Of a stretch of DNA of 64,000 nucleotides, positions 1 to 64,000 are shown piece after piece (the stretch's first letter is position 1; each line of letters opens with the position of its first letter). The notes below the pieces were generated by a model, which worked only from the letters and a program-made list of their open reading frames with translations, had not been told where the DNA came from and made no database searches. The DNA is taken from positions 22,764-86,763 of the forward strand of contig JAMOZS010000005.1 of NCBI GenBank assembly GCA_023667765.1, read 5' to 3'. Source of the DNA: Roseburia sp. Its GTDB lineage: Bacteria; Bacillota; Clostridia; Lachnospirales; Lachnospiraceae. The position numbers and the translations under genes were made by a program.

Positions 1-61
1 TCACATCCAGATGTCCGAAAGTGACGGGATCGAAGCTCCCGGGATAAACTGCTCTTTTCAA
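1..61 (-). CDS. coaD: Phosphopantetheine adenylyltransferase, N-terminus only
   Basis: The first 20 codons read (M)[19 protein letters not shown], the nucleotidyltransferase N-terminus with the [10 protein letters not shown] motif that binds ATP in CoaD, the enzyme that makes dephospho-CoA in coenzyme A synthesis. The start is TTG at 59-61, and the rest of the gene lies beyond the left edge. The TTG overlaps the TGA stop of rsmD in a four-base TTGA, which suggests translational coupling. The rsmD-coaD order is common in Firmicutes. NadD further along the window belongs to the same superfamily, but the [10 protein letters not shown] form is typical of CoaD. Confidence 0.9.
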
Positions 62-615
62 ACCGATACCTCCCTGCGTAAAAATATGTGCTTGTTTGTC
101 TTATATCTCTTTTCCTTTACCGTCACAAAACCCAGCTCCTCCACATAGGAAAAATCCGTATCCAGAGAGGCCTCTGTAATAATCAGCGTATCCTCCGTCA
201 CATAGGGCATCCCGGCCAGACATTGTAACACCTGCTTCTCATACCCTTTTCCATAGGGAGGATCCATAAAAATAATATCTGCGCTGCTCTCCCGGACAGA
301 AGAAAGCCCTGCCAGCACATCCTGTCTGATTACTACCGCCTGCCCTGCAAGTCTGGTAAACGCCAGATTTTCCGTGATACAGGCAATGGCCTTAGGCGCA
401 TTGTCAATAAAATATGCTTTTTTTGCTCCCCGGCTGACGGCCTCGATGCCAATGCCTCCGCTGCCGCTGAATAAATCCAGAAAGATAGCTCCCGGAAGTT
501 CCCTCTGCAGCATATTAAACAAGGTTTCCTTGATTCGGTCTGTGGTAGGTCTTGTGTCAATGCCCTCGGGAGCCTTTAACGGAAGACTCCTTGCCGTACC
601 TGCGATAACTCTCAT
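58..615 (-). CDS. rsmD: 16S rRNA (guanine966-N2)-methyltransferase RsmD
   Basis: RsmD methylates N2 of G966 in 16S rRNA using S-adenosylmethionine. From the start chosen here the protein is 185 aa. It opens with the family-typical [10 protein letters not shown], has the SAM-binding LDLFSGSGG loop at residues 46-54 and the catalytic DPPY motif at 119-122. An in-frame ATG 12 codons upstream (651) is rejected because homologues begin at MRVIAG. It follows the topoisomerase genes by a short gap and overlaps the coaD start by 4 nt, so it is probably co-transcribed with both neighbours. Confidence 0.93.
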
Positions 616-658
616 AAATCCTGACCATGCCTTTCTGCAACCCGGCAGCATGCTGCGG

Positions 659-2902
659 TTATACCCTGATTTTCGTACCCTTGCTGTCTCTCTTTCCCAA
701 TTTCAGATGATTTAGCTCTATCCTTTTGTCGTGGTAGTCAATGGTTGTTTCCCTCCCCACACCGATATAGTATACGGCTTCTACGCCGTCTCCCGAAGCC
801 AGCTTCATGCCCCGGACGCCGATAGCCGCTTTTTTCTTCTCGGGAATTTCCTCAATGGAAAAACGCAGGAAGAATCCGTTTCCGGTCTGTAACACGATAT
901 CCCGCTGTTCCCGCAGGGCAGCGACGCTTACGACGGCATCCCCCTCTCCCAGCTTGGTAGCCGCCACGGTGCGCTTGCTGACGTCAAACTCGCCTCCGTC
1001 CACAACCTTCACCATAGCCTGTTTGGTGGCGAACAATACCGGGCACAGGTTCAAATCCGTCTGAGAGGCAATATAGACGATTGTTTCTTCCTTAGAGCTG
1101 TAATTGCTTACATTGTCGATGGGTACTCCCTTATCCCTGAATTTTCCCATGGGCAAATCCATCACCTTTACCGTATGCATTTGTCCCTTATCGGTAAAAA
1201 TACATATCTTTCCCAGATTCTTACAGACAAATACATATTTATTCTCTGCGTCCGCAGCTTCCCTGTTGCGCTCATAGGCAGCCAAATCGATGGTCTTTGC
1301 ATAGCCGAAGCGGTCCATGAGAAATACCACGTCCATTGCCTCGATTTCCTTTTCCTTATAAACTGCCTCCTGACCGTTCTCAATCACGGTACGGCGTTTT
1401 TTACTATAATGCTTCTTAAATTCATCCAGCTCGTTTATAATGACCTGGGCCATAGATTCCCGCTTTTCCAGAATATCCTCATAGCGGTAAATATTTGCCA
1501 TCGTTTCCTCGTGCTCATTTATCAGCGCCTCAATCTCCAGGCCAATCAGCTTATAAAGACGCATCTCCAGAATGGCATTGGCCTGTTTCTCCGTAAACCG
1601 AAGCTGCGCCGCCATAATCCCCGATTCCCTGGAGCGGAACTTAATTCCCTCAATCTTTCCCTCCACGAGACAGGCTTTCGCCATAGCCCTGTCCTTGGAG
1701 CCCCGCAGAATTTCGATAATCAAATCTATGACATTACATGCCTTAATCAGGCCCTCCTGAATCTCCTTGCGCTCCAGCTCCTTTGCCAGGAGATTCGTAT
1801 ACTTCCGGGAGGCAATCTCGAACTGAAAATCCACGCTTGCCTTGATAATCTGTTTTAAGCTCATGGTCTCCGGGCGGCCGTTGGCAATAGCCAGCATATT
1901 CACACCGAAGGTATCCTCCAGACGGGTCTTTTTATAGAGCATATTGACGAAGTTCTCCGGGTCTGCATCCCTGCGAAGCTCAATTACGATTCGAATACCT
2001 TCCTTGGAGGACTGGTTGGAAATATCCACAATATCCTGCGTCTTTTTCGTCTCGGACAGAGCCGCCACATCCATAAGGAATTTAGAGATATTTGCTCCAA
2101 TCATAGTGTAGGGAATCTCCGTAATCACCACATTGGTTTTACCTCCCTTAGCCTTCTCAAATTCCACCTTCCCCCGAAGCTTTATCTTCCCGACGCCGGT
2201 CTCATAGATATCGGGAAGCTCATCCTTATTGATTACAATGCCTCCCGTGGGGAAATCCGGCCCCTTGATATAGCGCATCAGCTCCCTGGTGGTAATATTT
2301 TCATCCCTTAAATAAGCCTTGCAGGCCTCCACTACCTCAGCCAGATTATGAGGGGGGATGTTTGTCACCATACCCACCGCAATTCCCTCTGAGCCGTTTA
2401 CCAGAAGATTGGGAATCTTAACGGGCAATACCGCCGGCTCCTTTTCCGTCTCGTCAAAGTTCGGCACAAAATCCACCACATCCTTATCCAGGTCAGCCAG
2501 AAACGCCTCCTGGGTAAACTGCTGAAGCCTTGCCTCTGTATAACGCATGGCGGCGGCGCCGTCTCCCTCAATATTTCCGAAATTTCCGTGACCGTCAATC
2601 AGGGGCATCCCCTTCTTAAAATCCTGAGTCATAACCACCAGCGCTTCATAGATAGAGCTGTCGCCGTGGGGATGATATTTACCCATGGTATCTCCCACAA
2701 TACGGGCGCTCTTACGATAGGGTCTGTCATAACGGATTCCCAGTTCATGCATATCATACAGCGTACGCCTCTGCACCGGCTTCAGACCGTCTCTCACGTC
2801 CGGCAGCGCCCGGGCTATAATAACGCTCATGGCATAATCAATAAAGGATTTCTGCATTTCCTCGGAATATTCGGTTTTGATGATTCTGTCGTTTCCATTC
2901 AT
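659..2902 (-). CDS. parC: Type II topoisomerase subunit A, ParC-like
   Basis: This is the DNA-breaking/rejoining subunit of a type II topoisomerase, 747 aa. The winged-helix region holds the catalytic Tyr121 in AAAMRYTEARL, followed by the coiled-coil gate and a beta-pinwheel C-terminal domain. I see no GyrA box (QRRGGKG-like) in the C-terminal domain, which in this family points to a decatenating topoisomerase IV rather than a gyrase. The quinolone-sensitive positions are Ser82 and Glu86 in HPHGDSSIYEA, the usual susceptible residues. The partner B subunit is 70 bp upstream. The pair is not next to dnaA/recF genes, where the gyrase pair usually sits, which also favours the ParC call. Confidence 0.85.
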   Translation of the reverse strand: MNGNDRIIKTEYSEEMQKSFIDYAMSVIIARALPDVRDGLKPVQRRTLYDMHELGIRYDRPYRKSARIVGDTMGKYHPHGDSSIYEALVVMTQDFKKGMPLIDGHGNFGNIEGDGAAAMRYTEARLQQFTQEAFLADLDKDVVDFVPNFDETEKEPAVLPVKIPNLLVNGSEGIAVGMVTNIPPHNLAEVVEACKAYLRDENITTRELMRYIKGPDFPTGGIVINKDELPDIYETGVGKIKLRGKVEFEKAKGGKTNVVITEIPYTMIGANISKFLMDVAALSETKKTQDIVDISNQSSKEGIRIVIELRRDADPENFVNMLYKKTRLEDTFGVNMLAIANGRPETMSLKQIIKASVDFQFEIASRKYTNLLAKELERKEIQEGLIKACNVIDLIIEILRGSKDRAMAKACLVEGKIEGIKFRSRESGIMAAQLRFTEKQANAILEMRLYKLIGLEIEALINEHEETMANIYRYEDILEKRESMAQVIINELDEFKKHYSKKRRTVIENGQEAVYKEKEIEAMDVVFLMDRFGYAKTIDLAAYERNREAADAENKYVFVCKNLGKICIFTDKGQMHTVKVMDLPMGKFRDKGVPIDNVSNYSSKEETIVYIASQTDLNLCPVLFATKQAMVKVVDGGEFDVSKRTVAATKLGEGDAVVSVAALREQRDIVLQTGNGFFLRFSIEEIPEKKKAAIGVRGMKLASGDGVEAVYYIGVGRETTIDYHDKRIELNHLKLGKRDSKGTKIRV

Positions 2903-2972
2903 AATGTTCTTTGATTCTCCTATGTTCTAATGCCCCGGCCGGACGAAGGTTATATGCGGACAGGCGCAGGGC

Positions 2973-4894
2973 TTACACATCCAGCTCCGCATCGGTGGCA
3001 TGTTCATAGATAAAAGCCTTTCTGGGGGGAACCTCCGTCCCCATCAGCATCTCGGTGATCTCGGAGGCCATGCGGGCGTCCTCAATCTCCACCTGCTTCA
3101 TCAGACGGGTATCCGGGTCCAGGGTCGTCTCCCAAAGCTGTTGTGCATCCATCTCTCCCAATCCCTTATAGCGCTGCAGCGTAAAGGGGCCCTTATGAGA
3201 CTTTCTGTATTTCTCTAAAGCCTTGTCGTCATACAGGTACTCTTCCTTTCCCTTGGCCGGCATCGCCTTATATAAAGGAGGCATGGCAATATACACATGC
3301 CCCTCGAAAATCAGCTCGGGCATAAAACGATAAAACAGAGTCAGCAACAGATTGGAAATATGAGCGCCATCCACATCCGCGTCCGCCATAATCACAATCT
3401 TGTCATAACGCAGCCTGGTAATATCGAAATCATTGCCATAGCCCTCGGAAAAGCCGCAGCCAAAGGCATTAATCATGGTCTTTATCTCCGCGTTCGCGAG
3501 AATTTTATCAATACTGGCCTTTTCCACATTCAAAATCTTACCCCGAATCGGCAGAATCGCCTGGTACATACGGTTTCTGGCTGTCTTTGCGCTGCCGCCT
3601 GCGGAATCGCCCTCCACGATAAATATCTCGCACTTAGAAGGGTCCTTTGACTCGCAGTTGGCCAGCTTTCCGTTGGAATCGAAGGAAAACTTCTGCTTTG
3701 TCAGCATATTGGTTCTGGCCTTTTCCTCTGTCTTACGGATTTTTGCCGCCTTTTCCGCACAGCCGATAACATTCTTTAAGGTCTCCAGATTTCTGTCAAA
3801 AAAATGCACAATCTCGTCACCGGTTACCTTGCTCACCACTTTGGCAGCATCCTGATTATCAAGCTTCGTCTTAGTCTGCCCCTCAAAGCGCGGGTCGGGG
3901 TGCTTGATGGATATCACCGCAGTCATGCCGTTTCGCACATCCGCACCGGTAAAGTTTACATCCTTCTCCTTCAGCACGCCCAGCTCCCTGGCATAATTAT
4001 TAATCACATTGGTAAACATGGTCTTAAAGCCCGTCAGATGCGTGCCTCCCTCGGAATTATAGATATTATTGCAAAATCCCAACACATTTTCATGGAATTC
4101 GTTTACATACTGAAAGGCCACCTCCACGGAAATGCCTTCGCTCTCTCCCGCAAAATAGATGACGTCATGTATGGTTTCCCTGGATTTGTTCATATCCTTT
4201 ATGAAACCGATAATGCCCTCCGGTTCATGGAAGGTAAGCTTCTCAGGCTCCTCCCTGCGCTTATCCTCATAGAGAATGGTCAGCTTTGGGTTCAGATAAG
4301 CGGTTTCATGGAGACGGCTTTTTACCTCATCCTCCCGGAATCTGGTTTTGTCAAATATCGTATCGTCCGGCAGGAAATTAATCACCGTGCCCGTCTCTTT
4401 GGTTTTCCCCACGACAGGGAGCAGGCCGTCCGTTAAATCCGTAATGGGATTTCCCCTCTCATACCGGTCCTCATAAATGCAGCCATCCGTTTTTACCCGG
4501 ACAGTCAGTCTTGCGGACAGCGCATTGACTACCGAGGAACCCACGCCGTGAAGGCCTCCGCTGGTCTTATAAGCCAAATTGTCAAATTTGCCGCCGGCAT
4601 GCAGCGTGGTGAATACAAGACGCTCCGCGCTGACGCCCTTTTCGTGCATTCCCACCGGAATTCCACGCCCGTTATCCGCCACGGTAGCCGAACCGTCCGC
4701 CTCCAGCGTCACGGTAATCGTATCACAAAAGCCCGCCAGATGCTCGTCCACGGAATTGTCCACAATCTCATAAATCAAATGATTCAGCCCCTTGGTGGAA
4801 ACGCTCCCGATATACATGCCGGGCCTTTTCCGCACGGCCTCAAGCCCTCCAGCACTGTAATACTGGAGGCGTCATAATTACTTGTCTTTGCCAT
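2973..4894 (-). CDS. parE: Type II topoisomerase subunit B, ParE-like; apparent frameshift at codon ~18
   Basis: This is the ATPase subunit partnering ParC. It has the GHKL ATP site (EIVDNSVDE, DNGRGIP, GGLHGVGSS) and the TOPRIM metal site (EGDSAGG, DADVDGAHI). The natural start is ATG at 4892-4894 after AAGGAG, encoding MAKTSNYDASSITVLEGL. The continuing frame, VRKRPGMYIG, begins at GTG 4833-4835, which is 59 rather than 60 bases downstream. One base is therefore missing near 4840-4846; a C lost from GGGCCTT would explain it. If real, only an N-terminally shortened protein could be made, lacking the arm with the conserved Tyr that reaches into the partner's ATP site. An assembly error is an equally good explanation. 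Confidence 0.85.
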
Positions 4895-4968
4895 TTTCTC
4901 CTTAACTCCTGTCTCTCAAACCAATCCGCCGCTATCCTAAGCGTCCCAAACCGGTTATCCGCAACAAA

Positions 4969-4989
4969 GAGGCCGCCATAAGCGGCCTC
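4969..4989 (-). terminator. Intrinsic terminator after degV
   Basis: An 8-bp perfect GC-rich stem, GAGGCCGC / GCGGCCTC, encloses the loop CATAA. On the minus strand it is followed by TTTGTT. It lies just after the degV stop codon and about 75 bp before the parE start, separating the recG-degV transcript from the topoisomerase genes. Confidence 0.75.
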
Positions 4990-4998
4990 CTACAGCTT

Positions 4999-5865
4999 CT
5001 ATTTTATTTTCTTACAGCAGGCGATTGCCAGAGCCCCCGGCCCGATATGACAGGCCACGCTCAGGGAAAGAGGGTCTATATGGATATCATAACCGGGAAA
5101 CTGCAAAAGCAGCTCCTCCTTTAAGGCTTCGGCTGCGGCAGCATTCTGCGTATGCGCAATCTGCAGCCAGATGCCCTTTTCCTCCGTCATTCCGCCAAAG
5201 CGATTGATAATATCGTTTTTAATGGCATTCATCATAATACTCTTGCCCTGAGCGGTAGTTCTGGCCTTGGCGAAAGCATCCAGCTTATCTCCCTGTATCT
5301 GAAGAACCGGCTTCAGTTTCAGCATCGTACCGATAGCGGCGGCGGCCGGCGTAATCCTGCCGCCTTTTTTCAGATAATACAGGGTATCCAGCATAATATA
5401 TATACTGCTGTTGAATTTGTCCTCCTCCAGAAAATCCTTGATTTCCCTTGCGTTCATTCCCCTTGTAATCAAGAGCTTCGCATCCATCGCAGACTGCCTC
5501 TGGGTCACGGAAATACGCTGGTTATTCACCACCTGCACCCGTCCGTCATAATCCTGCGCCAGCATCATTGCGCTCTGGCAGGAACCGGACAGACCGCTGC
5601 TCATGGGAATATGCACGATTTCATCATACTCCTGCAGCAGCTCGTTCCAAAGCTTCATTACGGATTCCGGCGAAGGCTGACTGGTGCTTATATCCGCGCC
5701 GCCCTTCAGCATTTCGTAGAACTGCTCCTGCGTCAAATCTATGTCTTCAAAATATTGCTTCTCATTAATCATAAAGGGCATGGGCAAAACATAAATCCCC
5801 AATTCCTTTGCCTGCGCCTGTGTGATACCGCTGTTACTGTCCGTAACTATTGCAATATTCGCCAT
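4999..5865 (-). CDS. DegV family fatty-acid-binding protein (FakB-like)
   Basis: A 288-aa DegV-fold protein. Family members bind a fatty acid and, as FakB, present it to the kinase FakA to make acyl-phosphate for phospholipid synthesis. Visible family motifs are the N-terminal IVTDSNSGI, the TSQPSP segment, HIPMSSGLSGS and the C-terminal HIGPGALAIA. The start at 5863-5865 is chosen because MANIAIVTDS is the normal N-terminus and AGAGG lies just upstream; a longer frame to 5955 has no homologous residues. It lies downstream of recG, and fakA is in the same gene run, which supports a FakB role. Whether it prefers saturated or unsaturated acyl chains cannot be read. Confidence 0.88.
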   Translation of the reverse strand: MANIAIVTDSNSGITQAQAKELGIYVLPMPFMINEKQYFEDIDLTQEQFYEMLKGGADISTSQPSPESVMKLWNELLQEYDEIVHIPMSSGLSGSCQSAMMLAQDYDGRVQVVNNQRISVTQRQSAMDAKLLITRGMNAREIKDFLEEDKFNSSIYIMLDTLYYLKKGGRITPAAAAIGTMLKLKPVLQIQGDKLDAFAKARTTAQGKSIMMNAIKNDIINRFGGMTEEKGIWLQIAHTQNAAAAEALKEELLLQFPGYDIHIDPLSLSVACHIGPGALAIACCKKIK

Positions 5866-5970
5866 ATTTTCCTCTAACCATACCTTTCTCTTGCAATGCA
5901 GATTCTTATGCCGTAAGCGCATTTCTCCCTGATTCTGCCGGAGAAATGCCTGCATATTCCTATTTTACTG

Positions 5971-8037
5971 TCAGATAGTTCTAAAGTCAACACCATTTCC
6001 TTCTGTTCCCGAAAATGATGTAACCTGTTCTCTGAGAAGCCGATGCCTGTCCTCCATAAGCTCCGGGTCCCGGGCCAGAAGCTCTTCCACCGCCTGGGAG
6101 GCCTCCTTCAGCACAGCCGCATCCGTATAGATATCCCCCACGCGAAACGCCAGTGCTCCGCTCTGGCGAACCCCGAAAAGCTCTCCCGGCCCCCTCAGCT
6201 TCAAATCCTCAGAGGCAATCAAGAAGCCGTCGTTGGATCTGTTGAGTATCGAAAGTCTCTCCATGGTCTCCTTTTTCTCATTGCCGCTCACGAAGATACA
6301 ATAGCTCTGGTACATTCCTCTGCCCACGCGGCCTCTGAGCTGATGCAGCTGGGCAAGACCAAAACGCTCCGCATTTTCCACCATCATTACTGTGGCATTG
6401 GGCACATTGATTCCCACCTCAATCACTGTGGTTGACACCAATACATCAATATTCTTTGCTGCGAAATCCTCCATTATCCTCTTTTTGTCCGAAGGACGCA
6501 TCTTCCCATGAAGACAGGCCACCTGAATGGCAGGCGGCAGCGCGGCCCTCAGTTTTTCCGCATACTCCGTCACGTTTTCCACATGTTCAAGCTCGCCGGC
6601 CTCCACCTGGGGACAGATAACATAGGCCTGTCTCCCCTGACCTGCCTCTTTTGCAATAAATTCATAGGCCTTGGGCCGATAGGAGGTATTTACCACACAG
6701 TTTTTGATGGGAAGCCTGTGGGCAGGAAGCTCATCAATCACGGAAATCTGTAAATCGCCATACAAAATAATGGCAAGTGTCCGGGGAATCGGCGTAGCGC
6801 TCATAACCAGTACATGGGGGTTCTGTCCTTTCTGAGCCAGCCGCTCTCTCTGACGCACGCCAAAGCGATGCTGCTCATCCGTCACCACCAGCGCCAACGC
6901 CTGATAGTTCACCTTTTCCTGAATCATGGCATGGGTGCCGATAACCAGATTCGCCTCCCCGGAAGCAATTCGTTCATAGGCCGCTTTTTTTTCCCGGGCC
7001 GTCATAGAGCCCACCAAAAGCGCCGGCCGCAAAGGCAGGCCGTACTCCCTGACATAAGCGCTGATTGTTTCATAATGCTGCAGCGCCAATACCTCCGTAG
7101 GCGCCATAAGAGCCCCCTGATAGCCGTTTGCCGCACACATCAGCAGCGCCAATACGGCAACGATTGTCTTACCGGATCCCACGTCTCCCTGTATCAGCCT
7201 GTTCATACAGAAACCACTTCCGCAGTCGTCCTTTATCTCCTGCCACACCTTTCGCTGTCCTCCGGTCAGCTTGTAGGGAAGCTTCTCCAAAAAACGCACC
7301 GTGTCGGCAGTCTCAAACATAGGATAGCTGTTCTCCAGTTTCGCACACAGCTCCCTGTTCTTTTGAAGTATTAGGAGAAAGAAGAAAAACTCATTGAACA
7401 CCAGCCTTCTCCGGGCCTGTCCCAGCATTTCCAAATCCGGCGGGAAATGAATATCGTGGTAAGCCTCCTTCTCCGACATCAACCTGTATTTCTCAAGCAA
7501 ATCCTCCGGGAAATACTCCTCCCGGAACGCATAAGCGTTCAAAACCTGCCTGACAGCCTTCTGAATCGTCAGATTACTCAACCCCTTCGTAAGAGAATAT
7601 CTGGGCTGCAGCACCCCTGTAAGCTTTTCGTATTCTTCCGGAGAATACATTTTGGGCTGCTCCATAACCTTAGCCGCCCCTCTGGTCTGTACCACCCCCC
7701 GAAAAATATAGGCGCTTCCCGGTTTCAGGACATTTTTTAAAAAGGGCATGTTAAAAAAGGTCAGCTGCATGGCTCCCGAGCCGTCCTTTATCGTCAGGCT
7801 GCTGACGGTAAGCTGACGCATCTTCTTTGTGGCCGGGGCTGCCGCCACAATTCCAAGAACTGCCGCAGTCTCCCCCGGCAAGGCGTCACAAACTAAAACA
7901 GGAGGCTGAAAGTTCTCGTAATCTCTGGGAAAATCATTCAGAAGCTCTCCCGCCGTGCGTATCTCGATTTTTTCAAATAACTTTTGGGTTTTCTCGCCTA
8001 TCCCCTTCAATTCCAATATAGATGTATCCCGGTTCAT
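5971..8037 (-). CDS. recG: ATP-dependent DNA helicase RecG
   Basis: RecG is a branch-migrating helicase that remodels stalled forks and Holliday junctions. The 688-aa protein has an N-terminal wedge/OB domain (from about residue 60) and two helicase domains. These carry Walker A GDVGSGKT (about 286), motif II DEQHRFG (about 386), motif III SATPIPRT and the C-terminal QLRGRVGRG. The length matches the family (680-695 aa). ATG at 8035-8037 is preferred over a longer frame because GAGAGGGA precedes it and MNRDTSILELKGIG looks like the usual start. The order fakA-recG-degV on one strand is seen in many Clostridia. Confidence 0.95.
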   Translation of the reverse strand: MNRDTSILELKGIGEKTQKLFEKIEIRTAGELLNDFPRDYENFQPPVLVCDALPGETAAVLGIVAAAPATKKMRQLTVSSLTIKDGSGAMQLTFFNMPFLKNVLKPGSAYIFRGVVQTRGAAKVMEQPKMYSPEEYEKLTGVLQPRYSLTKGLSNLTIQKAVRQVLNAYAFREEYFPEDLLEKYRLMSEKEAYHDIHFPPDLEMLGQARRRLVFNEFFFFLLILQKNRELCAKLENSYPMFETADTVRFLEKLPYKLTGGQRKVWQEIKDDCGSGFCMNRLIQGDVGSGKTIVAVLALLMCAANGYQGALMAPTEVLALQHYETISAYVREYGLPLRPALLVGSMTAREKKAAYERIASGEANLVIGTHAMIQEKVNYQALALVVTDEQHRFGVRQRERLAQKGQNPHVLVMSATPIPRTLAIILYGDLQISVIDELPAHRLPIKNCVVNTSYRPKAYEFIAKEAGQGRQAYVICPQVEAGELEHVENVTEYAEKLRAALPPAIQVACLHGKMRPSDKKRIMEDFAAKNIDVLVSTTVIEVGINVPNATVMMVENAERFGLAQLHQLRGRVGRGMYQSYCIFVSGNEKKETMERLSILNRSNDGFLIASEDLKLRGPGELFGVRQSGALAFRVGDIYTDAAVLKEASQAVEELLARDPELMEDRHRLLREQVTSFSGTEGNGVDFRTI

Positions 8038-8123
8038 TGTCCCTCTCACTCTAACTCCATGCCGGCTCTGGCAATCTCCAATCCTCTCACGGTCCACAGA
8101 CGCTTATTACCTTCGGAAATTAA

Positions 8124-8162
8124 GAAGGAGACAGCTCTGCCCCAGGCAATATTGTCTCCTTC
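8124..8162 (-). terminator. Hairpin between fakA and recG, possible weak terminator
   Basis: A perfect 10-bp inverted repeat GAAGGAGACA / TGTCTCCTTC is separated by 19 bases. On the minus strand it is followed by TTAATTT rather than a solid U tract, so termination is probably partial. It sits between the fakA stop and the recG start. Confidence 0.45.
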
Positions 8163-8180
8163 CTCTTTGTTTCCATATCC

Positions 8181-9866
8181 TTATTCCACAGAAATCACAT
8201 AATAGTAAATCGGCTGTCCGCCATATTGCAGCTCGATATCGCAGGAGGGATACTGTTTGGCAAGCTCCTGTTTGAGCGCCTCGGCGTCAGCCTCTTCCAC
8301 CTCGCTGCCATAATAGATGCTGATTAACTCGGAAGCGTCATCCACCATTGCCGCCACGGTCTCCTTAGTGATATCCGCCATAGAGGAACCGGACGCCAGA
8401 ATACCGTCGTCGCCAATTCCCATATAATCACCCTTCTTGATTTCTATCTCATCAATTACGGTATCTCTGACCGCATAGGTAATCTGACCGGTTTTTACCT
8501 TGCCGATTTCCCGAAGCATTGTGGTCTCGTTCTCGTCTGTGGAGAGCTCAGCCACATAATTGATAACCGCCGTAATGCCCTGAGGAATACTCTTTGTGGG
8601 GATAACCAGCAGATTCTTATCAGTCATCAGCTCTGCAGCCTGATTTGCCGCCAGAATAATATTTTTGTTATTCGGCAGAATAAAGACCGTCTGTGCGTTG
8701 ACCTTCTCCACAGCATCCAGAATATCCGCCGTGCTGGGATTCATGGTCTGACCGCCCTCAATAATATAATCTACGCCAAGACTCTTAAATATCTCCTTCA
8801 ATCCGTCGCCTACGGAAACTGCCAGAAAGCCTGCCTCCTTAGGCGGCTGCTCCTCCTCTTCGGGTACCTCCTGCGCCTTTGCGGCCCTTTCCTTCTCTTC
8901 CATCTTAAAGAGCTTTTCCTGATGCTCCAGACGCATATTATCAATCTTTATATTGGACAATGCACCATACTTCAATGCCTTCTGGATTGCCAATCCAGGG
9001 TCATTCGTATGTACATGTACCTTTACCACATCCTCGTCAGCCACACATACAATCGAATCACCGATAGACTCCAGATATGCCTTGAAATCCATCTCCATTT
9101 TAATATTGAAGGTTCTGTTTAACAGAATAATGAACTCCGTACAATACCCGAATTTAATCTCCGCCTCTGCCTGAACCTTTCTGTCCGGCGTGCCTGCCTC
9201 CGAGACAGGAGCCCCAGCAGAAGCGATGGTCAAATCCAGTTCCTTTCCCAGATAAGCGTCGAAGGCGCCGTTTAATACCTCTATCAGGCCCTGTCCGCCG
9301 GAATCCACTACGCCGGCCTGTTTCAAAACGGGCAGCATCTCCGGCGTCTGGCTCAGTACATATTTACCATGCTCTATAACGGCGGACAGAAACTCCTCCA
9401 TATCCTCTACGCCGCTCTCAGACAGTTCCTTCGCCTTGTCGGAAATCCCCTTAGCAACCGTGAGAATCGTACCCTCCTTCGGCTTCATAACCGCTTTATA
9501 GGCCGTCTCCACAGCCTTTTCACAGGCGGCAGTCAAAACCGCCGTGTCTATAACGCTTTCCGTCTTTATAACCTTTGTAAATCCGCGAAACAGCTGTGAA
9601 AGTATTACGCCTGAGTTTCCTCTGGCTCCCCTTAACGAGCCTCCGGATATCGCCTTACAAAGAGACTCTAACCCGGCGTTCTCTCCCAAAGCGTCAACCT
9701 CTCTGGCCGCAGACATAATCGTCATTGTCATATTCGTACCGGTATCGCCGTCCGGAACCGGAAATACATTCAGCTCATTGATGATTTCTTTCTTGTTCTC
9801 AAGATTTTTCGCACCTGCTAAGAACATCTTGGCAAACATCTTAGCATCGATTTGTAATAAGCTCAC
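8181..9866 (-). CDS. fakA: Fatty acid kinase FakA (DAK2 domain protein)
   Basis: FakA phosphorylates fatty acids held by DegV/FakB proteins. The 561-aa protein has an N-terminal DhaL/DAK2 kinase domain with the Mg-ATP motif NVFPVPDGDTGTNM and the loop GGSLRGARGNSGVILSQ. A central domain follows, then a C-terminal DegV-like region. I chose GTG at 9864-9866 because AAGGAGG lies 8 nt upstream and MSLLQIDAKMF is the usual N-terminus; a TTG 21 bp further up has no comparable site. It follows the Asp23-family gene closely, as yloU-yloV do in Bacillus. A DegV/FakB candidate lies two genes downstream. Confidence 0.92.
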   Translation of the reverse strand: MSLLQIDAKMFAKMFLAGAKNLENKKEIINELNVFPVPDGDTGTNMTMTIMSAAREVDALGENAGLESLCKAISGGSLRGARGNSGVILSQLFRGFTKVIKTESVIDTAVLTAACEKAVETAYKAVMKPKEGTILTVAKGISDKAKELSESGVEDMEEFLSAVIEHGKYVLSQTPEMLPVLKQAGVVDSGGQGLIEVLNGAFDAYLGKELDLTIASAGAPVSEAGTPDRKVQAEAEIKFGYCTEFIILLNRTFNIKMEMDFKAYLESIGDSIVCVADEDVVKVHVHTNDPGLAIQKALKYGALSNIKIDNMRLEHQEKLFKMEEKERAAKAQEVPEEEEQPPKEAGFLAVSVGDGLKEIFKSLGVDYIIEGGQTMNPSTADILDAVEKVNAQTVFILPNNKNIILAANQAAELMTDKNLLVIPTKSIPQGITAVINYVAELSTDENETTMLREIGKVKTGQITYAVRDTVIDEIEIKKGDYMGIGDDGILASGSSMADITKETVAAMVDDASELISIYYGSEVEEADAEALKQELAKQYPSCDIELQYGGQPIYYYVISVE

Positions 9867-9879
9867 AGGGATATCCTCC

Positions 9880-10224
9880 TTAATCAATCACTCTTACACC
9901 TTCGACAAAGATGTTTATTTTTTCTATTTCAATACCTGTAAATTCTTCTACCTTGTACTTTACATTACTTATCAGATTATCCGTTACCGCAATAATGCTC
10001 ACTCCATAAGCCACAATTACATGGAAATCCAAAATTAATTTATTGTTATTCAAAGAAACATTAATTCCCCGGGTAAGGCTGTCCATTTTTAAAAGCTTTA
10101 CCAGACCGTCCTTAACATTCACCCCTGCCATTCCCACAATACCAAAGCATTCTACTGCCACACTTCCTGCATACTGGGCGATTACTTCATTGTCGATAAC
10201 AATGTTACCCATATGGGTGTTCAT
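9880..10224 (-). CDS. Asp23/Gls24 family envelope stress protein (YloU-like)
   Basis: A 114-aa Asp23/Gls24-family protein. Relatives are abundant membrane-associated or cytosolic proteins linked to alkaline and cell-envelope stress. The family pattern is visible: an N-terminal GNIVIDNEVIAQYAG segment, a central hydrophobic beta strand (LILDFHVIVAYG) and a C-terminal VNIFVEGV-like strand (here INIFVEGVRVID). ATG 10222-10224 has AAAGG seven bases upstream; an ATG at 10239 is also possible. The gene is first in the run leading to fakA, recG and degV and is divergent from rpmB, a conserved Firmicutes arrangement. Its precise biochemical role is not known. Confidence 0.85.
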   Translation of the reverse strand: MNTHMGNIVIDNEVIAQYAGSVAVECFGIVGMAGVNVKDGLVKLLKMDSLTRGINVSLNNNKLILDFHVIVAYGVSIIAVTDNLISNVKYKVEEFTGIEIEKINIFVEGVRVID

Positions 10225-10335
10225 AGAAGAACCTTTCATATTCTATACCATACCTTTCCGTTACATTTTCTGCAAAAGCCAAAGAAAGCATGCAGAATCC
10301 TCCGGCAAAATTCATTGCCCTATTCTAACCTCTAT

Positions 10336-10354
10336 GATTCCGCTTTGCGGAATC
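10336..10354. repeat. 8-bp perfect inverted repeat between asp23-like gene and rpmB
   Basis: GATTCCGC and GCGGAATC flank TTT. It lies in the roughly 330-bp divergent space between the Asp23 gene and rpmB, downstream of the proposed minus-strand promoter. No U-run follows on either strand, so it looks more like an operator or an mRNA hairpin than a terminator. The rest of this gap holds the two promoters listed here and an A/T-rich stretch at 10400-10440; I see no gene. Confidence 0.5.
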
Positions 10355-10374
10355 AAATTCTTCTCACACTGAAT

Positions 10375-10403
10375 ACTATAACAGTTTTTCTGGAAAAAGA
10401 AAA
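10375..10403 (-). promoter_or_regulatory. Putative extended -10 promoter for asp23-like/fakA/recG/degV
   Basis: On the minus strand the -10 reads TATAGT preceded by TGT (an extended -10). The matching -35 region is a poor TTTTCT about 17 bases upstream. It lies 150 bp before the first start codon, with the 10336-10354 inverted repeat in the leader. Confidence 0.4.
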
Positions 10404-10442
10404 CAAAAAAATATAATTTTATAAAAAAAGTAATTTTTTCCC

Positions 10443-10471
10443 TTGCTTTTATGAGCTTTTTCTGTTAATAT
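10443..10471 (+). promoter_or_regulatory. Putative sigma-A promoter for rpmB
   Basis: TTGCTT, 17 bases, TATAAT-like TAATAT. This is followed about 80 bp later by the strong ribosome site GAGGAGGTG and the rpmB ATG. It is the only good promoter match on the plus strand here. Confidence 0.55.
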
Positions 10472-10551
10472 ATCAATGTTGCGAGTTTATCATGCGTATA
10501 CAAGCATAAATAAAGGAAGCGCAGCTAGCGCAAGACTGAGGAGGTGTTGAA

Positions 10552-10737
10552 ATGGCTAAATGTGATATTTGTAGCAAGGGCGTTCATTTTGGTAACAACG
10601 TAAGCCATTCTCATAGAAGAAGCAATGCGATTTGGTATTCCAATGTAAAGAGCGTAAAATGTAAGGTAAATGGCGGCACAAAGAGAATGCATGTCTGCAC
10701 CAGCTGTTTAAGGTCCGGCAAAGTCGAAAGAGCTTAA
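10552..10737 (+). CDS. rpmB: 50S ribosomal protein L28, zinc-binding form
   Basis: L28 of the large ribosomal subunit, 61 aa. It is the C-plus form, with CDIC at residues 4-7 and CTSC at 49-52 placed to hold one zinc ion. The conserved HRRSN segment sits at residues 21-25. It is a single-gene unit on the plus strand with a strong Shine-Dalgarno sequence, its own promoter and an intrinsic terminator. It is divergent from the asp23/fakA/recG genes. Organisms with a C-plus L28 often also carry a zinc-free paralogue induced by zinc starvation; none is in this window. Confidence 0.97.
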   Translation: MAKCDICSKGVHFGNNVSHSHRRSNAIWYSNVKSVKCKVNGGTKRMHVCTSCLRSGKVERA

Positions 10738-10753
10738 TCAGTGTAATGATTTG

Positions 10754-10786
10754 AAAGAGCCTGCTTTCATGCAAGCTCTTTTTTTA
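10754..10786 (+). terminator. Intrinsic terminator after rpmB
   Basis: AAAGAGC (10754-10760) pairs with GCTCTTT (10775-10781), extended inward by TGC/GCA across one mismatch. It is followed by seven T. It lies between the convergent rpmB and J-domain genes. Confidence 0.85.
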
Positions 10787-11317
10787 TTCCTCCCGTTTCC
10801 TGCGGAAGAATTCTCTGTTAATCAACTGAATCAATTCCTCATCTCCAAAGAGGTTGTCCGGATGATAAATTTTCACCAAATCCCGATATCTCTTCCGAAG
10901 AGCCAGCGGATTGTTTACGCTGCGAAACAAAGCCTGCGCAATATCCTCCATGGGAACCTGCTGTTTGCTGCCGTCATATTGTCCGCCGCGGCTCTTCTCC
11001 TCCAGAAAAATTTTTTTATCCTGTGCAAGCTGCTTCCTGTCTGCCTCCAGCTGGGCAAAGCCTGCCTTTAAAATATCCATTTTTTTGTCAAAAAACTGAT
11101 TTTCCTCTTTCAGGCGTTTGCGCTCTAATACCGATTTGCGATTCAATACATTCATCTCATTACGGAATTGCAGCCGTTCCTTTTTAAAACTGTCTTTTAC
11201 CTGTTCCAGCTCCCTGCGCTCATTTTCCAGACGCATGTTTTCCCGAAAAAGCCATAGCTTCGCCTGCTTCAGTTCGCCCTCGCTTTGAGCCGAAATTATC
11301 TCTTCCCAGTTAATCAT
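10784..11317 (-). CDS. Coiled-coil protein with C-terminal J-like domain
   Basis: A 177-aa cytoplasmic protein of unknown function. Residues 15-110 are highly charged (Glu/Lys/Arg-rich) and read as a long coiled coil. Residues 120-177 resemble a J domain, with the HPD tripeptide at 152-154 in KIYHPDNLFGDEE and a following helix. HPD is the DnaK-stimulating motif of J proteins, but the usual N-terminal position and the Gly/Phe and zinc regions of DnaJ are absent. It converges with rpmB and lies downstream of a 46-aa membrane peptide gene. Its role as a specialised DnaK co-chaperone is an inference. Confidence 0.7.
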   Translation of the reverse strand: MINWEEIISAQSEGELKQAKLWLFRENMRLENERRELEQVKDSFKKERLQFRNEMNVLNRKSVLERKRLKEENQFFDKKMDILKAGFAQLEADRKQLAQDKKIFLEEKSRGGQYDGSKQQVPMEDIAQALFRSVNNPLALRKRYRDLVKIYHPDNLFGDEELIQLINREFFRRKREE

Positions 11318-11332
11318 AACAGTGAAAACCTC

Positions 11333-11473
11333 TTAATCATCACAAAAACATTGGTAGCCCACAAACAATAAAAGAGCAATGATAATAAGACCTACCAACC
11401 GATTGCGCGTAATCAGCATAAGCAGCATCCCCACAGCCACAAAGAAACATATCAAACCAATAATTCTCTTCAT
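11333..11473 (-). CDS. 46-aa hydrophobic small membrane protein
   Basis: The frame encodes 46 residues: MKRIIG, then two long hydrophobic stretches (about residues 5-21 and 26-39) separated by the charged turn TRNR, and a tail ending CFCDD. This is a plausible two-pass membrane peptide with its N-terminus inside. It fills the 210-bp gap between gerW and the J-domain gene, on the same strand as both. The ribosome site is weak (AGCAGGG abuts the ATG), which lowers confidence. I know of similar uncharacterised peptides in Lachnospiraceae, but no function can be assigned. Confidence 0.55.
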   Translation of the reverse strand: MKRIIGLICFFVAVGMLLMLITRNRLVGLIIIALLLFVGYQCFCDD

Positions 11474-11528
11474 CCCTGCTGATAATAAGTTCTGTTATCT
11501 CACTCTATTATATGCAGAACCCTTCTAA

Positions 11529-11936
11529 TCATTCCTCTGTGCGAAATGCAATGTCAACAACTTCCTCATCGGATAAATCTTCCTTCTTCTCCTTAGGTTG
11601 GGAAAACTTATCCACCAAATCCGGCACCATATCAAGAATCTTTGTCACCGTATCCTGGTTTTTCACATTGACAAGCTTTACGGCGCCATCCTTAATTACC
11701 AGCACGGCGCTGGGCGTCATCTTTCCGCCAAGACCGCCTGCCCCTGAGTTGGAGCCCTTCTGTGTGTTGCCGCCTGCACCTGCTCCCACTCCGAAGGATA
11801 CGTCCACCAACGGGAGAATAATGGTGTCACCGACCTTCGTGGCCTCTCCCACCACCGTCTTGGTGGACAACACCGTATCCATTCCCTTTAACAAAGCCTC
11901 AACCACACCCTGAAACTGATTATCTTTATCTGCCAT
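11529..11936 (-). CDS. gerW: Spore protein GerW (YtfJ) family
   Basis: A 135-aa member of the GerW/YtfJ family, spore-localised in Bacillus subtilis and needed for normal germination with L-alanine. Seen here are the characteristic VVGEATKVGDTIILPLVDVSFG block, a glycine-rich central loop (GAGAGG, GAGGLGGKM) and the hydrophobic SAVLVIKDG strand. It sits 8 bp downstream of a DUF2953 gene, matching the ytfI-ytfJ pair of Bacillus. It is the best evidence in the window that the organism can sporulate. Some non-sporing relatives keep the gene, so this is not proof. Confidence 0.88.
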   Translation of the reverse strand: MADKDNQFQGVVEALLKGMDTVLSTKTVVGEATKVGDTIILPLVDVSFGVGAGAGGNTQKGSNSGAGGLGGKMTPSAVLVIKDGAVKLVNVKNQDTVTKILDMVPDLVDKFSQPKEKKEDLSDEEVVDIAFRTEE

Positions 11937-11944
11937 ATAATCTC

Positions 11945-12913
11945 CTATCCTGTGCGCTGCACATTAAATTTTATATTTTTCTCTGCGCCATGCTTTTTTA
12001 TTTTTTCATATATCCTGCCGATACGCTTGTCCAAAATCAAAAGAACGCCATTGCTTAAAAGACGAAATACCATAACGAAGCCCCGGGCCCTGACCCGCCC
12101 CCGAAATACGGCCTGTTCAAAATCCGCAGTAAGCCTGATATTCTCGGGTCTTCCCATCCAGGGTAATAAGATACTATAGACGGCCAACAGATAGCCCGTT
12201 GTATCGGGAGAACCGGTTCCAATCAGAAGCTCCGCCTGCAGGCTCCTTGGCCTGATATGCCTCATAATCCTGCCGAAGCGTCTGCCTGCATGTCCCAGCA
12301 GTCCCCGGGTATCCTTCTGCTGCAAAAGCTCTGTATAAAAAGTGATATTCTCAAATATGTCTTTTATTTTATCATATATCTTTTGAATTGTGTACTTTAT
12401 CTTTTCGAGTTTGGATAACTTTTGTTCCTCTCCCGACAGGGTTTTAGCAGAATCGGATGTACTCTCGTCTTTTGATGCCTCCCGCTGTTGTCCCTGCATT
12501 TTCTCGCTCTTTGGTGTTTCGCTGTCCTGTCTTACCCCGCCCGGATTCGCCTCTTTTCGATTTTCCTTCTTCTCCCCGGTCTCTTCCTTGGCCTGCTCGG
12601 CTTTTTTTCCGCGCCTCTTCTTTTGCCGCGCCTTATCCTTACCGGCCTTTTTATGTGTTTCCTTATCCCGGCCGCTTCCGGAGGAGCTGTATAATGTGAA
12701 AAATGCCAGCTTTACCCTGAAATCTCCCGGCTCGGGATAGCTGTAACAGAAGCGGAGCAGACCAAAAAGCCAGGAAGCCCGCAGCCTTACCGTAAATTCC
12801 TCTGCCGTTCGATTCAGATACACCTTATAACCAATCGGGAAAAACAATAGTAACAGCAAAAACGCTATGATGATTCCCAATAGAATAAGCAATATTTTTC
12901 CCAAAGTCAGCAT
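11945..12913 (-). CDS. DUF2953 membrane-anchored protein (YtfI-like)
   Basis: A 322-aa protein with one strong N-terminal membrane helix (about residues 5-28). A strongly charged Lys/Glu/Arg-rich linker spans about 75-150. The C-terminal DUF2953 region (HIRPRSLQAELLIGTGSPDTTGY) matches the family also called YtfI, which is usually paired with gerW. ATG 12911-12913 is chosen because GAAGGAG lies 8 nt upstream and the membrane helix begins immediately. The start overlaps the end of the preceding 107-aa gene by 7 bp, so the three genes probably form one operon. Function is unknown; sporulation is suggested by context only. Confidence 0.8.
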   Translation of the reverse strand: MLTLGKILLILLGIIIAFLLLLLFFPIGYKVYLNRTAEEFTVRLRASWLFGLLRFCYSYPEPGDFRVKLAFFTLYSSSGSGRDKETHKKAGKDKARQKKRRGKKAEQAKEETGEKKENRKEANPGGVRQDSETPKSEKMQGQQREASKDESTSDSAKTLSGEEQKLSKLEKIKYTIQKIYDKIKDIFENITFYTELLQQKDTRGLLGHAGRRFGRIMRHIRPRSLQAELLIGTGSPDTTGYLLAVYSILLPWMGRPENIRLTADFEQAVFRGRVRARGFVMVFRLLSNGVLLILDKRIGRIYEKIKKHGAEKNIKFNVQRTG

Positions 12914-13230
12914 AATAAATACTCCTTCAGAGCACAACCCCCCCGCCGTTCCATGCACTCAAGCACAATCTGCTGCACGAGGGCAAGAGCTTCTTCTCTA
13001 TCGGAAGCAAGACCGACCACATAGGGAGGATTTTTTTGATAATAGCTCTGTACCAGCTGCCTTGCCTGATAAATTTCCAATTGGTCGCTGGGGTTTCTGG
13101 AAAGAGCGATAATCGTCTCCCCACAGGAAATCGGTTTATTTTGCAGCTTATTTTTTATTCTATCCACTTTATCAGCGCTAATGCCCTCACCCAAATAAAG
13201 ATTCGGGGCAAAAATAAGCCTTTCCTTCAT
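12907..13230 (-). CDS. Conserved hypothetical protein, 107 aa
   Basis: I do not recognise a named family. The protein is soluble and mixed alpha/beta, with no signal peptide. It starts MKERLIFAPNLYLGEGIS and ends with a Cys/Leu-rich tail (MERRGGCALKEYLLC). GGAGGG precedes the ATG, and a good promoter lies 54 bp further upstream. Its stop overlaps the DUF2953 start, so it is the first gene of a three-gene unit with the DUF2953 and gerW genes. Confidence 0.75.
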   Translation of the reverse strand: MKERLIFAPNLYLGEGISADKVDRIKNKLQNKPISCGETIIALSRNPSDQLEIYQARQLVQSYYQKNPPYVVGLASDREEALALVQQIVLECMERRGGCALKEYLLC

Positions 13231-13283
13231 GTATCAGCTTTCCCTCCGGGTAATCAAGTAGTGTCTAAACACACTTCCTGTTC

Positions 13284-13311
13284 ATTATAGCATATATTTC
13301 CAATTTTGTAA
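13284..13311 (-). promoter_or_regulatory. Putative promoter for the 107-aa/DUF2953/gerW unit
   Basis: Minus strand: TTACAA, 16 bases, TATAAT, with TGC directly before the -10. The proposed transcript start is about 45 bp before the 107-aa gene's ATG. It is sigma-A-like rather than an obvious sporulation sigma factor site. Confidence 0.6.
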
Positions 13312-13391
13312 CCCATAAATACGCTATCCTGCCCCGTTTCGTTACAGTTCAGCCTTCCGCCACCCCCAATGCTGCCCCTATCGGCGTCCCG

Positions 13392-13847
13392 TCAGCCTAT
13401 ATCGACATTCTTTCCCCACGAATAGTTCTTTTTCATTTCCAGATATTCATTATATGCCTTTTCCATAATCTGCTTTTCGTTTGTAAATTTCAAAAGATGA
13501 ATAGCCTCATGATACTTATAATAACCCGAATCCTCAAAGAATTCCTCCTTCTGAGGCTTACTGTAATAGCTGTCCGCCGTCATCAGATACCAGTGAACCT
13601 CCTTTTCCACAACATCATCCGGTACGGTAAAGGTATATTCGCTCTTTCCGATATATCGGATAATCCGGGCCTTAACCCCCGCTTCCTCCTGCACCTCCCT
13701 CAAAGCAGTATCCTTATAATCCTCATTTTCCTCCAGCGTCCCCTTGGGAAGAACCCAGCCCTCGTACTTATTTTTGATATTTTTATACAGAAGCAGAATT
13801 TTTCCCCGAAAAATCACCACTCCTCCACAGCTTACCGCCTCAATCAT
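13392..13847 (-). CDS. Nudix hydrolase
   Basis: A 151-aa Nudix-fold pyrophosphohydrolase. The Nudix box is complete at residues 36-58 (GTLEENE ... REVQEEAGV), fitting Gx5Ex7REUxEExGU, so the Mg-binding glutamates are all present. The WVLPKG segment before the box resembles the dinucleoside-polyphosphate/mRNA-cap-like group (Ap4A hydrolase, RppH-like), but the substrate cannot be fixed from sequence. It lies 18 bp downstream of the penicillin-binding protein gene and is likely the last gene of that transcript. ATG 13845-13847 has GGAGG seven bases upstream. Confidence 0.88.
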   Translation of the reverse strand: MIEAVSCGGVVIFRGKILLLYKNIKNKYEGWVLPKGTLEENEDYKDTALREVQEEAGVKARIIRYIGKSEYTFTVPDDVVEKEVHWYLMTADSYYSKPQKEEFFEDSGYYKYHEAIHLLKFTNEKQIMEKAYNEYLEMKKNYSWGKNVDIG

Positions 13848-13865
13848 ACCGTTTCCTCCGTAAAA

Positions 13866-15377
13866 CTATTTTTCCTCAAAATAAGCATCCAATATACGCT
13901 TTGCCAAAGGTACTGCATAATCGCCTCCGGAACCGGCTCCCTCCAGAATAATCGTAATACATACCTCCGGATTCTCGGCGGGAGCAAAACCTGTAAACCA
14001 TGCGTGACTGTCCCCTTTTATATCATTGTACTCTGCCGATCCGGTCTTCCCCGCCGCCGTATAGGAAAGCCCCGACAGCTTCGTAGCCGTGCCCTCCTCC
14101 ACGACCGCCGTCATAAACTCCCTGAGAACAGCCGCTTCCGTTTCACTCATCAATCTGCCGCCGCTGACCGGCCGAAAGCTTTTTACGACAGTCCCCGTCG
14201 CACTTTTTACACTGTCCACCAGATAAGGCGTCATCAACTCGCCCCCGTTTGCAATGGCACAGGTAATCATATTCAGATGCAGGGGCGTCATCTGGGTACG
14301 CCCCTGTCCGATGGAAGTCTGCATCATCTCGGCAGTTTCCTCCCCCTCCGCCGGAATATGAACTGCGCTTTTGCTGTAATTTAAAGCAAAGGGCAATTCC
14401 TTTCCGAACAGAAGCTCTCCCAGCGTATTGGCAAAAGCGGTACGATTCAGACTCATACCAATATTGGCAAAAGAGGAATTACAGGACTTGGCAAAGGAGC
14501 GCTCAAGGCTTACGACACCGTGATTGGCTCCATGATAACAGCTGATTTTATCATTGCCCAATCGATAGGCGCCATTGCACTGATAACTGTATTTATCATA
14601 ACTGTCAGGATTCTCTCTGATATACTCCAAAGCCGTTAAAATCTTAAAGGTGGAGCCCGGAGGATAAAGCCCCTGAGTGGCACGATTAACCAGCACCGAA
14701 TTGGTCGAATCCTCTATTAATTCCTGCCAGATATCGGAAATCTCGTTAGGATTAAAATCAGGATTCGATACCATGGCAAGCACCCTGCCGGTTTTAACCT
14801 CTGTAACCATAACGGCTCCCCTGTACATTCCCAGCTGTCTGTCCGCCTCCTCCTGCAGCCGTACATTCAGAGTAGTATACACATTATCCCCCGGATTTTT
14901 CACCCCTGCCACATCGTTGGCTACCTTTGCACTGAGGGGAATGCTTGTGTTAATCAGATAATAATTCGCCAGGGACTCCACTCCCATTTTGCCCTGCGTC
15001 GAATATCCCACAACATGAGAAAACAAATTGGCATAAGGATATACTCTCCGTTCCTCCTGCCCCTCCTCCAACACGGTTTGGGCCAGCACCTGACCGTCAC
15101 CGGAAAAGATACTGCCTCTGTAATTGCGGGAAAGAAGTATCTCCTGCCGGGAATTATAGCTGTTGTTCAACATCTCCTGTTCGCTGGTGGCCACAAAATG
15201 ACATAAATATACTATCAATCCCGCAAAAACCGCCAGGAAAAAGGCCGTGGTCAGACGGATTTCCCTCCAGCTGCCCATGGGACGCAAGCTACCCATGGGA
15301 CGCTTCTTACCCGGAGCTTTCTTATCCGAATCCTTATCCAAAGTCGTTTCACTCAGGACTTTCTTTTCTTCTGACAA
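13866..15377 (-). CDS. Class B penicillin-binding protein (transpeptidase)
   Basis: A 503-aa membrane-anchored D,D-transpeptidase that cross-links peptidoglycan. One membrane helix (about 41-62) is followed by the dimerisation region and the transpeptidase domain. That domain has the nucleophile motif STFK (Ser about 240), SCN (about 299) and KTGSAE (about 443). It lacks the long N-terminal and PASTA parts of PBP2x types, so it resembles the PbpA/FtsI-like partner of an FtsW/SpoVE protein. TTG 15375-15377 is chosen because GGAGG lies 8 nt upstream; it overlaps the ftsW-like gene by 29 bp. Pairing with the adjacent SEDS glycosyltransferase is the likely functional unit. Confidence 0.88.
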   Translation of the reverse strand: MSEEKKVLSETTLDKDSDKKAPGKKRPMGSLRPMGSWREIRLTTAFFLAVFAGLIVYLCHFVATSEQEMLNNSYNSRQEILLSRNYRGSIFSGDGQVLAQTVLEEGQEERRVYPYANLFSHVVGYSTQGKMGVESLANYYLINTSIPLSAKVANDVAGVKNPGDNVYTTLNVRLQEEADRQLGMYRGAVMVTEVKTGRVLAMVSNPDFNPNEISDIWQELIEDSTNSVLVNRATQGLYPPGSTFKILTALEYIRENPDSYDKYSYQCNGAYRLGNDKISCYHGANHGVVSLERSFAKSCNSSFANIGMSLNRTAFANTLGELLFGKELPFALNYSKSAVHIPAEGEETAEMMQTSIGQGRTQMTPLHLNMITCAIANGGELMTPYLVDSVKSATGTVVKSFRPVSGGRLMSETEAAVLREFMTAVVEEGTATKLSGLSYTAAGKTGSAEYNDIKGDSHAWFTGFAPAENPEVCITIILEGAGSGGDYAVPLAKRILDAYFEEK

Positions 15378-16710
15378 CTCTTCTGCCTCCCTCCCGCTGT
15401 AATCTGATATAAATACCCTGCACAATAAAAAACATCATCATTGTGGTCAAAACCGAAGTTCCCCCGTAACTGATAAACGGCAGAGTCACCCCTGTCAGGG
15501 GAATAAATTTAATGCCGCCTCCAATCGTAAGAAAAATCTGGAACACATACATAATTGCAATACCATATACAATAATCTGATAAAACTTATCATGAATCTG
15601 CACGGCTATCTCCATCATCATAATAAAGCTGCTCAGACAAATCAAAATCACACAGATACCGGTTATCACTCCCAGCTCCTCGCAAAAGGAAGAGAAAATA
15701 AAATCTGCATCCACAAAGGGAATGGCCTTAGGATTGCCCTTAAACAGTCCCATACCGAACCAATTGCCGCTGCCTATGGCAAACAGAGACTGGGTTATCT
15801 GATACCCCTGATTGTCAATATAACTCCAGGGGTCCTGCCATGCCAGCACTCTGATACGCACATGGTCAAAAATCAGATAGGCAATATACGCCGCCCCGCT
15901 TCCGCCGACAGCCCCCGCCAGCATATACAGATAATTCCTCGTAGCAATAAACACCACAAAAACAAAACCCACAAAAAAGATTAACGCGCTTCCCAAATCT
16001 GTGGAAATCACCAAAATAATCACATGCAGCCCCGCTACAACGGCCGTGATAAAGACCTGCATAAAAGAAGTGTTCTCCCAGAGGCTTGCCGCCAGGAAAA
16101 ACAGAAACAATATCTTAACCAGCTCCGAGGGCTGAAAGGTAATTCCCCATAAACTGAAGGATATCTTAGAACCTCTGGTAATCTCTCCAAAAATCAAAAC
16201 CCCGCTTAACATAGTAATTCCCAGCAACGCATAAACCCATGTGAGCTTCTTTAAGAAACGTATTTTTGTAAGCAGATACGGAATCAGCATGGAAAGCACC
16301 AGAGAACCGATTACTATAATATACTGACGGACTGCCTTCCGAAAAGATAATCGCGAAATCATGCATAAACCCAGGCTTAACAGCAGACACATATTGTTTA
16401 ACAGGAGCCGATTCATTCTCTCATAAATCAGGGGCGCCAGCTTAAGCGCCGTTATCAGCAAGACCTGGACAAACAGATAAAAAAACAAATACTGCATATC
16501 CTTACTAAACAGGATTAATTGATAGAAGCAAAAAAACTGTATCAAAAAAATCAGAATACTCTGGATACCGCAGACTATTCTGCGCTGGCTTTCTCTGGGG
16601 TAACGAAAGGCATAAAAATCCAACAGGGTAAACAAAACCATCCCCGCCGTCACAAAATATTTTGAAAGCTCTGCTATATATTTCAGCGTTTCCTGCATAC
16701 TCATCCTCAT
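15349..16710 (-). CDS. FtsW/RodA/SpoVE family (SEDS) peptidoglycan glycosyltransferase
   Basis: A 453-aa polytopic membrane protein of the SEDS family, which polymerises lipid II. About ten or more hydrophobic helices are visible. The conserved C-terminal signature runs from GMGLFKG through DADFIFSSFCEELG to PFISYGGTS. The N-terminal 120 residues carry extra hydrophobic segments beyond the core. ATG 16708-16710 is one of three closely spaced candidates (16710, 16704, 16698). It is directly downstream of the U32 gene and overlaps the class B PBP gene, its presumed partner. Division, elongation or spore-cortex roles cannot be told apart; a separate RodA is at 41717-42826. Confidence 0.88.
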   Translation of the reverse strand: MRMSMQETLKYIAELSKYFVTAGMVLFTLLDFYAFRYPRESQRRIVCGIQSILIFLIQFFCFYQLILFSKDMQYLFFYLFVQVLLITALKLAPLIYERMNRLLLNNMCLLLSLGLCMISRLSFRKAVRQYIIVIGSLVLSMLIPYLLTKIRFLKKLTWVYALLGITMLSGVLIFGEITRGSKISFSLWGITFQPSELVKILFLFFLAASLWENTSFMQVFITAVVAGLHVIILVISTDLGSALIFFVGFVFVVFIATRNYLYMLAGAVGGSGAAYIAYLIFDHVRIRVLAWQDPWSYIDNQGYQITQSLFAIGSGNWFGMGLFKGNPKAIPFVDADFIFSSFCEELGVITGICVILICLSSFIMMMEIAVQIHDKFYQIIVYGIAIMYVFQIFLTIGGGIKFIPLTGVTLPFISYGGTSVLTTMMMFFIVQGIYIRLQREGGRRVVRRKESPE

Positions 16711-16723
16711 TCCCGGACTTCTC

Positions 16724-18973
16724 TCACTCCACACCGCGTTTTTCATGTCCTGTAGTAAATTCCTTATAGGGAGGAGACGCTCCCTGTTCCTCCTGCTCAA
16801 AGAAATCCAGAACCTGCAAAACCTCCTGCGCCGTTTCCACTGTAAACTGCAGTCTCAACACAGAAAGCTTTTTAAGCCTCTCCAAATCCCTGTGCAGGGA
16901 AAGCGGAACACTGTTATAAATAATATTCATACAGCTCCTGCAATGAAGCTCTACAGGAAATTCCTTTTGATAACGGTCCTTTAAATACATCAGCCCGTTC
17001 TCACAGTCGGTGCCCCTCCTGCAGCCTGCGGTGGAATTGGCCACACAGTTTGCGGTAAGCATCATGGGAATTCTGCCATATATTATCTGTTCTGGGGAAT
17101 AACGAAAGGCATATTTTAAAAGCTCCCTTTTCTCAGCCGCCTTAAGCTCCAGCGGCATACAAACACCCTCTATTTTATCTCCGATTCCCTCCAGCCCTTC
17201 CAGGCAATTCAAACTATAATGATTCCACAGATACAGGCCTGCATCCGTATAAATGCTACCCGCATAGCTCCTCTCCTTCAAAAAAGAAAGCTCCTCCGGA
17301 TTACGAACCAAAAAGCCGCAAAAGACATCCTGATTCGCAAGCGCCGCCCGATATACCTCCTCCAGCCAGTCGGAATCGGATATCCGCAAAACATAGGGCA
17401 ATGCGATAATACAGTCACAGATATCCTTTACTGCAATGCATTGTTCCAAAACAAACTCTTTTTTATGCTGAAATAATTCGCCTTCTATATAGATTCTCTT
17501 AACAGTGCTCTCTTTCCGAGTCAAAAGCCATTGCAGAACCGCCTCCAGCTGATGCCCGTTCCTCACGGATACCGAGAGGCTCCTGCCTGAATACTTGCGG
17601 GGTTTACCAGACAACGCATCCTCTTTTATCTCTGTCTCTAAGCCTTCCTTCTGCTCCCTTCGCTCCTTAAAACCGTTCTGCTTAAGGATAGCCTCCTCCA
17701 GACGATAAACCGCAAGTCTTCTAAGCTCATTCATCGCCTTTAAGGGATAAAATGCCTGCTCGTCCAATATTGTCTTGAGCCTGTCCAGACAAAAACAGGT
17801 ATCTCCCAGTTTACTCAGCTGCTGTCTCACATTTTCATCCGATATGGGCTGCTTACAGGCAACCTGTACCCTTTCGCCAATCGCTTCAACCTGAAGCGTT
17901 CCGTATGAGAATACAAGCCGTGCCGGCTTTCCCGCCTCAAAATCCGCCCTGCCCGTTATGGAAAGCTTTGGCAGGTTATTGATATAAGCTTCCCTAATCT
18001 CCGTAACCAGAGCCTTATCGCTGCCATTGTAGGAGGGACTCTCTATTGTGAGCATATCACGGCCGTTGTGCCTGAAATAATAACCGTCCTGTCGCTCGCT
18101 CCTAAGATAAAGCGCTGCCAGGCGCTGCATATCCTCTTTTTCCGGCTTTTGCCTATTACCGTTGTAATATCTGTCAATATATTTTCGATAGATTGCCGTC
18201 ACACCCGCAGCATACTCCGGCTTTTTCATACGCCCCTCAATTTTCAGCGAATCCACACCCGCCTCCAAAAGCTGCGGCAATATTTCAAGAGTACACATAT
18301 CCTTAAGACTTAAAGGATAACATTCTCCGCTGTTATATCCGTTTCCTTTGACCTGATAGGGCAGCCGGCACGGCTGCGCGCATCTGCCCCGGTTTCCGCT
18401 CCTCCCTCCCAATATACTGCTAAAAAGACATTGTCCCGAATAACAGTAGCACATGGCGCCGTGAATAAAGCATTCCACCTCCAGGCCGCTGTGTTCTTTC
18501 AGTTCCTTGATTTCCTCCAGACTCAGTTCCCTTGCCGGAACAATACGACAAACTCCCATCTCTTTCAAAAGCTTTGCACCCAAAGCTCCCGTTATGGTCA
18601 TTTGCGTGCTGGCATGCAGCTCCAAATCGGGAAAATATTGTCTGACAAAAGAAAGAACGCCGATATCCTGGATAATGACCCCATCCAGTCCGCCCTCATA
18701 AAGGGGGCTCAGGTATCCATATAATTCCTGAAATTCCTTTTCCTTTACCAGCGTATTAACGGTTAAATACACTTTTCTGCCCCATAAATGCGCATAACGA
18801 AGGCAGGATAAAATCTCTTCCTCAGAAAAATTATCCGCATAAGCTCTTGCACCAAAGGCCCTGCCGCCAAGATATACCGCGTCAGCCCCGGCATGTATTG
18901 CGCCGTAAAAGCCTTCCTTATTTCCTGCAGGCGCCAATAATTCCACTGTTCCTCTCAATGCTGCTAACCTCAT
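16724..18973 (-). CDS. U32 family peptidase-like protein (DUF3656-containing)
   Basis: A 749-aa U32-family protein. The N-terminal domain starts VELLAPAGNKEGFYGAIHAG and has the U32 signature HGAMCYCYSGQC at 171-182 with further cysteines at 198 and 202, a likely metal or Fe-S ligand set. The C-terminal half fits the DUF3656/collagenase-like extension. Relatives act in 23S rRNA hydroxylation (RlhA) or have been called peptidases; which applies here is unclear. The ATG at 18971-18973 has no good ribosome site because a terminator hairpin lies immediately upstream. GTG 18944-18946, after AGAGGA, is a real alternative. Confidence 0.85.
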   Translation of the reverse strand: MRLAALRGTVELLAPAGNKEGFYGAIHAGADAVYLGGRAFGARAYADNFSEEEILSCLRYAHLWGRKVYLTVNTLVKEKEFQELYGYLSPLYEGGLDGVIIQDIGVLSFVRQYFPDLELHASTQMTITGALGAKLLKEMGVCRIVPARELSLEEIKELKEHSGLEVECFIHGAMCYCYSGQCLFSSILGGRSGNRGRCAQPCRLPYQVKGNGYNSGECYPLSLKDMCTLEILPQLLEAGVDSLKIEGRMKKPEYAAGVTAIYRKYIDRYYNGNRQKPEKEDMQRLAALYLRSERQDGYYFRHNGRDMLTIESPSYNGSDKALVTEIREAYINNLPKLSITGRADFEAGKPARLVFSYGTLQVEAIGERVQVACKQPISDENVRQQLSKLGDTCFCLDRLKTILDEQAFYPLKAMNELRRLAVYRLEEAILKQNGFKERREQKEGLETEIKEDALSGKPRKYSGRSLSVSVRNGHQLEAVLQWLLTRKESTVKRIYIEGELFQHKKEFVLEQCIAVKDICDCIIALPYVLRISDSDWLEEVYRAALANQDVFCGFLVRNPEELSFLKERSYAGSIYTDAGLYLWNHYSLNCLEGLEGIGDKIEGVCMPLELKAAEKRELLKYAFRYSPEQIIYGRIPMMLTANCVANSTAGCRRGTDCENGLMYLKDRYQKEFPVELHCRSCMNIIYNSVPLSLHRDLERLKKLSVLRLQFTVETAQEVLQVLDFFEQEEQGASPPYKEFTTGHEKRGVE

Positions 18974-18976
18974 ATC

Positions 18977-19005
18977 AAAAAAGCTGTCCGAATTTACGGA
19001 CAGCT
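18977..19005 (-). terminator. Strong intrinsic terminator after zapA, abutting the U32 start
   Basis: A 9-bp perfect stem AGCTGTCCG / CGGACAGCT with a 6-base loop is followed on the minus strand by six T. The T run ends four bases before the annotated ATG of the U32 gene. Confidence 0.85.
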
Positions 19006-19010
19006 AAGTA

Positions 19011-19412
19011 TTATTTATCTTTTAACTCCGTTTCCAGGCGAATTATCTTCTTGGCATTCTCGTTCAGGTCTTTCCGCAGCTCCTTTGCCTTCTTTTCGGA
19101 ATTTTCCAGCTTTATCTGCACAGATACCAATTCATGTTTTAAATCGTAAAGCTCCTTCTCCTTGGTCTGCAATTCCTCCTCCAACAGGGCAACCTGTTTT
19201 TTCGCTTTAAAATAATCGTCCGCAATATTAAGCTGCAAAAGCACTCCCTGCGTCTCCAGCGGCTGCCTCTTAAAGCTATCCACCTTCATATACTCATTTA
19301 TCTTATTATTCACATAAGAGGCTATCCTTTGAAGATACTCTTCACTCTCGTAGCCGCTTAATGTTAATACTCTGCCCCCGATAATCACCTCTGCATCTGT
19401 CTTTGAAGCCAT
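19011..19412 (-). CDS. zapA: Cell division protein ZapA
   Basis: A 133-aa ZapA, which binds FtsZ and bundles its filaments at the division site. The N-terminal part (EVIIGGRVLTLSGYESEEYLQRIASYV) is the compact FtsZ-binding head. Residues 60-133 form a long Lys/Glu-rich coiled coil for dimer/tetramer formation. ATG 19410-19412 follows GGGGTG and matches the family start; a longer frame upstream is non-homologous. It has its own promoter and a strong terminator, so it looks monocistronic. Confidence 0.9.
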   Translation of the reverse strand: MASKTDAEVIIGGRVLTLSGYESEEYLQRIASYVNNKINEYMKVDSFKRQPLETQGVLLQLNIADDYFKAKKQVALLEEELQTKEKELYDLKHELVSVQIKLENSEKKAKELRKDLNENAKKIIRLETELKDK

Positions 19413-19458
19413 GAATGTCACCCCGCTAAATTCATTCCTGTGTAAAAACTCTCTGTCT

Positions 19459-19487
19459 ATTATAGCGCATAACGGTATGTCAGGCAA
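19459..19487 (-). promoter_or_regulatory. Putative sigma-A promoter for zapA
   Basis: Minus strand: TTGCCT, 17 bases, TATAAT. It lies about 50 bp before the zapA ATG and after the ruvB stop codon. Confidence 0.65.
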
Positions 19488-19537
19488 GCATTTTTCTTCG
19501 GAGACCGGCGCTTTCATCCGTGTTTCTCTAAAGATTT

Positions 19538-20530
19538 TTAAAGATAACTTTCAAGGTGCTTATAGGCCAGTTCAGACACCACCCGGCCCCGGGGCGTTCG
19601 ATTGATAAATCCATTTTTAATCAAATATGGCTCATAGACATCCTCTATGGTACCTGCATCCTCCCCGATTGCCGCCGCCAGTGTATCCAGCCCCACCGGC
19701 CCGCCGTCAAACTTCTGAATCATAGTCAAAAGCATATTACGGTCAATAGAATCCAAACCCAGCTTATCCACATCCATCAAATCCAAAGCCATCCGGGCAA
19801 CCTGCTCCGTGATAATCCCATCATATTTTACCTGAGCAAAATCCCGCACCCTTTTCAGAATTCGATTTGCCAGCCTGGGAGTACCACGGCTTCGCCTTGC
19901 CATCTCCTCAGCGCCGGAAACCTCTATCTCTACATCCAATATCCGGGCGGAATGCATAATAATCTGCTGCAGCTCCTCCACTGTATAAAACTCCAAATGA
20001 TGAATCATGCCAAACCGGTCCCGCAGCGGAGCCGTGAGCAGTCCGGCTCTGGTCGTAGCTCCCACCAGAGTAAACTTAGGCAAATCCAGACGGACAGACC
20101 GGGCAGTAGAACCTTTTCCTATCATAATATCGATACAATAATCTTCCATAGCCGGATACAATACTTCTTCCACCTGACGATTCAGACGATGTATCTCATC
20201 TACAAAAAGTAAATCTCCTTCTTCCAGATTATTAAGAATAGCGGCCATCTCTCCAGGCTTTTCAATGGCCGGACCGCTGGTTACCTTTAAATGGACTCCC
20301 ATCTCATTTGCAATAATCCCGGCCAGAGTTGTCTTTCCCAAGCCAGGGGGGCCGTAAAAAAGCACATGATCCAATGCATCCCCACGCTGCCTCGCCGCCT
20401 GTATATAAATCTTTAAATTTTCCTTTACCTTCGTCTGACCGATATAATCCTCCAGAGTCTGAGGCCTCAGAGTTCCCTCCAGCCTAACATCCTCTTCCAT
20501 AATATCAGTCTCTATCATTCTTCTTGCCAT
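19538..20530 (-). CDS. ruvB: Holliday junction branch migration helicase RuvB
   Basis: RuvB is the hexameric AAA+ motor that drives Holliday junction branch migration with RuvA. The 330-aa protein has Walker [10 protein letters not shown], Walker B DEIHRLN, the sensor segment GATTRAGLL, the arginine-finger/sensor-2 block [11 protein letters not shown] and the C-terminal winged helix with RTPRGR. ATG 20528-20530 is chosen because GAGGA lies seven bases upstream. It follows ruvA by about 60 bp; no ruvC is adjacent, as is typical for Firmicutes, which use RecU or a distant RuvC. Confidence 0.97.
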
Positions 20531-20589
20531 AGACACTTCCTCAATCTATTTATGGCGCTTCTTTTCAGAAAGCAGCCTTTACAGCATCT

Positions 20590-21198
20590 TTAGAACATCT
20601 TTTTTAGCGCTGCCTTCAGAATTTCACCGGAATCCATATTTTCAATAGCTTCCAGGGCGTTGACTGCCTTCATGCTCTCGGTAAGTCCATATCCCAGAGC
20701 CGTCAAAGCCTCCACAGCTTCCTTTTTTTCAAGCTGATTTGTAAAGCTGTTTTTTACCGCTGTTGCCTCCACCTCTCTCTCGATGACAGAAGCATCTATC
20801 TTCAACTTATCCTTTAGTTCCAGAATCAGCCGCTCCGCCGTTCTTGCCCCAATGCCCGGCGCCTTTGATATCGCTTTCATATCCCCCGAGACAATGGCAA
20901 AGCGCAGCGTATCAGCATCCATTACCGAAAGAATGGACAATGCCCCCTTAGGGCCAATCCCGCTTACCGTAATGCATTTTTTGAATATTTCCAAATCATT
21001 TCTGGAGAGAAACCCATATAATAGAAAAGCGTCCTCCCTGACACAGGTATAGGTATAAAGCCTCACATGCTCTCCCACTCCGGGAAGTCTTGCCATTGTA
21101 TCCGCTGAAATCCGAATATTATAACCAATGCCCCCGGTCTCCAGCACTACATTATCTTCCTCTATCAAATCAATTATACCATCCACAAATGCTATCAT
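20590..21198 (-). CDS. ruvA: Holliday junction DNA-binding protein RuvA
   Basis: RuvA tetramerises on four-way junctions and loads RuvB. The 202-aa protein has the N-terminal OB fold (MIAFVDGIIDLIEEDNVVLET), tandem helix-hairpin-helix motifs (VSGIGPKGALSIL and APGIGARTAERLI) and a C-terminal three-helix RuvB-binding domain after a flexible linker. The gene starts 17 bp after a 53-aa gene that carries the operon's strong ribosome site and promoter. Confidence 0.97.
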   Translation of the reverse strand: MIAFVDGIIDLIEEDNVVLETGGIGYNIRISADTMARLPGVGEHVRLYTYTCVREDAFLLYGFLSRNDLEIFKKCITVSGIGPKGALSILSVMDADTLRFAIVSGDMKAISKAPGIGARTAERLILELKDKLKIDASVIEREVEATAVKNSFTNQLEKKEAVEALTALGYGLTESMKAVNALEAIENMDSGEILKAALKKMF

Positions 21199-21215
21199 AC
21201 TGCTCTAACGCCTCT

Positions 21216-21377
21216 CTATATTTCCTCTGCAAGACACAGACCGCAGACGGCGCCTTGCTCCTCAAGATAATCCTGCATCTGATTCAGCGCATCATCCTCA
21301 TTGTCTGCAAATAAGATATTTTTGTAAATTTCCGTCTGCATATCCTCCGCCAGCGCCGTAACCTCATACATCTGCAT
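21216..21377 (-). CDS. Conserved-looking small protein, 53 aa, first in the ruvAB unit
   Basis: The frame encodes 53 acidic residues beginning MQMYEVTALAED and ending CGLCLAEEI; a CxxC-like pair (CGLC) lies near the end. I do not recognise a family. The case for a real gene is good: AAGGAG lies seven bases before the ATG, a matching promoter (21404-21432) is upstream, and the stop is 17 bp before ruvA on the same strand. Its possible role with RuvAB is inference from position only. Confidence 0.65.
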   Translation of the reverse strand: MQMYEVTALAEDMQTEIYKNILFADNEDDALNQMQDYLEEQGAVCGLCLAEEI

Positions 21378-21403
21378 TGTCCTACTCCTTTTCTACTTAT
21401 TCA

Positions 21404-21432
21404 AGCATACACAAATTTTGTTACATGAGCAA
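21404..21432 (-). promoter_or_regulatory. Putative promoter for the 53-aa gene-ruvA-ruvB
   Basis: Minus strand: TTGCTC, 17 bases, TATGCT. It is followed by AAGGAG and the small gene's ATG about 25 bp later. No LexA box is seen here, so ruvAB appears not to be directly SOS-controlled. Confidence 0.5.
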
Positions 21433-21489
21433 GACTTTTCGATTATTTTTTGGCGCATGGCTCATTGCTCCCGGAAATAAATTCCATGA

Positions 21490-21876
21490 TTATTTATACT
21501 CGGCTGAAAAATAAGGGATAATCAACATTTGCCCGGCCTTAATATCTCCATCCTCCTTTATATGATTGATACTTTGCAGCTCCGCCATATAACTTTCGAC
21601 AGACTGATAATGTTCAGGAGCGGTAAAATCCCGGGCAATCTCCCATAAAGTCTGGCCATATTCCACCTCTATACGGGTATAATACTTAAATTCCGTTTTC
21701 TTCGAACTCGCACTGGAACGGAAAGAGTATACCGAAATCGCCAGTACGGCAATCAGACAGAAGGTAAAAACAAACGCAAAGCATCTTCTCCTGTTCTGAA
21801 TCCTGCGGCGCAGCTTCCTCTTATAAATCCTCAATTCCCTGTCTGTCATATTACATACATTTCCATACTCTCTCAT
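21490..21876 (-). CDS. LysM-domain membrane protein, YneA-like SOS division inhibitor candidate
   Basis: A 128-aa protein with a basic cytoplasmic N-terminus (KRKLRRRIQNRRR), one membrane helix (about 33-51) and an extracellular LysM domain (about 69-121) with EYGQTLWEIARDF and AGQMLIIP. This architecture and the position divergent from lexA match Bacillus subtilis YneA, which halts septation during the SOS response. A near-consensus promoter overlapped and followed by LexA boxes drives it. The ribosome site is weak, so the start could instead be the ATG at residue 10. Confidence 0.8.
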   Translation of the reverse strand: MREYGNVCNMTDRELRIYKRKLRRRIQNRRRCFAFVFTFCLIAVLAISVYSFRSSASSKKTEFKYYTRIEVEYGQTLWEIARDFTAPEHYQSVESYMAELQSINHIKEDGDIKAGQMLIIPYFSAEYK

Positions 21877-21954
21877 CTTAAGCGCTCTCTTTCTGCATTT
21901 TATATTGCGTTTCCTTTTCCGTCATGCTATATCACTCTTTTTTAACCAAGCCAG

Positions 21955-21966
21955 GAACATTCGTTC
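21955..21966. promoter_or_regulatory. LexA (SOS) box 1
   Basis: GAACATTCGTTC fits the Gram-positive LexA operator GAACNNNNGTTC exactly. It lies about 10 bases downstream of the -10 of the yneA-like promoter, where bound LexA would block initiation. Confidence 0.85.
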
Positions 21967-21975
21967 TATATTTGC

Positions 21976-22004
21976 ATTATACCGAACATATTTTCTTTTG
22001 TCAA
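21976..22004 (-). promoter_or_regulatory. Consensus promoter of the yneA-like gene
   Basis: Minus strand: TTGACA, 17 bases, TATAAT, a perfect sigma-A match. LexA box 2 sits inside its spacer and box 1 just downstream, so it should be tightly repressed until DNA damage. Confidence 0.85.
21984..21995. promoter_or_regulatory. LexA box 2 (one mismatch)
   Basis: GAACATATTTTC departs from GAACNNNNGTTC at one position. It occupies the spacer of the yneA-like promoter. The 12-mer CGAACATATTTT recurs 29 bp away at 22012. Confidence 0.65.
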
Positions 22005-22012
22005 TCATTATC

Positions 22013-22037
22013 GAACATATTTTTGGAATATATGTTT
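22013..22037. promoter_or_regulatory. Degenerate LexA boxes next to the lexA promoter
   Basis: GAACATATTTTT (22013-22024) and GAATATATGTTT (22026-22037) each carry two mismatches to the operator. Their outer halves form an inverted pair, and the second overlaps the lexA -35, consistent with weaker autoregulation of lexA. Confidence 0.5.
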
Positions 22038-22064
22038 GCTTTTTTCTTTTCCCTGTGCTATACT
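22036..22064 (+). promoter_or_regulatory. Putative lexA promoter
   Basis: Plus strand: TTGCTT, 17 bases, TATACT. It is about 45 bp upstream of the lexA ATG. Confidence 0.65.
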
Positions 22065-22109
22065 GTATTTGTAGTACAGGAAGTCAAACTAAAATTGGAG
22101 GTAACAGAT

Positions 22110-22727
22110 ATGGGTTATGGTAAAATCAGTGCCAAACAGCAGGAAATACTGGATTATATGAAAGAAGAGATATTAAAAAAGGGCTATCCGCCCACCGTCA
22201 GAGAAATCTGTGATACCGTAAATTTAAAGTCAACCTCCTCCGTCCATGCTCATCTGGAGACCCTGGAAAAAAACGGCTATATCCGCAGAGACCCCACCAA
22301 GCCCCGGGCTATTGAAATTTGTGACGAAAGCTTTCAAATGGTACGCACGGAGATGGTCAGCCTGCCCGTTGTGGGTAATGTAGCCGCCGGTCAGCCTATC
22401 CTGGCAGAAGAAAATATTCAGGAATACTTTCCTGTTCCGGCAGATTTGGTGCCGAAGGGTGAATCCTTTATTCTGAATGTCAAGGGAGAGTCCATGATTA
22501 ATGTGGGAATTTTTGACGGCGACCGTGTTTTTGTCAATTGCTGCGACACGGCCCGCAATGGAGATATTGTCGTAGCATTGATTGATGATTCCGCTACGGT
22601 TAAGACCTTCTATAAGGAAGAGGGACATTTCCGGCTTCAGCCTGAAAACGATACTATGGAACCCATTATTGTTGATGATTGTCAGATAATGGGCAAGGTG
22701 TTCGGCGTCTTTCGATTTTATCGATAA
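22110..22727 (+). CDS. lexA: SOS repressor LexA
   Basis: LexA represses DNA-damage genes and self-cleaves when RecA is activated. The 205-aa protein has an N-terminal winged helix ([13 protein letters not shown] to [13 protein letters not shown]) and a C-terminal S24 protease domain. The cleavage site is Ala93-Gly94 in VAAGQP, the nucleophile Ser128 in GESM and the general base Lys165 in TVKTF. ATG 22110-22112 has GGAGG eight bases upstream; longer frames upstream run through the operators and are spurious. It is one of only three plus-strand genes and is divergent from the YneA-like gene, as in Bacillus. Confidence 0.97.
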
Positions 22728-22735
22728 CAAAAATA

Positions 22736-22767
22736 CTTCGGATACTGTTTCTTCCCGGTATCCGAAG
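22736..22767. terminator. Bidirectional terminator between lexA and the kinase-like gene
   Basis: A 10-bp perfect stem CTTCGGATAC / GTATCCGAAG has a 12-base loop. The plus strand continues with TCTTTTCTTT, the minus strand with TATTTTTGTT, so both convergent genes can end here. Confidence 0.8.
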
Positions 22768-22784
22768 CACCTCTTTTCTTTCCT

Positions 22785-23417
22785 TTATTTCGACTGCTTG
22801 TCAAATCTCACCTTGATATATGCCATAATCTCTTCCGTACAGCGCTCAAAGCCCAGCTTAGAGCTGTCCAGACATAAATCATAATTTCTGGCGTCTGTCC
22901 AATTCATACCGGTATGATATTTATAGTACTCCGCCCTGTGCTTATCAATCTTATGTATATAGCGCTCCAAATCCCGCCGATTCATACTATGCTTTTTGGC
23001 AGCCTGCTCCAGACAGAAATCCGCCGGCGCATGAATAAACACGCTAAGCACATTATCATATTCCTTTAACACATAATCCGCACAGCGGCCTATTATCACA
23101 CAGGATTCCTCTTTTGCCAGCTGACGGATAATCTTCGCCTGATAATTAAATAAATTATCGGAGGAAGTAAAATCATCGCTCTCCGGCGGGATAAGCTCTC
23201 CGCTGTAAACATTCTTTGCAATAGAAAAAAGCCTGGTGTTCTTAAGCTTTTCATCCGCATTCACAAATAGCGCTTCATTGATACCGCTGTCATCACTGGC
23301 CAGCTTCATCAATTCCTTATCATAATAATGAATCCCCAGTCTGTCTGCCAGCATTTCTCCGATTGTCTTACCGCCGCTGCCATATTGTCTGGCAATCGTA
23401 ATCACCACATTTTCCAT
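22785..23417 (-). CDS. Cytidylate kinase-like family protein (copy 1)
   Basis: A 210-aa P-loop kinase-like protein with the N-terminal VITIARQYGSGGKTIGE loop and the internal block ESCVIIGRCADYVL. It belongs to the cytidylate-kinase-like family common in gut Clostridia; true Cmk has a different NMP-binding insert, so the substrate is unknown. ATG 23415-23417 has AAGG eight bases upstream. A second copy with the same motifs (GSCVIVGRCADYAL, RQFGSAGREIGE) is at 33658-34290. It lies downstream of livF and may be part of that transcript. Confidence 0.8.
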   Translation of the reverse strand: MENVVITIARQYGSGGKTIGEMLADRLGIHYYDKELMKLASDDSGINEALFVNADEKLKNTRLFSIAKNVYSGELIPPESDDFTSSDNLFNYQAKIIRQLAKEESCVIIGRCADYVLKEYDNVLSVFIHAPADFCLEQAAKKHSMNRRDLERYIHKIDKHRAEYYKYHTGMNWTDARNYDLCLDSSKLGFERCTEEIMAYIKVRFDKQSK

Positions 23418-23472
23418 CGCTTTCACCTTCCCAACATCCTGTAAATCGTATCATCCACTTTTACTTATGCCC

Positions 23473-24180
23473 TTACTCTCCCAGATACGCCTTCTTTATA
23501 GCATCGTCATGAATCAAATCGCTTGCCTTGCCCTCTTTTACAATATTTCCGGTTTCCAAGACATATGCTCTGTCTGCAATAGATAAGGCTTTCTTTGCAT
23601 TCTGTTCCACTAAAAGCACCGTGGTTCCTCCCTTACTGACTTCCTGTATAATATCAAAAATCTCATTTACAAAAATCGGTGACAAGCCCATGGACGGCTC
23701 ATCCATCAAAATCAGCTTCGGATGACTCATTAACGCCCGCCCCATGGCAAGCATCTGCTGTTCCCCACCGCTCAATGTGCCTGCCAACTGGTTCTGACGC
23801 TCCTCTAAACGGGGAAAACGCCCAAAGACTTCCCTCAGGGTCTGGCTGATTTCTTCCTTATTCTTACGGGTGTAAGCGCCCATTTTCAGATTCTGCAGCA
23901 CGGACAGCTGAGCAAATACGCGCCGGCCCTCCGGTACATGAGCCATCCCCATGGAAACGATTTTATGACCGGGAAATTTTACAATATCCTTTCCCGCAAA
24001 GGTTACAGACCCTTCCTTAGGCGTAAGCAGACCCGATATCGTATGCAGAATGGTGGTTTTACCGGCGCCGTTTGCGCCAATTAAAGCCACCACCTCTCCC
24101 TCCTCTACCTGGAAGGAGACGCCCTTAATGGCCTGTATGATACCATAATATACTTTTAAATCCTTAACCTCTAATAACAT
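23473..24180 (-). CDS. livF: Branched-chain amino acid ABC transporter ATPase LivF
   Basis: One of the two cytoplasmic ATPases of the LIV-type (HAAT) importer, 235 aa. Walker A is GANGAGKTT, the signature LSGGEQQMLAMGRAL and Walker B LILMDEPSMGL, followed by the typical NEIFDIIQEV segment. ATG 24178-24180 is chosen because MLLEVKDLKVYYG is the family N-terminus; a 9-codon extension is possible. It is the last transporter gene of livHMGF. Confidence 0.92.
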   Translation of the reverse strand: MLLEVKDLKVYYGIIQAIKGVSFQVEEGEVVALIGANGAGKTTILHTISGLLTPKEGSVTFAGKDIVKFPGHKIVSMGMAHVPEGRRVFAQLSVLQNLKMGAYTRKNKEEISQTLREVFGRFPRLEERQNQLAGTLSGGEQQMLAMGRALMSHPKLILMDEPSMGLSPIFVNEIFDIIQEVSKGGTTVLLVEQNAKKALSIADRAYVLETGNIVKEGKASDLIHDDAIKKAYLGE

Positions 24181-24237
24181 CCTCTCTCTATTCCTCCCAA
24201 ATGCCAATCTCCGGCAGAGCCTGTTTTGACGATTTTC

Positions 24238-24996
24238 CTATTCTCCCAGATATGCCTTAATAACCTCCGGATGCTTCAGCACATCGGCTGTTTTTCCCTG
24301 ACAGAGCACCCGCCCGAAATTTAATACGGTAAGCTCCTCGCAAATACCGCTAACCAGCCGCATATCATGCTCAATCAACAGAATCGTCATATCAAATTTC
24401 TCCCTGACAAAGCCAATGGTATCCATCAGCTCCTGGGTCTCATTCGGATTCATACCTGCCGCAGGCTCATCCAACAGCAAAAGCTTAGGCCTGGTAGCCA
24501 GCGCTCTGGCAATTTCCAGCTTGCGCTGCTTGCCATAAGGCAGATTAGCCGCAAGCGTATCCGCCTCTCCATCCAGTTCAAATACCTTTAACAATGCAAG
24601 AGCCTCCTCCTTCATCTGTTTTTCAACGGAAGAATATTTGGGAAGCCTGAGAATGCCGGTGAGCGTACCATATTTCATATGATTATGCAGCCCTACCTTC
24701 ACATTATCTATCACAGAAAGTCCCTTAAACAGCCGGATATTCTGAAAGGTTCTGGCAATACCCGAACAGTTAATATCTATGGTCTTTTTGCCGGTAATGT
24801 CTGTGCCGTCCAGCATAATGATTCCTTCACTCGGCTTATACACGCCGGTCAACAGATTAAATACCGTAGTCTTGCCTGCTCCATTCGGCCCAATCAGACC
24901 ATACAGACATCCCTTTTCAATTTCCACATGGAAATCGTCAACTGCCCTTAAACCGCCAAAGGAGATTCCTAAATTCTTAACCTCTAATAATGCCAT
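24238..24996 (-). CDS. livG: Branched-chain amino acid ABC transporter ATPase LivG
   Basis: The second ATPase of the importer, 252 aa. Walker A is GPNGAGKTT. The LivG-specific NIRLFKGLSVIDNVKVGLH segment follows. The signature region is the LivG variant LPYGKQRKLEIARAL, with Walker B LLLDEPAAGMNP and the D-loop partner NETQEL. The start codon is separated by one base from the livM stop, indicating coupled translation. Confidence 0.94.
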   Translation of the reverse strand: MALLEVKNLGISFGGLRAVDDFHVEIEKGCLYGLIGPNGAGKTTVFNLLTGVYKPSEGIIMLDGTDITGKKTIDINCSGIARTFQNIRLFKGLSVIDNVKVGLHNHMKYGTLTGILRLPKYSSVEKQMKEEALALLKVFELDGEADTLAANLPYGKQRKLEIARALATRPKLLLLDEPAAGMNPNETQELMDTIGFVREKFDMTILLIEHDMRLVSGICEELTVLNFGRVLCQGKTADVLKHPEVIKAYLGE

Positions 24997-24997
24997 G

Positions 24998-26164
24998 TTA
25001 TTCAGCCTCCTTTGTTCTCTTTAAAAGGGTCTTTAACCGAAACATTATCTTCTCACGCCATGCGATACATTTAGGAGCCCAGTTAAAGAGCATCATAGCA
25101 ATCAATACAATCGCATAAATCAACATACGGTAATCCTGCAGTTCTCGCAGCCACTCGGGAAGCAAAGTGAGAATCACAGCAGCAATCATGGAGCCTCTGA
25201 TATTTCCGATACCGCCCAATACCACAAACACCAAAATCATAATGGACATATTATAGCCAAAATTCTTTGGTAATGCAGTCAGCGTTGACAGATTGTGAGC
25301 ATACAAAACACCTGCCACACCCGCAAGGGACGCTGAGATGGAAAAGGCCAGGAGTTTATATCTGGTAATGTTAATGCCCACGGATTCCGCCGCTATGATA
25401 TTGTCTCGAATAGACATGATAGCGCGGCCATCCCGGGAGTTTATCAAGTTTAATACAATAAACAACGTAAGGATAAGCAATATTATCCCGACCGTAAAGG
25501 TGGAATCGTTAGGCGTGCCTGTAATTCCCTGAGCGCCCTTGATGATTACCTTTCCGCTCTCGGACAGATTCAGCGCTATGGTATTCTCAAAAGAAAGGTG
25601 AAGTCCGTTTTCATCCAGACCCACATACATAATATTGACAAGATTCTTTATAATTTCGCCAAAGGCCAGGGTCACAATGGCCAGATAATCTCCCTTTAGC
25701 CGCAACACGGGAATACCAATCAGAAAACCGAACAGCCCCGCAAACACGGCTCCGATAAGAATAGCTAAAAAGAAACGTAAACCGGCGTTAAAATCCGGCA
25801 TCAGCTGAACCATACATTTAGAAAAAAACGCACTGGTAAAAGCGCCCACACACATAAAGCCCGCATGGCCCAGACTCAGTTCTCCCAGAATACCTACCGT
25901 AAGATTTAAGGATACTGCCAAAATCGCATAGATACACAGAGGCACCAGAAGTCCCTGCATCAGGCTGCTGATATTTCCGGTTCCTATCATAATCTGAAGA
26001 ATCACATACGCCAGAATCACCATACCATAGGTGATAAGATTCCTTCGGAAGCCTTTTGTTATTTTTATACCGGGTTTCCTGTTCTTCTCCGAAGTACTTT
26101 CCATGATTTTTTTCGTTTTATGTTCTACTTTACTTTCCGTTTTGTTTCCTGCTTTATTTTCCAT
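24998..26164 (-). CDS. livM: Branched-chain amino acid ABC transporter permease LivM
   Basis: A membrane permease subunit of 388 aa with about ten hydrophobic helices. The conserved cytoplasmic loop is GDYLAIVTLAFGEIIKNLV, and the EAA-like segment (SIRDNIIAAESVGINITRYKLLAF) contacts the ATPases. An unusually long Lys/Glu-rich N-terminal tail of about 45 residues precedes the first helix. ATG 26162-26164 is chosen because GAGG lies seven bases upstream, whereas the ATG six bases earlier is too close. It follows livH by 14 bp. Confidence 0.92.
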   Translation of the reverse strand: MENKAGNKTESKVEHKTKKIMESTSEKNRKPGIKITKGFRRNLITYGMVILAYVILQIMIGTGNISSLMQGLLVPLCIYAILAVSLNLTVGILGELSLGHAGFMCVGAFTSAFFSKCMVQLMPDFNAGLRFFLAILIGAVFAGLFGFLIGIPVLRLKGDYLAIVTLAFGEIIKNLVNIMYVGLDENGLHLSFENTIALNLSESGKVIIKGAQGITGTPNDSTFTVGIILLILTLFIVLNLINSRDGRAIMSIRDNIIAAESVGINITRYKLLAFSISASLAGVAGVLYAHNLSTLTALPKNFGYNMSIMILVFVVLGGIGNIRGSMIAAVILTLLPEWLRELQDYRMLIYAIVLIAMMLFNWAPKCIAWREKIMFRLKTLLKRTKEAE

Positions 26165-26178
26165 ATCCATCCCTCAAT

Positions 26179-27063
26179 CTATACCTTCTCCTGAATATTC
26201 TTGCCAAAAAGTCCTGCAGGTCTTACCAGCAGCACAATAATCAGCACCGCAAATACGATTGCATCAGCCATCTGAGAAGAGATATAAGCCGTAGCAAAAA
26301 TCTGGATAACTCCCAAAAGGATACCGCCTATAAAGGCTCCCGGTATAGAACCGATACCTCCGAATACCGCAGCAACAAAGGCCTTAATGCCGGGCATGGA
26401 ACCTGTATACGGCGAGAGATTGGGATAGGCGGAGCACATCAGCACGCCGGCTATGGCAGCCAACGCAGAACCGATGGCAAAGGTCAACGCAATAGTACCA
26501 TTTACGTTGATACCCATCAGCTGGGCGGCTCCTTTATCCTCCGAGACAGCCAGCATTGCCTGTCCCGCCTTGGTTTTGTTAATAAATATCATTAATCCAA
26601 TCATAATGATAATGCAGGCGACAATCGTAACCAGGGATTCCCCTGTCATCGTAATCTGTCCCCCTGCCAGCTTAATGGGAGAAATGGATACCACAGAGGT
26701 AAATGCCTTAGAGTTCGCTCCAAAAATCAACAGCGCCACATTCTGCAGGAAATAGCTGACTCCGATGGCCGTAATCAGAACAGCCAGCGAGGAGGATGCA
26801 TTCCTTAAGGGCTTATATGCTATCTTCTCAATAGCGACTCCCAGAACCGTACACACAAGCACTGACGCCAGAATCCCTAATATCGGATGCATTCCCATGT
26901 TGCCGCATATGGTAAAGGTCGTAAACGCACCTACCATGATGACATCTCCATGAGCAAAATTCAGCATCTTGGCAATACCATAAACCATCGTATAGCCCAG
27001 CGCAATCAAAGCATATACACTGCCAAGACTGACACCGTTAATCAAATAAGTAAAAAAACTCAT
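26179..27063 (-). CDS. livH: Branched-chain amino acid ABC transporter permease LivH
   Basis: A 294-aa permease with about eight membrane helices. The LivH start (INGVSLGSVYALIALGYTMVYG), the NFAHGD motif and the ATPase-contact segment (AVSEDKGAAQLMGINV) are present. It is the first gene of livHMGF and is separated from the upstream binding-protein gene by a strong terminator and then a promoter. Confidence 0.95.
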   Translation of the reverse strand: MSFFTYLINGVSLGSVYALIALGYTMVYGIAKMLNFAHGDVIMVGAFTTFTICGNMGMHPILGILASVLVCTVLGVAIEKIAYKPLRNASSSLAVLITAIGVSYFLQNVALLIFGANSKAFTSVVSISPIKLAGGQITMTGESLVTIVACIIIMIGLMIFINKTKAGQAMLAVSEDKGAAQLMGINVNGTIALTFAIGSALAAIAGVLMCSAYPNLSPYTGSMPGIKAFVAAVFGGIGSIPGAFIGGILLGVIQIFATAYISSQMADAIVFAVLIIVLLVRPAGLFGKNIQEKV

Positions 27064-27171
27064 AGCCGCCTCCCTCTATTCCCACGTGCAATGAACCAGA
27101 CAGCCGCGCCTATGCGGATATCCGGCGAATGTCGCGAAAATTCTATGATACAACAATACAATACAGAATTT

Positions 27172-27200
27172 AGTATAACAGAATGTACGCTTTTCAGCAA
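27172..27200 (-). promoter_or_regulatory. Putative promoter for livHMGF
   Basis: Minus strand: TTGCTG, 17 bases, TATACT, with TGT before the -10 (extended -10). It starts right after the livK-like terminator, so the permease/ATPase genes can be expressed separately from the binding protein. The leader to livH is about 100 nt. Confidence 0.55.
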
Positions 27201-27202
27201 GT

Positions 27203-27241
27203 AAAAAAACAAGGGGAGCAGCCTTATCAGCCGCCCCCCTT
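27203..27241 (-). terminator. Strong intrinsic terminator after the binding-protein gene
   Basis: A 12-bp stem with two G-T pairs (27211-27222 with 27230-27241) encloses a 7-base loop and is followed by GTTTTTTT on the minus strand. It would give excess binding protein over the membrane subunits. Confidence 0.88.
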
Positions 27242-27266
27242 CGGGTTTCTCCTTTATGCAATCTAA

Positions 27267-28541
27267 TTATTCCATGCTGACATAAGAACCATTCTCAATC
27301 CTTACAGCCTTGGGCGCTTTGTTTACTTCGCCGTCAGCGCTCCAGGTCATAGCCTCGCCTGTCAGTCCGTCAATCTGAAGCTCCAAAATAGCAGCGCAGA
27401 ACTTTTCGCAAATATCAGAAGCGCTCATATCAGGCGTAACGCCAGTCTTTTCAATCAGAGCCTTAATGATATAAACCGCATCATATGCATCTGCTGCAAA
27501 CTGATTGGGAACATCATTATAGTTTTCCTTGTACTTGGTGACAAAGTTTACGGTCAAATCATCACTGGCGTCTGCAGCAAAGGGAGTCAGAAGCATAACA
27601 CCTTCTGCCAAATCCGTATTAAAGCCTTCCATGCTCAGGATACCGTCCATACCGTCACAGCTAAACCATATCGGATTAAAATCCATTCCGGCAGCCTGGG
27701 TCAAAATCAAAGAGGACTCCTGATAGTAAATGGGAAGGAATACCAGGTCTGCACCCGCATCCTTTGCCTTCTGCAGCTGTACGGAGAAATCCGTATTATT
27801 ATCTGCCGTAAACGCCTCTGCCGCTACAATTTCAAAATTAGCGTCCTCAGCGCCTGCCAGAAAGCTCTCATAAATACCTGAAGAATAAATAGTGGAGCTG
27901 TCATAGATAACCGCTACCTTGGTTGCCAGATTATTATCATTAATGTATCTTGCGGATGCCGCACCCTGTCCGGGGTCGGAGAAGCAGACACGATATGCAT
28001 TGTCATACTGCACACATTCCACAGCGGAGCCGGAAGGAGTCAGCATAAACATATTATCTGCCATTGTCTTCTCGGAGACTGCAATACAGGGACCGCTTGT
28101 AACGGTACCCACTAATATCTGAGCGCCCCAGTCCTTCACCACATTATAGGCATTGATTGCCTTCTCTGCATCATGCTCGTCATCCTGGAAATTGAGCTCC
28201 AGCTTATAGCCGTTTACGCCTCCGGCCGCGTTAATCTCATCAATGGCAATAGAAGCCGCATTCATAACATTAGAGCCGTAAATTGCCGCTCCTCCGGTAA
28301 TAGGCCCGATACCGCCAATCTTAAATGCAGCGCCGCCGTCGGTATGATTCGCATTTGCAGCCTCAGAGCTTTCGCTTCCTCCGTCGGTATTTGCGTCCTC
28401 GGAACTGTTTTCTGCTTGTGAACCGGAATCCACATTGTTGCTGCCGCTTGCGTCATTATTTGTATTTCCTCCGCAAGCCGCCAAGGACATTGTCATGGCA
28501 GCAGCCATCATAACACTTAAAAATCTGCCAGCTTTTTTCAT
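27267..28541 (-). CDS. Branched-chain amino acid binding lipoprotein (LivK-like)
   Basis: The extracellular substrate-binding protein of the LIV-type importer, 424 aa. The signal peptide ends in the lipobox LAAC with Cys23 as the lipidated residue. A Ser/Asn/Glu-rich linker (residues 25-65) is followed by a periplasmic-binding type I fold (FKIGGIGPITGGAAIYG and onward). Ligand preference (leucine, isoleucine, valine or another small amide or amino acid) cannot be set from sequence. AAGGAGG precedes the ATG; an excellent promoter with a dyad operator lies upstream, and a strong terminator separates it from livHMGF. Confidence 0.92.
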   Translation of the reverse strand: MKKAGRFLSVMMAAAMTMSLAACGGNTNNDASGSNNVDSGSQAENSSEDANTDGGSESSEAANANHTDGGAAFKIGGIGPITGGAAIYGSNVMNAASIAIDEINAAGGVNGYKLELNFQDDEHDAEKAINAYNVVKDWGAQILVGTVTSGPCIAVSEKTMADNMFMLTPSGSAVECVQYDNAYRVCFSDPGQGAASARYINDNNLATKVAVIYDSSTIYSSGIYESFLAGAEDANFEIVAAEAFTADNNTDFSVQLQKAKDAGADLVFLPIYYQESSLILTQAAGMDFNPIWFSCDGMDGILSMEGFNTDLAEGVMLLTPFAADASDDLTVNFVTKYKENYNDVPNQFAADAYDAVYIIKALIEKTGVTPDMSASDICEKFCAAILELQIDGLTGEAMTWSADGEVNKAPKAVRIENGSYVSME

Positions 28542-28560
28542 AATTTCTCCTCCTTAACCA

Positions 28561-28586
28561 TTGTATACATTAATACAATTTGTATT
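28561..28586. promoter_or_regulatory. Iterated dyad at the livK-like transcript start
   Basis: AATACAATTTGTATT (28572-28586) is a perfect 15-bp palindrome around the expected +1. A further TTGTAT half-site at 28561-28566 faces it, giving three alternating half-sites. It looks like the operator of an unidentified repressor; it does not match the CodY motif. Confidence 0.5.
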
Positions 28587-28591
28587 TTAGT

Positions 28592-28620
28592 ATGATACGC
28601 TTTTCATATCCTTTTGTCAA
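28592..28620 (-). promoter_or_regulatory. Promoter of the livK-like gene
   Basis: Minus strand: TTGACA, 17 bases, TATCAT. It is about 50 bp upstream of the ATG. Confidence 0.7.
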
Positions 28621-28790
28621 TGAATTTTTTAAACATTCACTTAAAAATAAAAATTTCATCGTTTTTGTTACATAAACTGTCTGTTTTTGGGGAAACTGAT
28701 ATTGCATGGGCAACCATGCCCTGTTTTGACATTGTTAAAACTATTTGTGCTGCACCCGGATTCGGAGCTGCAGCAAGAATGGAGATTACT

Positions 28791-29003
28791 ATGGGAAATA
28801 AAATTTTAGATGGTTTAGCACTGACCATAGCAATTATCGGTGCAATCAACTGGGGCTTAATCGGACTGTTCCGCTTCGACCTGGTGGCATTTATCTTCGG
28901 TGATATGTCCTGGCTCTCCCGTATTGTTTATGTGGTAGTCGGTTTATGCGGCATCTTTCTTATCACATTTTATATGCGGTTGTCCAATAGAGCGGAAGCC
29001 TAA
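28791..29003 (+). CDS. DUF378 small membrane protein
   Basis: A 70-aa DUF378-family protein with two hydrophobic helices. The family core (LALTIAIIGAINWGLIGLF, then a turn, then VVGLCGIFLI) is clear. The function of DUF378 is unknown. ATG 28791-28793 has GGAG seven bases upstream; the frame extends further left without homology. It stands alone on the plus strand, divergent from the livK-like gene and convergent with rsfS. I found no convincing promoter in the 170 bp before it. Confidence 0.85.
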   Translation: MGNKILDGLALTIAIIGAINWGLIGLFRFDLVAFIFGDMSWLSRIVYVVVGLCGIFLITFYMRLSNRAEA

Positions 29004-29032
29004 AAGGCCCATGACTTTTTTTAGTCTATGAC

Positions 29033-29083
29033 AAAACGTCTGCCCAAGGGATGCGTTAAAGTATCCCCCCGGCAGACGTTTTT
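29033..29083. terminator. Bidirectional terminator between the DUF378 gene and rsfS
   Basis: A 12-bp perfect stem (AAAACGTCTGCC with GGCAGACGTTTT) has a 26-base loop and a T run on both strands. It serves both convergent genes. Confidence 0.8.
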
Positions 29084-29084
29084 G

Positions 29085-29447
29085 TTATAGTTCCTTCAGA
29101 GTATCCGGAGCGATACTTTTCCCATCCCTCCATATCCTCTCCAAATCATACAGGAGACGATTTTCCTTATCGAAGATATGAACAATGATATCACCAAAAT
29201 CCAAAAGTACCCAATTTGCCGTATCATATCCTTCCGTCTGCCTTACAGGAAAGCCCGCTTTGTAAAGTTTCTCCTCCACATTATCACAAAGCGCCTGGAT
29301 CTGACTGCTGTTGCTGCCGCCTGCTATGATAAAATAATCCGCTATCACGCTGACTTCGCTGATGTCAATCACCTTAATATCCTCTGCTTTTTTATCCTCT
29401 AAAGCTTCGATGGCAAGTCCTGCCATTTTCATTGCATTTCTATCCAT
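29085..29447 (-). CDS. rsfS: Ribosomal silencing factor RsfS
   Basis: RsfS binds ribosomal protein L14 and stops the subunits joining during starvation or assembly. The 120-aa protein shows the family pattern: ALEDKKAEDIKVIDI, ADYFIIAGGSNSSQIQAL and the signature WVLLDFGDIIVHIF. ATG 29445-29447 is chosen because GAGG lies six bases upstream; an ATG 12 bp earlier is possible. It is the last gene of the nadD-yqeK-rsfS run, which is conserved in Firmicutes. Confidence 0.95.
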   Translation of the reverse strand: MDRNAMKMAGLAIEALEDKKAEDIKVIDISEVSVIADYFIIAGGSNSSQIQALCDNVEEKLYKAGFPVRQTEGYDTANWVLLDFGDIIVHIFDKENRLLYDLERIWRDGKSIAPDTLKEL

Positions 29448-29483
29448 TTTTGTCCTCATTTCTACGCTGTTCTCTTACGCCGG

Positions 29484-30095
29484 CTACTCCTTTTCCTGTC
29501 CTGCCTGCTCTTTTGTTTTCTGTTCCTGCCCGCAGTAGTACTCATAGGTCTTTCTCGTCATAGGGTCAATATCTCCCCGGCCGTTTTGGAGATATTCCAG
29601 GGTATCCTCCAGTATCTTTACCAGCGCCTTATCCAAATCTATAAAGGCAAGTTTCCTTATCTCCTCCAGATTAGGGGCCTGTTTTCTGCCGGGCTCAATA
29701 TAATCCGCCACAAAAATAATTTTTTCCAGCAGGCTCATGCCGGGACGGCCCGTGGTATGATTCAGAATCGCATTGATGACGTCGTCATCCTGCACATGAT
29801 ATTCATCCATTGCCAGAAAGCTACCCACCTTCGCATGCAGAAGAAAAGGATTTCTTTTTTCCATCTCCGTCATACTGATATTATGCTTTCCGCAGACTGC
29901 CAGCCGCTTCTCATCCGACATGCACTTGGCGCAATCATGCAAAAGCCCTGCAAGCTGTGCATTTTTAATGGACGCCCCATAACGCATGGCAAGTGCGGCC
30001 GCCGTATATTCTACCCCCAGCGTATGCGTGAATCTCTTGCTGTCCAGTTTCTTTTCCATAGCCTTGGTAATCTTCTTAAGCTCCGGTGTTTTCAT
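29484..30095 (-). CDS. yqeK: HD-domain Ap4A hydrolase YqeK
   Basis: A 203-aa HD-superfamily phosphohydrolase. YqeK proteins cut symmetrical diadenosine tetraphosphate using a di-iron centre. The metal ligands are visible: RFTHTLGVEY, then LLHDCAKCM (the HD pair), then a later HAKVG and LNHTTG. ATG 30093-30095 is preferred over a TTG 24 bp upstream; either way the gene overlaps the end of nadD. The pairing with nadD is a standard Firmicutes arrangement. Confidence 0.92.
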   Translation of the reverse strand: MKTPELKKITKAMEKKLDSKRFTHTLGVEYTAAALAMRYGASIKNAQLAGLLHDCAKCMSDEKRLAVCGKHNISMTEMEKRNPFLLHAKVGSFLAMDEYHVQDDDVINAILNHTTGRPGMSLLEKIIFVADYIEPGRKQAPNLEEIRKLAFIDLDKALVKILEDTLEYLQNGRGDIDPMTRKTYEYYCGQEQKTKEQAGQEKE

Positions 30096-30699
30096 TCTTG
30101 TACAAACCCTTTTCTTCAATATAATTTAAAACGGCATCCGGCACCATGAAACGAATGCTTTTTCCCGATGATACGCGCTCTCGCACAAGGCTGGAGGACA
30201 GCTCCATACGCAGAAAGGAAAGCAGGGTAATCCTTGCCCCATATCTTTGCTCCAATTCCTCCTTCTTTTGCCTCATAGCGGAATAGTCGGCATCATCCCT
30301 CACCGCCGCCAACACCTCGCAGCATGCGAAAATCCGCTCGGGCCCTTCCCACTCCTCGATAGTCTCCAGACAGTCCGCGCCCATAATAAAGTAAAAGCTG
30401 TGCTGGGGATATTCCCTCCGAAGATACTCTAAAGTATCGCAGGTATAGGTATTTCCCTCTCTTTTTACCTCTAAATCAAGACAACGTAAGCTCCTGTCAG
30501 CCTCCAGCAACGCCAGCTCCACCATATGAAGTCGCTCTTTACCCGGCAATACGCGGTCACCGTTCTTCATATAGGAATATCCTGTAGGAATAAACCATAT
30601 CTCATCCAGGCTGCACTCGGATCTGGCATATTCCGCCAGCAGAAGATGACCCATATGAATCGGGTCAAAGGTGCCTCCCATAATACCTATTTTTGCCAT
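30076..30699 (-). CDS. nadD: Nicotinate-nucleotide adenylyltransferase NadD
   Basis: NadD makes nicotinate adenine dinucleotide in NAD synthesis. The 207-aa protein has the nucleotidyltransferase motif GGTFDPIHMGH near its start, the mid-protein FIMGADCLE and the C-terminal SSSLVRERV, equivalent to the ISSTxxR motif. It overlaps yqeK and lies about 65 bp downstream of yhbY. Confidence 0.96.
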   Translation of the reverse strand: MAKIGIMGGTFDPIHMGHLLLAEYARSECSLDEIWFIPTGYSYMKNGDRVLPGKERLHMVELALLEADRSLRCLDLEVKREGNTYTCDTLEYLRREYPQHSFYFIMGADCLETIEEWEGPERIFACCEVLAAVRDDADYSAMRQKKEELEQRYGARITLLSFLRMELSSSLVRERVSSGKSIRFMVPDAVLNYIEEKGLYKNENTGA

Positions 30700-30765
30700 T
30701 TCCCTCTTACCTCCGCTGTTCTTAAAGCAGCTATGATACTACTAATCAAAATCCTTTATAAAAGG

Positions 30766-31062
30766 TTATTTTGGCAGTTCTATCTTCGGTTTATCCTTAT
30801 TCGGCTTATATAATACGATTTTTTTCCCGATGACCTGCACTACCTGGGAATGGGTACGCTCCGCCAGCATCTGGGCAATAGCGTTGGAATCCTCCCCACA
30901 GTTTTTCAATACTGCAATCTTAATCAGCTCACTGTTGTTAAAAGCCTCTTCTACAGCCTCCGTAACCTCGGGAGTAAGACCGGATTTACCTATCTGAAAA
31001 ACCGGATTCAGATTGCTGGCAAGGCTTTTCAGGTAAGCTCTCTGTTTACTTGTCATCTGCAT
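30766..31062 (-). CDS. yhbY: CRM-domain RNA-binding protein YhbY
   Basis: A 98-aa CRM-domain protein that associates with pre-50S ribosomes. The whole protein is the CRM fold, with LTSKQRAYL-like MTSKQRAYLKSLA and the GKSGLTPEV loop matching the family's GxxG motif region (FQIGKSGLT). ATG 31060-31062 is chosen because GGAGG lies eight bases upstream; a longer frame would start inside the obgE stop region. It sits immediately after obgE, the usual Firmicutes order. Confidence 0.93.
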   Translation of the reverse strand: MQMTSKQRAYLKSLASNLNPVFQIGKSGLTPEVTEAVEEAFNNSELIKIAVLKNCGEDSNAIAQMLAERTHSQVVQVIGKKIVLYKPNKDKPKIELPK

Positions 31063-31076
31063 CAAAATACCCTCCA

Positions 31077-32372
31077 TTATTTATAGTAATCAAACGAAAG
31101 GCCATACATTCGGACCGTATCCCCCTCCTGAATGCCCAAACGCTCAAGCTCCTCTAAAATACCGTTATCCTTCAGGAAATTTTGGAAGAAGCTGAAGCCC
31201 TTTTCACTCTCCAGATTCGTATAACCCAGCATTTTTTCAATTCGGGGACCCTCTACCACATACTCCTTCTCCTCCTCGTCATAATTTACACTGAAGGGTT
31301 CGTCAAAGAAGATACCGGCCCGTTCCGGGAAATATTCCTGTTCGAATACGACAGGCTCGTCCCCGATAGCCGCAAGCCTTTCACTGACGGCATACAGAAG
31401 CTCCTGCAAGCCCTGACCGCTCACAGCAGAAATTGCATAAACCGGAATCCCTTTCGGTTCAAATTCTTTTTTTATCCGCTCCACGGGACTTTCCTCACCG
31501 GGCTCTGTGTACAGCACATCGATTTTATTAGCTGCGATTATCTGAGGTCTGGCCGCAATCTCGGGATTATAAGCCTCCAGCTCCTTATTGATAGCATAGA
31601 TATCCTCTATAGGGTCTCTTCCCTCCGTACCTGCCGCGTCCACAATATGAATCATAACTCTGGTACGCTCTATATGCCGCAGAAACTCATGTCCCAGACC
31701 TACGCCCTGAGAAGCTCCCTCAATCAATCCCGGGATATCCGCAATCACAAAGCCGCCCGTTCCCTCCAGGTCTACCACACCCAAATTGGGATTCAGAGTG
31801 GTAAAATGATAATTTGCTATCTTGGGTCTGGCATTGGTCACTCTGGATAAGAAAGTGGATTTCCCCACATTGGGAAAGCCCACCAGGCCCACATCCGCAA
31901 TCACCTTAAGCTCCAGCATCAGCTCCAGCTCCTGCGCAGGCTGTCCCGGCTGGGCATATTTGGGCGCCTGCATGGTAGCCGTGGCATAATGCTGATTGCC
32001 CTTGCCTCCCCGGCCGCCTTTTAACAGCACCACGCGCCTGTTCTCCCCCGACATATCCGCAATCACCTTGCCGCTTTGGGCCTCTTTGATTACGGTTCCC
32101 TCAGGCACCCTGACCACAATATCGCCGCCGTCTTTCCCCCGGCAGTTCTTCTTGCCGCCCTCTTCGCCGTCTCCTGCTTTATACTTACGCGTATGTCTGA
32201 AATCTATCAGCGTGTTCAAACCCTTGTCCACCTGAAAGATTACATCGCCGCCATGTCCGCCGTCGCCACCGTCAGGGCCGCCGTTGGGCACATACTTTTC
32301 TCTTCTGAAGGATACATGGCCGTCGCCGCCCTTTCCGCTGGCTGCAAATATTCTGGCTCTGTCTGCAAACAT
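31077..32372 (-). CDS. obgE: GTPase ObgE/CgtA
   Basis: Obg is a 50S assembly GTPase linked to growth and stress signalling. The 431-aa protein has the glycine-rich Obg fold (residues 1-158). The G domain follows, with GFPNVGKST, DIPGLIEGAS and NKID, then a C-terminal OCT domain (about 345-431) typical of Firmicutes and Actinobacteria. AAAGGAGAAACC precedes the ATG. A terminator separates it from rpmA, so it may have its own promoter; I could not identify one. Confidence 0.97.
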   Translation of the reverse strand: MFADRARIFAASGKGGDGHVSFRREKYVPNGGPDGGDGGHGGDVIFQVDKGLNTLIDFRHTRKYKAGDGEEGGKKNCRGKDGGDIVVRVPEGTVIKEAQSGKVIADMSGENRRVVLLKGGRGGKGNQHYATATMQAPKYAQPGQPAQELELMLELKVIADVGLVGFPNVGKSTFLSRVTNARPKIANYHFTTLNPNLGVVDLEGTGGFVIADIPGLIEGASQGVGLGHEFLRHIERTRVMIHIVDAAGTEGRDPIEDIYAINKELEAYNPEIAARPQIIAANKIDVLYTEPGEESPVERIKKEFEPKGIPVYAISAVSGQGLQELLYAVSERLAAIGDEPVVFEQEYFPERAGIFFDEPFSVNYDEEEKEYVVEGPRIEKMLGYTNLESEKGFSFFQNFLKDNGILEELERLGIQEGDTVRMYGLSFDYYK

Positions 32373-32456
32373 GGTTTCTCCTTTCTATTGTCAAATTGCC
32401 CGCCGTTTTCGATTCGCCTGCCCATAACAATCCGCATCGCCTCTGTCATGTTCTGT

Positions 32457-32491
32457 AAAAAAGGGGCCTCAAACACTAATGTTTGAAGCCC
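32457..32491 (-). terminator. Intrinsic terminator after rpmA
   Basis: A 12-bp stem (32464-32475 with 32480-32491, one G-T pair) has the loop CTAA, followed on the minus strand by CTTTTTT. It ends the rplU-prp-rpmA transcript. Confidence 0.85.
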
Positions 32492-32504
32492 AGCTTAACT
32501 CGTA

Positions 32505-32789
32505 TTATTTCTCTACAGGATAAACGGAAGCCCTTTTCTTGTCTCTTCCCTTTCTCTCGAAACGAAGTACTCCATCCACCAATGCATACAGGGTATCGTC
32601 ACCGCCAATACCTACGTTAGTGCCGGGATGAATCTTGGTTCCGCGCTGTCTGTACAGAATATTTCCTGCCTTTACGAACTGACCGTCAGCTCTCTTCGCA
32701 CCTAATCTCTTTGACTCGGAGTCTCTGCCGTTCTTGGTAGAGCCTACTCCCTTCTTATGAGCAAAAAATTGAAGGTTCATTTTCAGCAT
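32505..32789 (-). CDS. rpmA: 50S ribosomal protein L27 with Firmicutes N-terminal extension
   Basis: L27 reaches into the peptidyl-transferase centre. The 94-aa precursor begins [10 protein letters not shown] before HKKG, the mature N-terminus. The NLQFFA extension is the known Prp cleavage site in Firmicutes, and removal is essential for ribosome assembly. The prp gene is 3 bp upstream in the same transcript. AAGGAGGTG precedes the ATG. Confidence 0.97.
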
Positions 32790-32792
32790 GGT

Positions 32793-33137
32793 TTACACCT
32801 CCTTAATCTTTACTTGCAAATACCTTGTACCATATTCTTCGCTGAGCTTCTCCAGTCCAAACACCATAGAATCCAGCAGAAATACGGATTTTTCCTGCAG
32901 GCTGCTCTCAATATCACATTTGATAAAACCGGTCTCCTCTCTGGCTGTTACCGCAAGACTTTCACCTGCCAACTCCTCCAGGCTGTTCAGAGTATTCATG
33001 ACCAGCATGGATATAGCGGCGCATAAAATATCCGGCTCTCTGTGAAACAAAAATTTCCCTGCATAATCTGCGTGCCCCATACAGAGAAATCCCCTGTAGG
33101 AACCCGACTTGTCCTTATAAATCTCTACAGTCGTCAT
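32793..33137 (-). CDS. prp: Ribosomal-processing cysteine protease Prp
   Basis: Prp removes the N-terminal extension of L27. The 114-aa protein has the catalytic His in GHADYA (about residue 21) and the catalytic Cys in DILCAAIS (about 39), the family dyad. It lies between rplU and rpmA as in Staphylococcus and other Firmicutes. No clear ribosome site precedes its ATG, 5 bp after the rplU stop, so it is probably made by translational coupling at a low level, as expected for a processing enzyme. Confidence 0.93.
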   Translation of the reverse strand: MTTVEIYKDKSGSYRGFLCMGHADYAGKFLFHREPDILCAAISMLVMNTLNSLEELAGESLAVTAREETGFIKCDIESSLQEKSVFLLDSMVFGLEKLSEEYGTRYLQVKIKEV

Positions 33138-33142
33138 ATCAC

Positions 33143-33448
33143 TTACGCGTTAATCTTATCAATCTTCACCTGAGTGTATGCTTGTCTGTGACCGTTCTTT
33201 TTGTGGTAACCGGTTTTCCTCTTGTACTTATATACAATAACCTTTTTACCTCTTCCCTGCTCCATAACAGTTGCGGTTACGGTTGCATTTGCAACATCTC
33301 CGCCAACCTTCAGGGACGCGTCACTTACTGCGATTACCTTGTCAAACGTAACAGTGTTACCGGCTTCTGCATCCAGCTTTTCCACCTTGATGACATCACC
33401 TTCAGAAACCTTGTACTGTTTTCCGCCTGTGGCAATAATTGCGTACAT
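33143..33448 (-). CDS. rplU: 50S ribosomal protein L21
   Basis: L21 of the large subunit, 101 aa. It begins [14 protein letters not shown] and has the C-terminal signature [17 protein letters not shown] 33446-33448 has AAGGAGGTG upstream; a longer frame is part of the leader. It is the first gene of rplU-prp-rpmA. Confidence 0.97.
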
Positions 33449-33570
33449 ATTAAGGCACCTCCTTATCATAAGCTGCATTCAATTCCCTTGGAACCGTCCG
33501 CCGCCCAAACTCGCTAACTTTGGTGGTACTCTCTGAGAGAATACGCTTATACCTCGTTATGCGGCATACT
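33449..33570 (-). ncRNA. Structured rplU leader, candidate L21 autoregulatory element
   Basis: The roughly 120-nt 5' leader of rplU is GC-richer than nearby intergenic DNA. It contains a CTCTCAGAGAG hairpin and a GGGCGGCGGACGG block before the ribosome site. Firmicutes rplU operons often carry an L21-leader RNA bound by L21. The position and strand fit; I cannot confirm the consensus without a covariance search. Confidence 0.45.
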
Positions 33571-33575
33571 ATGAT

Positions 33576-33605
33576 ATGATAACATGAGGCGCCTTTTCCT
33601 GTCAA
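33576..33605 (-). promoter_or_regulatory. Putative rplU operon promoter
   Basis: Minus strand: TTGACA, 18 bases, TATCAT. It starts a leader of about 120 nt. Confidence 0.65.
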
Positions 33606-33657
33606 GCCCTTATACAATTTTATTTGACATTTTGTAACAGTTCAGTTATGGAATGCT

Positions 33658-34290
33658 TTATTTCTCAGCATTCTTTTTCTCAAAATCCTCTATATACTGG
33701 ACAATCAGCTTCACCGTCCCGTCGACGCCCAGGACGCTGCTGTTGATGCACAAATCATAGCTGTCCGCACGGCCCCATTTCTTAGAGGAATAATAATTAT
33801 AATAGCTCTGTCGCTGTTTATCCTTCTTAATTATCATCTCCCGGGCCTTGGACTCCGACAGCCCATATTTCTTCATGATACGTTCTACCTTCGTGCGCTC
33901 GTCGCCATAGAGAAACAGATGAACACAGTTCTTGTACTCCGCCAGAGCATAATCTGCGCAACGTCCCACAATCACGCAGGAACCCTCATCTGCAATTTTC
34001 TTAATCGTGTCAAACTGCGCCAGAAACACCTTATGGCTGATAGGCATATCCACAAAGGAGGAGGCGTTATACCCAAAGGAATAGGTATCCATCACCAGAT
34101 TATAGAGGAAAGAATTCGTCGGCCTCTCATCATGATTCTGAATCATTTCCTCACAAAAACCGCTCTCCTTGGCTGCACGGGTCAGCAACTCCTTGTCATA
34201 ACATTTAATCCCAAAATATTCGGCAACCTTTTCCCCGATTTCACGACCGGCAGAACCAAATTGACGTCCGATAGTAATGATTGTATTCAT
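33658..34290 (-). CDS. Cytidylate kinase-like family protein (copy 2)
   Basis: A 210-aa P-loop kinase-like protein, paralogous to the one at 22785-23417. Shared features are the N-terminal TIGRQFGSAGREIGE loop, GSCVIVGRCADYAL, the RMIIKKD/KIDKHR-like KKDKQRQSYYNYY block and SYDLCINSS near the end. Substrate and pathway are unknown. It has its own consensus-like promoter and stands between the rplU operon and the aroB-lspA-rluD operon, so it is likely monocistronic. Confidence 0.8.
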   Translation of the reverse strand: MNTIITIGRQFGSAGREIGEKVAEYFGIKCYDKELLTRAAKESGFCEEMIQNHDERPTNSFLYNLVMDTYSFGYNASSFVDMPISHKVFLAQFDTIKKIADEGSCVIVGRCADYALAEYKNCVHLFLYGDERTKVERIMKKYGLSESKAREMIIKKDKQRQSYYNYYSSKKWGRADSYDLCINSSVLGVDGTVKLIVQYIEDFEKKNAEK

Positions 34291-34346
34291 AGAAACACCT
34301 TCCCTTCCGTATGATGTATGAATGATACGCTTTTTCAGATACCTTT

Positions 34347-34375
34347 ATTATACGCTATTTTCGCTATGTTTACAA
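34347..34375 (-). promoter_or_regulatory. Putative promoter of the second kinase-like gene
   Basis: Minus strand: TTGTAA, 17 bases, TATAAT, about 50 bp before the ATG. Confidence 0.65.
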
Positions 34376-34405
34376 CCAAATTCTGGTCTAACTTAATGAC
34401 TCAGC

Positions 34406-35320
34406 TTATCTCATTAAGCTTTCCAGACATTTTTCGAAATAATCCGGCAGGGGTGCGTCCACCTCCAGATAGCTTCCCGTCACAGGATGCACAAACCCCA
34501 ATGTCTTCGCATGGAGTATCTGCCCCAGCCCTTTATAATCCTGTTTCCCGTAAACCATATCCCCCAGAATCGGATGACCAATCCCGGCCATATGCACACG
34601 AATCTGATGGGTGCGCCCGGTTTCCAGACAGCATTCCGCATAAGTATACCCGGAAAAGCATTCCAGCACATGATAATGGGTCACAGCCCGTCTGCCGCTC
34701 TGGGCGCCGGTAACAACGCACATTTTTTTCCTGTCCTGGGGATGGCGTCCGATAGGTTTGTCTACGGTACCGTCCTCCTGAAGCCTCCCCTGGCAGATAC
34801 AATAATATTTCCTTGTGATGCTGTGCTCCTTAAACTGTTCTGCCAGCCGACTATGGGCAAAATCGTTTTTGCACACCACCAAAGAGCCGCTGGTATCTTT
34901 ATCAATCCTGTGTACGATTCCCGGCCGCAGCACTCCGTTAATACCCGAAAGCTGTCCCTTACAGTGAAACAAAAGAGCATTGACCAGCGTTCCTTCGTAA
35001 TGTCCCGGGGCGGGATGTACCACCATCCCTTTCGGCTTATTCACCACAAGCAGATGCTCATCCTCATAAAGAATATCCAGAGGGATATCCTCGGCGGCTA
35101 TATCCGGCTCTATGGGCTCCGGCACCGTAAAGGAAATCTCATCCTCAGCGTTTACCCGATAGCTAACCTTTACAGGCTTTCCGTTCACCAGAAGCTTCTC
35201 TTCCTTAATCAGCTTCTGTATATGAGAGCGGGACAGCTTTTCCGCCATAAATGCGCTGACGCATTTATCAATTCTCTCGTCTCCCATCTCCTCGGTTATC
35301 TGCAGACAAAATTCTTCCAT
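34406..35320 (-). CDS. RluD-family pseudouridine synthase
   Basis: A 304-aa RluA/RluD-family enzyme that isomerises uridine in rRNA. An N-terminal S4 RNA-binding domain (RIDKCVSAFMAEKLSRSHIQ) precedes the catalytic domain. That domain has GIVHRIDKDTSG holding the catalytic Asp, and GRTHQIRVHMAGIGHPI. Its place directly after lspA matches Bacillus ylyB, an RluD homologue, but the exact rRNA target cannot be read. Confidence 0.92.
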   Translation of the reverse strand: MEEFCLQITEEMGDERIDKCVSAFMAEKLSRSHIQKLIKEEKLLVNGKPVKVSYRVNAEDEISFTVPEPIEPDIAAEDIPLDILYEDEHLLVVNKPKGMVVHPAPGHYEGTLVNALLFHCKGQLSGINGVLRPGIVHRIDKDTSGSLVVCKNDFAHSRLAEQFKEHSITRKYYCICQGRLQEDGTVDKPIGRHPQDRKKMCVVTGAQSGRRAVTHYHVLECFSGYTYAECCLETGRTHQIRVHMAGIGHPILGDMVYGKQDYKGLGQILHAKTLGFVHPVTGSYLEVDAPLPDYFEKCLESLMR

Positions 35321-35348
35321 ACTGAAACCTCGTTTTTGCGCGCCTTTT

Positions 35349-35897
35349 TTACTCTTTCATCTCTCTGTAGCGATTCTGTTTAAAGCTCAAAAATTCCAAA
35401 TCCTTTTCCTTATATACGAACAGAAGCAGTATTCCCAACCCAATCGTTCCCACCACCACATAAATATCCGCGACGTTAAAAATCGGATAATTAATCAGGA
35501 TGAAGGAGATAAAATCCACCACATAATCGAAGCGGAAGCGGTCCGTCATATTGCCGATTCCTCCCGCCATAACCACGGAAATCAGCAGATGCAGCCATTT
35601 ATATTTGGACTTTTCGGGAAGCTTAAACAATACAAATAGTAAAATTGCCAGAAAAACCGCACTCACAAACAGAATAAAGAATTTCTGATTCTGCAGCATG
35701 CCAAAGGCCGAGCCTCTGTTCTCAAGATACTGCAATTCCAAAACCCCGTCTATCAGCACAAAGGCCGGTTGGCCCTTGAGCCTGACAATGGCCAGATACT
35801 TTGTAAACTGGTCAAAGGCCAGTAAAAGAGCAACCAGCAGTACATCAAGGACCAACATCCTTCCTCTTTTCATTTCTTTTTTGGGAGCCTTACTCAT
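35349..35897 (-). CDS. lspA: Lipoprotein signal peptidase LspA
   Basis: LspA removes signal peptides from prolipoproteins in the membrane. The 182-aa protein has four hydrophobic helices and all family boxes: FDQFTK, LENRGSAFG, GGIGNMTDR, VVDF (catalytic Asp128) and FNVAD (catalytic Asp144). A longer charged C-terminal tail follows. Lipoproteins it could process in this window include the livK-like protein and the D-Ala-D-Ala carboxypeptidase. Confidence 0.96.
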   Translation of the reverse strand: MSKAPKKEMKRGRMLVLDVLLVALLLAFDQFTKYLAIVRLKGQPAFVLIDGVLELQYLENRGSAFGMLQNQKFFILFVSAVFLAILLFVLFKLPEKSKYKWLHLLISVVMAGGIGNMTDRFRFDYVVDFISFILINYPIFNVADIYVVVGTIGLGILLLFVYKEKDLEFLSFKQNRYREMKE

Positions 35898-35919
35898 AAC
35901 AGATTATCCTTTCCCGTGC

Positions 35920-37026
35920 TTAATCAAGGGCATTCTCGTCAAAATGAATTTCCTTTATTGCGGCCAGTATCTCCTCATCCGTGACGGAGGTATCAAGAAC
36001 TGCCTTGCCTATCTTTTTTAACAGCACAAACTTAATCTTCCCGTTTTCCATTTTTTTATCTGCTTTGGTCAGGCGCAGAATCTCTTCCGGATTAATACCG
36101 TCCACACTGATTGGCAGATAAAAGGGCACAAACATATCTCTGATTTCATAATACTCCTCCATGGTAAGGAGCTCCTTCTTCCAGGAGATATAAGCGGCGG
36201 CTACCGCCCCTAAGGCCACACATTCCCCATGGTACAGCTTAAAGTCCTTTGCCTTTTCAATGGCATGGCCGATAGTATGCCCAAAATTTAACAGGGCTCT
36301 GTCTCCCTTTTCCGTAGGGTCCTTCTCCACCACAAGCTTCTTTATGGAACAGCTCCGCACCAGCATCTCCTCCAGCGTATCCAAATCCCTCTCGCAGATT
36401 TCATACATCTTATCAATCAGCCACTCATAAAAGCCGGCGTCCTTAATCAGCCCATGTTTCATCACCTCGCCAAAGCCCGAGAAAAACTGTCTGTCGCTCA
36501 GACTCTTCAGCACCTGAAAATTCATATATACCAGACGGGGCATTTTGAATGCGCCCACCATATTCTTATAGCTGTCAAAATCCACGCCGGTCTTACCTCC
36601 GATGGAGCTGTCAGCCTGTGCCAGAAGGGTCGTGGGTATCTGAATGAAATCAATACCGCGAAGATAGGTTGCAGCGGCAAAACCCGTAGTATCTCCCACT
36701 ACGCCGCCTCCCAGAGCTACCAGCATATCCTTTCGCTCATAACCCTCCTGAATCAAATGCGTGTACAGCTCTCTCACCGTATCGAGATTTTTCTGTGCCT
36801 CTCCCGCAGGAAATACAAACTTGGTTACCTTTTTGCAGCATTTTTCAAGAACAGTCCTTACCTCTTCGCTGTACAGACCGTCCACCGTGGAATCTGTGAC
36901 GATGCAGAGCTTTCTGTCCCCGGTTTCCAGAGCAGCCAGTTCTTCCTCCAATTCTTCAAAGGATTTTGTAAAAATAATATCGTAGCAGGGCTTTTTATCC
37001 TTTAACACCGGTAATCTCTGTGCCAT
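35920..37026 (-). CDS. aroB: 3-dehydroquinate synthase AroB
   Basis: AroB converts DAHP to 3-dehydroquinate, the second step of the shikimate pathway, using NAD and a divalent metal. The 368-aa protein has the NAD loop GGGVVGDTTGFAAATYLRGI, the substrate block QADSSIGGKTGVD, and metal ligands in GEVMKHGLI and NFGHTIGHAIE. No other shikimate genes are near. It starts an aroB-lspA-rluD run. Its promoter appears to lie in the end of sepF, with a terminator hairpin in the short leader. Confidence 0.96.
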   Translation of the reverse strand: MAQRLPVLKDKKPCYDIIFTKSFEELEEELAALETGDRKLCIVTDSTVDGLYSEEVRTVLEKCCKKVTKFVFPAGEAQKNLDTVRELYTHLIQEGYERKDMLVALGGGVVGDTTGFAAATYLRGIDFIQIPTTLLAQADSSIGGKTGVDFDSYKNMVGAFKMPRLVYMNFQVLKSLSDRQFFSGFGEVMKHGLIKDAGFYEWLIDKMYEICERDLDTLEEMLVRSCSIKKLVVEKDPTEKGDRALLNFGHTIGHAIEKAKDFKLYHGECVALGAVAAAYISWKKELLTMEEYYEIRDMFVPFYLPISVDGINPEEILRLTKADKKMENGKIKFVLLKKIGKAVLDTSVTDEEILAAIKEIHFDENALD

Positions 37027-37043
37027 TTTGCTTTCTCCTTTTC

Positions 37044-37074
37044 AAAAAGACTTCCCGCCTGATATAGCGGGAAG
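37044..37074 (-). terminator. Intrinsic terminator in the sepF-aroB gap
   Basis: An 8-bp stem CTTCCCGC / GCGGGAAG with an 8-base loop is followed on the minus strand by TCTTTTTG. It ends 18 bp before the aroB ATG. Confidence 0.8.
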
Positions 37075-37093
37075 CTGTATTTTTTGTATTTCG

Positions 37094-37123
37094 CTTATAT
37101 TCCGTTATTAATCGGAGCGTCAA
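37094..37123 (-). promoter_or_regulatory. Putative aroB promoter inside the sepF 3' end
   Basis: Minus strand: TTGACG, 18 bases, TATAAG, each one mismatch from consensus. The expected transcript start is near 37087, just upstream of the terminator hairpin. Confidence 0.5.
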
Positions 37124-37610
37124 AGGCGCCTCCGAAAATATCCTGTATATCCCCTGAAATATCCACACTCGCCGGCGTAATGATAAAAATATAATGAGAG
37201 ATTTTCTGTAAATTACCGGATATGGCAAAGCAGGAGCCTGATGTAAAATCGATAATTCTCTGAGCGATATCCACGTCCAGCCCTTCCAGATTCAACACTA
37301 CCGTCCTGTTGGCAAGCAATGTCTCCGTTATCTCCCTTGCATCCTCCACAGATGTGGGACGAATCACACAAACCTCCATGCCATTTCCCTGGATTTTGCG
37401 GGAAGCGCTTTGTCTGATAGGAGTGACCTTGGGCTGAATTGCCGCCTTTTTGGGCAGCTTATCCTCGTATTCCAAATCCTTTGACACTGTATTTTTTCTG
37501 GGAGCTGCAGGAATTTCTACCTCATCGTCATCCAGATAATCGTCCTCGTAAAACTCTTCATCCTCGTCATTCAACTTCATGTAGTTCAAGAACTTATCCA
37601 TCACACCCAT
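37095..37610 (-). CDS. sepF: Cell division protein SepF
   Basis: SepF tethers FtsZ to the membrane and organises its filaments. The 171-aa protein has an N-terminal amphipathic segment (MGVMDKFLNYMKL), an acidic linker rich in Asp/Glu, and the C-terminal SepF core (NRTVVLNLEGLDVDIAQRI and FTSGSCFAISG). It follows yggS by 3 bp, the standard ylmE-sepF order of Firmicutes. Confidence 0.95.
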   Translation of the reverse strand: MGVMDKFLNYMKLNDEDEEFYEDDYLDDDEVEIPAAPRKNTVSKDLEYEDKLPKKAAIQPKVTPIRQSASRKIQGNGMEVCVIRPTSVEDAREITETLLANRTVVLNLEGLDVDIAQRIIDFTSGSCFAISGNLQKISHYIFIITPASVDISGDIQDIFGGAFDAPINNGI

Positions 37611-37613
37611 CTA

Positions 37614-38315
37614 CTATTCTCCTTCTTTTATGTAGTTTCGCTCTCCGAAAATACCTGTGCCCACCCGTACATAGGCGGCGCCCTCCTCCACGGCAACCGT
37701 ATAATCGCCTGTCATGCCCATAGACAAAGTATTCATAGAAACATTATCAATGTTTTTCTCCATGATGTCAACAGACAAATGCTTCAGGCCCCGAAAATAT
37801 TCTCTGTTTTCCTCCGCATCGGCCGTAATCGGCGCAACCGTCATCAGCCCCTCAACAGAAATACCGGGAAGCGCCGCTATCCTTTCCACCAGCGCCGGGG
37901 CCTCCTCTCTGGACACACCAAACTTGCTCTCCTCATCCGCCATATTGACTTCAATCAGTATCTTCACCTTTACGCCCTTTTTCAACGCCTCCCTGCTGAT
38001 TTCCTCCGCCAGGCGGTAAGAATCCACACTATGTATCATATATACCTTATCTACGATATATTTTACCTTGTTCCGCTGTAAATGTCCAATCATATGAAAG
38101 CGAACATCCTCCGGCATATGGGGGATTTTATCCACAAGCTCCTGCACCCTGTTTTCACCAAAGTCCCTGGCTCCCGCCTCATAAGCCTCCAGCAGCATCG
38201 GCAGAGGCTTTGTCTTACTGACTGCAATCAGCGTCACCTCCCCGGAATTACGTCCGCTTCTCTCACAGGCCTTCTGTATATCGGCCTCCACCTGTCTAAG
38301 ATTATCTCTAATCAT
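37614..38315 (-). CDS. PLP homeostasis protein YggS/YlmE
   Basis: A 233-aa single-domain PLP-binding protein that buffers pyridoxal phosphate. PLP would be bound by Lys34 in LIAVSKTKP. Other family motifs are DFGENRVQEL, FHMIGHLQRNKVK and MGMTGDYTVAVEEGA. ATG 38313-38315 is preferred because MIRDNLRQVE is the usual N-terminus; ATGs up to 38333 are possible. It is coupled to sepF. Confidence 0.93.
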   Translation of the reverse strand: MIRDNLRQVEADIQKACERSGRNSGEVTLIAVSKTKPLPMLLEAYEAGARDFGENRVQELVDKIPHMPEDVRFHMIGHLQRNKVKYIVDKVYMIHSVDSYRLAEEISREALKKGVKVKILIEVNMADEESKFGVSREEAPALVERIAALPGISVEGLMTVAPITADAEENREYFRGLKHLSVDIMEKNIDNVSMNTLSMGMTGDYTVAVEEGAAYVRVGTGIFGERNYIKEGE

Positions 38316-38344
38316 CTTTCCTCTCATTCCCACCGCCCAAACGG

Positions 38345-39745
38345 TTATTCATTGATAAACTGGTCGTCGCTTACCGCCGCTGCATCCAGCACGATATAAT
38401 CATATACATTTAACCCGTAACGGGTATTAGCCTTCACAATGGCATATTCCTCATTTTTATACAATATATTAATTTCCTTGAAATCCGCATAACCCTTGTT
38501 CATATTGTACACGCCAATCAGCGTGGCCCGCCGGCTTACCGTATAAGTCTCCTGACTGTCCAGCTTGTACAGCACATTCCCTGCCGACAGCTGAGAGGCG
38601 TCCAGATAATACTCTTCATTCTCCTCGTCATAGCTGTATACATCCGTACTTACAAACTCACTGGAAATCGTGCCATCCTCCAGATAACACTGGCGTATCA
38701 CGCCGCTTTTGCCATTCTCTCCTTCTGTTATCAGAAAGTCCTTTTTTATCAGGAAAAACTCTTTTTCTATGATAGAGGAAACCGGTATCTTAAGACCTGT
38801 TTCATCATGCGTAACCAGCTCTACATCCAGGAATCTGTCGGAGATAAAGGTAATCATGGAATTATTAAAATCCAGACGTAGAAAAGTGTTTCCGTCGCTG
38901 CCGTGCAACAGACTGACCTGTCCCCAGGATTCATACTGATTCGACAGAAAGCGCACCTTTATATATTCTTCCTCCAAAAGAGTCCTGCCCCGCTCCTCAT
39001 CAACAGGTATCACCAGCGACCACTCTTCGTCCAGGGAGAGCTTGTACGCCGGCTCGCCCGCCGCTATCAACTCATTGCCCAGAATCTGCTTTTTCTCATA
39101 TTCCTTTTCGTCAAATACCGCTTTTGTCACGTCCTCGGCCTTCAAATTCTCATAACCGTCCGTCCAGTAAGCCACAATACCGGTATTATGGGCGCGGTTA
39201 TAGTTTATCACATTGCCTCCGGCTTCGTCGCTCATATTTTCAATGCTCTTCAGCATATTTACATTGGCTATTTTCAGTACTGTATTCTTCAGCGAACGCT
39301 TAAAATCATAGGTATTACCAAATTGCTGTTCGTCGAAGCCATGTACAAAATTAACAATTTCATTTCGGAACTCCCGCAATTCTTTATCGCTTAGGGATGC
39401 CGCGCTAAACGCTCCCGTTTCTATATAGCTGTTTAATCTGCCGGCCTCGTCTATCGTATAGACCAAATCCCCTACGGCAACCCGCTCGCCCTCATAGGCA
39501 AAATAGTTAATATATCCTGCTGAATCCGTATTTACCACAGTCTCATTGCGAAGTACAATCCCTCTGCAGATATTGTTTACGGCCAGAGAACCTTCCTTTA
39601 CCTCATATCTCACAATACGGCTTGTCTGGAAATAGGATATCACTCCATAGACCACATAGAAGAATACCACCGCAAAAATAACCATTCCGATATTGATATT
39701 CAATGGTTTTCTGTATTTTTTTATTTTGCTGCGCTGCTTTGCCAA
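38345..39745 (-). CDS. HlyD-like membrane-anchored protein in the sepF cluster
   Basis: A 466-aa protein with a basic N-terminus, one membrane helix (about 19-39) and a large extracellular part. Its first segment (GIVLRNETVVNTDSAGYINYFAYEGERVAVGDLVYTI) resembles the biotinyl-lipoyl-like hairpin of HlyD/efflux adaptors, although no transporter partner is adjacent. TTG 39743-39745 is the start, with GGAGG 11 bases upstream. It lies 11 bp before the yggS frame. Such proteins recur beside yggS-sepF in Clostridia, suggesting a division-linked envelope role, which is inference. Confidence 0.75.
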   Translation of the reverse strand: MAKQRSKIKKYRKPLNINIGMVIFAVVFFYVVYGVISYFQTSRIVRYEVKEGSLAVNNICRGIVLRNETVVNTDSAGYINYFAYEGERVAVGDLVYTIDEAGRLNSYIETGAFSAASLSDKELREFRNEIVNFVHGFDEQQFGNTYDFKRSLKNTVLKIANVNMLKSIENMSDEAGGNVINYNRAHNTGIVAYWTDGYENLKAEDVTKAVFDEKEYEKKQILGNELIAAGEPAYKLSLDEEWSLVIPVDEERGRTLLEEEYIKVRFLSNQYESWGQVSLLHGSDGNTFLRLDFNNSMITFISDRFLDVELVTHDETGLKIPVSSIIEKEFFLIKKDFLITEGENGKSGVIRQCYLEDGTISSEFVSTDVYSYDEENEEYYLDASQLSAGNVLYKLDSQETYTVSRRATLIGVYNMNKGYADFKEINILYKNEEYAIVKANTRYGLNVYDYIVLDAAAVSDDQFINE

Positions 39746-39773
39746 ATTAAAAACTGCCTCCGAATTATCAATG

Positions 39774-39801
39774 AAAAGCCTCGGTCTTTTCTCCGAGGCT
39801 T
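39774..39801 (-). terminator. Intrinsic terminator after the P-loop gene
   Basis: A 9-bp perfect stem AAGCCTCGG / CCGAGGCTT with an 8-base loop is followed by TTCATT on the minus strand. It ends about 28 bp before the HlyD-like start codon. Confidence 0.7.
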
Positions 39802-39832
39802 CTCATCTGTTTTTCATATAATCACAAACCTG

Positions 39833-40252
39833 TTACAGGGAAATAATCACCTTATCTTTCAAATCTTCAGAAAGCTCTGCTTCATCAATGGATACGCTCA
39901 ATATAAAATCTATGCCGAATTTCTCACTTATCTTATCCAGCTTTTTGATAGCGTCCGTGGGGTCGGCGTCCTGCAGACCGGATATCTTCAGAAAGCTGTC
40001 AAAATACATCTGCTGTAAATCATGGTCCTGCGAAATAATACCGCATACAAAGCCTGCAAATACATCGCTGTTGTCAATTATGTACTGTGAAACATCTATC
40101 AGACGAACCTTGTTGTTCAGTTCATACATATGCTTGGTACTCTTATCCAGATATACAATATTACCTGCTGTTTTTTGTACTTCACTATTCACTTTATCCA
40201 GTAACTGTTTTGTCTTGCCCTTGCCCTTCTTCCCTACAATCAACTGCACCAT
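39833..40252 (-). CDS. Small P-loop protein, 139 aa
   Basis: The protein begins MVQLIVGKKGKGKTKQ, a complete Walker A (GKKGKGKT, residues 7-14). The next strand, GNIVYLDKST, may carry a Walker-B-like Asp. A helical C-terminal half contains an acidic KLDKISEKFGIDFILSVS segment. No known family was recognised with confidence; similar proteins are sometimes labelled PilT-like. AGGAGG is eight bases before the ATG. It has its own promoter and a terminator, so it is probably monocistronic. Confidence 0.75.
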   Translation of the reverse strand: MVQLIVGKKGKGKTKQLLDKVNSEVQKTAGNIVYLDKSTKHMYELNNKVRLIDVSQYIIDNSDVFAGFVCGIISQDHDLQQMYFDSFLKISGLQDADPTDAIKKLDKISEKFGIDFILSVSIDEAELSEDLKDKVIISL

Positions 40253-40304
40253 TGGTATATCCTCCTATAGTATATTGATGAAATGCTTCTTTCAATCTAC
40301 TTCT

Positions 40305-40333
40305 ATTATAAGTTATCCGAAGCCAAAAAACAA
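40305..40333 (-). promoter_or_regulatory. Putative promoter of the P-loop gene
   Basis: Minus strand: TTGTTT, 17 bases, TATAAT, about 50 bp before the ATG and just after the carboxypeptidase stop codon. Confidence 0.6.
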
Positions 40334-40336
40334 CCA

Positions 40337-41314
40337 CTATTTATTAATCTCGCCCAACAAATCCACCATCTCCTGATAGAGAATATCACTCTCCTCGCTC
40401 TGAAGAATCACGGAAATATAAGGCGCTCCGGCCGCATCCTTAGACAGAAGCATCAGACAATGCCCCGCCGCACTGGTGGTTCCGGTTTTACCCCCAATAA
40501 TATTTATATTTTCAGGCGCCTGAAAATGTCCCCGAAAGAACCGATTCGTACTCTCAAAGTTCAGCTCCTTACCGGCGCCGTTCTGGTCGTAATAGGTCAT
40601 CTGATAAGAGGTCTTATGAATAATCTCGGTAAATTTATCATAATGCATGGCCTCATTCAACATCAGATAAAGGTCATAGGCCGTGGAATAATGCTCCGTA
40701 TCGGTAAGGCCATGGGGATTAGTAAAATGCGTATTGGTAGCCCCCAAAAGACCGGCCTCCTCATTCATCAACTCTACAAAATGCTCCACCGTGCCCCCCA
40801 CATTCTCGGCAATCAGCATGGCCACATCATTCGCCGAATAAATCAGCAGAACATGCAGAGCCTGCTCCAATGTCATGGTATCGCCGGTCTTGATACCGCA
40901 CAGCTGGGCGCCGGACTCCGTAATCTTCACATTGTCCGTAGCGGTCAGTATCTGTTCAAGCGAACCGTTTTTAAGCGCCACAAGCGCCGTCATCACCTTC
41001 GTCAGGCTTGCGGGGTTCAGCTTCTCATGCGCCCCCTTTGCATATAATGTCTCTTTGTCGTTTACATCAAAAAGTACGGCTGCCGTGGCCTGGGACATAT
41101 CAATGCTTTCCGGATTTATATTTCCGGAGACGACGCATAAATCCGAGGCAAAGGGCTTCGCCCTGTCCTCCTCTCCTCCCGCTATAATATGAAAACCTCC
41201 CATTTGAGCATTGCTGTCATAGGGCATGTCATATTTCAGCCGTCCGCAGCCTCCCAGAGTAATCGCCACACACAGAAAGCCCGCCAAAATAGTTTTTCTA
41301 TTTGTACATTTCAC
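40337..41314 (-). CDS. D-alanyl-D-alanine carboxypeptidase lipoprotein (DacF-like)
   Basis: A 325-aa class C PBP that trims the terminal D-Ala of peptidoglycan stem peptides. The active-site motifs are S103LTK106, S160AN162 and GGKTGTT near residue 275. The N-terminus is a lipoprotein signal with lipobox LGGC (Cys23), so the enzyme is anchored by lipid instead of the usual C-terminal helix. The start is GTG at 41312-41314. The gene overlaps the end of mgsA by 17 bp and closes the morphogenesis island. Confidence 0.9.
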   Translation of the reverse strand: MKCTNRKTILAGFLCVAITLGGCGRLKYDMPYDSNAQMGGFHIIAGGEEDRAKPFASDLCVVSGNINPESIDMSQATAAVLFDVNDKETLYAKGAHEKLNPASLTKVMTALVALKNGSLEQILTATDNVKITESGAQLCGIKTGDTMTLEQALHVLLIYSANDVAMLIAENVGGTVEHFVELMNEEAGLLGATNTHFTNPHGLTDTEHYSTAYDLYLMLNEAMHYDKFTEIIHKTSYQMTYYDQNGAGKELNFESTNRFFRGHFQAPENINIIGGKTGTTSAAGHCLMLLSKDAAGAPYISVILQSEESDILYQEMVDLLGEINK

Positions 41315-41693
41315 GCCACTCTAAATCTCCTCTGTCCAGGGACTTGATTAACAGTTCCGCGCTAGCCAGATTCGTCGCTAACGGTATATTATGAATATCA
41401 CAAAGCTTTACTACATTATTTACATCCGGCTCATGGGACTTGGGGGTCAGAGGATCTCTCAAAAAAATAACCAAATCCATCTGATTATGCTCAATCTGAG
41501 CTCCTATCTGCTGCTCGCCCCCCAGATGGCCCGCCAGAAATTTATGAATATTTAAATTGGTAACCTCCTCAATCAATCTGCCCGTAGTGCCTGTGGCATA
41601 CAAATCATTTTTGCTTAAAATCCCACGATACGCAATACAGAAATTCTGCATCAGCTTCTTCTTTGCATCATGTGCAATCAATGCAATATTCAT
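41298..41693 (-). CDS. mgsA: Methylglyoxal synthase MgsA
   Basis: MgsA converts dihydroxyacetone phosphate to methylglyoxal, a glycolytic overflow bypass. The 131-aa protein begins MNIALIAHDAKKK and has the phosphate-binding ATGTTG and the catalytic block MDLVIFLRDPL, with HEPDVN following. ATG 41691-41693 has GAGGG seven bases upstream. Its position after rodA in a cell-shape cluster is seen in other Clostridia; the reason is unclear. Confidence 0.95.
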   Translation of the reverse strand: MNIALIAHDAKKKLMQNFCIAYRGILSKNDLYATGTTGRLIEEVTNLNIHKFLAGHLGGEQQIGAQIEHNQMDLVIFLRDPLTPKSHEPDVNNVVKLCDIHNIPLATNLASAELLIKSLDRGDLEWREMYK

Positions 41694-41716
41694 ACGACAA
41701 CCCTCTCTCCGTTTTA

Positions 41717-42826
41717 TTAATTTCTCTTTGCCTGCAGTCTGATATTTATGACAAACCCCATCCCGATAAACAGACTCATCAGCGAAGTCAATCCGTAGCT
41801 CACAAAAGGCAGCGGCAGACCTGTATTCGGCAGAATAAAGGTAGCGACTCCAATATTGAAAAAGCCCTGAAAGGCCACAATGCCTCCCACTCCCGCGGCA
41901 ATAATCTGCCCGGCCAGATCCTTCGCCTTTCTGGCAGCCGATAAGCATTCCAGCGATATCCCTATCAACAGAATAATAACCGTAATACTTCCCTTAAAGC
42001 CGAATTCCTCGCCGATTACCGCAAAAATAAAATCTGTCTGGGCTTCCGAAATAAAATTGCCGTTTTTTACTGAGGTAATCTCATTGTTTCGATAGCCCTT
42101 TCCGTCCAGCTGTCCCGAACCGATAGCCATCACCGAATTTAACTGCTGATAGGCCTCCGCCGTAGCATACTCATCCGGATTGATAAAGGCAAACAGACGA
42201 TTCTGCTGAAATCCCTGCAGTATCTTGCTGTCCGGCTGCAGCGCCAGTGACACCACCACAATCAAAGCCGGAACCATAACGGCCGCCACGCCGAAAATAA
42301 TTTTATAGCTGATGCCGCCCGCATACATAATCACACAGAATATCACAATGAGTACGATGCTGGTGGATAAATCAGGCTGCTTAAAAACCATGGCCCCCGG
42401 TATCAATATCAGTAAGACACAGCCGCCGATAATCTTGAAGGAATTTATCTTTTCCTTATATTTCATAATAAACTGTGCAAAGAATAAAATCAACAAAATT
42501 TTAGCAGTTTCTGAAGGCTGAAAGCGAAGTCCTCCGATTTCCAGCCAACGCTGCGCGCCCAACCGTCCGTCGTCCCCAACCAGCAGTACCGCCGCCAGAA
42601 GCCCCAGATTCCCCAGATACATTAACCAGTAAAATTTCAGGAAAAATGAATAATTAAAAAAGGACAGAACAATCATAATCACCGCGCCGGCAATCACACC
42701 ATAAAGCTGTTTCTCCATCAGTGACGGCTCGGCGCTTCCGATTGCCATGACGCCGATGCCCGCAAGCATCAGCACCATGATAATCAGCTTAAAATTATAA
42801 TCCCGTATTTTATATCGCTTAAACAT
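41717..42826 (-). CDS. rodA: Rod-shape SEDS glycosyltransferase RodA
   Basis: RodA polymerises lipid II for side-wall growth with a class B PBP and MreBCD. The 369-aa protein has about ten helices, the periplasmic motif GAQRWLEIGGLRFQPSE with the RWL of SEDS proteins, EAQTDFIFAVIGEEFG, and PFVSYG near the end. It lies between minE and mgsA in the same run as mreBCD and the large PBP. A second SEDS gene is at 15349-16710. Confidence 0.92.
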   Translation of the reverse strand: MFKRYKIRDYNFKLIIMVLMLAGIGVMAIGSAEPSLMEKQLYGVIAGAVIMIVLSFFNYSFFLKFYWLMYLGNLGLLAAVLLVGDDGRLGAQRWLEIGGLRFQPSETAKILLILFFAQFIMKYKEKINSFKIIGGCVLLILIPGAMVFKQPDLSTSIVLIVIFCVIMYAGGISYKIIFGVAAVMVPALIVVVSLALQPDSKILQGFQQNRLFAFINPDEYATAEAYQQLNSVMAIGSGQLDGKGYRNNEITSVKNGNFISEAQTDFIFAVIGEEFGFKGSITVIILLIGISLECLSAARKAKDLAGQIIAAGVGGIVAFQGFFNIGVATFILPNTGLPLPFVSYGLTSLMSLFIGMGFVINIRLQAKRN

Positions 42827-42847
42827 AGCTGCCTTTCTTTTTTTGAG

Positions 42848-43111
42848 CTATTTATGGAGGTCCAAAATCGGAATATTGGCATACAGCATCGGATTACGGC
42901 TGCCTCTGCCCTTTCCTCCCTTTTTCGCATTGATTTGGATATCCATATTTTCAGCATCTATCTTCATGTACTTGGATATTACCTTGGCAATATCCGCTTT
43001 TATCAGCTCCATCATCTCCGGTGAACAATTCACACGGTCCGAAATCAATAATATCTTCAATCTATCCTTCGCGACCTGACAGGAGCTCTTCTTACGAAAG
43101 AAATTTCTCAT
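42848..43111 (-). CDS. minE: Cell division topological factor MinE
   Basis: MinE stimulates MinD ATPase and drives its movement off the membrane. The 87-aa protein has the N-terminal membrane/MinD-binding part (VAKDRLKILLISDR) and the C-terminal topological domain (LIKADIAKVISKYMKID). ATAAGGAGG precedes the ATG, 11 bp after minD. A MinE with MinCD suggests an oscillating Min system rather than the DivIVA/MinJ system of Bacillus. Confidence 0.94.
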   Translation of the reverse strand: MRNFFRKKSSCQVAKDRLKILLISDRVNCSPEMMELIKADIAKVISKYMKIDAENMDIQINAKKGGKGRGSRNPMLYANIPILDLHK

Positions 43112-43122
43112 AATCCGCCTCC

Positions 43123-43917
43123 TTATACTTTGTGAAAAATACCGGTTACTCTGGCCAGGAAAGATATCCCCCGTTCAAAATTTGCGAAAGGAACTTCCTT
43201 GCCCAGGAGTCTTTCCACTACATTGGCATACGCCTGCCCTGCAGGCGAGGCATTCCCCACCAGCGGTTCTCCCTGATTGGTTGCCACTACTACATTCTCG
43301 TCATCCGGCACAACGCCGATTAACGGTATGCCCAAAATATCCACAACATCCGAGACGGACATCATATCTCCCCGCTTCACCATATCGATTCTCATACGAT
43401 TGATAATCAAATCCATCTGGGTAAAGCCATTGGCCTCCAGAAGCCCGATAATCCTGTCTGCATCCCGAATGGCCGATACCTCCGGAGTTGTCACCACCAG
43501 CGCACGCTGAGCTCCTGCGATAGCATTCTGAAAGCCCTGCTCAATTCCCGCCGGACAATCCAGAATAATATAATCAAACTGCTCCTTTAAATGGTCGATT
43601 ACCTTTACCATCTGCCCGGGTGATACCGAGGATTTGTCCCTGGTCTGCGCCGAGGGCATCAGATACAGCCCCGGGTGGCGCTTGTCCCGAATCAGAGCCT
43701 GCTTCACCCGGCAGTTTCCCTCCACCACATCCACCAGATTGTAGACGATGCGGTTCTCCAGACCCATGACTACATCCAGATTCCTCAGGCCGATATCCGT
43801 ATCAATCAGACAGACTTTTTTCCCCTGCTTTGCCAGACCGGTTCCTACGTTTGCAGATGTGGTGGTCTTACCCACACCGCCTTTTCCTGATGTGACGACA
43901 ATAACATTACTCTCCAT
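43123..43917 (-). CDS. minD: Septum site-determining ATPase MinD
   Basis: MinD recruits MinC to the membrane to block off-centre division. The 264-aa protein has the deviant Walker A KGGVGKTT (residues 11-18), switch I LIDTDIGLRNLD, switch II ILDCPAGIEQGF and a C-terminal amphipathic membrane-targeting helix (about 247-264). It lies between minC and minE. Confidence 0.97.
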   Translation of the reverse strand: MESNVIVVTSGKGGVGKTTTSANVGTGLAKQGKKVCLIDTDIGLRNLDVVMGLENRIVYNLVDVVEGNCRVKQALIRDKRHPGLYLMPSAQTRDKSSVSPGQMVKVIDHLKEQFDYIILDCPAGIEQGFQNAIAGAQRALVVTTPEVSAIRDADRIIGLLEANGFTQMDLIINRMRIDMVKRGDMMSVSDVVDILGIPLIGVVPDDENVVVATNQGEPLVGNASPAGQAYANVVERLLGKEVPFANFERGISFLARVTGIFHKV

Positions 43918-43961
43918 ACTTTTCCTCCATTCAAGATATATTATAATGTCGTCTCCTGAGG

Positions 43962-44630
43962 TTAAAAAGAACTCAGTAAATCTTTGGTAAGCGGTTCAAC
44001 TACGATTCTGTTGTTCTTTACATAGGCTGTTTTCGGCTGTATTTTAGGGCGTATGCCCCACTTTGGCTGTCTGGTGCTTTTATATTTGAAATCGCCGATT
44101 TTTAAGGTCTCCGGCTCCATTTCAAGCGCTGCTACAAATGCGTTCTCCTGCCCGTTTGCTCCGGCGTAGGCCTCCCCGTATAATCCGCCCAGCACAATAA
44201 TATTTTTGGCGGAAACAATGGCGCTTCCGGGATATACATCCCCCATGATAACAATACTGTTTTCCGTCTCGAGGGTCTCGTTGTTTTTCAGCGTCCCCCG
44301 GTAAAACTGCCCCTCGTCTCCCCGGGTCAGCTTCTTCTCCATATGCTGAAGCGCCTTGATAAAATTCTTGTTTGTCTCCTCGTCATGTCCCACAAGACAG
44401 ACGATATTCAAATCGCTGTTTCTTTTTATGGTGTCCAATATCAGTATTTCCTCTGTATCGCTCACCTCCCTGCCCTCAATGGACAAGGCCATACTGGCAT
44501 TCTTAAAAAAGCTCCTTGCCTCAGAAAATTTAAAAGCAAGCTCCTCTATAATCTCCTGAAACGGAACATCCTCCTTCAGGTGCAGCATAATGCCATTGGG
44601 AAAGCTTTTAATCAGCACAGAATCCTTCAT
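43962..44630 (-). CDS. minC: Septum site-determining protein MinC
   Basis: MinC inhibits FtsZ polymerisation. The 222-aa protein has an N-terminal FtsZ-binding domain and a C-terminal beta-helix with the family GDVYPGSAIVSAKNIIVLGGLYGEAYAG repeats that bind MinD. AAAGGAGG is six bases before the ATG. The minCDE order is intact. Confidence 0.93.
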   Translation of the reverse strand: MKDSVLIKSFPNGIMLHLKEDVPFQEIIEELAFKFSEARSFFKNASMALSIEGREVSDTEEILILDTIKRNSDLNIVCLVGHDEETNKNFIKALQHMEKKLTRGDEGQFYRGTLKNNETLETENSIVIMGDVYPGSAIVSAKNIIVLGGLYGEAYAGANGQENAFVAALEMEPETLKIGDFKYKSTRQPKWGIRPKIQPKTAYVKNNRIVVEPLTKDLLSSF

Positions 44631-44647
44631 GCCATACCTCCTTTGTT

Positions 44648-47539
44648 CTACATTTCGTTTGAGATGCCGCCATCCGGTCTGTCGGCAGTACCCGTAATCA
44701 GCTCCTCTTCCTCGACAAGCCCATAATAATACTTGATAATATCTCTGGTGGCCTGGGCTGCATGGTCCGATGAATACCCAAAAGGAATCCTTGTCACCAC
44801 GCCTATTTCCGGCTGCTCATAGGGCGCATAACACACAAACAGCGCATGGTTGGGACGGGATTTGGTCTGCTCCGCCGTACCCGTCTTGCCGGCCACCTCC
44901 ACTGCAAGGTTCCTGAAATATGTCTTGTTCTGTACCACCTGGCGCATCCCGTAATGAATGGCGTTCCAGTAGCTTTCAGGCATTTCAATGGTATTCCTCA
45001 CCTCGGCCTGATAGTCCACCAGTGTATTTCCCTCTGCGTCAGCAACCCTGTCCAGTAAGGTCAGATTATAGCAGGTGCCGGAATTGGCCACTGTGGAAAT
45101 ATATCTGGCAAGACCTATGGTGGTGTAGCTGTTTGTTCCCTGGCCGATGGCGGAACGCACCGGATCCATATCGGATACCTCGGGGAGCGCTTCCGTAATC
45201 TCCACGCCGGATTTCTCCGTCAGCCCATACATATCGGCATATTTATAAAGCGTATTAAGACCGCTTTCATCACTGTAGGTTCCCGTTCGGGTCGCCAGGC
45301 TGTAACCCAGATGATAGAAGAAATAGTTACAGGAATCCCGAATGGCCGTCACTACCGTCTCGTTTCCGTGTCCGCTTACCCTCCAGCACCGCGGAGAAGG
45401 CGTAATTTCCGTAAAGGTTCCCACGCAATTCACCTTGTTCGTCAGATTGATAACGCCCTCCATCAGACCCGCCGTGGCGGAAACCATCTTGAAGGTAGAA
45501 CCCGGCGCCGCCTTATACTGGGTCGCATAATTATTCCAGGGATAGGATTTGTCCGCATTCAGCTTTGCATAATATTCCGCATCGATGGAATTTGCCATCT
45601 TGTTATTGTCATAGCCCGGATAAGACACCATAGCCAGTACCGCCCCGGTATTCACATCCGTAATAACCACCGAGGCATTACAGGGGTCCAGCGCCAGCTG
45701 GGCCGGCGTGATATCCAGATGATCCACCCTGTTTTTCATAAACTGATAGGCTGTCATTTTTCCGCCAAACAACGCTTCCTCATCCGCCAGCGGAATCTCC
45801 ACGGCATTCTGCTCGCAGAGAATCATACAAATCTGTTTTCCGCTGATAATATCATTCAAAAGCATATATTTATAAAAACGCTTCTGAAATTCCGTATTAT
45901 TTTCTATCATCTCAATGATATAGTCCAAAAGCTTCTCGTAAATCTCATCAGAATCCGAATACTGCGAATCGGGCTTGAGCTTGCCCACGTCTATCCAGTT
46001 TTTCGCGATACAGTATTTCAGGTATTCCCCGAGGCTGATTACCTCGTCCTGGGCCCATGCCTTATGGGTGGCGTCCTCGCTGTCCACCAGCTCCGACATA
46101 ATCACACCGTTGCGATTCAGCAATGTTACGATATTACTCTGATAAACCTGATATTCCTTGCTCAGCTTTTTATAAGGCGTCAGCTTGTCCGTCAGCTCCT
46201 GTCTGAGTCCCTCATAAATTCCGTCCTTATACTCCAGATATTGTTCATAGACCTCTTTCTCGACTGTCCCTGCCTTTTCATCGGCAAAATGTCTGATATC
46301 GATTACGCTGTTATTGATAACAGCAAAATACACATCATAAATCGGTATTTTAATATCCGCGCTTCCCGAATTTTCTCCCGCCTTATATTCCTTCGCATTA
46401 ATAATCTTGTCGGATACAAGTCCTGCCAGCTTCTGCTCCATGATATTGTAAACCGCAATCGTAAGATCCTTGTCAATCGTAAGATATACGTCCTTGCCGG
46501 CCTCCGCCTCCTTGTGCTCTAAGATGGTAATCACCTTACCCATATTGTCCACGATGACTTCCTCGCTTCCCTTATTTCCCTGAAGCGTCGTTTCCATATA
46601 AGCCTCGATACCGCTCTTTCCCACAACATCATTCAGCTGATAGGTGTCCTCGTCTCCCCCCTCCGCCACGACTCTCTCGTTTAATTCCGTCAACTCCTCG
46701 GAGGAAATCTTACCTGTATAACCCAGCACATGGGCAAAATAAGTGCTGTCCACATAGCGCCGCACCGTATCCTCCACAATGGACACTCCGGGCAGCTGTG
46801 CGGCATTCTCCATAATGACAGCAACGGTTTTGTCGCTGACATTGGTGGCAACCGTAGTGCCGATATACTTGCGGTAAGAGGTCAGATTCATGGCATATCG
46901 AATGGTCACCATTTTCAGCCAGTCTTTTTTACTGTAGCCCTTTCCGGGTATGAAAGCGCTGCCCGAATCGCCCTCCGTCTCATAATCTCCAATCGCAAAG
47001 CCGGTGCCCTTATTGCGGCTCATATGCTCCATCAGCTCCTGGGCGGTAGAGGTACGCTCGTCATCCTCCAGCTCGTCAATGGTCTTGTAACCATATACAT
47101 CTGCCAGAAAACGAAGGAGGCTTGTCCCTTCCACCGTATAGATGAAGCCTCCATCCTCATCCAATGCAATCTTAAAGTCCGAAATCACATTATCCCCGTT
47201 TTTTTCTATCATCTGTATCAGCTGATAGATAGTGGCGTTCATATTTTGGTTTTTATATTTATTTGTCTCAAAAACATCCTCTATTTTCACGGAATAAGCC
47301 AGCTCATTATAAGCCAGTATTTCACCGTTTCTGTCCAGAATATTTCCTCTGGTACTGGCAATATCCCTTGTCTTTTCCGTCATCAGTATAAATTCATTTA
47401 AGTATTCCTCGCCGTTTACAATCTGCAGGCCGAAGCAGCGATAAATCAAAATCCCCCCCATACAGAAAAAAAACAGGGCCAGTATCGTCATTCGGCTTGT
47501 AAGAATACTGATAAACTTATCTCTTAAATCATCAAACAA
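44648..47539 (-). CDS. Large class B penicillin-binding protein (PBP2/MrdA-like) with a ~250-aa insert
   Basis: A 963-aa transpeptidase, likely the elongation partner of RodA. One N-terminal helix (about 15-35) and the PBP dimerisation domain precede LTIDKDLT (about 356). The transpeptidase core resumes at ASVVITDVNTGAVLAM (about 630). Motifs are STFK (about 683), SCN (about 736) and KTGTAE (about 884). The segment about 375-620 is extra compared with the usual 600-700-aa PBP2. The start is TTG 47537-47539, overlapping mreD by 8 bp. Its position between mreD and minC is typical of mre clusters. Confidence 0.9.
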   Translation of the reverse strand: MFDDLRDKFISILTSRMTILALFFFCMGGILIYRCFGLQIVNGEEYLNEFILMTEKTRDIASTRGNILDRNGEILAYNELAYSVKIEDVFETNKYKNQNMNATIYQLIQMIEKNGDNVISDFKIALDEDGGFIYTVEGTSLLRFLADVYGYKTIDELEDDERTSTAQELMEHMSRNKGTGFAIGDYETEGDSGSAFIPGKGYSKKDWLKMVTIRYAMNLTSYRKYIGTTVATNVSDKTVAVIMENAAQLPGVSIVEDTVRRYVDSTYFAHVLGYTGKISSEELTELNERVVAEGGDEDTYQLNDVVGKSGIEAYMETTLQGNKGSEEVIVDNMGKVITILEHKEAEAGKDVYLTIDKDLTIAVYNIMEQKLAGLVSDKIINAKEYKAGENSGSADIKIPIYDVYFAVINNSVIDIRHFADEKAGTVEKEVYEQYLEYKDGIYEGLRQELTDKLTPYKKLSKEYQVYQSNIVTLLNRNGVIMSELVDSEDATHKAWAQDEVISLGEYLKYCIAKNWIDVGKLKPDSQYSDSDEIYEKLLDYIIEMIENNTEFQKRFYKYMLLNDIISGKQICMILCEQNAVEIPLADEEALFGGKMTAYQFMKNRVDHLDITPAQLALDPCNASVVITDVNTGAVLAMVSYPGYDNNKMANSIDAEYYAKLNADKSYPWNNYATQYKAAPGSTFKMVSATAGLMEGVINLTNKVNCVGTFTEITPSPRCWRVSGHGNETVVTAIRDSCNYFFYHLGYSLATRTGTYSDESGLNTLYKYADMYGLTEKSGVEITEALPEVSDMDPVRSAIGQGTNSYTTIGLARYISTVANSGTCYNLTLLDRVADAEGNTLVDYQAEVRNTIEMPESYWNAIHYGMRQVVQNKTYFRNLAVEVAGKTGTAEQTKSRPNHALFVCYAPYEQPEIGVVTRIPFGYSSDHAAQATRDIIKYYYGLVEEEELITGTADRPDGGISNEM

Positions 47540-48050
47540 ATTTCTGCGCTCTCCTTTTTTCTCTCGCCTCCAGCATTTTGTTCAGCTTCAGCACCAACGG
47601 ATATAAAAACAAAGTGACTATTATCGTATACAATACCTCGGGCAGTATTACATGCATCAGATACCAGCCCACATCAAACCTTTCCTTTAACAAAAACAGC
47701 AGGATATAACAGAGCATGCCATAGGACAAATCGCTGACGCTGATTAAAGCCAGCGGAAGCTTGATATCCTCAGGGTAGAAAATCCGGCTGAATTTTCCGT
47801 TCAAAAAACCTATGTACATCAAAAACAGGGCATACAGACCCAGAATTTCACCATAGAACACATCGCTCAAAAGTCCGGAGACAAAACCGATTACCAGTCC
47901 CTCCTTCTCTCCCCGCATAAATCCGAACGCGGCGGTGATGATAATCATCAGATTCGGAATGATTCCTCCCAGAGAAAGGCTGGTAAAGACACTGCTCTGT
48001 AATATAAAACAGGCCAATATTGTAATTGTCACGATTACCTTTCTTAGCAT
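47532..48050 (-). CDS. mreD: Rod shape-determining protein MreD
   Basis: A 172-aa membrane protein of the MreD family with about five helices (including SSVFTSLSLGGIIPNLMIIITAAFGF) and a short basic C-terminus (KMLEAREKRR). It completes mreBCD and overlaps the PBP start. It is thought to hold MreC and RodA/PBP2 in the elongation complex. Confidence 0.88.
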   Translation of the reverse strand: MLRKVIVTITILACFILQSSVFTSLSLGGIIPNLMIIITAAFGFMRGEKEGLVIGFVSGLLSDVFYGEILGLYALFLMYIGFLNGKFSRIFYPEDIKLPLALISVSDLSYGMLCYILLFLLKERFDVGWYLMHVILPEVLYTIIVTLFLYPLVLKLNKMLEAREKRRAQKFV

Positions 48051-48063
48051 AGCATCTCCACCA

Positions 48064-48933
48064 TTATTCTTCTATCTGCTGTTTTAAGTCCGTGATTACC
48101 AGGACCTCGCTCAAATGCTCAAAATCTACTGCCGGCGTCAGATAACCTGATTTCGTCAGATTATTATTGTCCCGGTTAATCGTCTGAATGAAACCTATCA
48201 ATATACCCGGCAGATATTTATCACTGATATCGGAGGTCACTATCTTGTCCCCCTCGCTCACCTCGTCCCTGCTGTCAACCAGCTTACTGAAGGAAATCAC
48301 TCCCTCGCTCATAAGCTGCAGACTGCCCGACACCATCAGCTTATCCTCCGTGGCCAGCGTCATACCGCTCACATTGCTGTTGTCAGAGATAATAGCGGTA
48401 ACCTTTGCCCAGTTGGGCCCCAGCGTCGTTATCCTGCCTACCAGACCTCCTCCGGCAATCACATTCATGTCCTCCGACAGCCCGTCCTTTGTTCCCTTAT
48501 CTATCGTAAAGGAGGAGTACCAGTTGCCGGAATCTCTGGCGATAATGCGGGCCCCCACCTTATGATACTCTCCATACTGTTCATCCAGCTCCACCAGCTG
48601 CCGCAGCTTATTCAGCTCATATTTATCCTGCTGTAATAAAGTATTTTCTTCCGTGAGCCGGGCCACCTGCTCCTTAAGAGCCGCATTCTCCTGCAGCAGA
48701 TTCCGCACCTGAGCCAATTCCTCAGTCCTGCCGGCCAGCCATTCTCCCGCCCTGCTGATGCCCTGCTCAAAGGGCACCACGATATATCCAAACACAGTAT
48801 TGAACGGCTGATTGAATACCGTTGTGCCGAAGGTAATCAGCATCATGACCGTACACAGAATCGTTAAAATAAAAAGGAGATATTTACTTGGTATCGTAAA
48901 CCTCTCCCCTTTTCTTTTTACTATCGGGCTCAT
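48064..48933 (-). CDS. mreC: Rod shape-determining protein MreC
   Basis: MreC is the extracytoplasmic scaffold linking MreB to the PBPs. The 289-aa protein has an N-terminal helix (about 18-40), a coiled coil (about 70-115, EELAQVRNLLQENAALKEQ) and a beta-barrel core with family signatures DSGNWYSSFTIDKG and GGLVGRI. Its ATG overlaps the mreB stop in ATGA. Confidence 0.95.
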   Translation of the reverse strand: MSPIVKRKGERFTIPSKYLLFILTILCTVMMLITFGTTVFNQPFNTVFGYIVVPFEQGISRAGEWLAGRTEELAQVRNLLQENAALKEQVARLTEENTLLQQDKYELNKLRQLVELDEQYGEYHKVGARIIARDSGNWYSSFTIDKGTKDGLSEDMNVIAGGGLVGRITTLGPNWAKVTAIISDNSNVSGMTLATEDKLMVSGSLQLMSEGVISFSKLVDSRDEVSEGDKIVTSDISDKYLPGILIGFIQTINRDNNNLTKSGYLTPAVDFEHLSEVLVITDLKQQIEE

Positions 48934-49940
48934 TTACTCATCCCTTCAATCGCATAAGATACAGATTTATAATTATCATCTTTAATGATTTTGGCAAGTC
49001 CCGCAGCCACGCTGGTAAGCGGCTCCGCAGCAATATTTACCGCCAGACCCGTACCTGTGGCGATACGGTCCGCCAGATGACTCACCTGAGAAGCTCCGCC
49101 TGTCAGATAAATGCCATGACGATAGATATCCGCTGCCAGCTCAGGAGGCGTACGCTCCAAAATCACTTTTACATTATCCACTATTGTATTAAAATGCTCC
49201 TCCAGGCACTCCACCACCAGCTTCGTGGGAATTTCTCTCTCCACAGGAAGTCCCGTCACAATGTCACGGCCGTATACCACGGCGCCATTACCTTCCTCCT
49301 CCAGCTGCTTAAGGGAAATCTTCACCATCTCTGCGGTCTTCCCGCCGATAATCAGAGAAAATTCTCTTCTTACGGCCGCCCTGATAGCTTCGTCAAAACG
49401 CATGCCGCCCACTTTAATCAGACGGCTCAGCACAATGCCTCCCAGAGACAATATGGAAATTTCCGTAGTCTCATAGCCTGCATTTACCACCAGTACACCC
49501 TGAGAGTTCTTCACATCGATATCCATTCCAAGGCCGTCCGCCACAGCCTTCTCCACCACCATAATTTTTTTGGCCTTCACATTGGCGTCCTTTACCAAAT
49601 CGTAAAAGGCCCTTTTTTCCACCTCCGTCACATCGGTAGGTACTGCGATAATAAATTCTGCAGGCTTTAAATTCCCCTTCTGCAGGTCGCTGATAAAATA
49701 CCTGATTAAGGTCTCCATATTCTTAATATCTGCAATCACTCCATTGGAAAGCGGATAGGAAATACGAATATTGCCGGGAGCTTTCTCATACATTTCAAAA
49801 GCAGAGTCCCCGTAAGCAAACAGTATATTCTTGTTCTCGATGGCAATCATATTTTTCTCCACAAATATCTTGTCATCATTCCTGTCATAAATTTTAATAT
49901 TGTTCGTACCAAGGTCGATACCAAAAGCATTATTAGCCAA
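48930..49940 (-). CDS. mreB: Divergent MreB-like cytoskeletal ATPase
   Basis: An actin-fold protein of 336 aa. It keeps phosphate-1 FGIDLGTNN, the catalytic-Glu region VVEKAVADGLG, the TPPELAADI segment and GIYLTGGAS. The phosphate-2 loop reads VVNAGYETTE instead of the usual VVDIGGGTTE. TTG 49938-49940 is chosen because AAAGGAG is eight bases upstream and ANNAFGIDLGT is a natural N-terminus. It overlaps the end of radC by 8 bp. The altered loop may change ATP hydrolysis; polymer formation is not excluded. Confidence 0.9.
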   Translation of the reverse strand: MANNAFGIDLGTNNIKIYDRNDDKIFVEKNMIAIENKNILFAYGDSAFEMYEKAPGNIRISYPLSNGVIADIKNMETLIRYFISDLQKGNLKPAEFIIAVPTDVTEVEKRAFYDLVKDANVKAKKIMVVEKAVADGLGMDIDVKNSQGVLVVNAGYETTEISILSLGGIVLSRLIKVGGMRFDEAIRAAVRREFSLIIGGKTAEMVKISLKQLEEEGNGAVVYGRDIVTGLPVEREIPTKLVVECLEEHFNTIVDNVKVILERTPPELAADIYRHGIYLTGGASQVSHLADRIATGTGLAVNIAAEPLTSVAAGLAKIIKDDNYKSVSYAIEGMSK

Positions 49941-50622
49941 TGTACTGACTCCTTTCCATTTCTCTAAAGCTAGTATACCTGTTATCACCGATAATAATGT
50001 GGTCCAGGAGCGGGATTCCCAATTTTTCTCCCATCTCCTTTACGATAAGCGTCATGTCCCTGTCCGCCTTGCTGGGCGTCGAATCCCCGCTGGGATGATT
50101 GTGAAGCAAAATGATGCTCACCGCCTTGTACTGTAATGCCGCCAGAAAAATCTCCCGGGGAGAGATTAAAGACATTTTCACACTCCCGTCAGACAGCTTC
50201 TGTTCCCTTATAAGCTGCCCCTTGGCGTCCAGACAGACCAGATAAACGCATTCCGTCTCCCGATGCCTGAGCTTCTCCATGTAATACCGGGCAACCGACC
50301 CGGCGTCCTGAAAGACCAGCCCCTGTTTTGCATTGGCTCTGCTCATGCGCAGAGAAAGCTCCGTAAGACATTTTAGTTTTACCGCCTTTACCATGCCGAT
50401 TCCCTTAATGCTTGTCAGTTCCTCCAATGAGACATCATAAAGCCCCAAAAGGCCCTCCCTTGGGTATTTCCCTAAAGACAGCACCTCTGCCGCAAGCTCC
50501 TGGGCGCTTAAATCTTTTGTCCCCGTACGGATAATAATGGCAAGCAGCTCACTCTCCGTAAGGCTCTCTGCGCCGAAGCGCAAAAATTTTTCGTAAGGCA
50601 TATCCTGCTTTGTCTGCGTCAT
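49933..50622 (-). CDS. radC: RadC/JAMM-domain protein
   Basis: A 229-aa RadC family protein with an N-terminal helix-hairpin-helix (SIKGIGMVKAVKL) and a JAMM metallo domain with the HNHPSGDSTPSKAD metal-binding motif. The role of RadC in DNA repair is uncertain despite the name. AAGGAG precedes the ATG. It is upstream of and overlaps mreB; radC-mreBCD is a conserved order in Firmicutes. Confidence 0.95.
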   Translation of the reverse strand: MTQTKQDMPYEKFLRFGAESLTESELLAIIIRTGTKDLSAQELAAEVLSLGKYPREGLLGLYDVSLEELTSIKGIGMVKAVKLKCLTELSLRMSRANAKQGLVFQDAGSVARYYMEKLRHRETECVYLVCLDAKGQLIREQKLSDGSVKMSLISPREIFLAALQYKAVSIILLHNHPSGDSTPSKADRDMTLIVKEMGEKLGIPLLDHIIIGDNRYTSFREMERSQYIG

Positions 50623-50653
50623 ACGTCTCCTTCTACCTTCTCCGACGTATTTC

Positions 50654-50905
50654 CTAACGAATAAATTTATATACCGCCAATGCGATTATCACCCCCAGAA
50701 CACTGGCAATCGTAATGTGTATACTCAATCCGAAGGTCAAAACGATAAAGCCCATATCCAGCACTACCGGAGCGCTTAAGCCGAAGGACTGGCCATAGTT
50801 CAGAAAGCTACCCTCAAAATATGTGCCTATAAAACGGCCAATCACAAAACCCACCAAAATCAGGAGTACCAATACCCAATTTACTCTCTTCAAGGTTAAC
50901 CTCAT
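50654..50905 (-). CDS. DUF4321 small membrane protein
   Basis: An 83-aa protein with two hydrophobic helices (about 9-28 and 51-79) joined by a glycine/serine loop (GSFLNYGQSFGL), matching DUF4321, which commonly sits by radC-mreBCD in Clostridia. Function is unknown. A long leader with a tandem repeat lies upstream. Confidence 0.8.
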   Translation of the reverse strand: MRLTLKRVNWVLVLLILVGFVIGRFIGTYFEGSFLNYGQSFGLSAPVVLDMGFIVLTFGLSIHITIASVLGVIIALAVYKFIR

Positions 50906-50957
50906 TCCTGCGCTGTTTCCTGCAATGTTTCTTCTGTATTTTACAAAAGCCGCCTTT

Positions 50958-50995
50958 CCTGTTTATCGGAAAGTTTCCTGCCCATCGGAAAGTTT
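50958..50995. repeat. Tandem 19-bp repeat in the DUF4321 leader
   Basis: CCTGTTTATCGGAAAGTTT (50958-50976) is followed directly by a copy differing at three adjacent bases (TTT to CCC). It lies about 60-90 bp upstream of the DUF4321 ATG in a 250-bp gap that holds no other gene. Confidence 0.7.
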
Positions 50996-51157
50996 TTTGT
51001 TCATCCCCCAAAAAAAGCTTCTGTCTCATACGCCTTTATATACTACCACAAATTTCCGGCTGTGTACACAAAATTCATGGATTTTATTTTGCGTTTTTTC
51101 TACAAATGCCGCCAGCAATCGTCTCACCCCGGCGATTTTCCATCCCTGTTTTGCCTC

Positions 51158-52459
51158 TCACAGCGTTATAACTCCCCTATCCGTCAAAGCCTGCAGAGAC
51201 TTCAATATGCCAAATTTCGCATGCTCCCAGGTAAGCCCTCCCTGGAAATAGACGGCATAGGGCGGTTTCATGGGGCCGTCCGCCGAAAGCTCGATGGAGG
51301 AGCCTGACACAAAGGCTCCCGCCGCCATAATAACCTTTGCGTCATAACCGGGCATATCCCAGGGCTCCGGCGTCACATGGCTGTCCACCGGCGCCGCCGC
51401 CTGAATCCCCTGGCAGAAAGCCATTACCCCCTCCGGGGTGCCGAAAGTTACCGCCTGAATAATGTCATGCCTGGATTCGCTGCCATTGGGAACTACGCCA
51501 AGGCCCAGTCCTTCATAAAGATTTGCCGCAAAAACCGCTCCCTTCAGAGCGCCCGCCGTCACTGTGGGCGCCAGGAAAAGGCCCTGATAAAAAGCCGGCA
51601 AAATCCCCAAAGAAGCGCCCACCTCCTTTCCCAGGCCGGGACTGGTCAGACGGCAGGACGCATTCTCCACACATTCCCTCTTGCCGGCGATATAACCGCC
51701 GATAGGCGCAAGACCTCCTCCCGGATTTTTAATCAGGGAGCCCACTACCATATCCGCCCCTACATCGGAGGGCTCCGTCAGCTCCACAAACTCCCCATAA
51801 CAATTATCCACCATACAGATGACATCCGGTTTTATATCTTTAATAAAAGCAATCAATTCCCCGATTCTTGATACGGATAAAGTCGGCCTGGTCTGATAAC
51901 CCTTGGAACGCTGTATTGTGACCAGACGGGTTCTCTCGTTCAAAGCCTTTTTGATATTCTCATAATCAAAGCTCCCGTCCTCACGCAAATCCACCTGCCG
52001 ATAGCTTATCCCATACTCCGCCAGCGACCCTCTGGAGGGACGAATGCCGATAACCTCCTCCAGCGTATCGTAGGGCTTTCCCACCGGGGAAAGCAGCTCG
52101 TCCCCGGGACGCAGATTACTCATCAGCGCCAATGCCAACGCATGAGTGCCGCAGGTAATTTGGGGACGCACCAGCGCATCCTCCGTGTGAAATACATCCG
52201 CATAGACGGATTCCAAAGTATCCCTCCCCAAATCATTATAGCCATATCCTGTGGTTCCAAGCAGACAGGCCTCGCTGACCTGATTTTTCTGCATGGCTTT
52301 TAAGACCTTCAGCTGATTGTATTCGGCCACCCTGTCAATCTGTTCAAAGCGCTCCCTTAAGTCCGTCAGAACGGCGGCTCCGTAGTCATATACCTTCTTA
52401 GAAATCCCCATTTCCCGATACATCTTTTCCGGGGAACCTATCTGCTTATCCTCTGTCAT
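51158..52459 (-). CDS. Methionine gamma-lyase family PLP enzyme (YnbB-like)
   Basis: A 433-aa fold-type I PLP protein of the 'methionine gamma-lyase family/aluminium-resistance' group, whose true substrate is unsettled. Visible are the cofactor-holding region ITCGTHALALAL, VDNCYGEFVE with the PLP-pyridine Asp, and GSLIKNPGGG with the Schiff-base Lys. The family often sits next to miaA, as here. TTAGGAGGAAG precedes the ATG. Confidence 0.88.
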   Translation of the reverse strand: MTEDKQIGSPEKMYREMGISKKVYDYGAAVLTDLRERFEQIDRVAEYNQLKVLKAMQKNQVSEACLLGTTGYGYNDLGRDTLESVYADVFHTEDALVRPQITCGTHALALALMSNLRPGDELLSPVGKPYDTLEEVIGIRPSRGSLAEYGISYRQVDLREDGSFDYENIKKALNERTRLVTIQRSKGYQTRPTLSVSRIGELIAFIKDIKPDVICMVDNCYGEFVELTEPSDVGADMVVGSLIKNPGGGLAPIGGYIAGKRECVENASCRLTSPGLGKEVGASLGILPAFYQGLFLAPTVTAGALKGAVFAANLYEGLGLGVVPNGSESRHDIIQAVTFGTPEGVMAFCQGIQAAAPVDSHVTPEPWDMPGYDAKVIMAAGAFVSGSSIELSADGPMKPPYAVYFQGGLTWEHAKFGILKSLQALTDRGVITL

Positions 52460-52517
52460 ACTTCTTCCTCCTAAAGCCCTCGTACCATCCTCTGCTGCAC
52501 TAAGGCCTCTTTTCGTC

Positions 52518-53480
52518 TTATTCTATGATTCCCTTTTCCCGTAGCTTCTCCAACATAAACAGAAGCAGCGCCTCCTCCTGATGCTCTCCCGGAAAATCCT
52601 GTCTGTCCAGCCAGATAACCTCCTTCTCCCGTCGAAACCAGGTCAGCTGCCTCTTTGCAAAATGACGGGTGTCCCGCTTAATCAGGCTGACCGCCTCCCC
52701 CAGCGTGCATTCCCCCTCCAGATAACTTAAGATTTCTTTATAGCCAAGCCCCTGCATAGAGACAAGCGTCCGGTCACAGCCCATTCCTTTAAGCCTGCGT
52801 ACCTCCTCCACCAGCCCCTGTTCAAGCATTTCCTCCACTCTCTCGTCAATACGCCGATAAAGCCTTTCCCTTTCATCATTCAGCACAAAATAGCAGGAAA
52901 GATAGGCGCTCTCCTTCTTCCTTTCCTGTTCGTTATGCTGTGAAATACGCTCTCCGGTCAAATGATAATATTCCAGCGCCCGGATGGTACGCTTGATATT
53001 ATTCTGATGAATCGCCTCCGCCGAAGCCGGGTCCACCTCCCTCAGCATTTCATGCAGCTTTTCCGCGCCCTTTTCTTCAGCCAGCCTTTCCAGCTCCCTG
53101 CGGTACTCCGTGTTCTCCTCATTCTCCGTAAAATCAATATCGTTTAACACCGCCTGTATATAAAAGCCCGTGCCCCCTGTCAATATGGGAATATGCCCCC
53201 GCCCATAAATCCCTGCAAGGCACTCTCTGCACAATCTCTGGAATACCACCACATTAAATTCCTCCCAGGGTTTTAACACATTGATTAAATGATGGGGAAC
53301 CCCCTGCATCTGCTCCTCTGTAATCTTAGCCGAGCCGATATCCATATATTCATATACCTGCATGGAATCGGCAGATAAAATCTCGCCCTTTACCGCCTTA
53401 GCCAGCGCTATGGAAAGCTTTGTTTTGCCCACAGCCGTAGGACCTGTCAGGACAATCATCTTCTTTTTGGACAAATCCAT
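52518..53480 (-). CDS. miaA: tRNA dimethylallyltransferase MiaA
   Basis: MiaA adds a dimethylallyl group to A37 of tRNAs that read codons starting with U. The 320-aa protein has P-loop GPTAVGKTKLS, DSMQVYEYMDIGSAKI, and the RRIDERV and KGLGYKEI-like QGLGYKEIL segments. Its product is the substrate of MiaB, encoded at the other end of this cluster. Confidence 0.96.
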   Translation of the reverse strand: MDLSKKKMIVLTGPTAVGKTKLSIALAKAVKGEILSADSMQVYEYMDIGSAKITEEQMQGVPHHLINVLKPWEEFNVVVFQRLCRECLAGIYGRGHIPILTGGTGFYIQAVLNDIDFTENEENTEYRRELERLAEEKGAEKLHEMLREVDPASAEAIHQNNIKRTIRALEYYHLTGERISQHNEQERKKESAYLSCYFVLNDERERLYRRIDERVEEMLEQGLVEEVRRLKGMGCDRTLVSMQGLGYKEILSYLEGECTLGEAVSLIKRDTRHFAKRQLTWFRREKEVIWLDRQDFPGEHQEEALLLFMLEKLREKGIIE

Positions 53481-53500
53481 GCTTCACTCCTTCCACGCCG

Positions 53501-53537
53501 GATATTGATAATATCAATATCAGATATTGTCAATATC
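53501..53537. repeat. Iterated GATATTG/CAATATC dyads between mutL and miaA
   Basis: A perfect 21-bp palindrome (53501-53521) is followed one base later by the 15-bp palindrome GATATTGTCAATATC (53523-53537), the end of which overlaps the mutL stop codon. Four half-sites share one 7-mer. It could be an operator or an mRNA hairpin pair that influences miaA translation. Confidence 0.65.
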
Positions 53538-55536
53538 ATACAATACGCTTAAATTTCTTTTCCATCTCGTATTTGGATATTGTTATAATAGTCGGCCTTC
53601 CATGGGGACAATGATACGGGTTTTCCAGTGTAAGAAGCTCGTCTATCAGTCTGTCCGCTTCCTCAAAGCTTAAACGGTTATTTCCCTTTACCGCAGCCTT
53701 ACAGGACATGGAGGCAAGCTTTTCCTCCACCACTCTGGGATGATTCCTGTTTACGCCCTCCGCCAGCTCGTCCAATACCTCCAGAAACATCTCCCGCTCG
53801 CTGCAGCCGTATAAATCCACCGGCACGCTGCGCAGCGCATACTCATTTCCGCCAAACTCCTCTATTTCAAAACCCAGCTTGCAAAAAACCTCCAGATAAT
53901 CCCTTAATACGGTCTCCTCCTGTCCGCTTAAGCTGACAATGACCGGCGGCATCAGCGCCTGAGAGACCACCGCCTTCTCCCTATACTGTTTCATCAAACG
54001 CTCATATTTAACCTTTTCATGAGCCGCATGCTGGTCTATAATGAACAGCTTATCCTCAAACTGTATCATCCAATAGGTATCGAACACCTGCCCTATCATG
54101 CGGTAACGACTTCTATTCTCCACAGACAGAAGCTTCTCTTCAAAGAGATTCAACTGGCCGACGGCAACAGTCTCTGCCGCTTCCTTTACCGCTTCCTCTG
54201 CCCGCCCGGAATCAATCTCCCCAGGGACAGTACCTACAGAATCACCGTCTGGGGGAGCGACCTCCTCCACAAAAAAGTCCTGCTCCTGTTCCTGCCGTAT
54301 CTCCATATCTTCCGGGGAAACCGGCTCCGCCGGTGTGTTCTTTACCCGGCTCCAGACCGGACGATTCACAAATTCCTGAGCCTTCGGCACCTCAGCCTGA
54401 TATCTGCTCTCCTCCATCAGCCGATAGCTGCTGCTCCTTTGCGTCTCAAAGGGCTCCGGCGTACGGCTCTTACCCACGGCCTCCTGCTCTCCCTTCATCC
54501 GGCCCTCCCGCTCCTTCTCATCAGAGAGACCGCCCGACGGTATCATTTCCTTCTGATGCAAAGCGTCACTCACCACCTGCGACAGAATACCGCTCACCGC
54601 CATATTATCACTGAACCGTACGTCCATCTTGGTGGGATGGACATTTACATCCACCTCCGCCTTATCCATGGAAATATGCAGCACACACATAGGAAATTTA
54701 TGCTGCATCAGATATTCCTTATAGCCCTCCTCGACAGCCTTTGCCACCACATTACTCCTGACGAATCTGCCATTGATGAAATAAATCTCAAAATTTCTGT
54801 TGGAGCGCACCAGCACAGGCTTTCCCAGATATCCCTCTACGGTAACGCCGTCCAGGGTCCCCTGCACGGGCACTATGGCATTTGCTATCTCCCGGCCGTA
54901 AATCCGATAAATCACTTCCTTTAAGTCCCCGTTTCCCGAGGTATGAAAGCGCATCTGTCCTCCCATAACCAGCTTAAAGGAAATATCCGGCCTTGACAAC
55001 GCCAGATGCTCCATTAAGTCTACGATATAGCCGCCCTCCGTAGCCGGCTGCTTCAAAAATTTACGACGCACGGGCGTATTAAAAAAGAGACCTCGCACCA
55101 GAAAAGTAGTGCCCTCCGGCGCGCCGATTTCCTCAAATTCCTTTTCAACCGCTCCCTCTAACACGATTCGCGTACCCGTGAGCCTGTCTCTGGTCTTGGT
55201 AATCAGCTCTACCTTCGATACCGCTGCAATACTGGAAAGCGCCTCGCCTCTGAAACCTAAGCTGGAAACTCTTGACAAATCCTCCGCCGTATCGATTTTG
55301 CTGGTGGCATGGCGCAGAAAGGCCGTGCGAAGCTGCTCCTTTTCCATCCCGCTTCCGTTGTCCGTTACCCTGATGAGAGAAATGCCGCCGTCCTTTGCCT
55401 CCACCGTAATCGCTGTAGCCGATGCGTCAATGGCGTTTTCCACCAGCTCCTTTACCACGCTGGCAGGCCGTTCCACCACTTCCCCCGCAGCGATTTTATC
55501 TACTGTCTCCGAATCCAGTATATGTATCTTTGCCAT
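53536..55536 (-). CDS. mutL: DNA mismatch repair endonuclease MutL
   Basis: MutL links MutS to strand removal. The 666-aa protein has an N-terminal GHKL ATPase (VENAIDASA, GFRGEALSSI). A low-complexity linker (about 335-470) follows. The C-terminal endonuclease domain carries the metal motif DQHAAHEKVKYE, CKAAVKG and CPHGRPT. The endonuclease motif is expected in bacteria lacking MutH. It is 6 bp after mutS. Confidence 0.96.
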   Translation of the reverse strand: MAKIHILDSETVDKIAAGEVVERPASVVKELVENAIDASATAITVEAKDGGISLIRVTDNGSGMEKEQLRTAFLRHATSKIDTAEDLSRVSSLGFRGEALSSIAAVSKVELITKTRDRLTGTRIVLEGAVEKEFEEIGAPEGTTFLVRGLFFNTPVRRKFLKQPATEGGYIVDLMEHLALSRPDISFKLVMGGQMRFHTSGNGDLKEVIYRIYGREIANAIVPVQGTLDGVTVEGYLGKPVLVRSNRNFEIYFINGRFVRSNVVAKAVEEGYKEYLMQHKFPMCVLHISMDKAEVDVNVHPTKMDVRFSDNMAVSGILSQVVSDALHQKEMIPSGGLSDEKEREGRMKGEQEAVGKSRTPEPFETQRSSSYRLMEESRYQAEVPKAQEFVNRPVWSRVKNTPAEPVSPEDMEIRQEQEQDFFVEEVAPPDGDSVGTVPGEIDSGRAEEAVKEAAETVAVGQLNLFEEKLLSVENRSRYRMIGQVFDTYWMIQFEDKLFIIDQHAAHEKVKYERLMKQYREKAVVSQALMPPVIVSLSGQEETVLRDYLEVFCKLGFEIEEFGGNEYALRSVPVDLYGCSEREMFLEVLDELAEGVNRNHPRVVEEKLASMSCKAAVKGNNRLSFEEADRLIDELLTLENPYHCPHGRPTIITISKYEMEKKFKRIV

Positions 55537-55542
55537 GACAGA

Positions 55543-58200
55543 TTAACCCTCCCATCTGTTCTTCAGCTTATTCTGCAAGCGATACAGGGTATTCAGCGCA
55601 TCCAGTGGCGTCAGATGGGAAATGTCGATTTCCTGCAGTTCCTTCAATACATCCTCATCCTTTACCGTGTCAAACAAAGACATCTGCGCCAAATCCACTT
55701 CGTCGTACTGTACCGCCTTTTTGCTTCGCCCGTCCCCTCTGGTATCCACAGCAATGCTCTGGATTTTATTGGTAATATCATTGTCCGTAAGCTGGTTTAC
55801 AAGCTCCTTGGCTCTGTCGATTACCATATCCGGCACACCGGCCAGCTTGGCCACCTGAATTCCATAGCTCTTGTCGGCGCCGCCCCTGATAATCTTACGC
55901 AGGAATACAATATCGTCTCCCCGCTCCTTCACGGCGATACAATAATTGTTCACATTGCTCATCTTATCCTCCAGCTCTGTGAGCTCATGGTAATGGGTGG
56001 CAAACAGAGTCTTTGCCCCCAGAAGCTTTTTGTTGCTGATATGCTCTATCACCGCCCAGGCAATAGACAGACCGTCAAAGGTAGAGGTCCCCCGGCCGAT
56101 TTCATCTAATATCAGCAGACTGTCCGAGGTGGCATTGCGCAGAATATTAGCCACCTCATTCATCTCCACCATAAAAGTGGACTGACCGCTGGCCAAATCA
56201 TCGGAAGCTCCCACACGGGTGAATATCCTGTCCACAATACCGATATCCGCACTTTTTGCGGGTACAAAGCTTCCTATCTGGGCCATCAGAACAATCAGAG
56301 CGCTCTGCCGCATATAGGTAGATTTTCCCGCCATATTCGGCCCCGTAATAACGCTGATACAATGCCTGCCGTTATCCAGATAGGTATCATTGGCAATAAA
56401 CAAATCGCTCTCTATCATCTGTTCCACTACAGGATGGCGTCCCTCCTTTATATGGATAAGTCCTTTTTCGTTCAGTCTGGGACGCACATAGCGATTGCGC
56501 TCGGCTACCAGAGACAGGGACGCATACACATCCAGTCTGGCTATGGCCTTGGCTGTGCGCTGAATACGCTCAAGCTCCATGGCGATGGAATCTCTGATTT
56601 TACAGAACAGGTCATATTCCAGTGTCTGCAGCTTATCCTCGGCATTTAAAATCGTATCCTCCAGCTCCTTTAAGCGGGGCGTCATATAACGCTCTGCATT
56701 CGCCAGTGTCTGCTTGCGGATATAATCCTCCGGAACCAAATCCTTATAGGAATTTGTCACCTCAAAGTAATAGCCGAATACCTTATTGTATTTTATCTTC
56801 AAATTCTTGATACCGGTACGTTCTCTGTCCTCCTCCTCAAGCTGCGCCAGCCACTGTTTTCCGTCCCGTTTGGCGCTTCTAAGCATATCTATCGTCTCGT
56901 CAAAGCCGTCCCGTATCATGCCGCCTTCCCGAATAGTGACAGGCGGCTCCTCCTCAATAGCGTCCGTAATCAGCCGACAGATATCCTCCAGACCGTCCAT
57001 TTCCTCACGGGCTTTCACAAGCTCCTCCTTCTGAAAGCCGTTTAACACCGTCTTAATATGAGGTATCATCTCCAGAGAATTACGGAATGCAATCATATCC
57101 CGGGGATTGGCCGTCTTATAGGTTACCTTGGAGAGCAGCCTCTCCAAATCATACACGGGATTTAAATACTCTCTGATTTCATCCCGGGACACACTGTTTC
57201 CGTTGAGCTCCTCAATAGCGTCCAGGCGGCTTTCCATTCCGGCCTTCTCTATCAGGGGCTGTTCAATCATACTGCGGAGCAGTCTCGCCCCCATAGCCGT
57301 CTTTGTCTTATCCAGCACCCATAAAAGGGAGCCTCTCTTCTGCTTTTCCCGCAAGGTTTCCGTAAGCTCCAGATTTCTCCTGGTAGAGCCGTCCAACAGC
57401 ATATATTTACTGGTCAAATAAGGATAGAGATGTGTAAAATGCTCCAGATTCGTCTTTTGGGTTTCATAAAGATACTGCAAAAGCGCCCCCGCGGCAATCA
57501 TCCCCACGGGAAACTCCAAAATACCCAGTCCCATCAGCGTATTCACCTTAAAATGCTTCTGTAAGATTCTCTTACAGCCCTCGTCATCAAACATATGGGA
57601 ATCCAGGCTGTTTACGGTAATATGTAATCTTCCCCTTAAATCCTCTACATCCGCTCCGCTCACCAGAAATGCCTCATTACAGATAATTTCCGTGGGCTCA
57701 TACTTTTGCAGTTCATCCATCAGCCGCCGGATATCCTCCACCTCTGTAAGATAATAATCACCGGTGGTCACATCCGCCGCGGAGACGCCGATAGCTGTAG
57801 GGGTATAGGCAATACACATCAGATAATTATTCCTGGATTCCTCCAGCGACTGCATATTCAGATTGGTCCCCGGCGTAACAATACGCACTACCTCCCGCTT
57901 CACCAGACCCTTGGCAAGCTTCGGGTCCTCCACCTGCTCGCAAATCGCCACCTTATAGCCTCTGCTGACCAGCTTCGTGAGATACCCCTCCACCGCATGA
58001 TAAGGTACTCCACACATGGGGGCCCGCTCCTCCAGTCCGCAGTCCTTGCCGGTCAGGGTAATCTCCAGCTCCTTCGTGACGGTCAGCGCATCCTCAAAAA
58101 ACATTTCATAAAAATCACCCAGACGATAAAACAATATACAATCGGGATATTGTTTCTTTGTCTCCATATACTGTTGCATCATGGGGGTAAGTTGTGCCAT
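55543..58200 (-). CDS. mutS: DNA mismatch repair protein MutS
   Basis: MutS recognises mispaired bases. The 885-aa protein has the mismatch wedge FYEMFFEDA, the connector and lever/clamp domains, then an ABC-type ATPase with GPNMAGKST and DEIGRGTSTFDG. ATG 58198-58200 is chosen because GGAG lies eight bases upstream and MAQLTPMMQQY is the family start. It leads mutS-mutL-miaA. A long palindromic element lies upstream. Confidence 0.97.
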   Translation of the reverse strand: MAQLTPMMQQYMETKKQYPDCILFYRLGDFYEMFFEDALTVTKELEITLTGKDCGLEERAPMCGVPYHAVEGYLTKLVSRGYKVAICEQVEDPKLAKGLVKREVVRIVTPGTNLNMQSLEESRNNYLMCIAYTPTAIGVSAADVTTGDYYLTEVEDIRRLMDELQKYEPTEIICNEAFLVSGADVEDLRGRLHITVNSLDSHMFDDEGCKRILQKHFKVNTLMGLGILEFPVGMIAAGALLQYLYETQKTNLEHFTHLYPYLTSKYMLLDGSTRRNLELTETLREKQKRGSLLWVLDKTKTAMGARLLRSMIEQPLIEKAGMESRLDAIEELNGNSVSRDEIREYLNPVYDLERLLSKVTYKTANPRDMIAFRNSLEMIPHIKTVLNGFQKEELVKAREEMDGLEDICRLITDAIEEEPPVTIREGGMIRDGFDETIDMLRSAKRDGKQWLAQLEEEDRERTGIKNLKIKYNKVFGYYFEVTNSYKDLVPEDYIRKQTLANAERYMTPRLKELEDTILNAEDKLQTLEYDLFCKIRDSIAMELERIQRTAKAIARLDVYASLSLVAERNRYVRPRLNEKGLIHIKEGRHPVVEQMIESDLFIANDTYLDNGRHCISVITGPNMAGKSTYMRQSALIVLMAQIGSFVPAKSADIGIVDRIFTRVGASDDLASGQSTFMVEMNEVANILRNATSDSLLILDEIGRGTSTFDGLSIAWAVIEHISNKKLLGAKTLFATHYHELTELEDKMSNVNNYCIAVKERGDDIVFLRKIIRGGADKSYGIQVAKLAGVPDMVIDRAKELVNQLTDNDITNKIQSIAVDTRGDGRSKKAVQYDEVDLAQMSLFDTVKDEDVLKELQEIDISHLTPLDALNTLYRLQNKLKNRWEG

Positions 58201-58312
58201 GACTGATACTCCGTTTCTCCCACACAGCAGCTCCAAAGTTAAATCGAGTTATCTTGGGGATGCTGCATCGGCTTTTTATATAGTAGAAAACAGGGGGCTT
58301 AAGGGTCCTCGT

Positions 58313-58543
58313 CCGGCTGTTCGCCCAAGGGATTACACGCTGTCTGCTCCGTCAAATGGATTTTCTAAATGTTTCGATAAGATTCCAGCTATTCACGCAA
58401 CCGCCCGACATTCGCCGTCGTGGCTCAGGTCGGGCTTTTCGGGACATCCCTGTCCCGAAATTGCTGAGAGCGTGCGAAACATTAAGAAAATCACATTTGT
58501 CTGCGCATGTGACAGCTTTGTAATCTCTTGGGCGAACAGCCGG
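58313..58543. repeat. 231-bp imperfect palindrome with internal hairpins (MITE-like or structured RNA)
   Basis: Arms 58313-58376 and 58475-58543 are imperfect reverse complements; the outer 25 bases (CCGGCTGTTCGCCCAAG...) match almost exactly. The centre holds two further hairpins: GCCCGAC/GTCGGGC (58403-58435) with an inner GCC/GGC, and a perfect 10-bp stem TTTCGGGACA/TGTCCCGAAA (58437-58460). It fills most of the 394-bp gap between the SulP stop and mutS; the remaining 112 bp to mutS contain an A/T-rich TATATAA but no clear promoter or gene. No target duplication is obvious. It could be a mobile repeat or a transcribed structured RNA. Confidence 0.75.
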
Positions 58544-58594
58544 CATTCCGTCCCTTTATTCCTACGGACAATGATTCAGCGGACGTGCCCAAAG

Positions 58595-60265
58595 TCAGCC
58601 ACTGGTTGGCCTGGACTGTAAATTCCCGGCCCGTCTAAGCGCCTCGTCAATATGCAGGCAGAAATTATCTGCGCCCACCTTCTCCACAAAGCCCGCCTTC
58701 GTCATCACCTTCATGGGCTGCTCGTTCACATGGGACAATATCAGCCAAATCTTCTTCCTGTGGCAGTCCTCATACAGCTGCTCCAGATAATGCATCGCTG
58801 TGGCGTCGATAGCGTTGACGCTTCTCATGCGAAGCACCAGGCAATTTGCATTTTCGCGTAGCGTAATCTTCAAAATCTTATCCGCCGCCCCAAAGAATAA
58901 AGGCCCGCTGATTTCATAAACCATGGTATTTTCAGGCACCTGTCGGAGTGAAATACTGTCTGCGTCCTCTTCTTCCTCCTCCACATATTTCCAGCCCTCC
59001 ACCTCTGTCACATCGCTCATACGCTTCATAAAAAGTATGGCCGCCAGGACGATTCCCACCTCAATGGCAACCACCAAATCAAATACCACCGTGAGGATAA
59101 AGGTCAGCACCAGCACCAGGATATCGCTCTTAGGCGCCGTTTTACAAAGCTTATAGAACTTTCTCCACTCGGACATATTATAGGCCACCATAAACAGAAT
59201 AGCGGCTATGGCAGGCATGGGAATCAACGCCGCATAGGGCATTAAAACCACCAGAATCAACAAAAGGGTTACTGCATGCACCATTCCTGCAACAGGCGTG
59301 CGCCCGCCGTTTTTCACATTCGCCGCCGTACGGGCAATCGCTCCAGTGGCGGGAATGCCGCCGAACAAAGCGGAGGTAATGTTCCCCGCTCCCTGGGCAA
59401 TCAGCTCCATATTGGAACGATGTCTGCTGTTTACCATACTGTCCGCCACCACACAGGACAATAAAGATTCAATAGCCGCCAGAATCGCTATCGTAAAAGC
59501 GTCCGGCAACACGGCCCGAACCGTGGCATATGTAACATGCGGAAATGAAAAAACCGGAAGCTTATTGGAAATCTCATATAAATCTCCAATGGTATTTACC
59601 TGCATACCAAAACCCTTTACCATACCGATACTCACAAACACGGCAATCAGGGACGGAGGAATCCTCTTACAGATTCCCGGCAGATACGGCCAGCCGATTA
59701 AAATAACCATACACACCGCGCCCACAATAAGCGCCTGTACATTCGTTGTGCCGATAAATTCAAACACGGCCTTCAGCTTGTCCATCGTCTCTATCAAAGG
59801 CTCTTCACTCACAACCGTAAGTCCCAGAAAATCTTTAATCTGTCCGATAAAAATCGTCACGGCAATTCCCGCCGTAAAGCCGGTGGTAATGGTATAAGGA
59901 ATAAACTTAATCAGCGAACCCAGCCGCAGGAAACCCATCAGCATTAAAATCAAACCGGCCATTAAAGTCGCAATGATTAATCCGTCCATTCCGTTTTTTG
60001 CCACAATACCCGCTACAATCGTGGCAAAAGCCGCCGTGGGGCCGGCAATCTGCACCCTGCTCCCTCCCAGAAAGGAAATTACAAAGCCTGCCGTAATGGC
60101 CGTATAGATTCCCTTTTCCGGCGTTACTCCACTGGCCAATGCCAGCGCAATCGAAAGCGGCAGCGCAATAATCGCAACAATAATGCCTGCCACCACATCC
60201 TTTACAAACTGTTCTTTCGTGTATCCTTTCATCACCGAAAACAGCTTCGGCTTTAGCTTTTCCAT
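58595..60265 (-). CDS. SulP family anion transporter with STAS domain
   Basis: A 556-aa SulP/SLC26-type transporter. About 12 or more helices carry the family start VVAGIIVAIIALPLSIALALASG, the core AGPTAAFATIV and AARTAANVKNGG-like IARTAANVKNG. A cytoplasmic STAS domain follows (about 455-550, SGPLFFGAADKI). Substrate (sulfate, bicarbonate or a dicarboxylate) cannot be assigned; no sulfate assimilation or carbonic anhydrase gene is near. ATG 60263-60265 has GGGAGG seven bases upstream. Confidence 0.9.
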   Translation of the reverse strand: MEKLKPKLFSVMKGYTKEQFVKDVVAGIIVAIIALPLSIALALASGVTPEKGIYTAITAGFVISFLGGSRVQIAGPTAAFATIVAGIVAKNGMDGLIIATLMAGLILMLMGFLRLGSLIKFIPYTITTGFTAGIAVTIFIGQIKDFLGLTVVSEEPLIETMDKLKAVFEFIGTTNVQALIVGAVCMVILIGWPYLPGICKRIPPSLIAVFVSIGMVKGFGMQVNTIGDLYEISNKLPVFSFPHVTYATVRAVLPDAFTIAILAAIESLLSCVVADSMVNSRHRSNMELIAQGAGNITSALFGGIPATGAIARTAANVKNGGRTPVAGMVHAVTLLLILVVLMPYAALIPMPAIAAILFMVAYNMSEWRKFYKLCKTAPKSDILVLVLTFILTVVFDLVVAIEVGIVLAAILFMKRMSDVTEVEGWKYVEEEEEDADSISLRQVPENTMVYEISGPLFFGAADKILKITLRENANCLVLRMRSVNAIDATAMHYLEQLYEDCHRKKIWLILSHVNEQPMKVMTKAGFVEKVGADNFCLHIDEALRRAGNLQSRPTSG

Positions 60266-60337
60266 GTTCGTTCCTCCCTGCCCTGCAGTTCCTTTTTCTT
60301 CTGCAAGCTGTTGCACTCTATTTTTTTCTGTTCTTTT

Positions 60338-61855
60338 TTAAGTCTGTACTGCATTAGCCTGTACCACATGGTCTGTCTGGCTCCCCAGATAATAAAAGCC
60401 ATGACATTCCTCCAGCTTCACAAATACGAGCCGACCCACCTGGTCTGCCTGCCCGGGGAAATGCACCAGCGTATTATTAGACATACGCCCTGTGAGAAGC
60501 ACGCTTCCCCGGGGAGCCCGCAGCTGCCTGAGCGTCTCCGGTGCATTAACGCTGTCATTTATCTCCTCCGCCAGTACCTCGCAGGTCTGACCCTGATATT
60601 TCGACACCTGCTCTCTTGCCGTCTCCTGAACGCATTTTAATACTCTGTCGAAGCTCTCATGAGCCTCCTTCTCCGGCACCTGTTCCTTATCCGCCGCAGG
60701 CGTTCCTGTCCTTCTGGAATAGAGAAAAGTAAAGGCATTATCATACTTTACTTTCCTGATAACCTCTATGGTTTCCTCCACATCCTCAGGCGTTTCTCCC
60801 GGATAGCCCACAATGATATCCGTAGTGATGGCAATATCCGGAATCTCCCTGCGTATTTTCTCTGCCAGAGCCAGATACTGCTCCTTCGTATACCTGCGAT
60901 TCATATCCTTCAAAATCCTGCTGGAACCCGACTGCAAAGGCAGATGCAGGTGGCGGCAGATTTTGTTGGACTCCTTCATAACCTGTATCAGTTCATCCGA
61001 CAAATCCTTCGGATGGGAAGTCATAAACCGGATACGTTTTATCCCCTGAATTTTCTCTATTTCACGCAGAAGCTGCGCAAAGGTAACGGGCTCCTCCAGA
61101 TTCTTCCCATAAGAATTTACATTCTGTCCCAGCAGCATAACCTCCACTACACCGTCTGCCGCCAGTCTTTCTATCTCTCTGATGATATCTTTGGGATTAC
61201 GGCTCCGCTCACGCCCTCTGACATAGGGTACAATACAATAGCTGCAGAAATTATTACAGCCGAACATAATATTGATACCGGATTTAAAGGGGTATTTGCG
61301 CTCCACCGGCAAATCCTCCACAACAGTATCCGTATCCTCCCAGATATCAATCAGCATGCCCTCGTTCTGATACATACGATATAAGAGCTCTGCAAATTTA
61401 TAAATATTATGCGTGCCAAAAATCAAGTCTACAAAGCTATAACTGGACTTCAGCTTTTCAATGACCGAGGGCTCCTGCATCATACAGCCGCAAAGAGCAA
61501 TCCTCATGTCAGGATTCTTACGCTTGTAGCCATTTAAGACGCCCAGTCTGCCATATACCTTCTGATTGGCATTATCCCTTACAGTACAGGTATTGTAGAT
61601 GACAAAATCAGCATTCTCATCCTCTGTTCCCTCATAGCCTATCCGTTCCAGAATACCCGCCAGCTTCTCGGAATCCCGGGCATTCATCTGACAGCCGAAG
61701 GTCTGAACACAGGATTTGGGTAAGCGGCCTTTTTTCCGTTCAAAATCCTTTACCCACTCACGGCATTTTGCCATATAATAGTATTGCCTGGCCGGTTCCT
61801 CTGTGGGCGGGCATGCATTTATATCTATTTTGTCTAAATCAATTTTGTTATACAT
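60338..61855 (-). CDS. miaB: tRNA-i6A37 methylthiotransferase MiaB
   Basis: MiaB is a radical-SAM enzyme that turns i6A37 into ms2i6A37. The 505-aa protein has an N-terminal MTTase domain (QTFGCQMNARDSEK with auxiliary Fe-S cysteines), radical-SAM CNNFCSYC and a C-terminal TRAM domain. The 48 residues before QTFGC are a longer extension than in E. coli, common in Clostridia. It shares the i6A substrate made by MiaA. Confidence 0.96.
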   Translation of the reverse strand: MYNKIDLDKIDINACPPTEEPARQYYYMAKCREWVKDFERKKGRLPKSCVQTFGCQMNARDSEKLAGILERIGYEGTEDENADFVIYNTCTVRDNANQKVYGRLGVLNGYKRKNPDMRIALCGCMMQEPSVIEKLKSSYSFVDLIFGTHNIYKFAELLYRMYQNEGMLIDIWEDTDTVVEDLPVERKYPFKSGINIMFGCNNFCSYCIVPYVRGRERSRNPKDIIREIERLAADGVVEVMLLGQNVNSYGKNLEEPVTFAQLLREIEKIQGIKRIRFMTSHPKDLSDELIQVMKESNKICRHLHLPLQSGSSRILKDMNRRYTKEQYLALAEKIRREIPDIAITTDIIVGYPGETPEDVEETIEVIRKVKYDNAFTFLYSRRTGTPAADKEQVPEKEAHESFDRVLKCVQETAREQVSKYQGQTCEVLAEEINDSVNAPETLRQLRAPRGSVLLTGRMSNNTLVHFPGQADQVGRLVFVKLEECHGFYYLGSQTDHVVQANAVQT

Positions 61856-61887
61856 TTCTCTTGATTTTTCCTCTATATTTGTATTTC

Positions 61888-62109
61888 CTAATCCCAGTTT
61901 ATTGCTTCATGTGATATCGTTCCATTTACTATCCGGTCTTCTCGTCCAGCTCTTAATGCCTCTAATTCTTCCGGTTCAGGAACCAACTCTATCAAATTTT
62001 TTAACATCTCCAAAAGGTATTTTTCAATTGCTTCTTTCAGACGTTTCTTCGTTGGTTTATTGACCGCATCCATATATTTTACTGAATTTTTACTATATTC
62101 CATTTTCAA
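61888..62109 (-). CDS. Short chimeric toxin/antitoxin-like protein, probably a remnant
   Basis: A 73-aa protein. Residues 1-30 (MKMEYSKNSVKYMDAV, KPTKKRLKEAIEK) resemble the start of RelE/ParE toxins. Residues 45-73 (PEPEELEALRAGREDR, SHEAINWD) resemble the acidic tail of the partner antitoxin. The catalytic core of the toxin is missing. TTG 62107-62109 has AAGGAG nine bases upstream; ATG 62101-62103 is the alternative. It has a strong promoter and lies 32 bp before miaB. It may be a deletion product of tandem toxin-antitoxin pairs or a free-standing small protein. Confidence 0.55.
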   Translation of the reverse strand: MKMEYSKNSVKYMDAVNKPTKKRLKEAIEKYLLEMLKNLIELVPEPEELEALRAGREDRIVNGTISHEAINWD

Positions 62110-62244
62110 TAATTTCTTCTCCTTTTCGGCATCTTTTCGGAAGCCTGCTTACTCACACCTGCTGACATTCAAATGTTATTACAACACAATCTTCCTTTAT
62201 CTTTTTCCTTTTTACTACCTATCATTTCCCCGCTTCACTGTGCC

Positions 62245-62273
62245 ATTATATACTAAAAACAGGATTTATTCAA
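62245..62273 (-). promoter_or_regulatory. Promoter before the chimeric gene and miaB
   Basis: Minus strand: TTGAAT, 17 bases, TATAAT. It yields a leader of about 130 nt, and the transcript could run on into miaB. Confidence 0.65.
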
Positions 62274-62276
62274 TGT

Positions 62277-63647
62277 TCAAATAGGTTTATATCTCAATAT
62301 TTCCCGGCAGGCCTCTCCTGAGAGAACCAGCACGCACAATAGATTCGGTATTGCCATAAGCCCGTTGCAGATATCCGAAAAATTCCACACCAGCTGCAGG
62401 GAACATACTGCTCCCACAAAAGTAGTCAGGCCGTATATCATACGATACCAGATACATTTTCCGCTGCCGCCTGCGATAAATTCAAAAGCCTTTTCTCCCT
62501 GATAAGCCCAGCCGATAATCGTGGCAAAGGCAAATAATGTAATGCTGATACTCACAAACGTACTGCCGAATCCTCCAAGGCTTCCCTCAAAAGCGGCAAT
62601 AATCATGGCCGTTCCATCCGCTCCCATCCCCTCTGCGCTCCCTCCTCCAAGTACGCCGCTTACCGCCAACGTAAGACCCGAAATCAGACAGATGACCATG
62701 GTATCCAGAAATACCCCTGTCATACTGATATAGCCCTGGCGCACCGGGTCATCCGTATGAGCTGCAGCCGCACTGATTCCTGCCGCTCCCAGTCCGGCTT
62801 CATTGGAAAATACGCCTCGGGAAACACCCCATCTCAAGGATTGCATCACACTGACCGTCACACTTCCGAACAGCCCTCCCCGCAAAGCCTGAGGCGCAAA
62901 AGCCGCCTCCAAAATACCTATCAACGCAAAGGGCAGCTTATCTAAATGTATCAGAATAACCCAGGAGCATCCCATCAGATAAAACAAACCCATAAACGGC
63001 ACAAGGATTCCGGTAACTCTGGTGACACTTTTTACGCCTCCCAGAACCACTAAGATGGTTACGATGCATAAAACCATGCCGATTTTCCTTACGTCCCAGT
63101 GAAAGCTTGTATGTAAAGCCGCAGCTATGGAATTAGACTGTACCATATTCCCCATACCAAAGGAGGCCAGCACCGCAAAGAACGCATAGATAACTCCCAG
63201 TTTTGCACCGATTTTTTTCAACGGAAAAGCTGCCCGCAGAGTATACATCGGCCCGCCGGCAGCCTCTCCCTTATCATTCTTTTCCCGATATTTCACCGAA
63301 AGCATGCTTTCTACCAGCTTGGTAGACATGCCAAGAAGGCTGGACACCATCATCCAGAAAAGCGCCCCCGGCCCGCCCAGAACCATGGCTGTAGCCACGC
63401 CCACAATATTTCCTGTCCCAATCGTGGCGGCAAGCTCTGTGGTCAGCGCAGACAAGGGGCTTACTCCCTCCCCAGAATGATTTGTCTGCCCGCCAAACAC
63501 ATAGCCCAATGCCCGTTTCAGCTCTCTGACAGGCAAAAAACGCAGCCGCAGCATCAAATATATCCCCGTGCCCAGCATCAGGCACAATAGGCCCGGCCCC
63601 CAGACTATTTCATCTAAACGATTTATCCACTCCTCCAATAACCTCAA
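62277..63647 (-). CDS. Sodium:alanine/glycine symporter (AGCS family)
   Basis: A 456-aa AGCS-family amino acid symporter with about eleven helices. Family motifs are GEGVSPLSALTTELAATIGTGNIVGVATA, GGPMYTL, and WGVSRGVFSNEAGLG. It imports alanine, glycine or a related small amino acid with sodium. TTG 63645-63647 is the start, with GGGAGG about seven bases upstream. No glycine riboswitch is visible in its short leader. Confidence 0.93.
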   Translation of the reverse strand: MRLLEEWINRLDEIVWGPGLLCLMLGTGIYLMLRLRFLPVRELKRALGYVFGGQTNHSGEGVSPLSALTTELAATIGTGNIVGVATAMVLGGPGALFWMMVSSLLGMSTKLVESMLSVKYREKNDKGEAAGGPMYTLRAAFPLKKIGAKLGVIYAFFAVLASFGMGNMVQSNSIAAALHTSFHWDVRKIGMVLCIVTILVVLGGVKSVTRVTGILVPFMGLFYLMGCSWVILIHLDKLPFALIGILEAAFAPQALRGGLFGSVTVSVMQSLRWGVSRGVFSNEAGLGAAGISAAAAHTDDPVRQGYISMTGVFLDTMVICLISGLTLAVSGVLGGGSAEGMGADGTAMIIAAFEGSLGGFGSTFVSISITLFAFATIIGWAYQGEKAFEFIAGGSGKCIWYRMIYGLTTFVGAVCSLQLVWNFSDICNGLMAIPNLLCVLVLSGEACREILRYKPI

Positions 63648-63707
63648 AATTATGCCTCCCGCCCTATCCTATAGGGAAGCCCGCCCTGTTGTGCGGACAC
63701 TCGATTC

Positions 63708-63736
63708 TCTATAAAATATATCAGGGAGGAAGGCAA
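63708..63736 (-). promoter_or_regulatory. Possible promoter of the AGCS symporter
   Basis: Minus strand: TTGCCT, 17 bases, TATAGA. It is a modest match, about 60 bp before the start codon. Confidence 0.35.
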
Positions 63737-63750
63737 TTTATGCTTTAAGA

Positions 63751-63909
63751 TTAATCACATCTCTCACACATATCAAAGCCGGGATTAAAGGCATAGAAGT
63801 TCTTGCTGTTTAACTGATCCGTGGTGAAACGCAATGCTTCACCAAAACGGGAAGATGGAAGTAAATTTATCTGTTGATCTTCTGCATTTTCTTTATAATA
63901 GATTGCCAA
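63751..63909 (-). other. Open frame overlapping the RelE/ParE toxin tail, 52 aa
   Basis: A frame ending in AFNPGFDMCERCD (two Cys in CERC) is open from a TAG at 63982-63984; its first usable start is TTG 63907-63909 with no good ribosome site. It overlaps the last codons of the toxin gene in another frame. It could be a real small protein, the tail of a decayed gene, or chance. Confidence 0.2.
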
Positions 63910-64000
63910 TACATACGGTCTTTCAAGACCCGAATTACCGTAATCGTGGAATCTTCTACGACAAAGAAGATTAAATATGTACTATAAGGCTTAAAATAAA
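63867..64000 (-). CDS. RelE/ParE family toxin, C-terminal part
   Basis: The last 44 codons of a toxin whose start lies beyond the right edge. The frame YLIFFVVEDSTITVIRVLKDRMYW matches the C-terminal strands of RelE/ParE toxins, where the VIRVLxxR segment carries the basic residue. RelE types cut mRNA on the ribosome and ParE types block gyrase; the two cannot be separated from this fragment. The antitoxin should lie upstream, outside the window. Confidence 0.7.
   Translation of the reverse strand, partial: YFKPYSTYLIFFVVEDSTITVIRVLKDRMYWQSIIKKMQKINR

Follow-up and report, generated by a model that had tools for sequence, protein, structure and literature searches.

A palindrome between mutS and a SulP permease gene in Roseburia sp. 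belongs to TwoAYGGAY (RF01731), a dispersed element with copy-specific arms

Results and Discussion

The palindrome between mutS and the SulP permease gene

We analyzed a stretch of Roseburia sp. DNA of 64,000 nucleotides, the whole of which is called the window here. On its minus strand a SulP-family permease gene lies upstream of mutS, and the gap between them is occupied by a long imperfect palindrome. The features of the locus are as follows, with positions counted in the window.

55543..58200, minus strand: mutS, with five MutS domains; downstream neighbor of the element
58313..58543, no strand assigned: whole imperfect palindrome, consisting of the outer arms and the TwoAYGGAY core, from arm complementarity and folds
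58313..58343, no strand assigned: mutS-side outer arm, paired through its outermost 25 nt with 58519-58543
58344..58508, minus strand: TwoAYGGAY core (Rfam RF01731), 113.2 bits, model positions 1-168 of 168
58359..58376, minus strand: inner helix, 3' side in the core sense, with the TTAGAAAA motif that is almost invariant across 41 aligned cores
58403..58435, minus strand: hairpin 2, with the tip CCACGACGG, a loop variant without GGA
about 58438..58459, minus strand: hairpin 1, with the minus-strand tip ACAGGGATGT and the stem-loop GGGACAGGGATGTCCC at 58441-58456
58475..58492, minus strand: inner helix, 5' side in the core sense, pairing with 58359-58376
58509..58543, no strand assigned: outer arm on the SulP side; its sequence, like that of the mutS-side arm, varies among the copies of the same genome
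58595..60316, minus strand: SulP-family permease with a STAS domain (PF00916, PF01740); upstream neighbor of the element

The first-pass annotation of this locus had described a 231-bp imperfect palindrome with nearly matching outer 25 bases, two central hairpins, and a 64-aa minus-strand reading frame, all of which were recovered, the palindrome at the coordinates given there. The outer arms at 58313-58337 and 58519-58543 are 96% complementary over 25 nt, the second helix (58359-58376 with 58475-58492) is 94% complementary, the hairpins lie at the two central positions listed above, and the frame is present at 58352-58546. The predicted fold of 58313-58543 reached -129.4 kcal/mol on the plus strand (shuffled sequences, -65.6 with a standard deviation of 4.2; z -15.2) and -125.5 kcal/mol on the minus strand (z -13.2), with 0 of 200 shuffles as low in either case. 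The mutS start was taken as the methionine of MAQL at 58200; further starts lie upstream, and the domain search used 55543-58206.

Scanning the whole window against Rfam returned a single match, TwoAYGGAY (RF01731), on the minus strand at 58344-58508. The core matches the model over its full length, and the covariance-model score is far above the gathering score of 43, which places the core within the family. The Rfam entry spans the core alone, whereas the palindrome here also has outer arms, and these 25-nt arms fall outside the match. The family is described as having two terminal hairpins with AYGGAY loops; the window copy carries AGGGAT in hairpin 1 and ACGAC in hairpin 2. Rfam assigns RF01731 to the cis-regulatory type, and in a table of 2010 TwoAYGGAY is given as probably an RNA and probably not cis-regulatory. 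The literature passages on TwoAYGGAY provide the motif, the CsrA idea, the helix extension, and the hairpin energetics. Genome-wide copies, copy-specific arms, and missing G-U pairs go unmentioned in these main-text passages, and a wider literature search had no title on the element among the matches listed.

Copy number and distribution

TwoAYGGAY occurs in many copies and is patchily distributed. In the source genome (G000; 2.79 Mb in 101 contigs), 13 matches to RF01731 exceed the cut-off, of which 12 are full and one is partial, and blastn with the 231 bp gave 18 rows, which fall at 16 places when the window copy is counted. The longer blastn matches were 84-90% identical and mostly ended inside the outer arms; among the remnants, one (L014/L015) lacks the center, L016 is one half, and L017 consists of the ends alone. 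Within the genus, 25 of 101 genomes carry the element and 76 are without a match; 12 carriers have one match each, and the other 13 have from 6 to at least 24. A sample of the order contained 22 matching genomes among 295 at E <= 0.001 (18 over the cut-off; 11 of 129 genera), and 16 of these 22 belong to the same family as the source. No match was found in 14 control genomes, and the window copy had none among 72,556 plasmid and 50,697 phage records. Several copies in G098, G089, and G104 lie at the ends of contigs, and the element may therefore be undercounted in draft assemblies. The copy count that the first-pass annotation had proposed reveals a multi-copy, patchy element, and the picture it had set against its own suggestion, a single copy everywhere with neither covariation nor a transcript, is contradicted on its first two points by these counts and by the core alignment described below.

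Turnover of occupied sites

Occupied sites turn over between the sister species G070 and G076. Eight of the 15 fetched G070 loci lie at the same site as one of the 15 fetched G076 loci. Seven of these common sites hold the same copy, with cores 90-98% identical, and the eighth holds different copies in opposite orientation that are 81% identical. The G076 copy L184 takes up 322 bp where G070 has 11 bp and merely a short terminator-like hairpin, and the flanks of this site align over 1448 bp at 90% identity on one side and over 184 bp at 98% on the other; one occupied site has an 11-bp direct repeat, which is also half of a terminator stem. At another site in G076 the complementary arms enclose, as judged by eye, a different core. 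The two species therefore differ at three common sites, and the multi-copy state together with these differences makes the earlier suggestion of a non-autonomous mobile element the one that fits best. Inversion of the core between its arms, considered for L175/L192, was rejected, the L192 core being 91.5% identical to G070_L187 versus 81.4% to L175.

A second hairpin-rich sequence, GCGGTACTAAGCTCGC ... CTCGCTAAGGACCGGCG, was observed between complementary arms at L223 (G076:C30, about 15711-15894), a site at which a TwoAYGGAY core is present in the sister species, and again to the left of the core in L185 (G070:C23), beside another TwoAYGGAY copy (both by eye). Perhaps this sequence and TwoAYGGAY are two kinds of core within the same kind of arms.

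Outer arms

The arms of TwoAYGGAY are long and specific to the copy. We surveyed 124 copies from 12 genomes. Eight genomes contributed 60 regions, of which L116, L123, L127, L134, and L137, near contig ends, are outside the 124, as is the partial G000 copy L030; G006 is represented by 20 of 24 listed copies, and G070 and G076 by 15 each, of 19 and 18 matches. Anchored complementary arms were found in 118 of the 124 copies, with genome medians of 31-118 bp and 77-97% complementarity, and four arm alignments extended over at least 120 bp. The arms match each other within a copy and differ among copies. In G098, for example, the arms of 16 of the 17 copies measure 45-73 bp and are 86-100% complementary, yet most of the arm sequence changes from one copy to the next. 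Recent copies have common arms, indicating that the arms belong to the element; insertion into pre-existing palindromes as the general case was rejected on this ground and because arms reach at least 100 bp.

Arm changes between related copies were two-sided more often than expected by chance. Comparison of 13 recent paralogue pairs (645 arm pairs), which were selected by eye among the highest of 554 pairs and in which some copies recur, gave 95 one-sided and 52 two-sided changes, compared to 17.2 two-sided changes expected by chance, and 41 of the 52 led from one Watson-Crick pair to another. Compensated changes were present in 10 of the 13 pairs, the three without any all being from G104. 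Seven orthologue pairs (387 arm pairs) had 10 two-sided changes, six of them compensated, against 3.3 expected; one-sided changes, 38 in number, predominate between orthologues. Regeneration of the arms solely at transposition, which a single pair (L109/L110) had suggested, was not upheld, since in the two orthologue pairs of comparable divergence compensated and one-sided changes are mixed in much the same way.

In the arms, compensated changes comprised 45 of the transition type and 35 of the transversion type (45/80, 56%) and single changes 72 and 55, respectively, as counted in 23 of 29 preselected, non-independent pairs; the 56% share is a weak discriminator because 61% of one-step compensations in rRNA are reported to be of the transition type (PMC8794818). 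One-sided steps connected Watson-Crick with G-U pairs in 39 cases and with A-C pairs in 27. Arm mismatches outside G006 had a small G-T excess (236 G-T and 189 A-C of 6123 pairs, p 0.026), and the G-T/A-C counts by genome were 21/22 in G000, 27/8 in G104, 15/32 in G089, and 57/17 in G006. Read in the sense of the core, the arms in G098, G070, G076, G064, and G008 are rich in G on the 5' side and in C on the 3' side; G-C and C-G arm pairs number 359 versus 120 in G098 but 140 versus 120 in G000.

Pairing in the core

The covariation analysis proposed in the first-pass annotation gave a massive signal. In an alignment of 41 cores with 58% mean column identity, two-sided changes occurred at 30 of 33 consensus pairs, and the covariation score was 0.716, compared to 0.206 for shuffled alignments and no more than 0.184 for slid ones. 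We compared the non-Watson-Crick cells of the core with those of tmRNA sequences from 30 congeneric genomes, processed identically. On the pairs chosen by RNAalifold itself, TwoAYGGAY had 33 G-U and 35 A-C among 1342 cells and tmRNA had 349 and 19 among 2355, in alignments that differ in mean pairwise identity (0.50 and 0.79); this first contrast is inflated because RNAalifold picks pairs that permit G-U on the strand supplied. The strand-neutral union of the pairs from both strands gave 33 G-U and 42 A-C for TwoAYGGAY and 351 and 101 for tmRNA, and the pairs found on both strands gave 15 and 33 versus 26 and 12. Thus, on none of the three pair sets (full, union, and shared) does the sense strand of TwoAYGGAY favor wobble pairs, whereas tmRNA does so on each.

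Folded as antisense, TwoAYGGAY had 40 G-U and 15 A-C (tmRNA, 94 and 28), a possible slight wobble preference of that strand, and this excess could fit an antisense RNA. Two-sided changes in the core were 157 transitions and 251 transversions, compared to 140 and 102 in tmRNA; the transversion surplus points in the same direction as the G-U result but is dependent on divergence. The suggestion of a structured RNA in the first-pass annotation agrees with the Rfam entry, but the pairing statistics, having no sense-strand G-U excess over A-C, appear unlike those of an RNA such as tmRNA.

The GGA hairpin tip and CsrA

The tip of the core hairpins is strand-specific. A predicted hairpin with GGA in the loop or at most 3 bases from it is present in all 124 sense cores and in 7 of 124 antisense cores; 79 of the sense cores have two or more, and a copy carries one to three sites. 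The motif CANGGAYG is present on the sense strand of 112 of the 124 cores and on the antisense strand of none, in a collection whose members outside the source genome were found mainly with an RNA model containing GGA loops, a possible ascertainment in favor of retained loops. Counts from a symmetric hairpin finder (0 to 2 GGA loops per core) were discarded, as it missed many bulged or longer-loop hairpins. The strand-specific tip suggests that something reads one strand, which could be CsrA bound to RNA or a protein acting on single-stranded DNA.

According to the first possibility, TwoAYGGAY would be a CsrA-binding RNA, acting as a sponge or a 3'-UTR site, in which the GGA loops bind CsrA, the many copies titrate it, and the arms extend the stem; we regard this as the main alternative, though a less likely one. 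CsrA binding by TwoAYGGAY was already proposed in PMC4333381, and the CsrA SELEX consensus RUACARGGAUGU has its GGA in a hairpin loop (PMC7652899); a GGA tip is present in all 124 sense cores. The hairpin 1 tip of the window copy, ACAGGGATGT, matches the ACARGGAUGU part of this consensus. However, the full consensus was found in 0 of 124 copies and its inner part, ACARGGATGT, in 11. CsrB/CsrC-type CsrA-antagonist sRNAs likewise have GGA at hairpin tips, but they host numerous CsrA sites (PMC4333381), whereas a TwoAYGGAY copy has one to three and its stems show no G-U excess.

The distribution of CsrA (PF02599) favors the CsrA-binding RNA to a degree. Within the genus CsrA is common regardless, being present in 80 of 101 genomes, which were taken as the same 101 as in the carrier survey; over all completeness levels it is found in 23 of the 25 carriers versus 57 of the 76 non-carriers (p 0.056), and the source genome has two matches. 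The two genus carriers without CsrA are 59% and 73% complete, and among genus genomes at least 80% complete, a cut-off set after the data were seen, CsrA is in 23 of 23 carriers versus 50 of 64 non-carriers (p 0.009; one CsrA-negative genome is left out of this table). In other genera it is in 13 of 13 carriers, seven of them from the single genus g25, versus 12 of the 16 same-family non-carriers listed (p 0.077), six weaker carriers from other families being left out. Combined, at a completeness of at least 80%, CsrA is present in 36 of 36 carriers versus 62 of 80 non-carriers (Fisher p 0.0006, phylogeny ignored). The core stems without G-U excess, the patchy presence, and the lack of an orientation preference (see below) argue against an RNA of this kind, although template switching that far outpaces point mutation could erase the G-U signature of a true RNA. 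A second, more divergent CsrA-like gene, scoring about 60 versus about 90 bits, was observed at G000:C25:12838-12987 and in several relatives.

A proposed dispersed DNA palindrome

We hold with modest confidence that the feature in the window is a copy of a palindromic DNA element that is non-coding and dispersed and that is catalogued as the candidate RNA TwoAYGGAY (RF01731). A dispersed DNA palindrome would account for the copy number, the patchiness, the turnover, the lack of orientation, and the absence of a sense-strand wobble preference, and template switching between arms would account for arm sequences that are matched and free-running. Such an element would spread now and then within genomes and otherwise be inherited in place. 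Its arms would be kept complementary at the DNA level by template switching between them during replication, by selection for the hairpin that single-stranded or extruded DNA would form, or by both, and the GGA tip would be what a protein reads on one strand. Template switching is described as homogenizing inverted-repeat arms and restoring hairpins (PMC8604942; PMC8794818). The points against this DNA reading are the absence of a target-site duplication, of a transposase recognized by eye beside single copies, and of plasmid or phage matches, as well as the co-occurrence with CsrA together with the CsrA-like tip, which favor RNA. Further points against it are the contribution of RNAalifold's pair choice to the tmRNA contrast, the G-U counts of the antisense fold, the G-T excesses in the arms, the weakness of the transition-type test, the predominance of one-sided arm changes between orthologues, and the use of mainly an RNA model to find the copies.

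A more general claim, which we put forward tentatively and with more doubt than belief, is that TwoAYGGAY is a mobile DNA hairpin and not an RNA family, its single-stranded core being recognized via the GGA tips and its arms being re-matched by template switching. If this is true, covariation, the usual proof of RNA, would be produced here at the DNA level. Covariation is widely held to be the strongest computational evidence of a functional RNA, and here a curated family covaries without a tmRNA-like G-U preference. Comparison of G-U with A-C could then separate RNA-level and DNA-level pairing across Rfam, and TwoAYGGAY would be a natural long-palindrome system for studying arm homogenization.

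Comparison with known mobile repeats

TwoAYGGAY resembles MITEs in being non-coding, multi-copy, and built with inverted repeats. That it is a MITE of the classical kind, moved by a DDE transposase and bearing both terminal inverted repeats and target-site duplications, is nonetheless improbable. In G006 the core does lie inside a recently amplified unit of ~485-525 bp with the ends TAAATGGAAAGTTAG / CTAACTTTCCATTTA, often adjoining TA; however, no such common ends were seen around the G000, G089, G077, and G008 copies, and the G000 arms are copy-specific, so that common terminal inverted repeats are found for the larger G006 unit only. There the core may be a passenger inside another element. 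For 94 copies outside G006, the longest word common to both flanks was 5.03, compared to 4.85 in mismatched flanks, and words of at least 8 bp occurred in 1 of the 94 and in 1.6% of the null, giving no signal of a target-site duplication. In 11 of the 12 genomes with one copy, no transposase was recognized next to it by eye. In several of the G006 copies L089-L108, both unit ends have the same variant.

The dispersed DNA palindrome that we prefer also has a counterpart in REP/REPIN sequences, dispersed extragenic palindromes whose handling in the form of single-stranded DNA hairpins has been predicted or demonstrated (PMC3116915; PMC8266576) and that are associated with RAYT (TnpA-REP) transposases. 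TwoAYGGAY is likewise a dispersed extragenic palindrome, but its arms are long and copy-specific and its conserved feature is the GGA tip. In G089, and in that genome only, the arms of several copies among L138-L144 contain inverted REP-like repeats (GGGGACG ... TTTTT ... GTCCCC; by eye), which suggests a REPIN-like organization there.

Neighboring genes

A strong hairpin that insulates neighboring transcription units, as a terminator or mRNA 3'-end protector, and is kept for that role is hardly probable: terminator-like hairpins face the element on 22 of 188 flanks of 94 copies versus 8 of 340 control windows, but these controls lie 250-350 bases further out and the excess may reflect intergenic placement alone, five-T runs right of the arm and five-A runs left of it occur in 0.10 and 0.07 of the 94 copies, respectively, no terminator-like or promoter-like site was found in 58150-58700, and 76 of 101 genus genomes have no match to the element.

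The first-pass annotation had further proposed that the palindrome modulates read-through from the SulP gene into mutS. We found no support for this, neither in a terminator-like site nor in an orientation preference: relative to flanking frames, judged crudely by stop-free length alone, 103 of 104 non-G006 copies were distributed as +- 28, ++ 26, -+ 23, -- 21, and undecided 5. In addition, SulP follows mutS in 9 of 20 genus loci, with a gap of 71-185 bp compared to about 440 in the window, so these relatives with the same gene order do without the element. Inspection by eye of 400 bases at the mutS start in the 20 genus loci revealed no copy. The mutS-SulP gaps of genus relatives are too diverged for alignment, and direct site comparison was made for G070/G076 only. 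Nothing that we found ties the element to mutS expression.

Two further sequences were observed near these genes and copies. In several relatives (e.g., L034, L041, L043, L047) mutS is preceded by a hairpin (GCGGAT/GCAAAT ... ATCCGC/ATTTGC) and then TACCACAAAATATTG..TTGTAAA, a combination not seen by eye in the window. In G000, another repeat, AAGGAAGGGCTGATT ..., CACACGGATTTGCAGG, is located near the copies L020, L028, L029, and L030.
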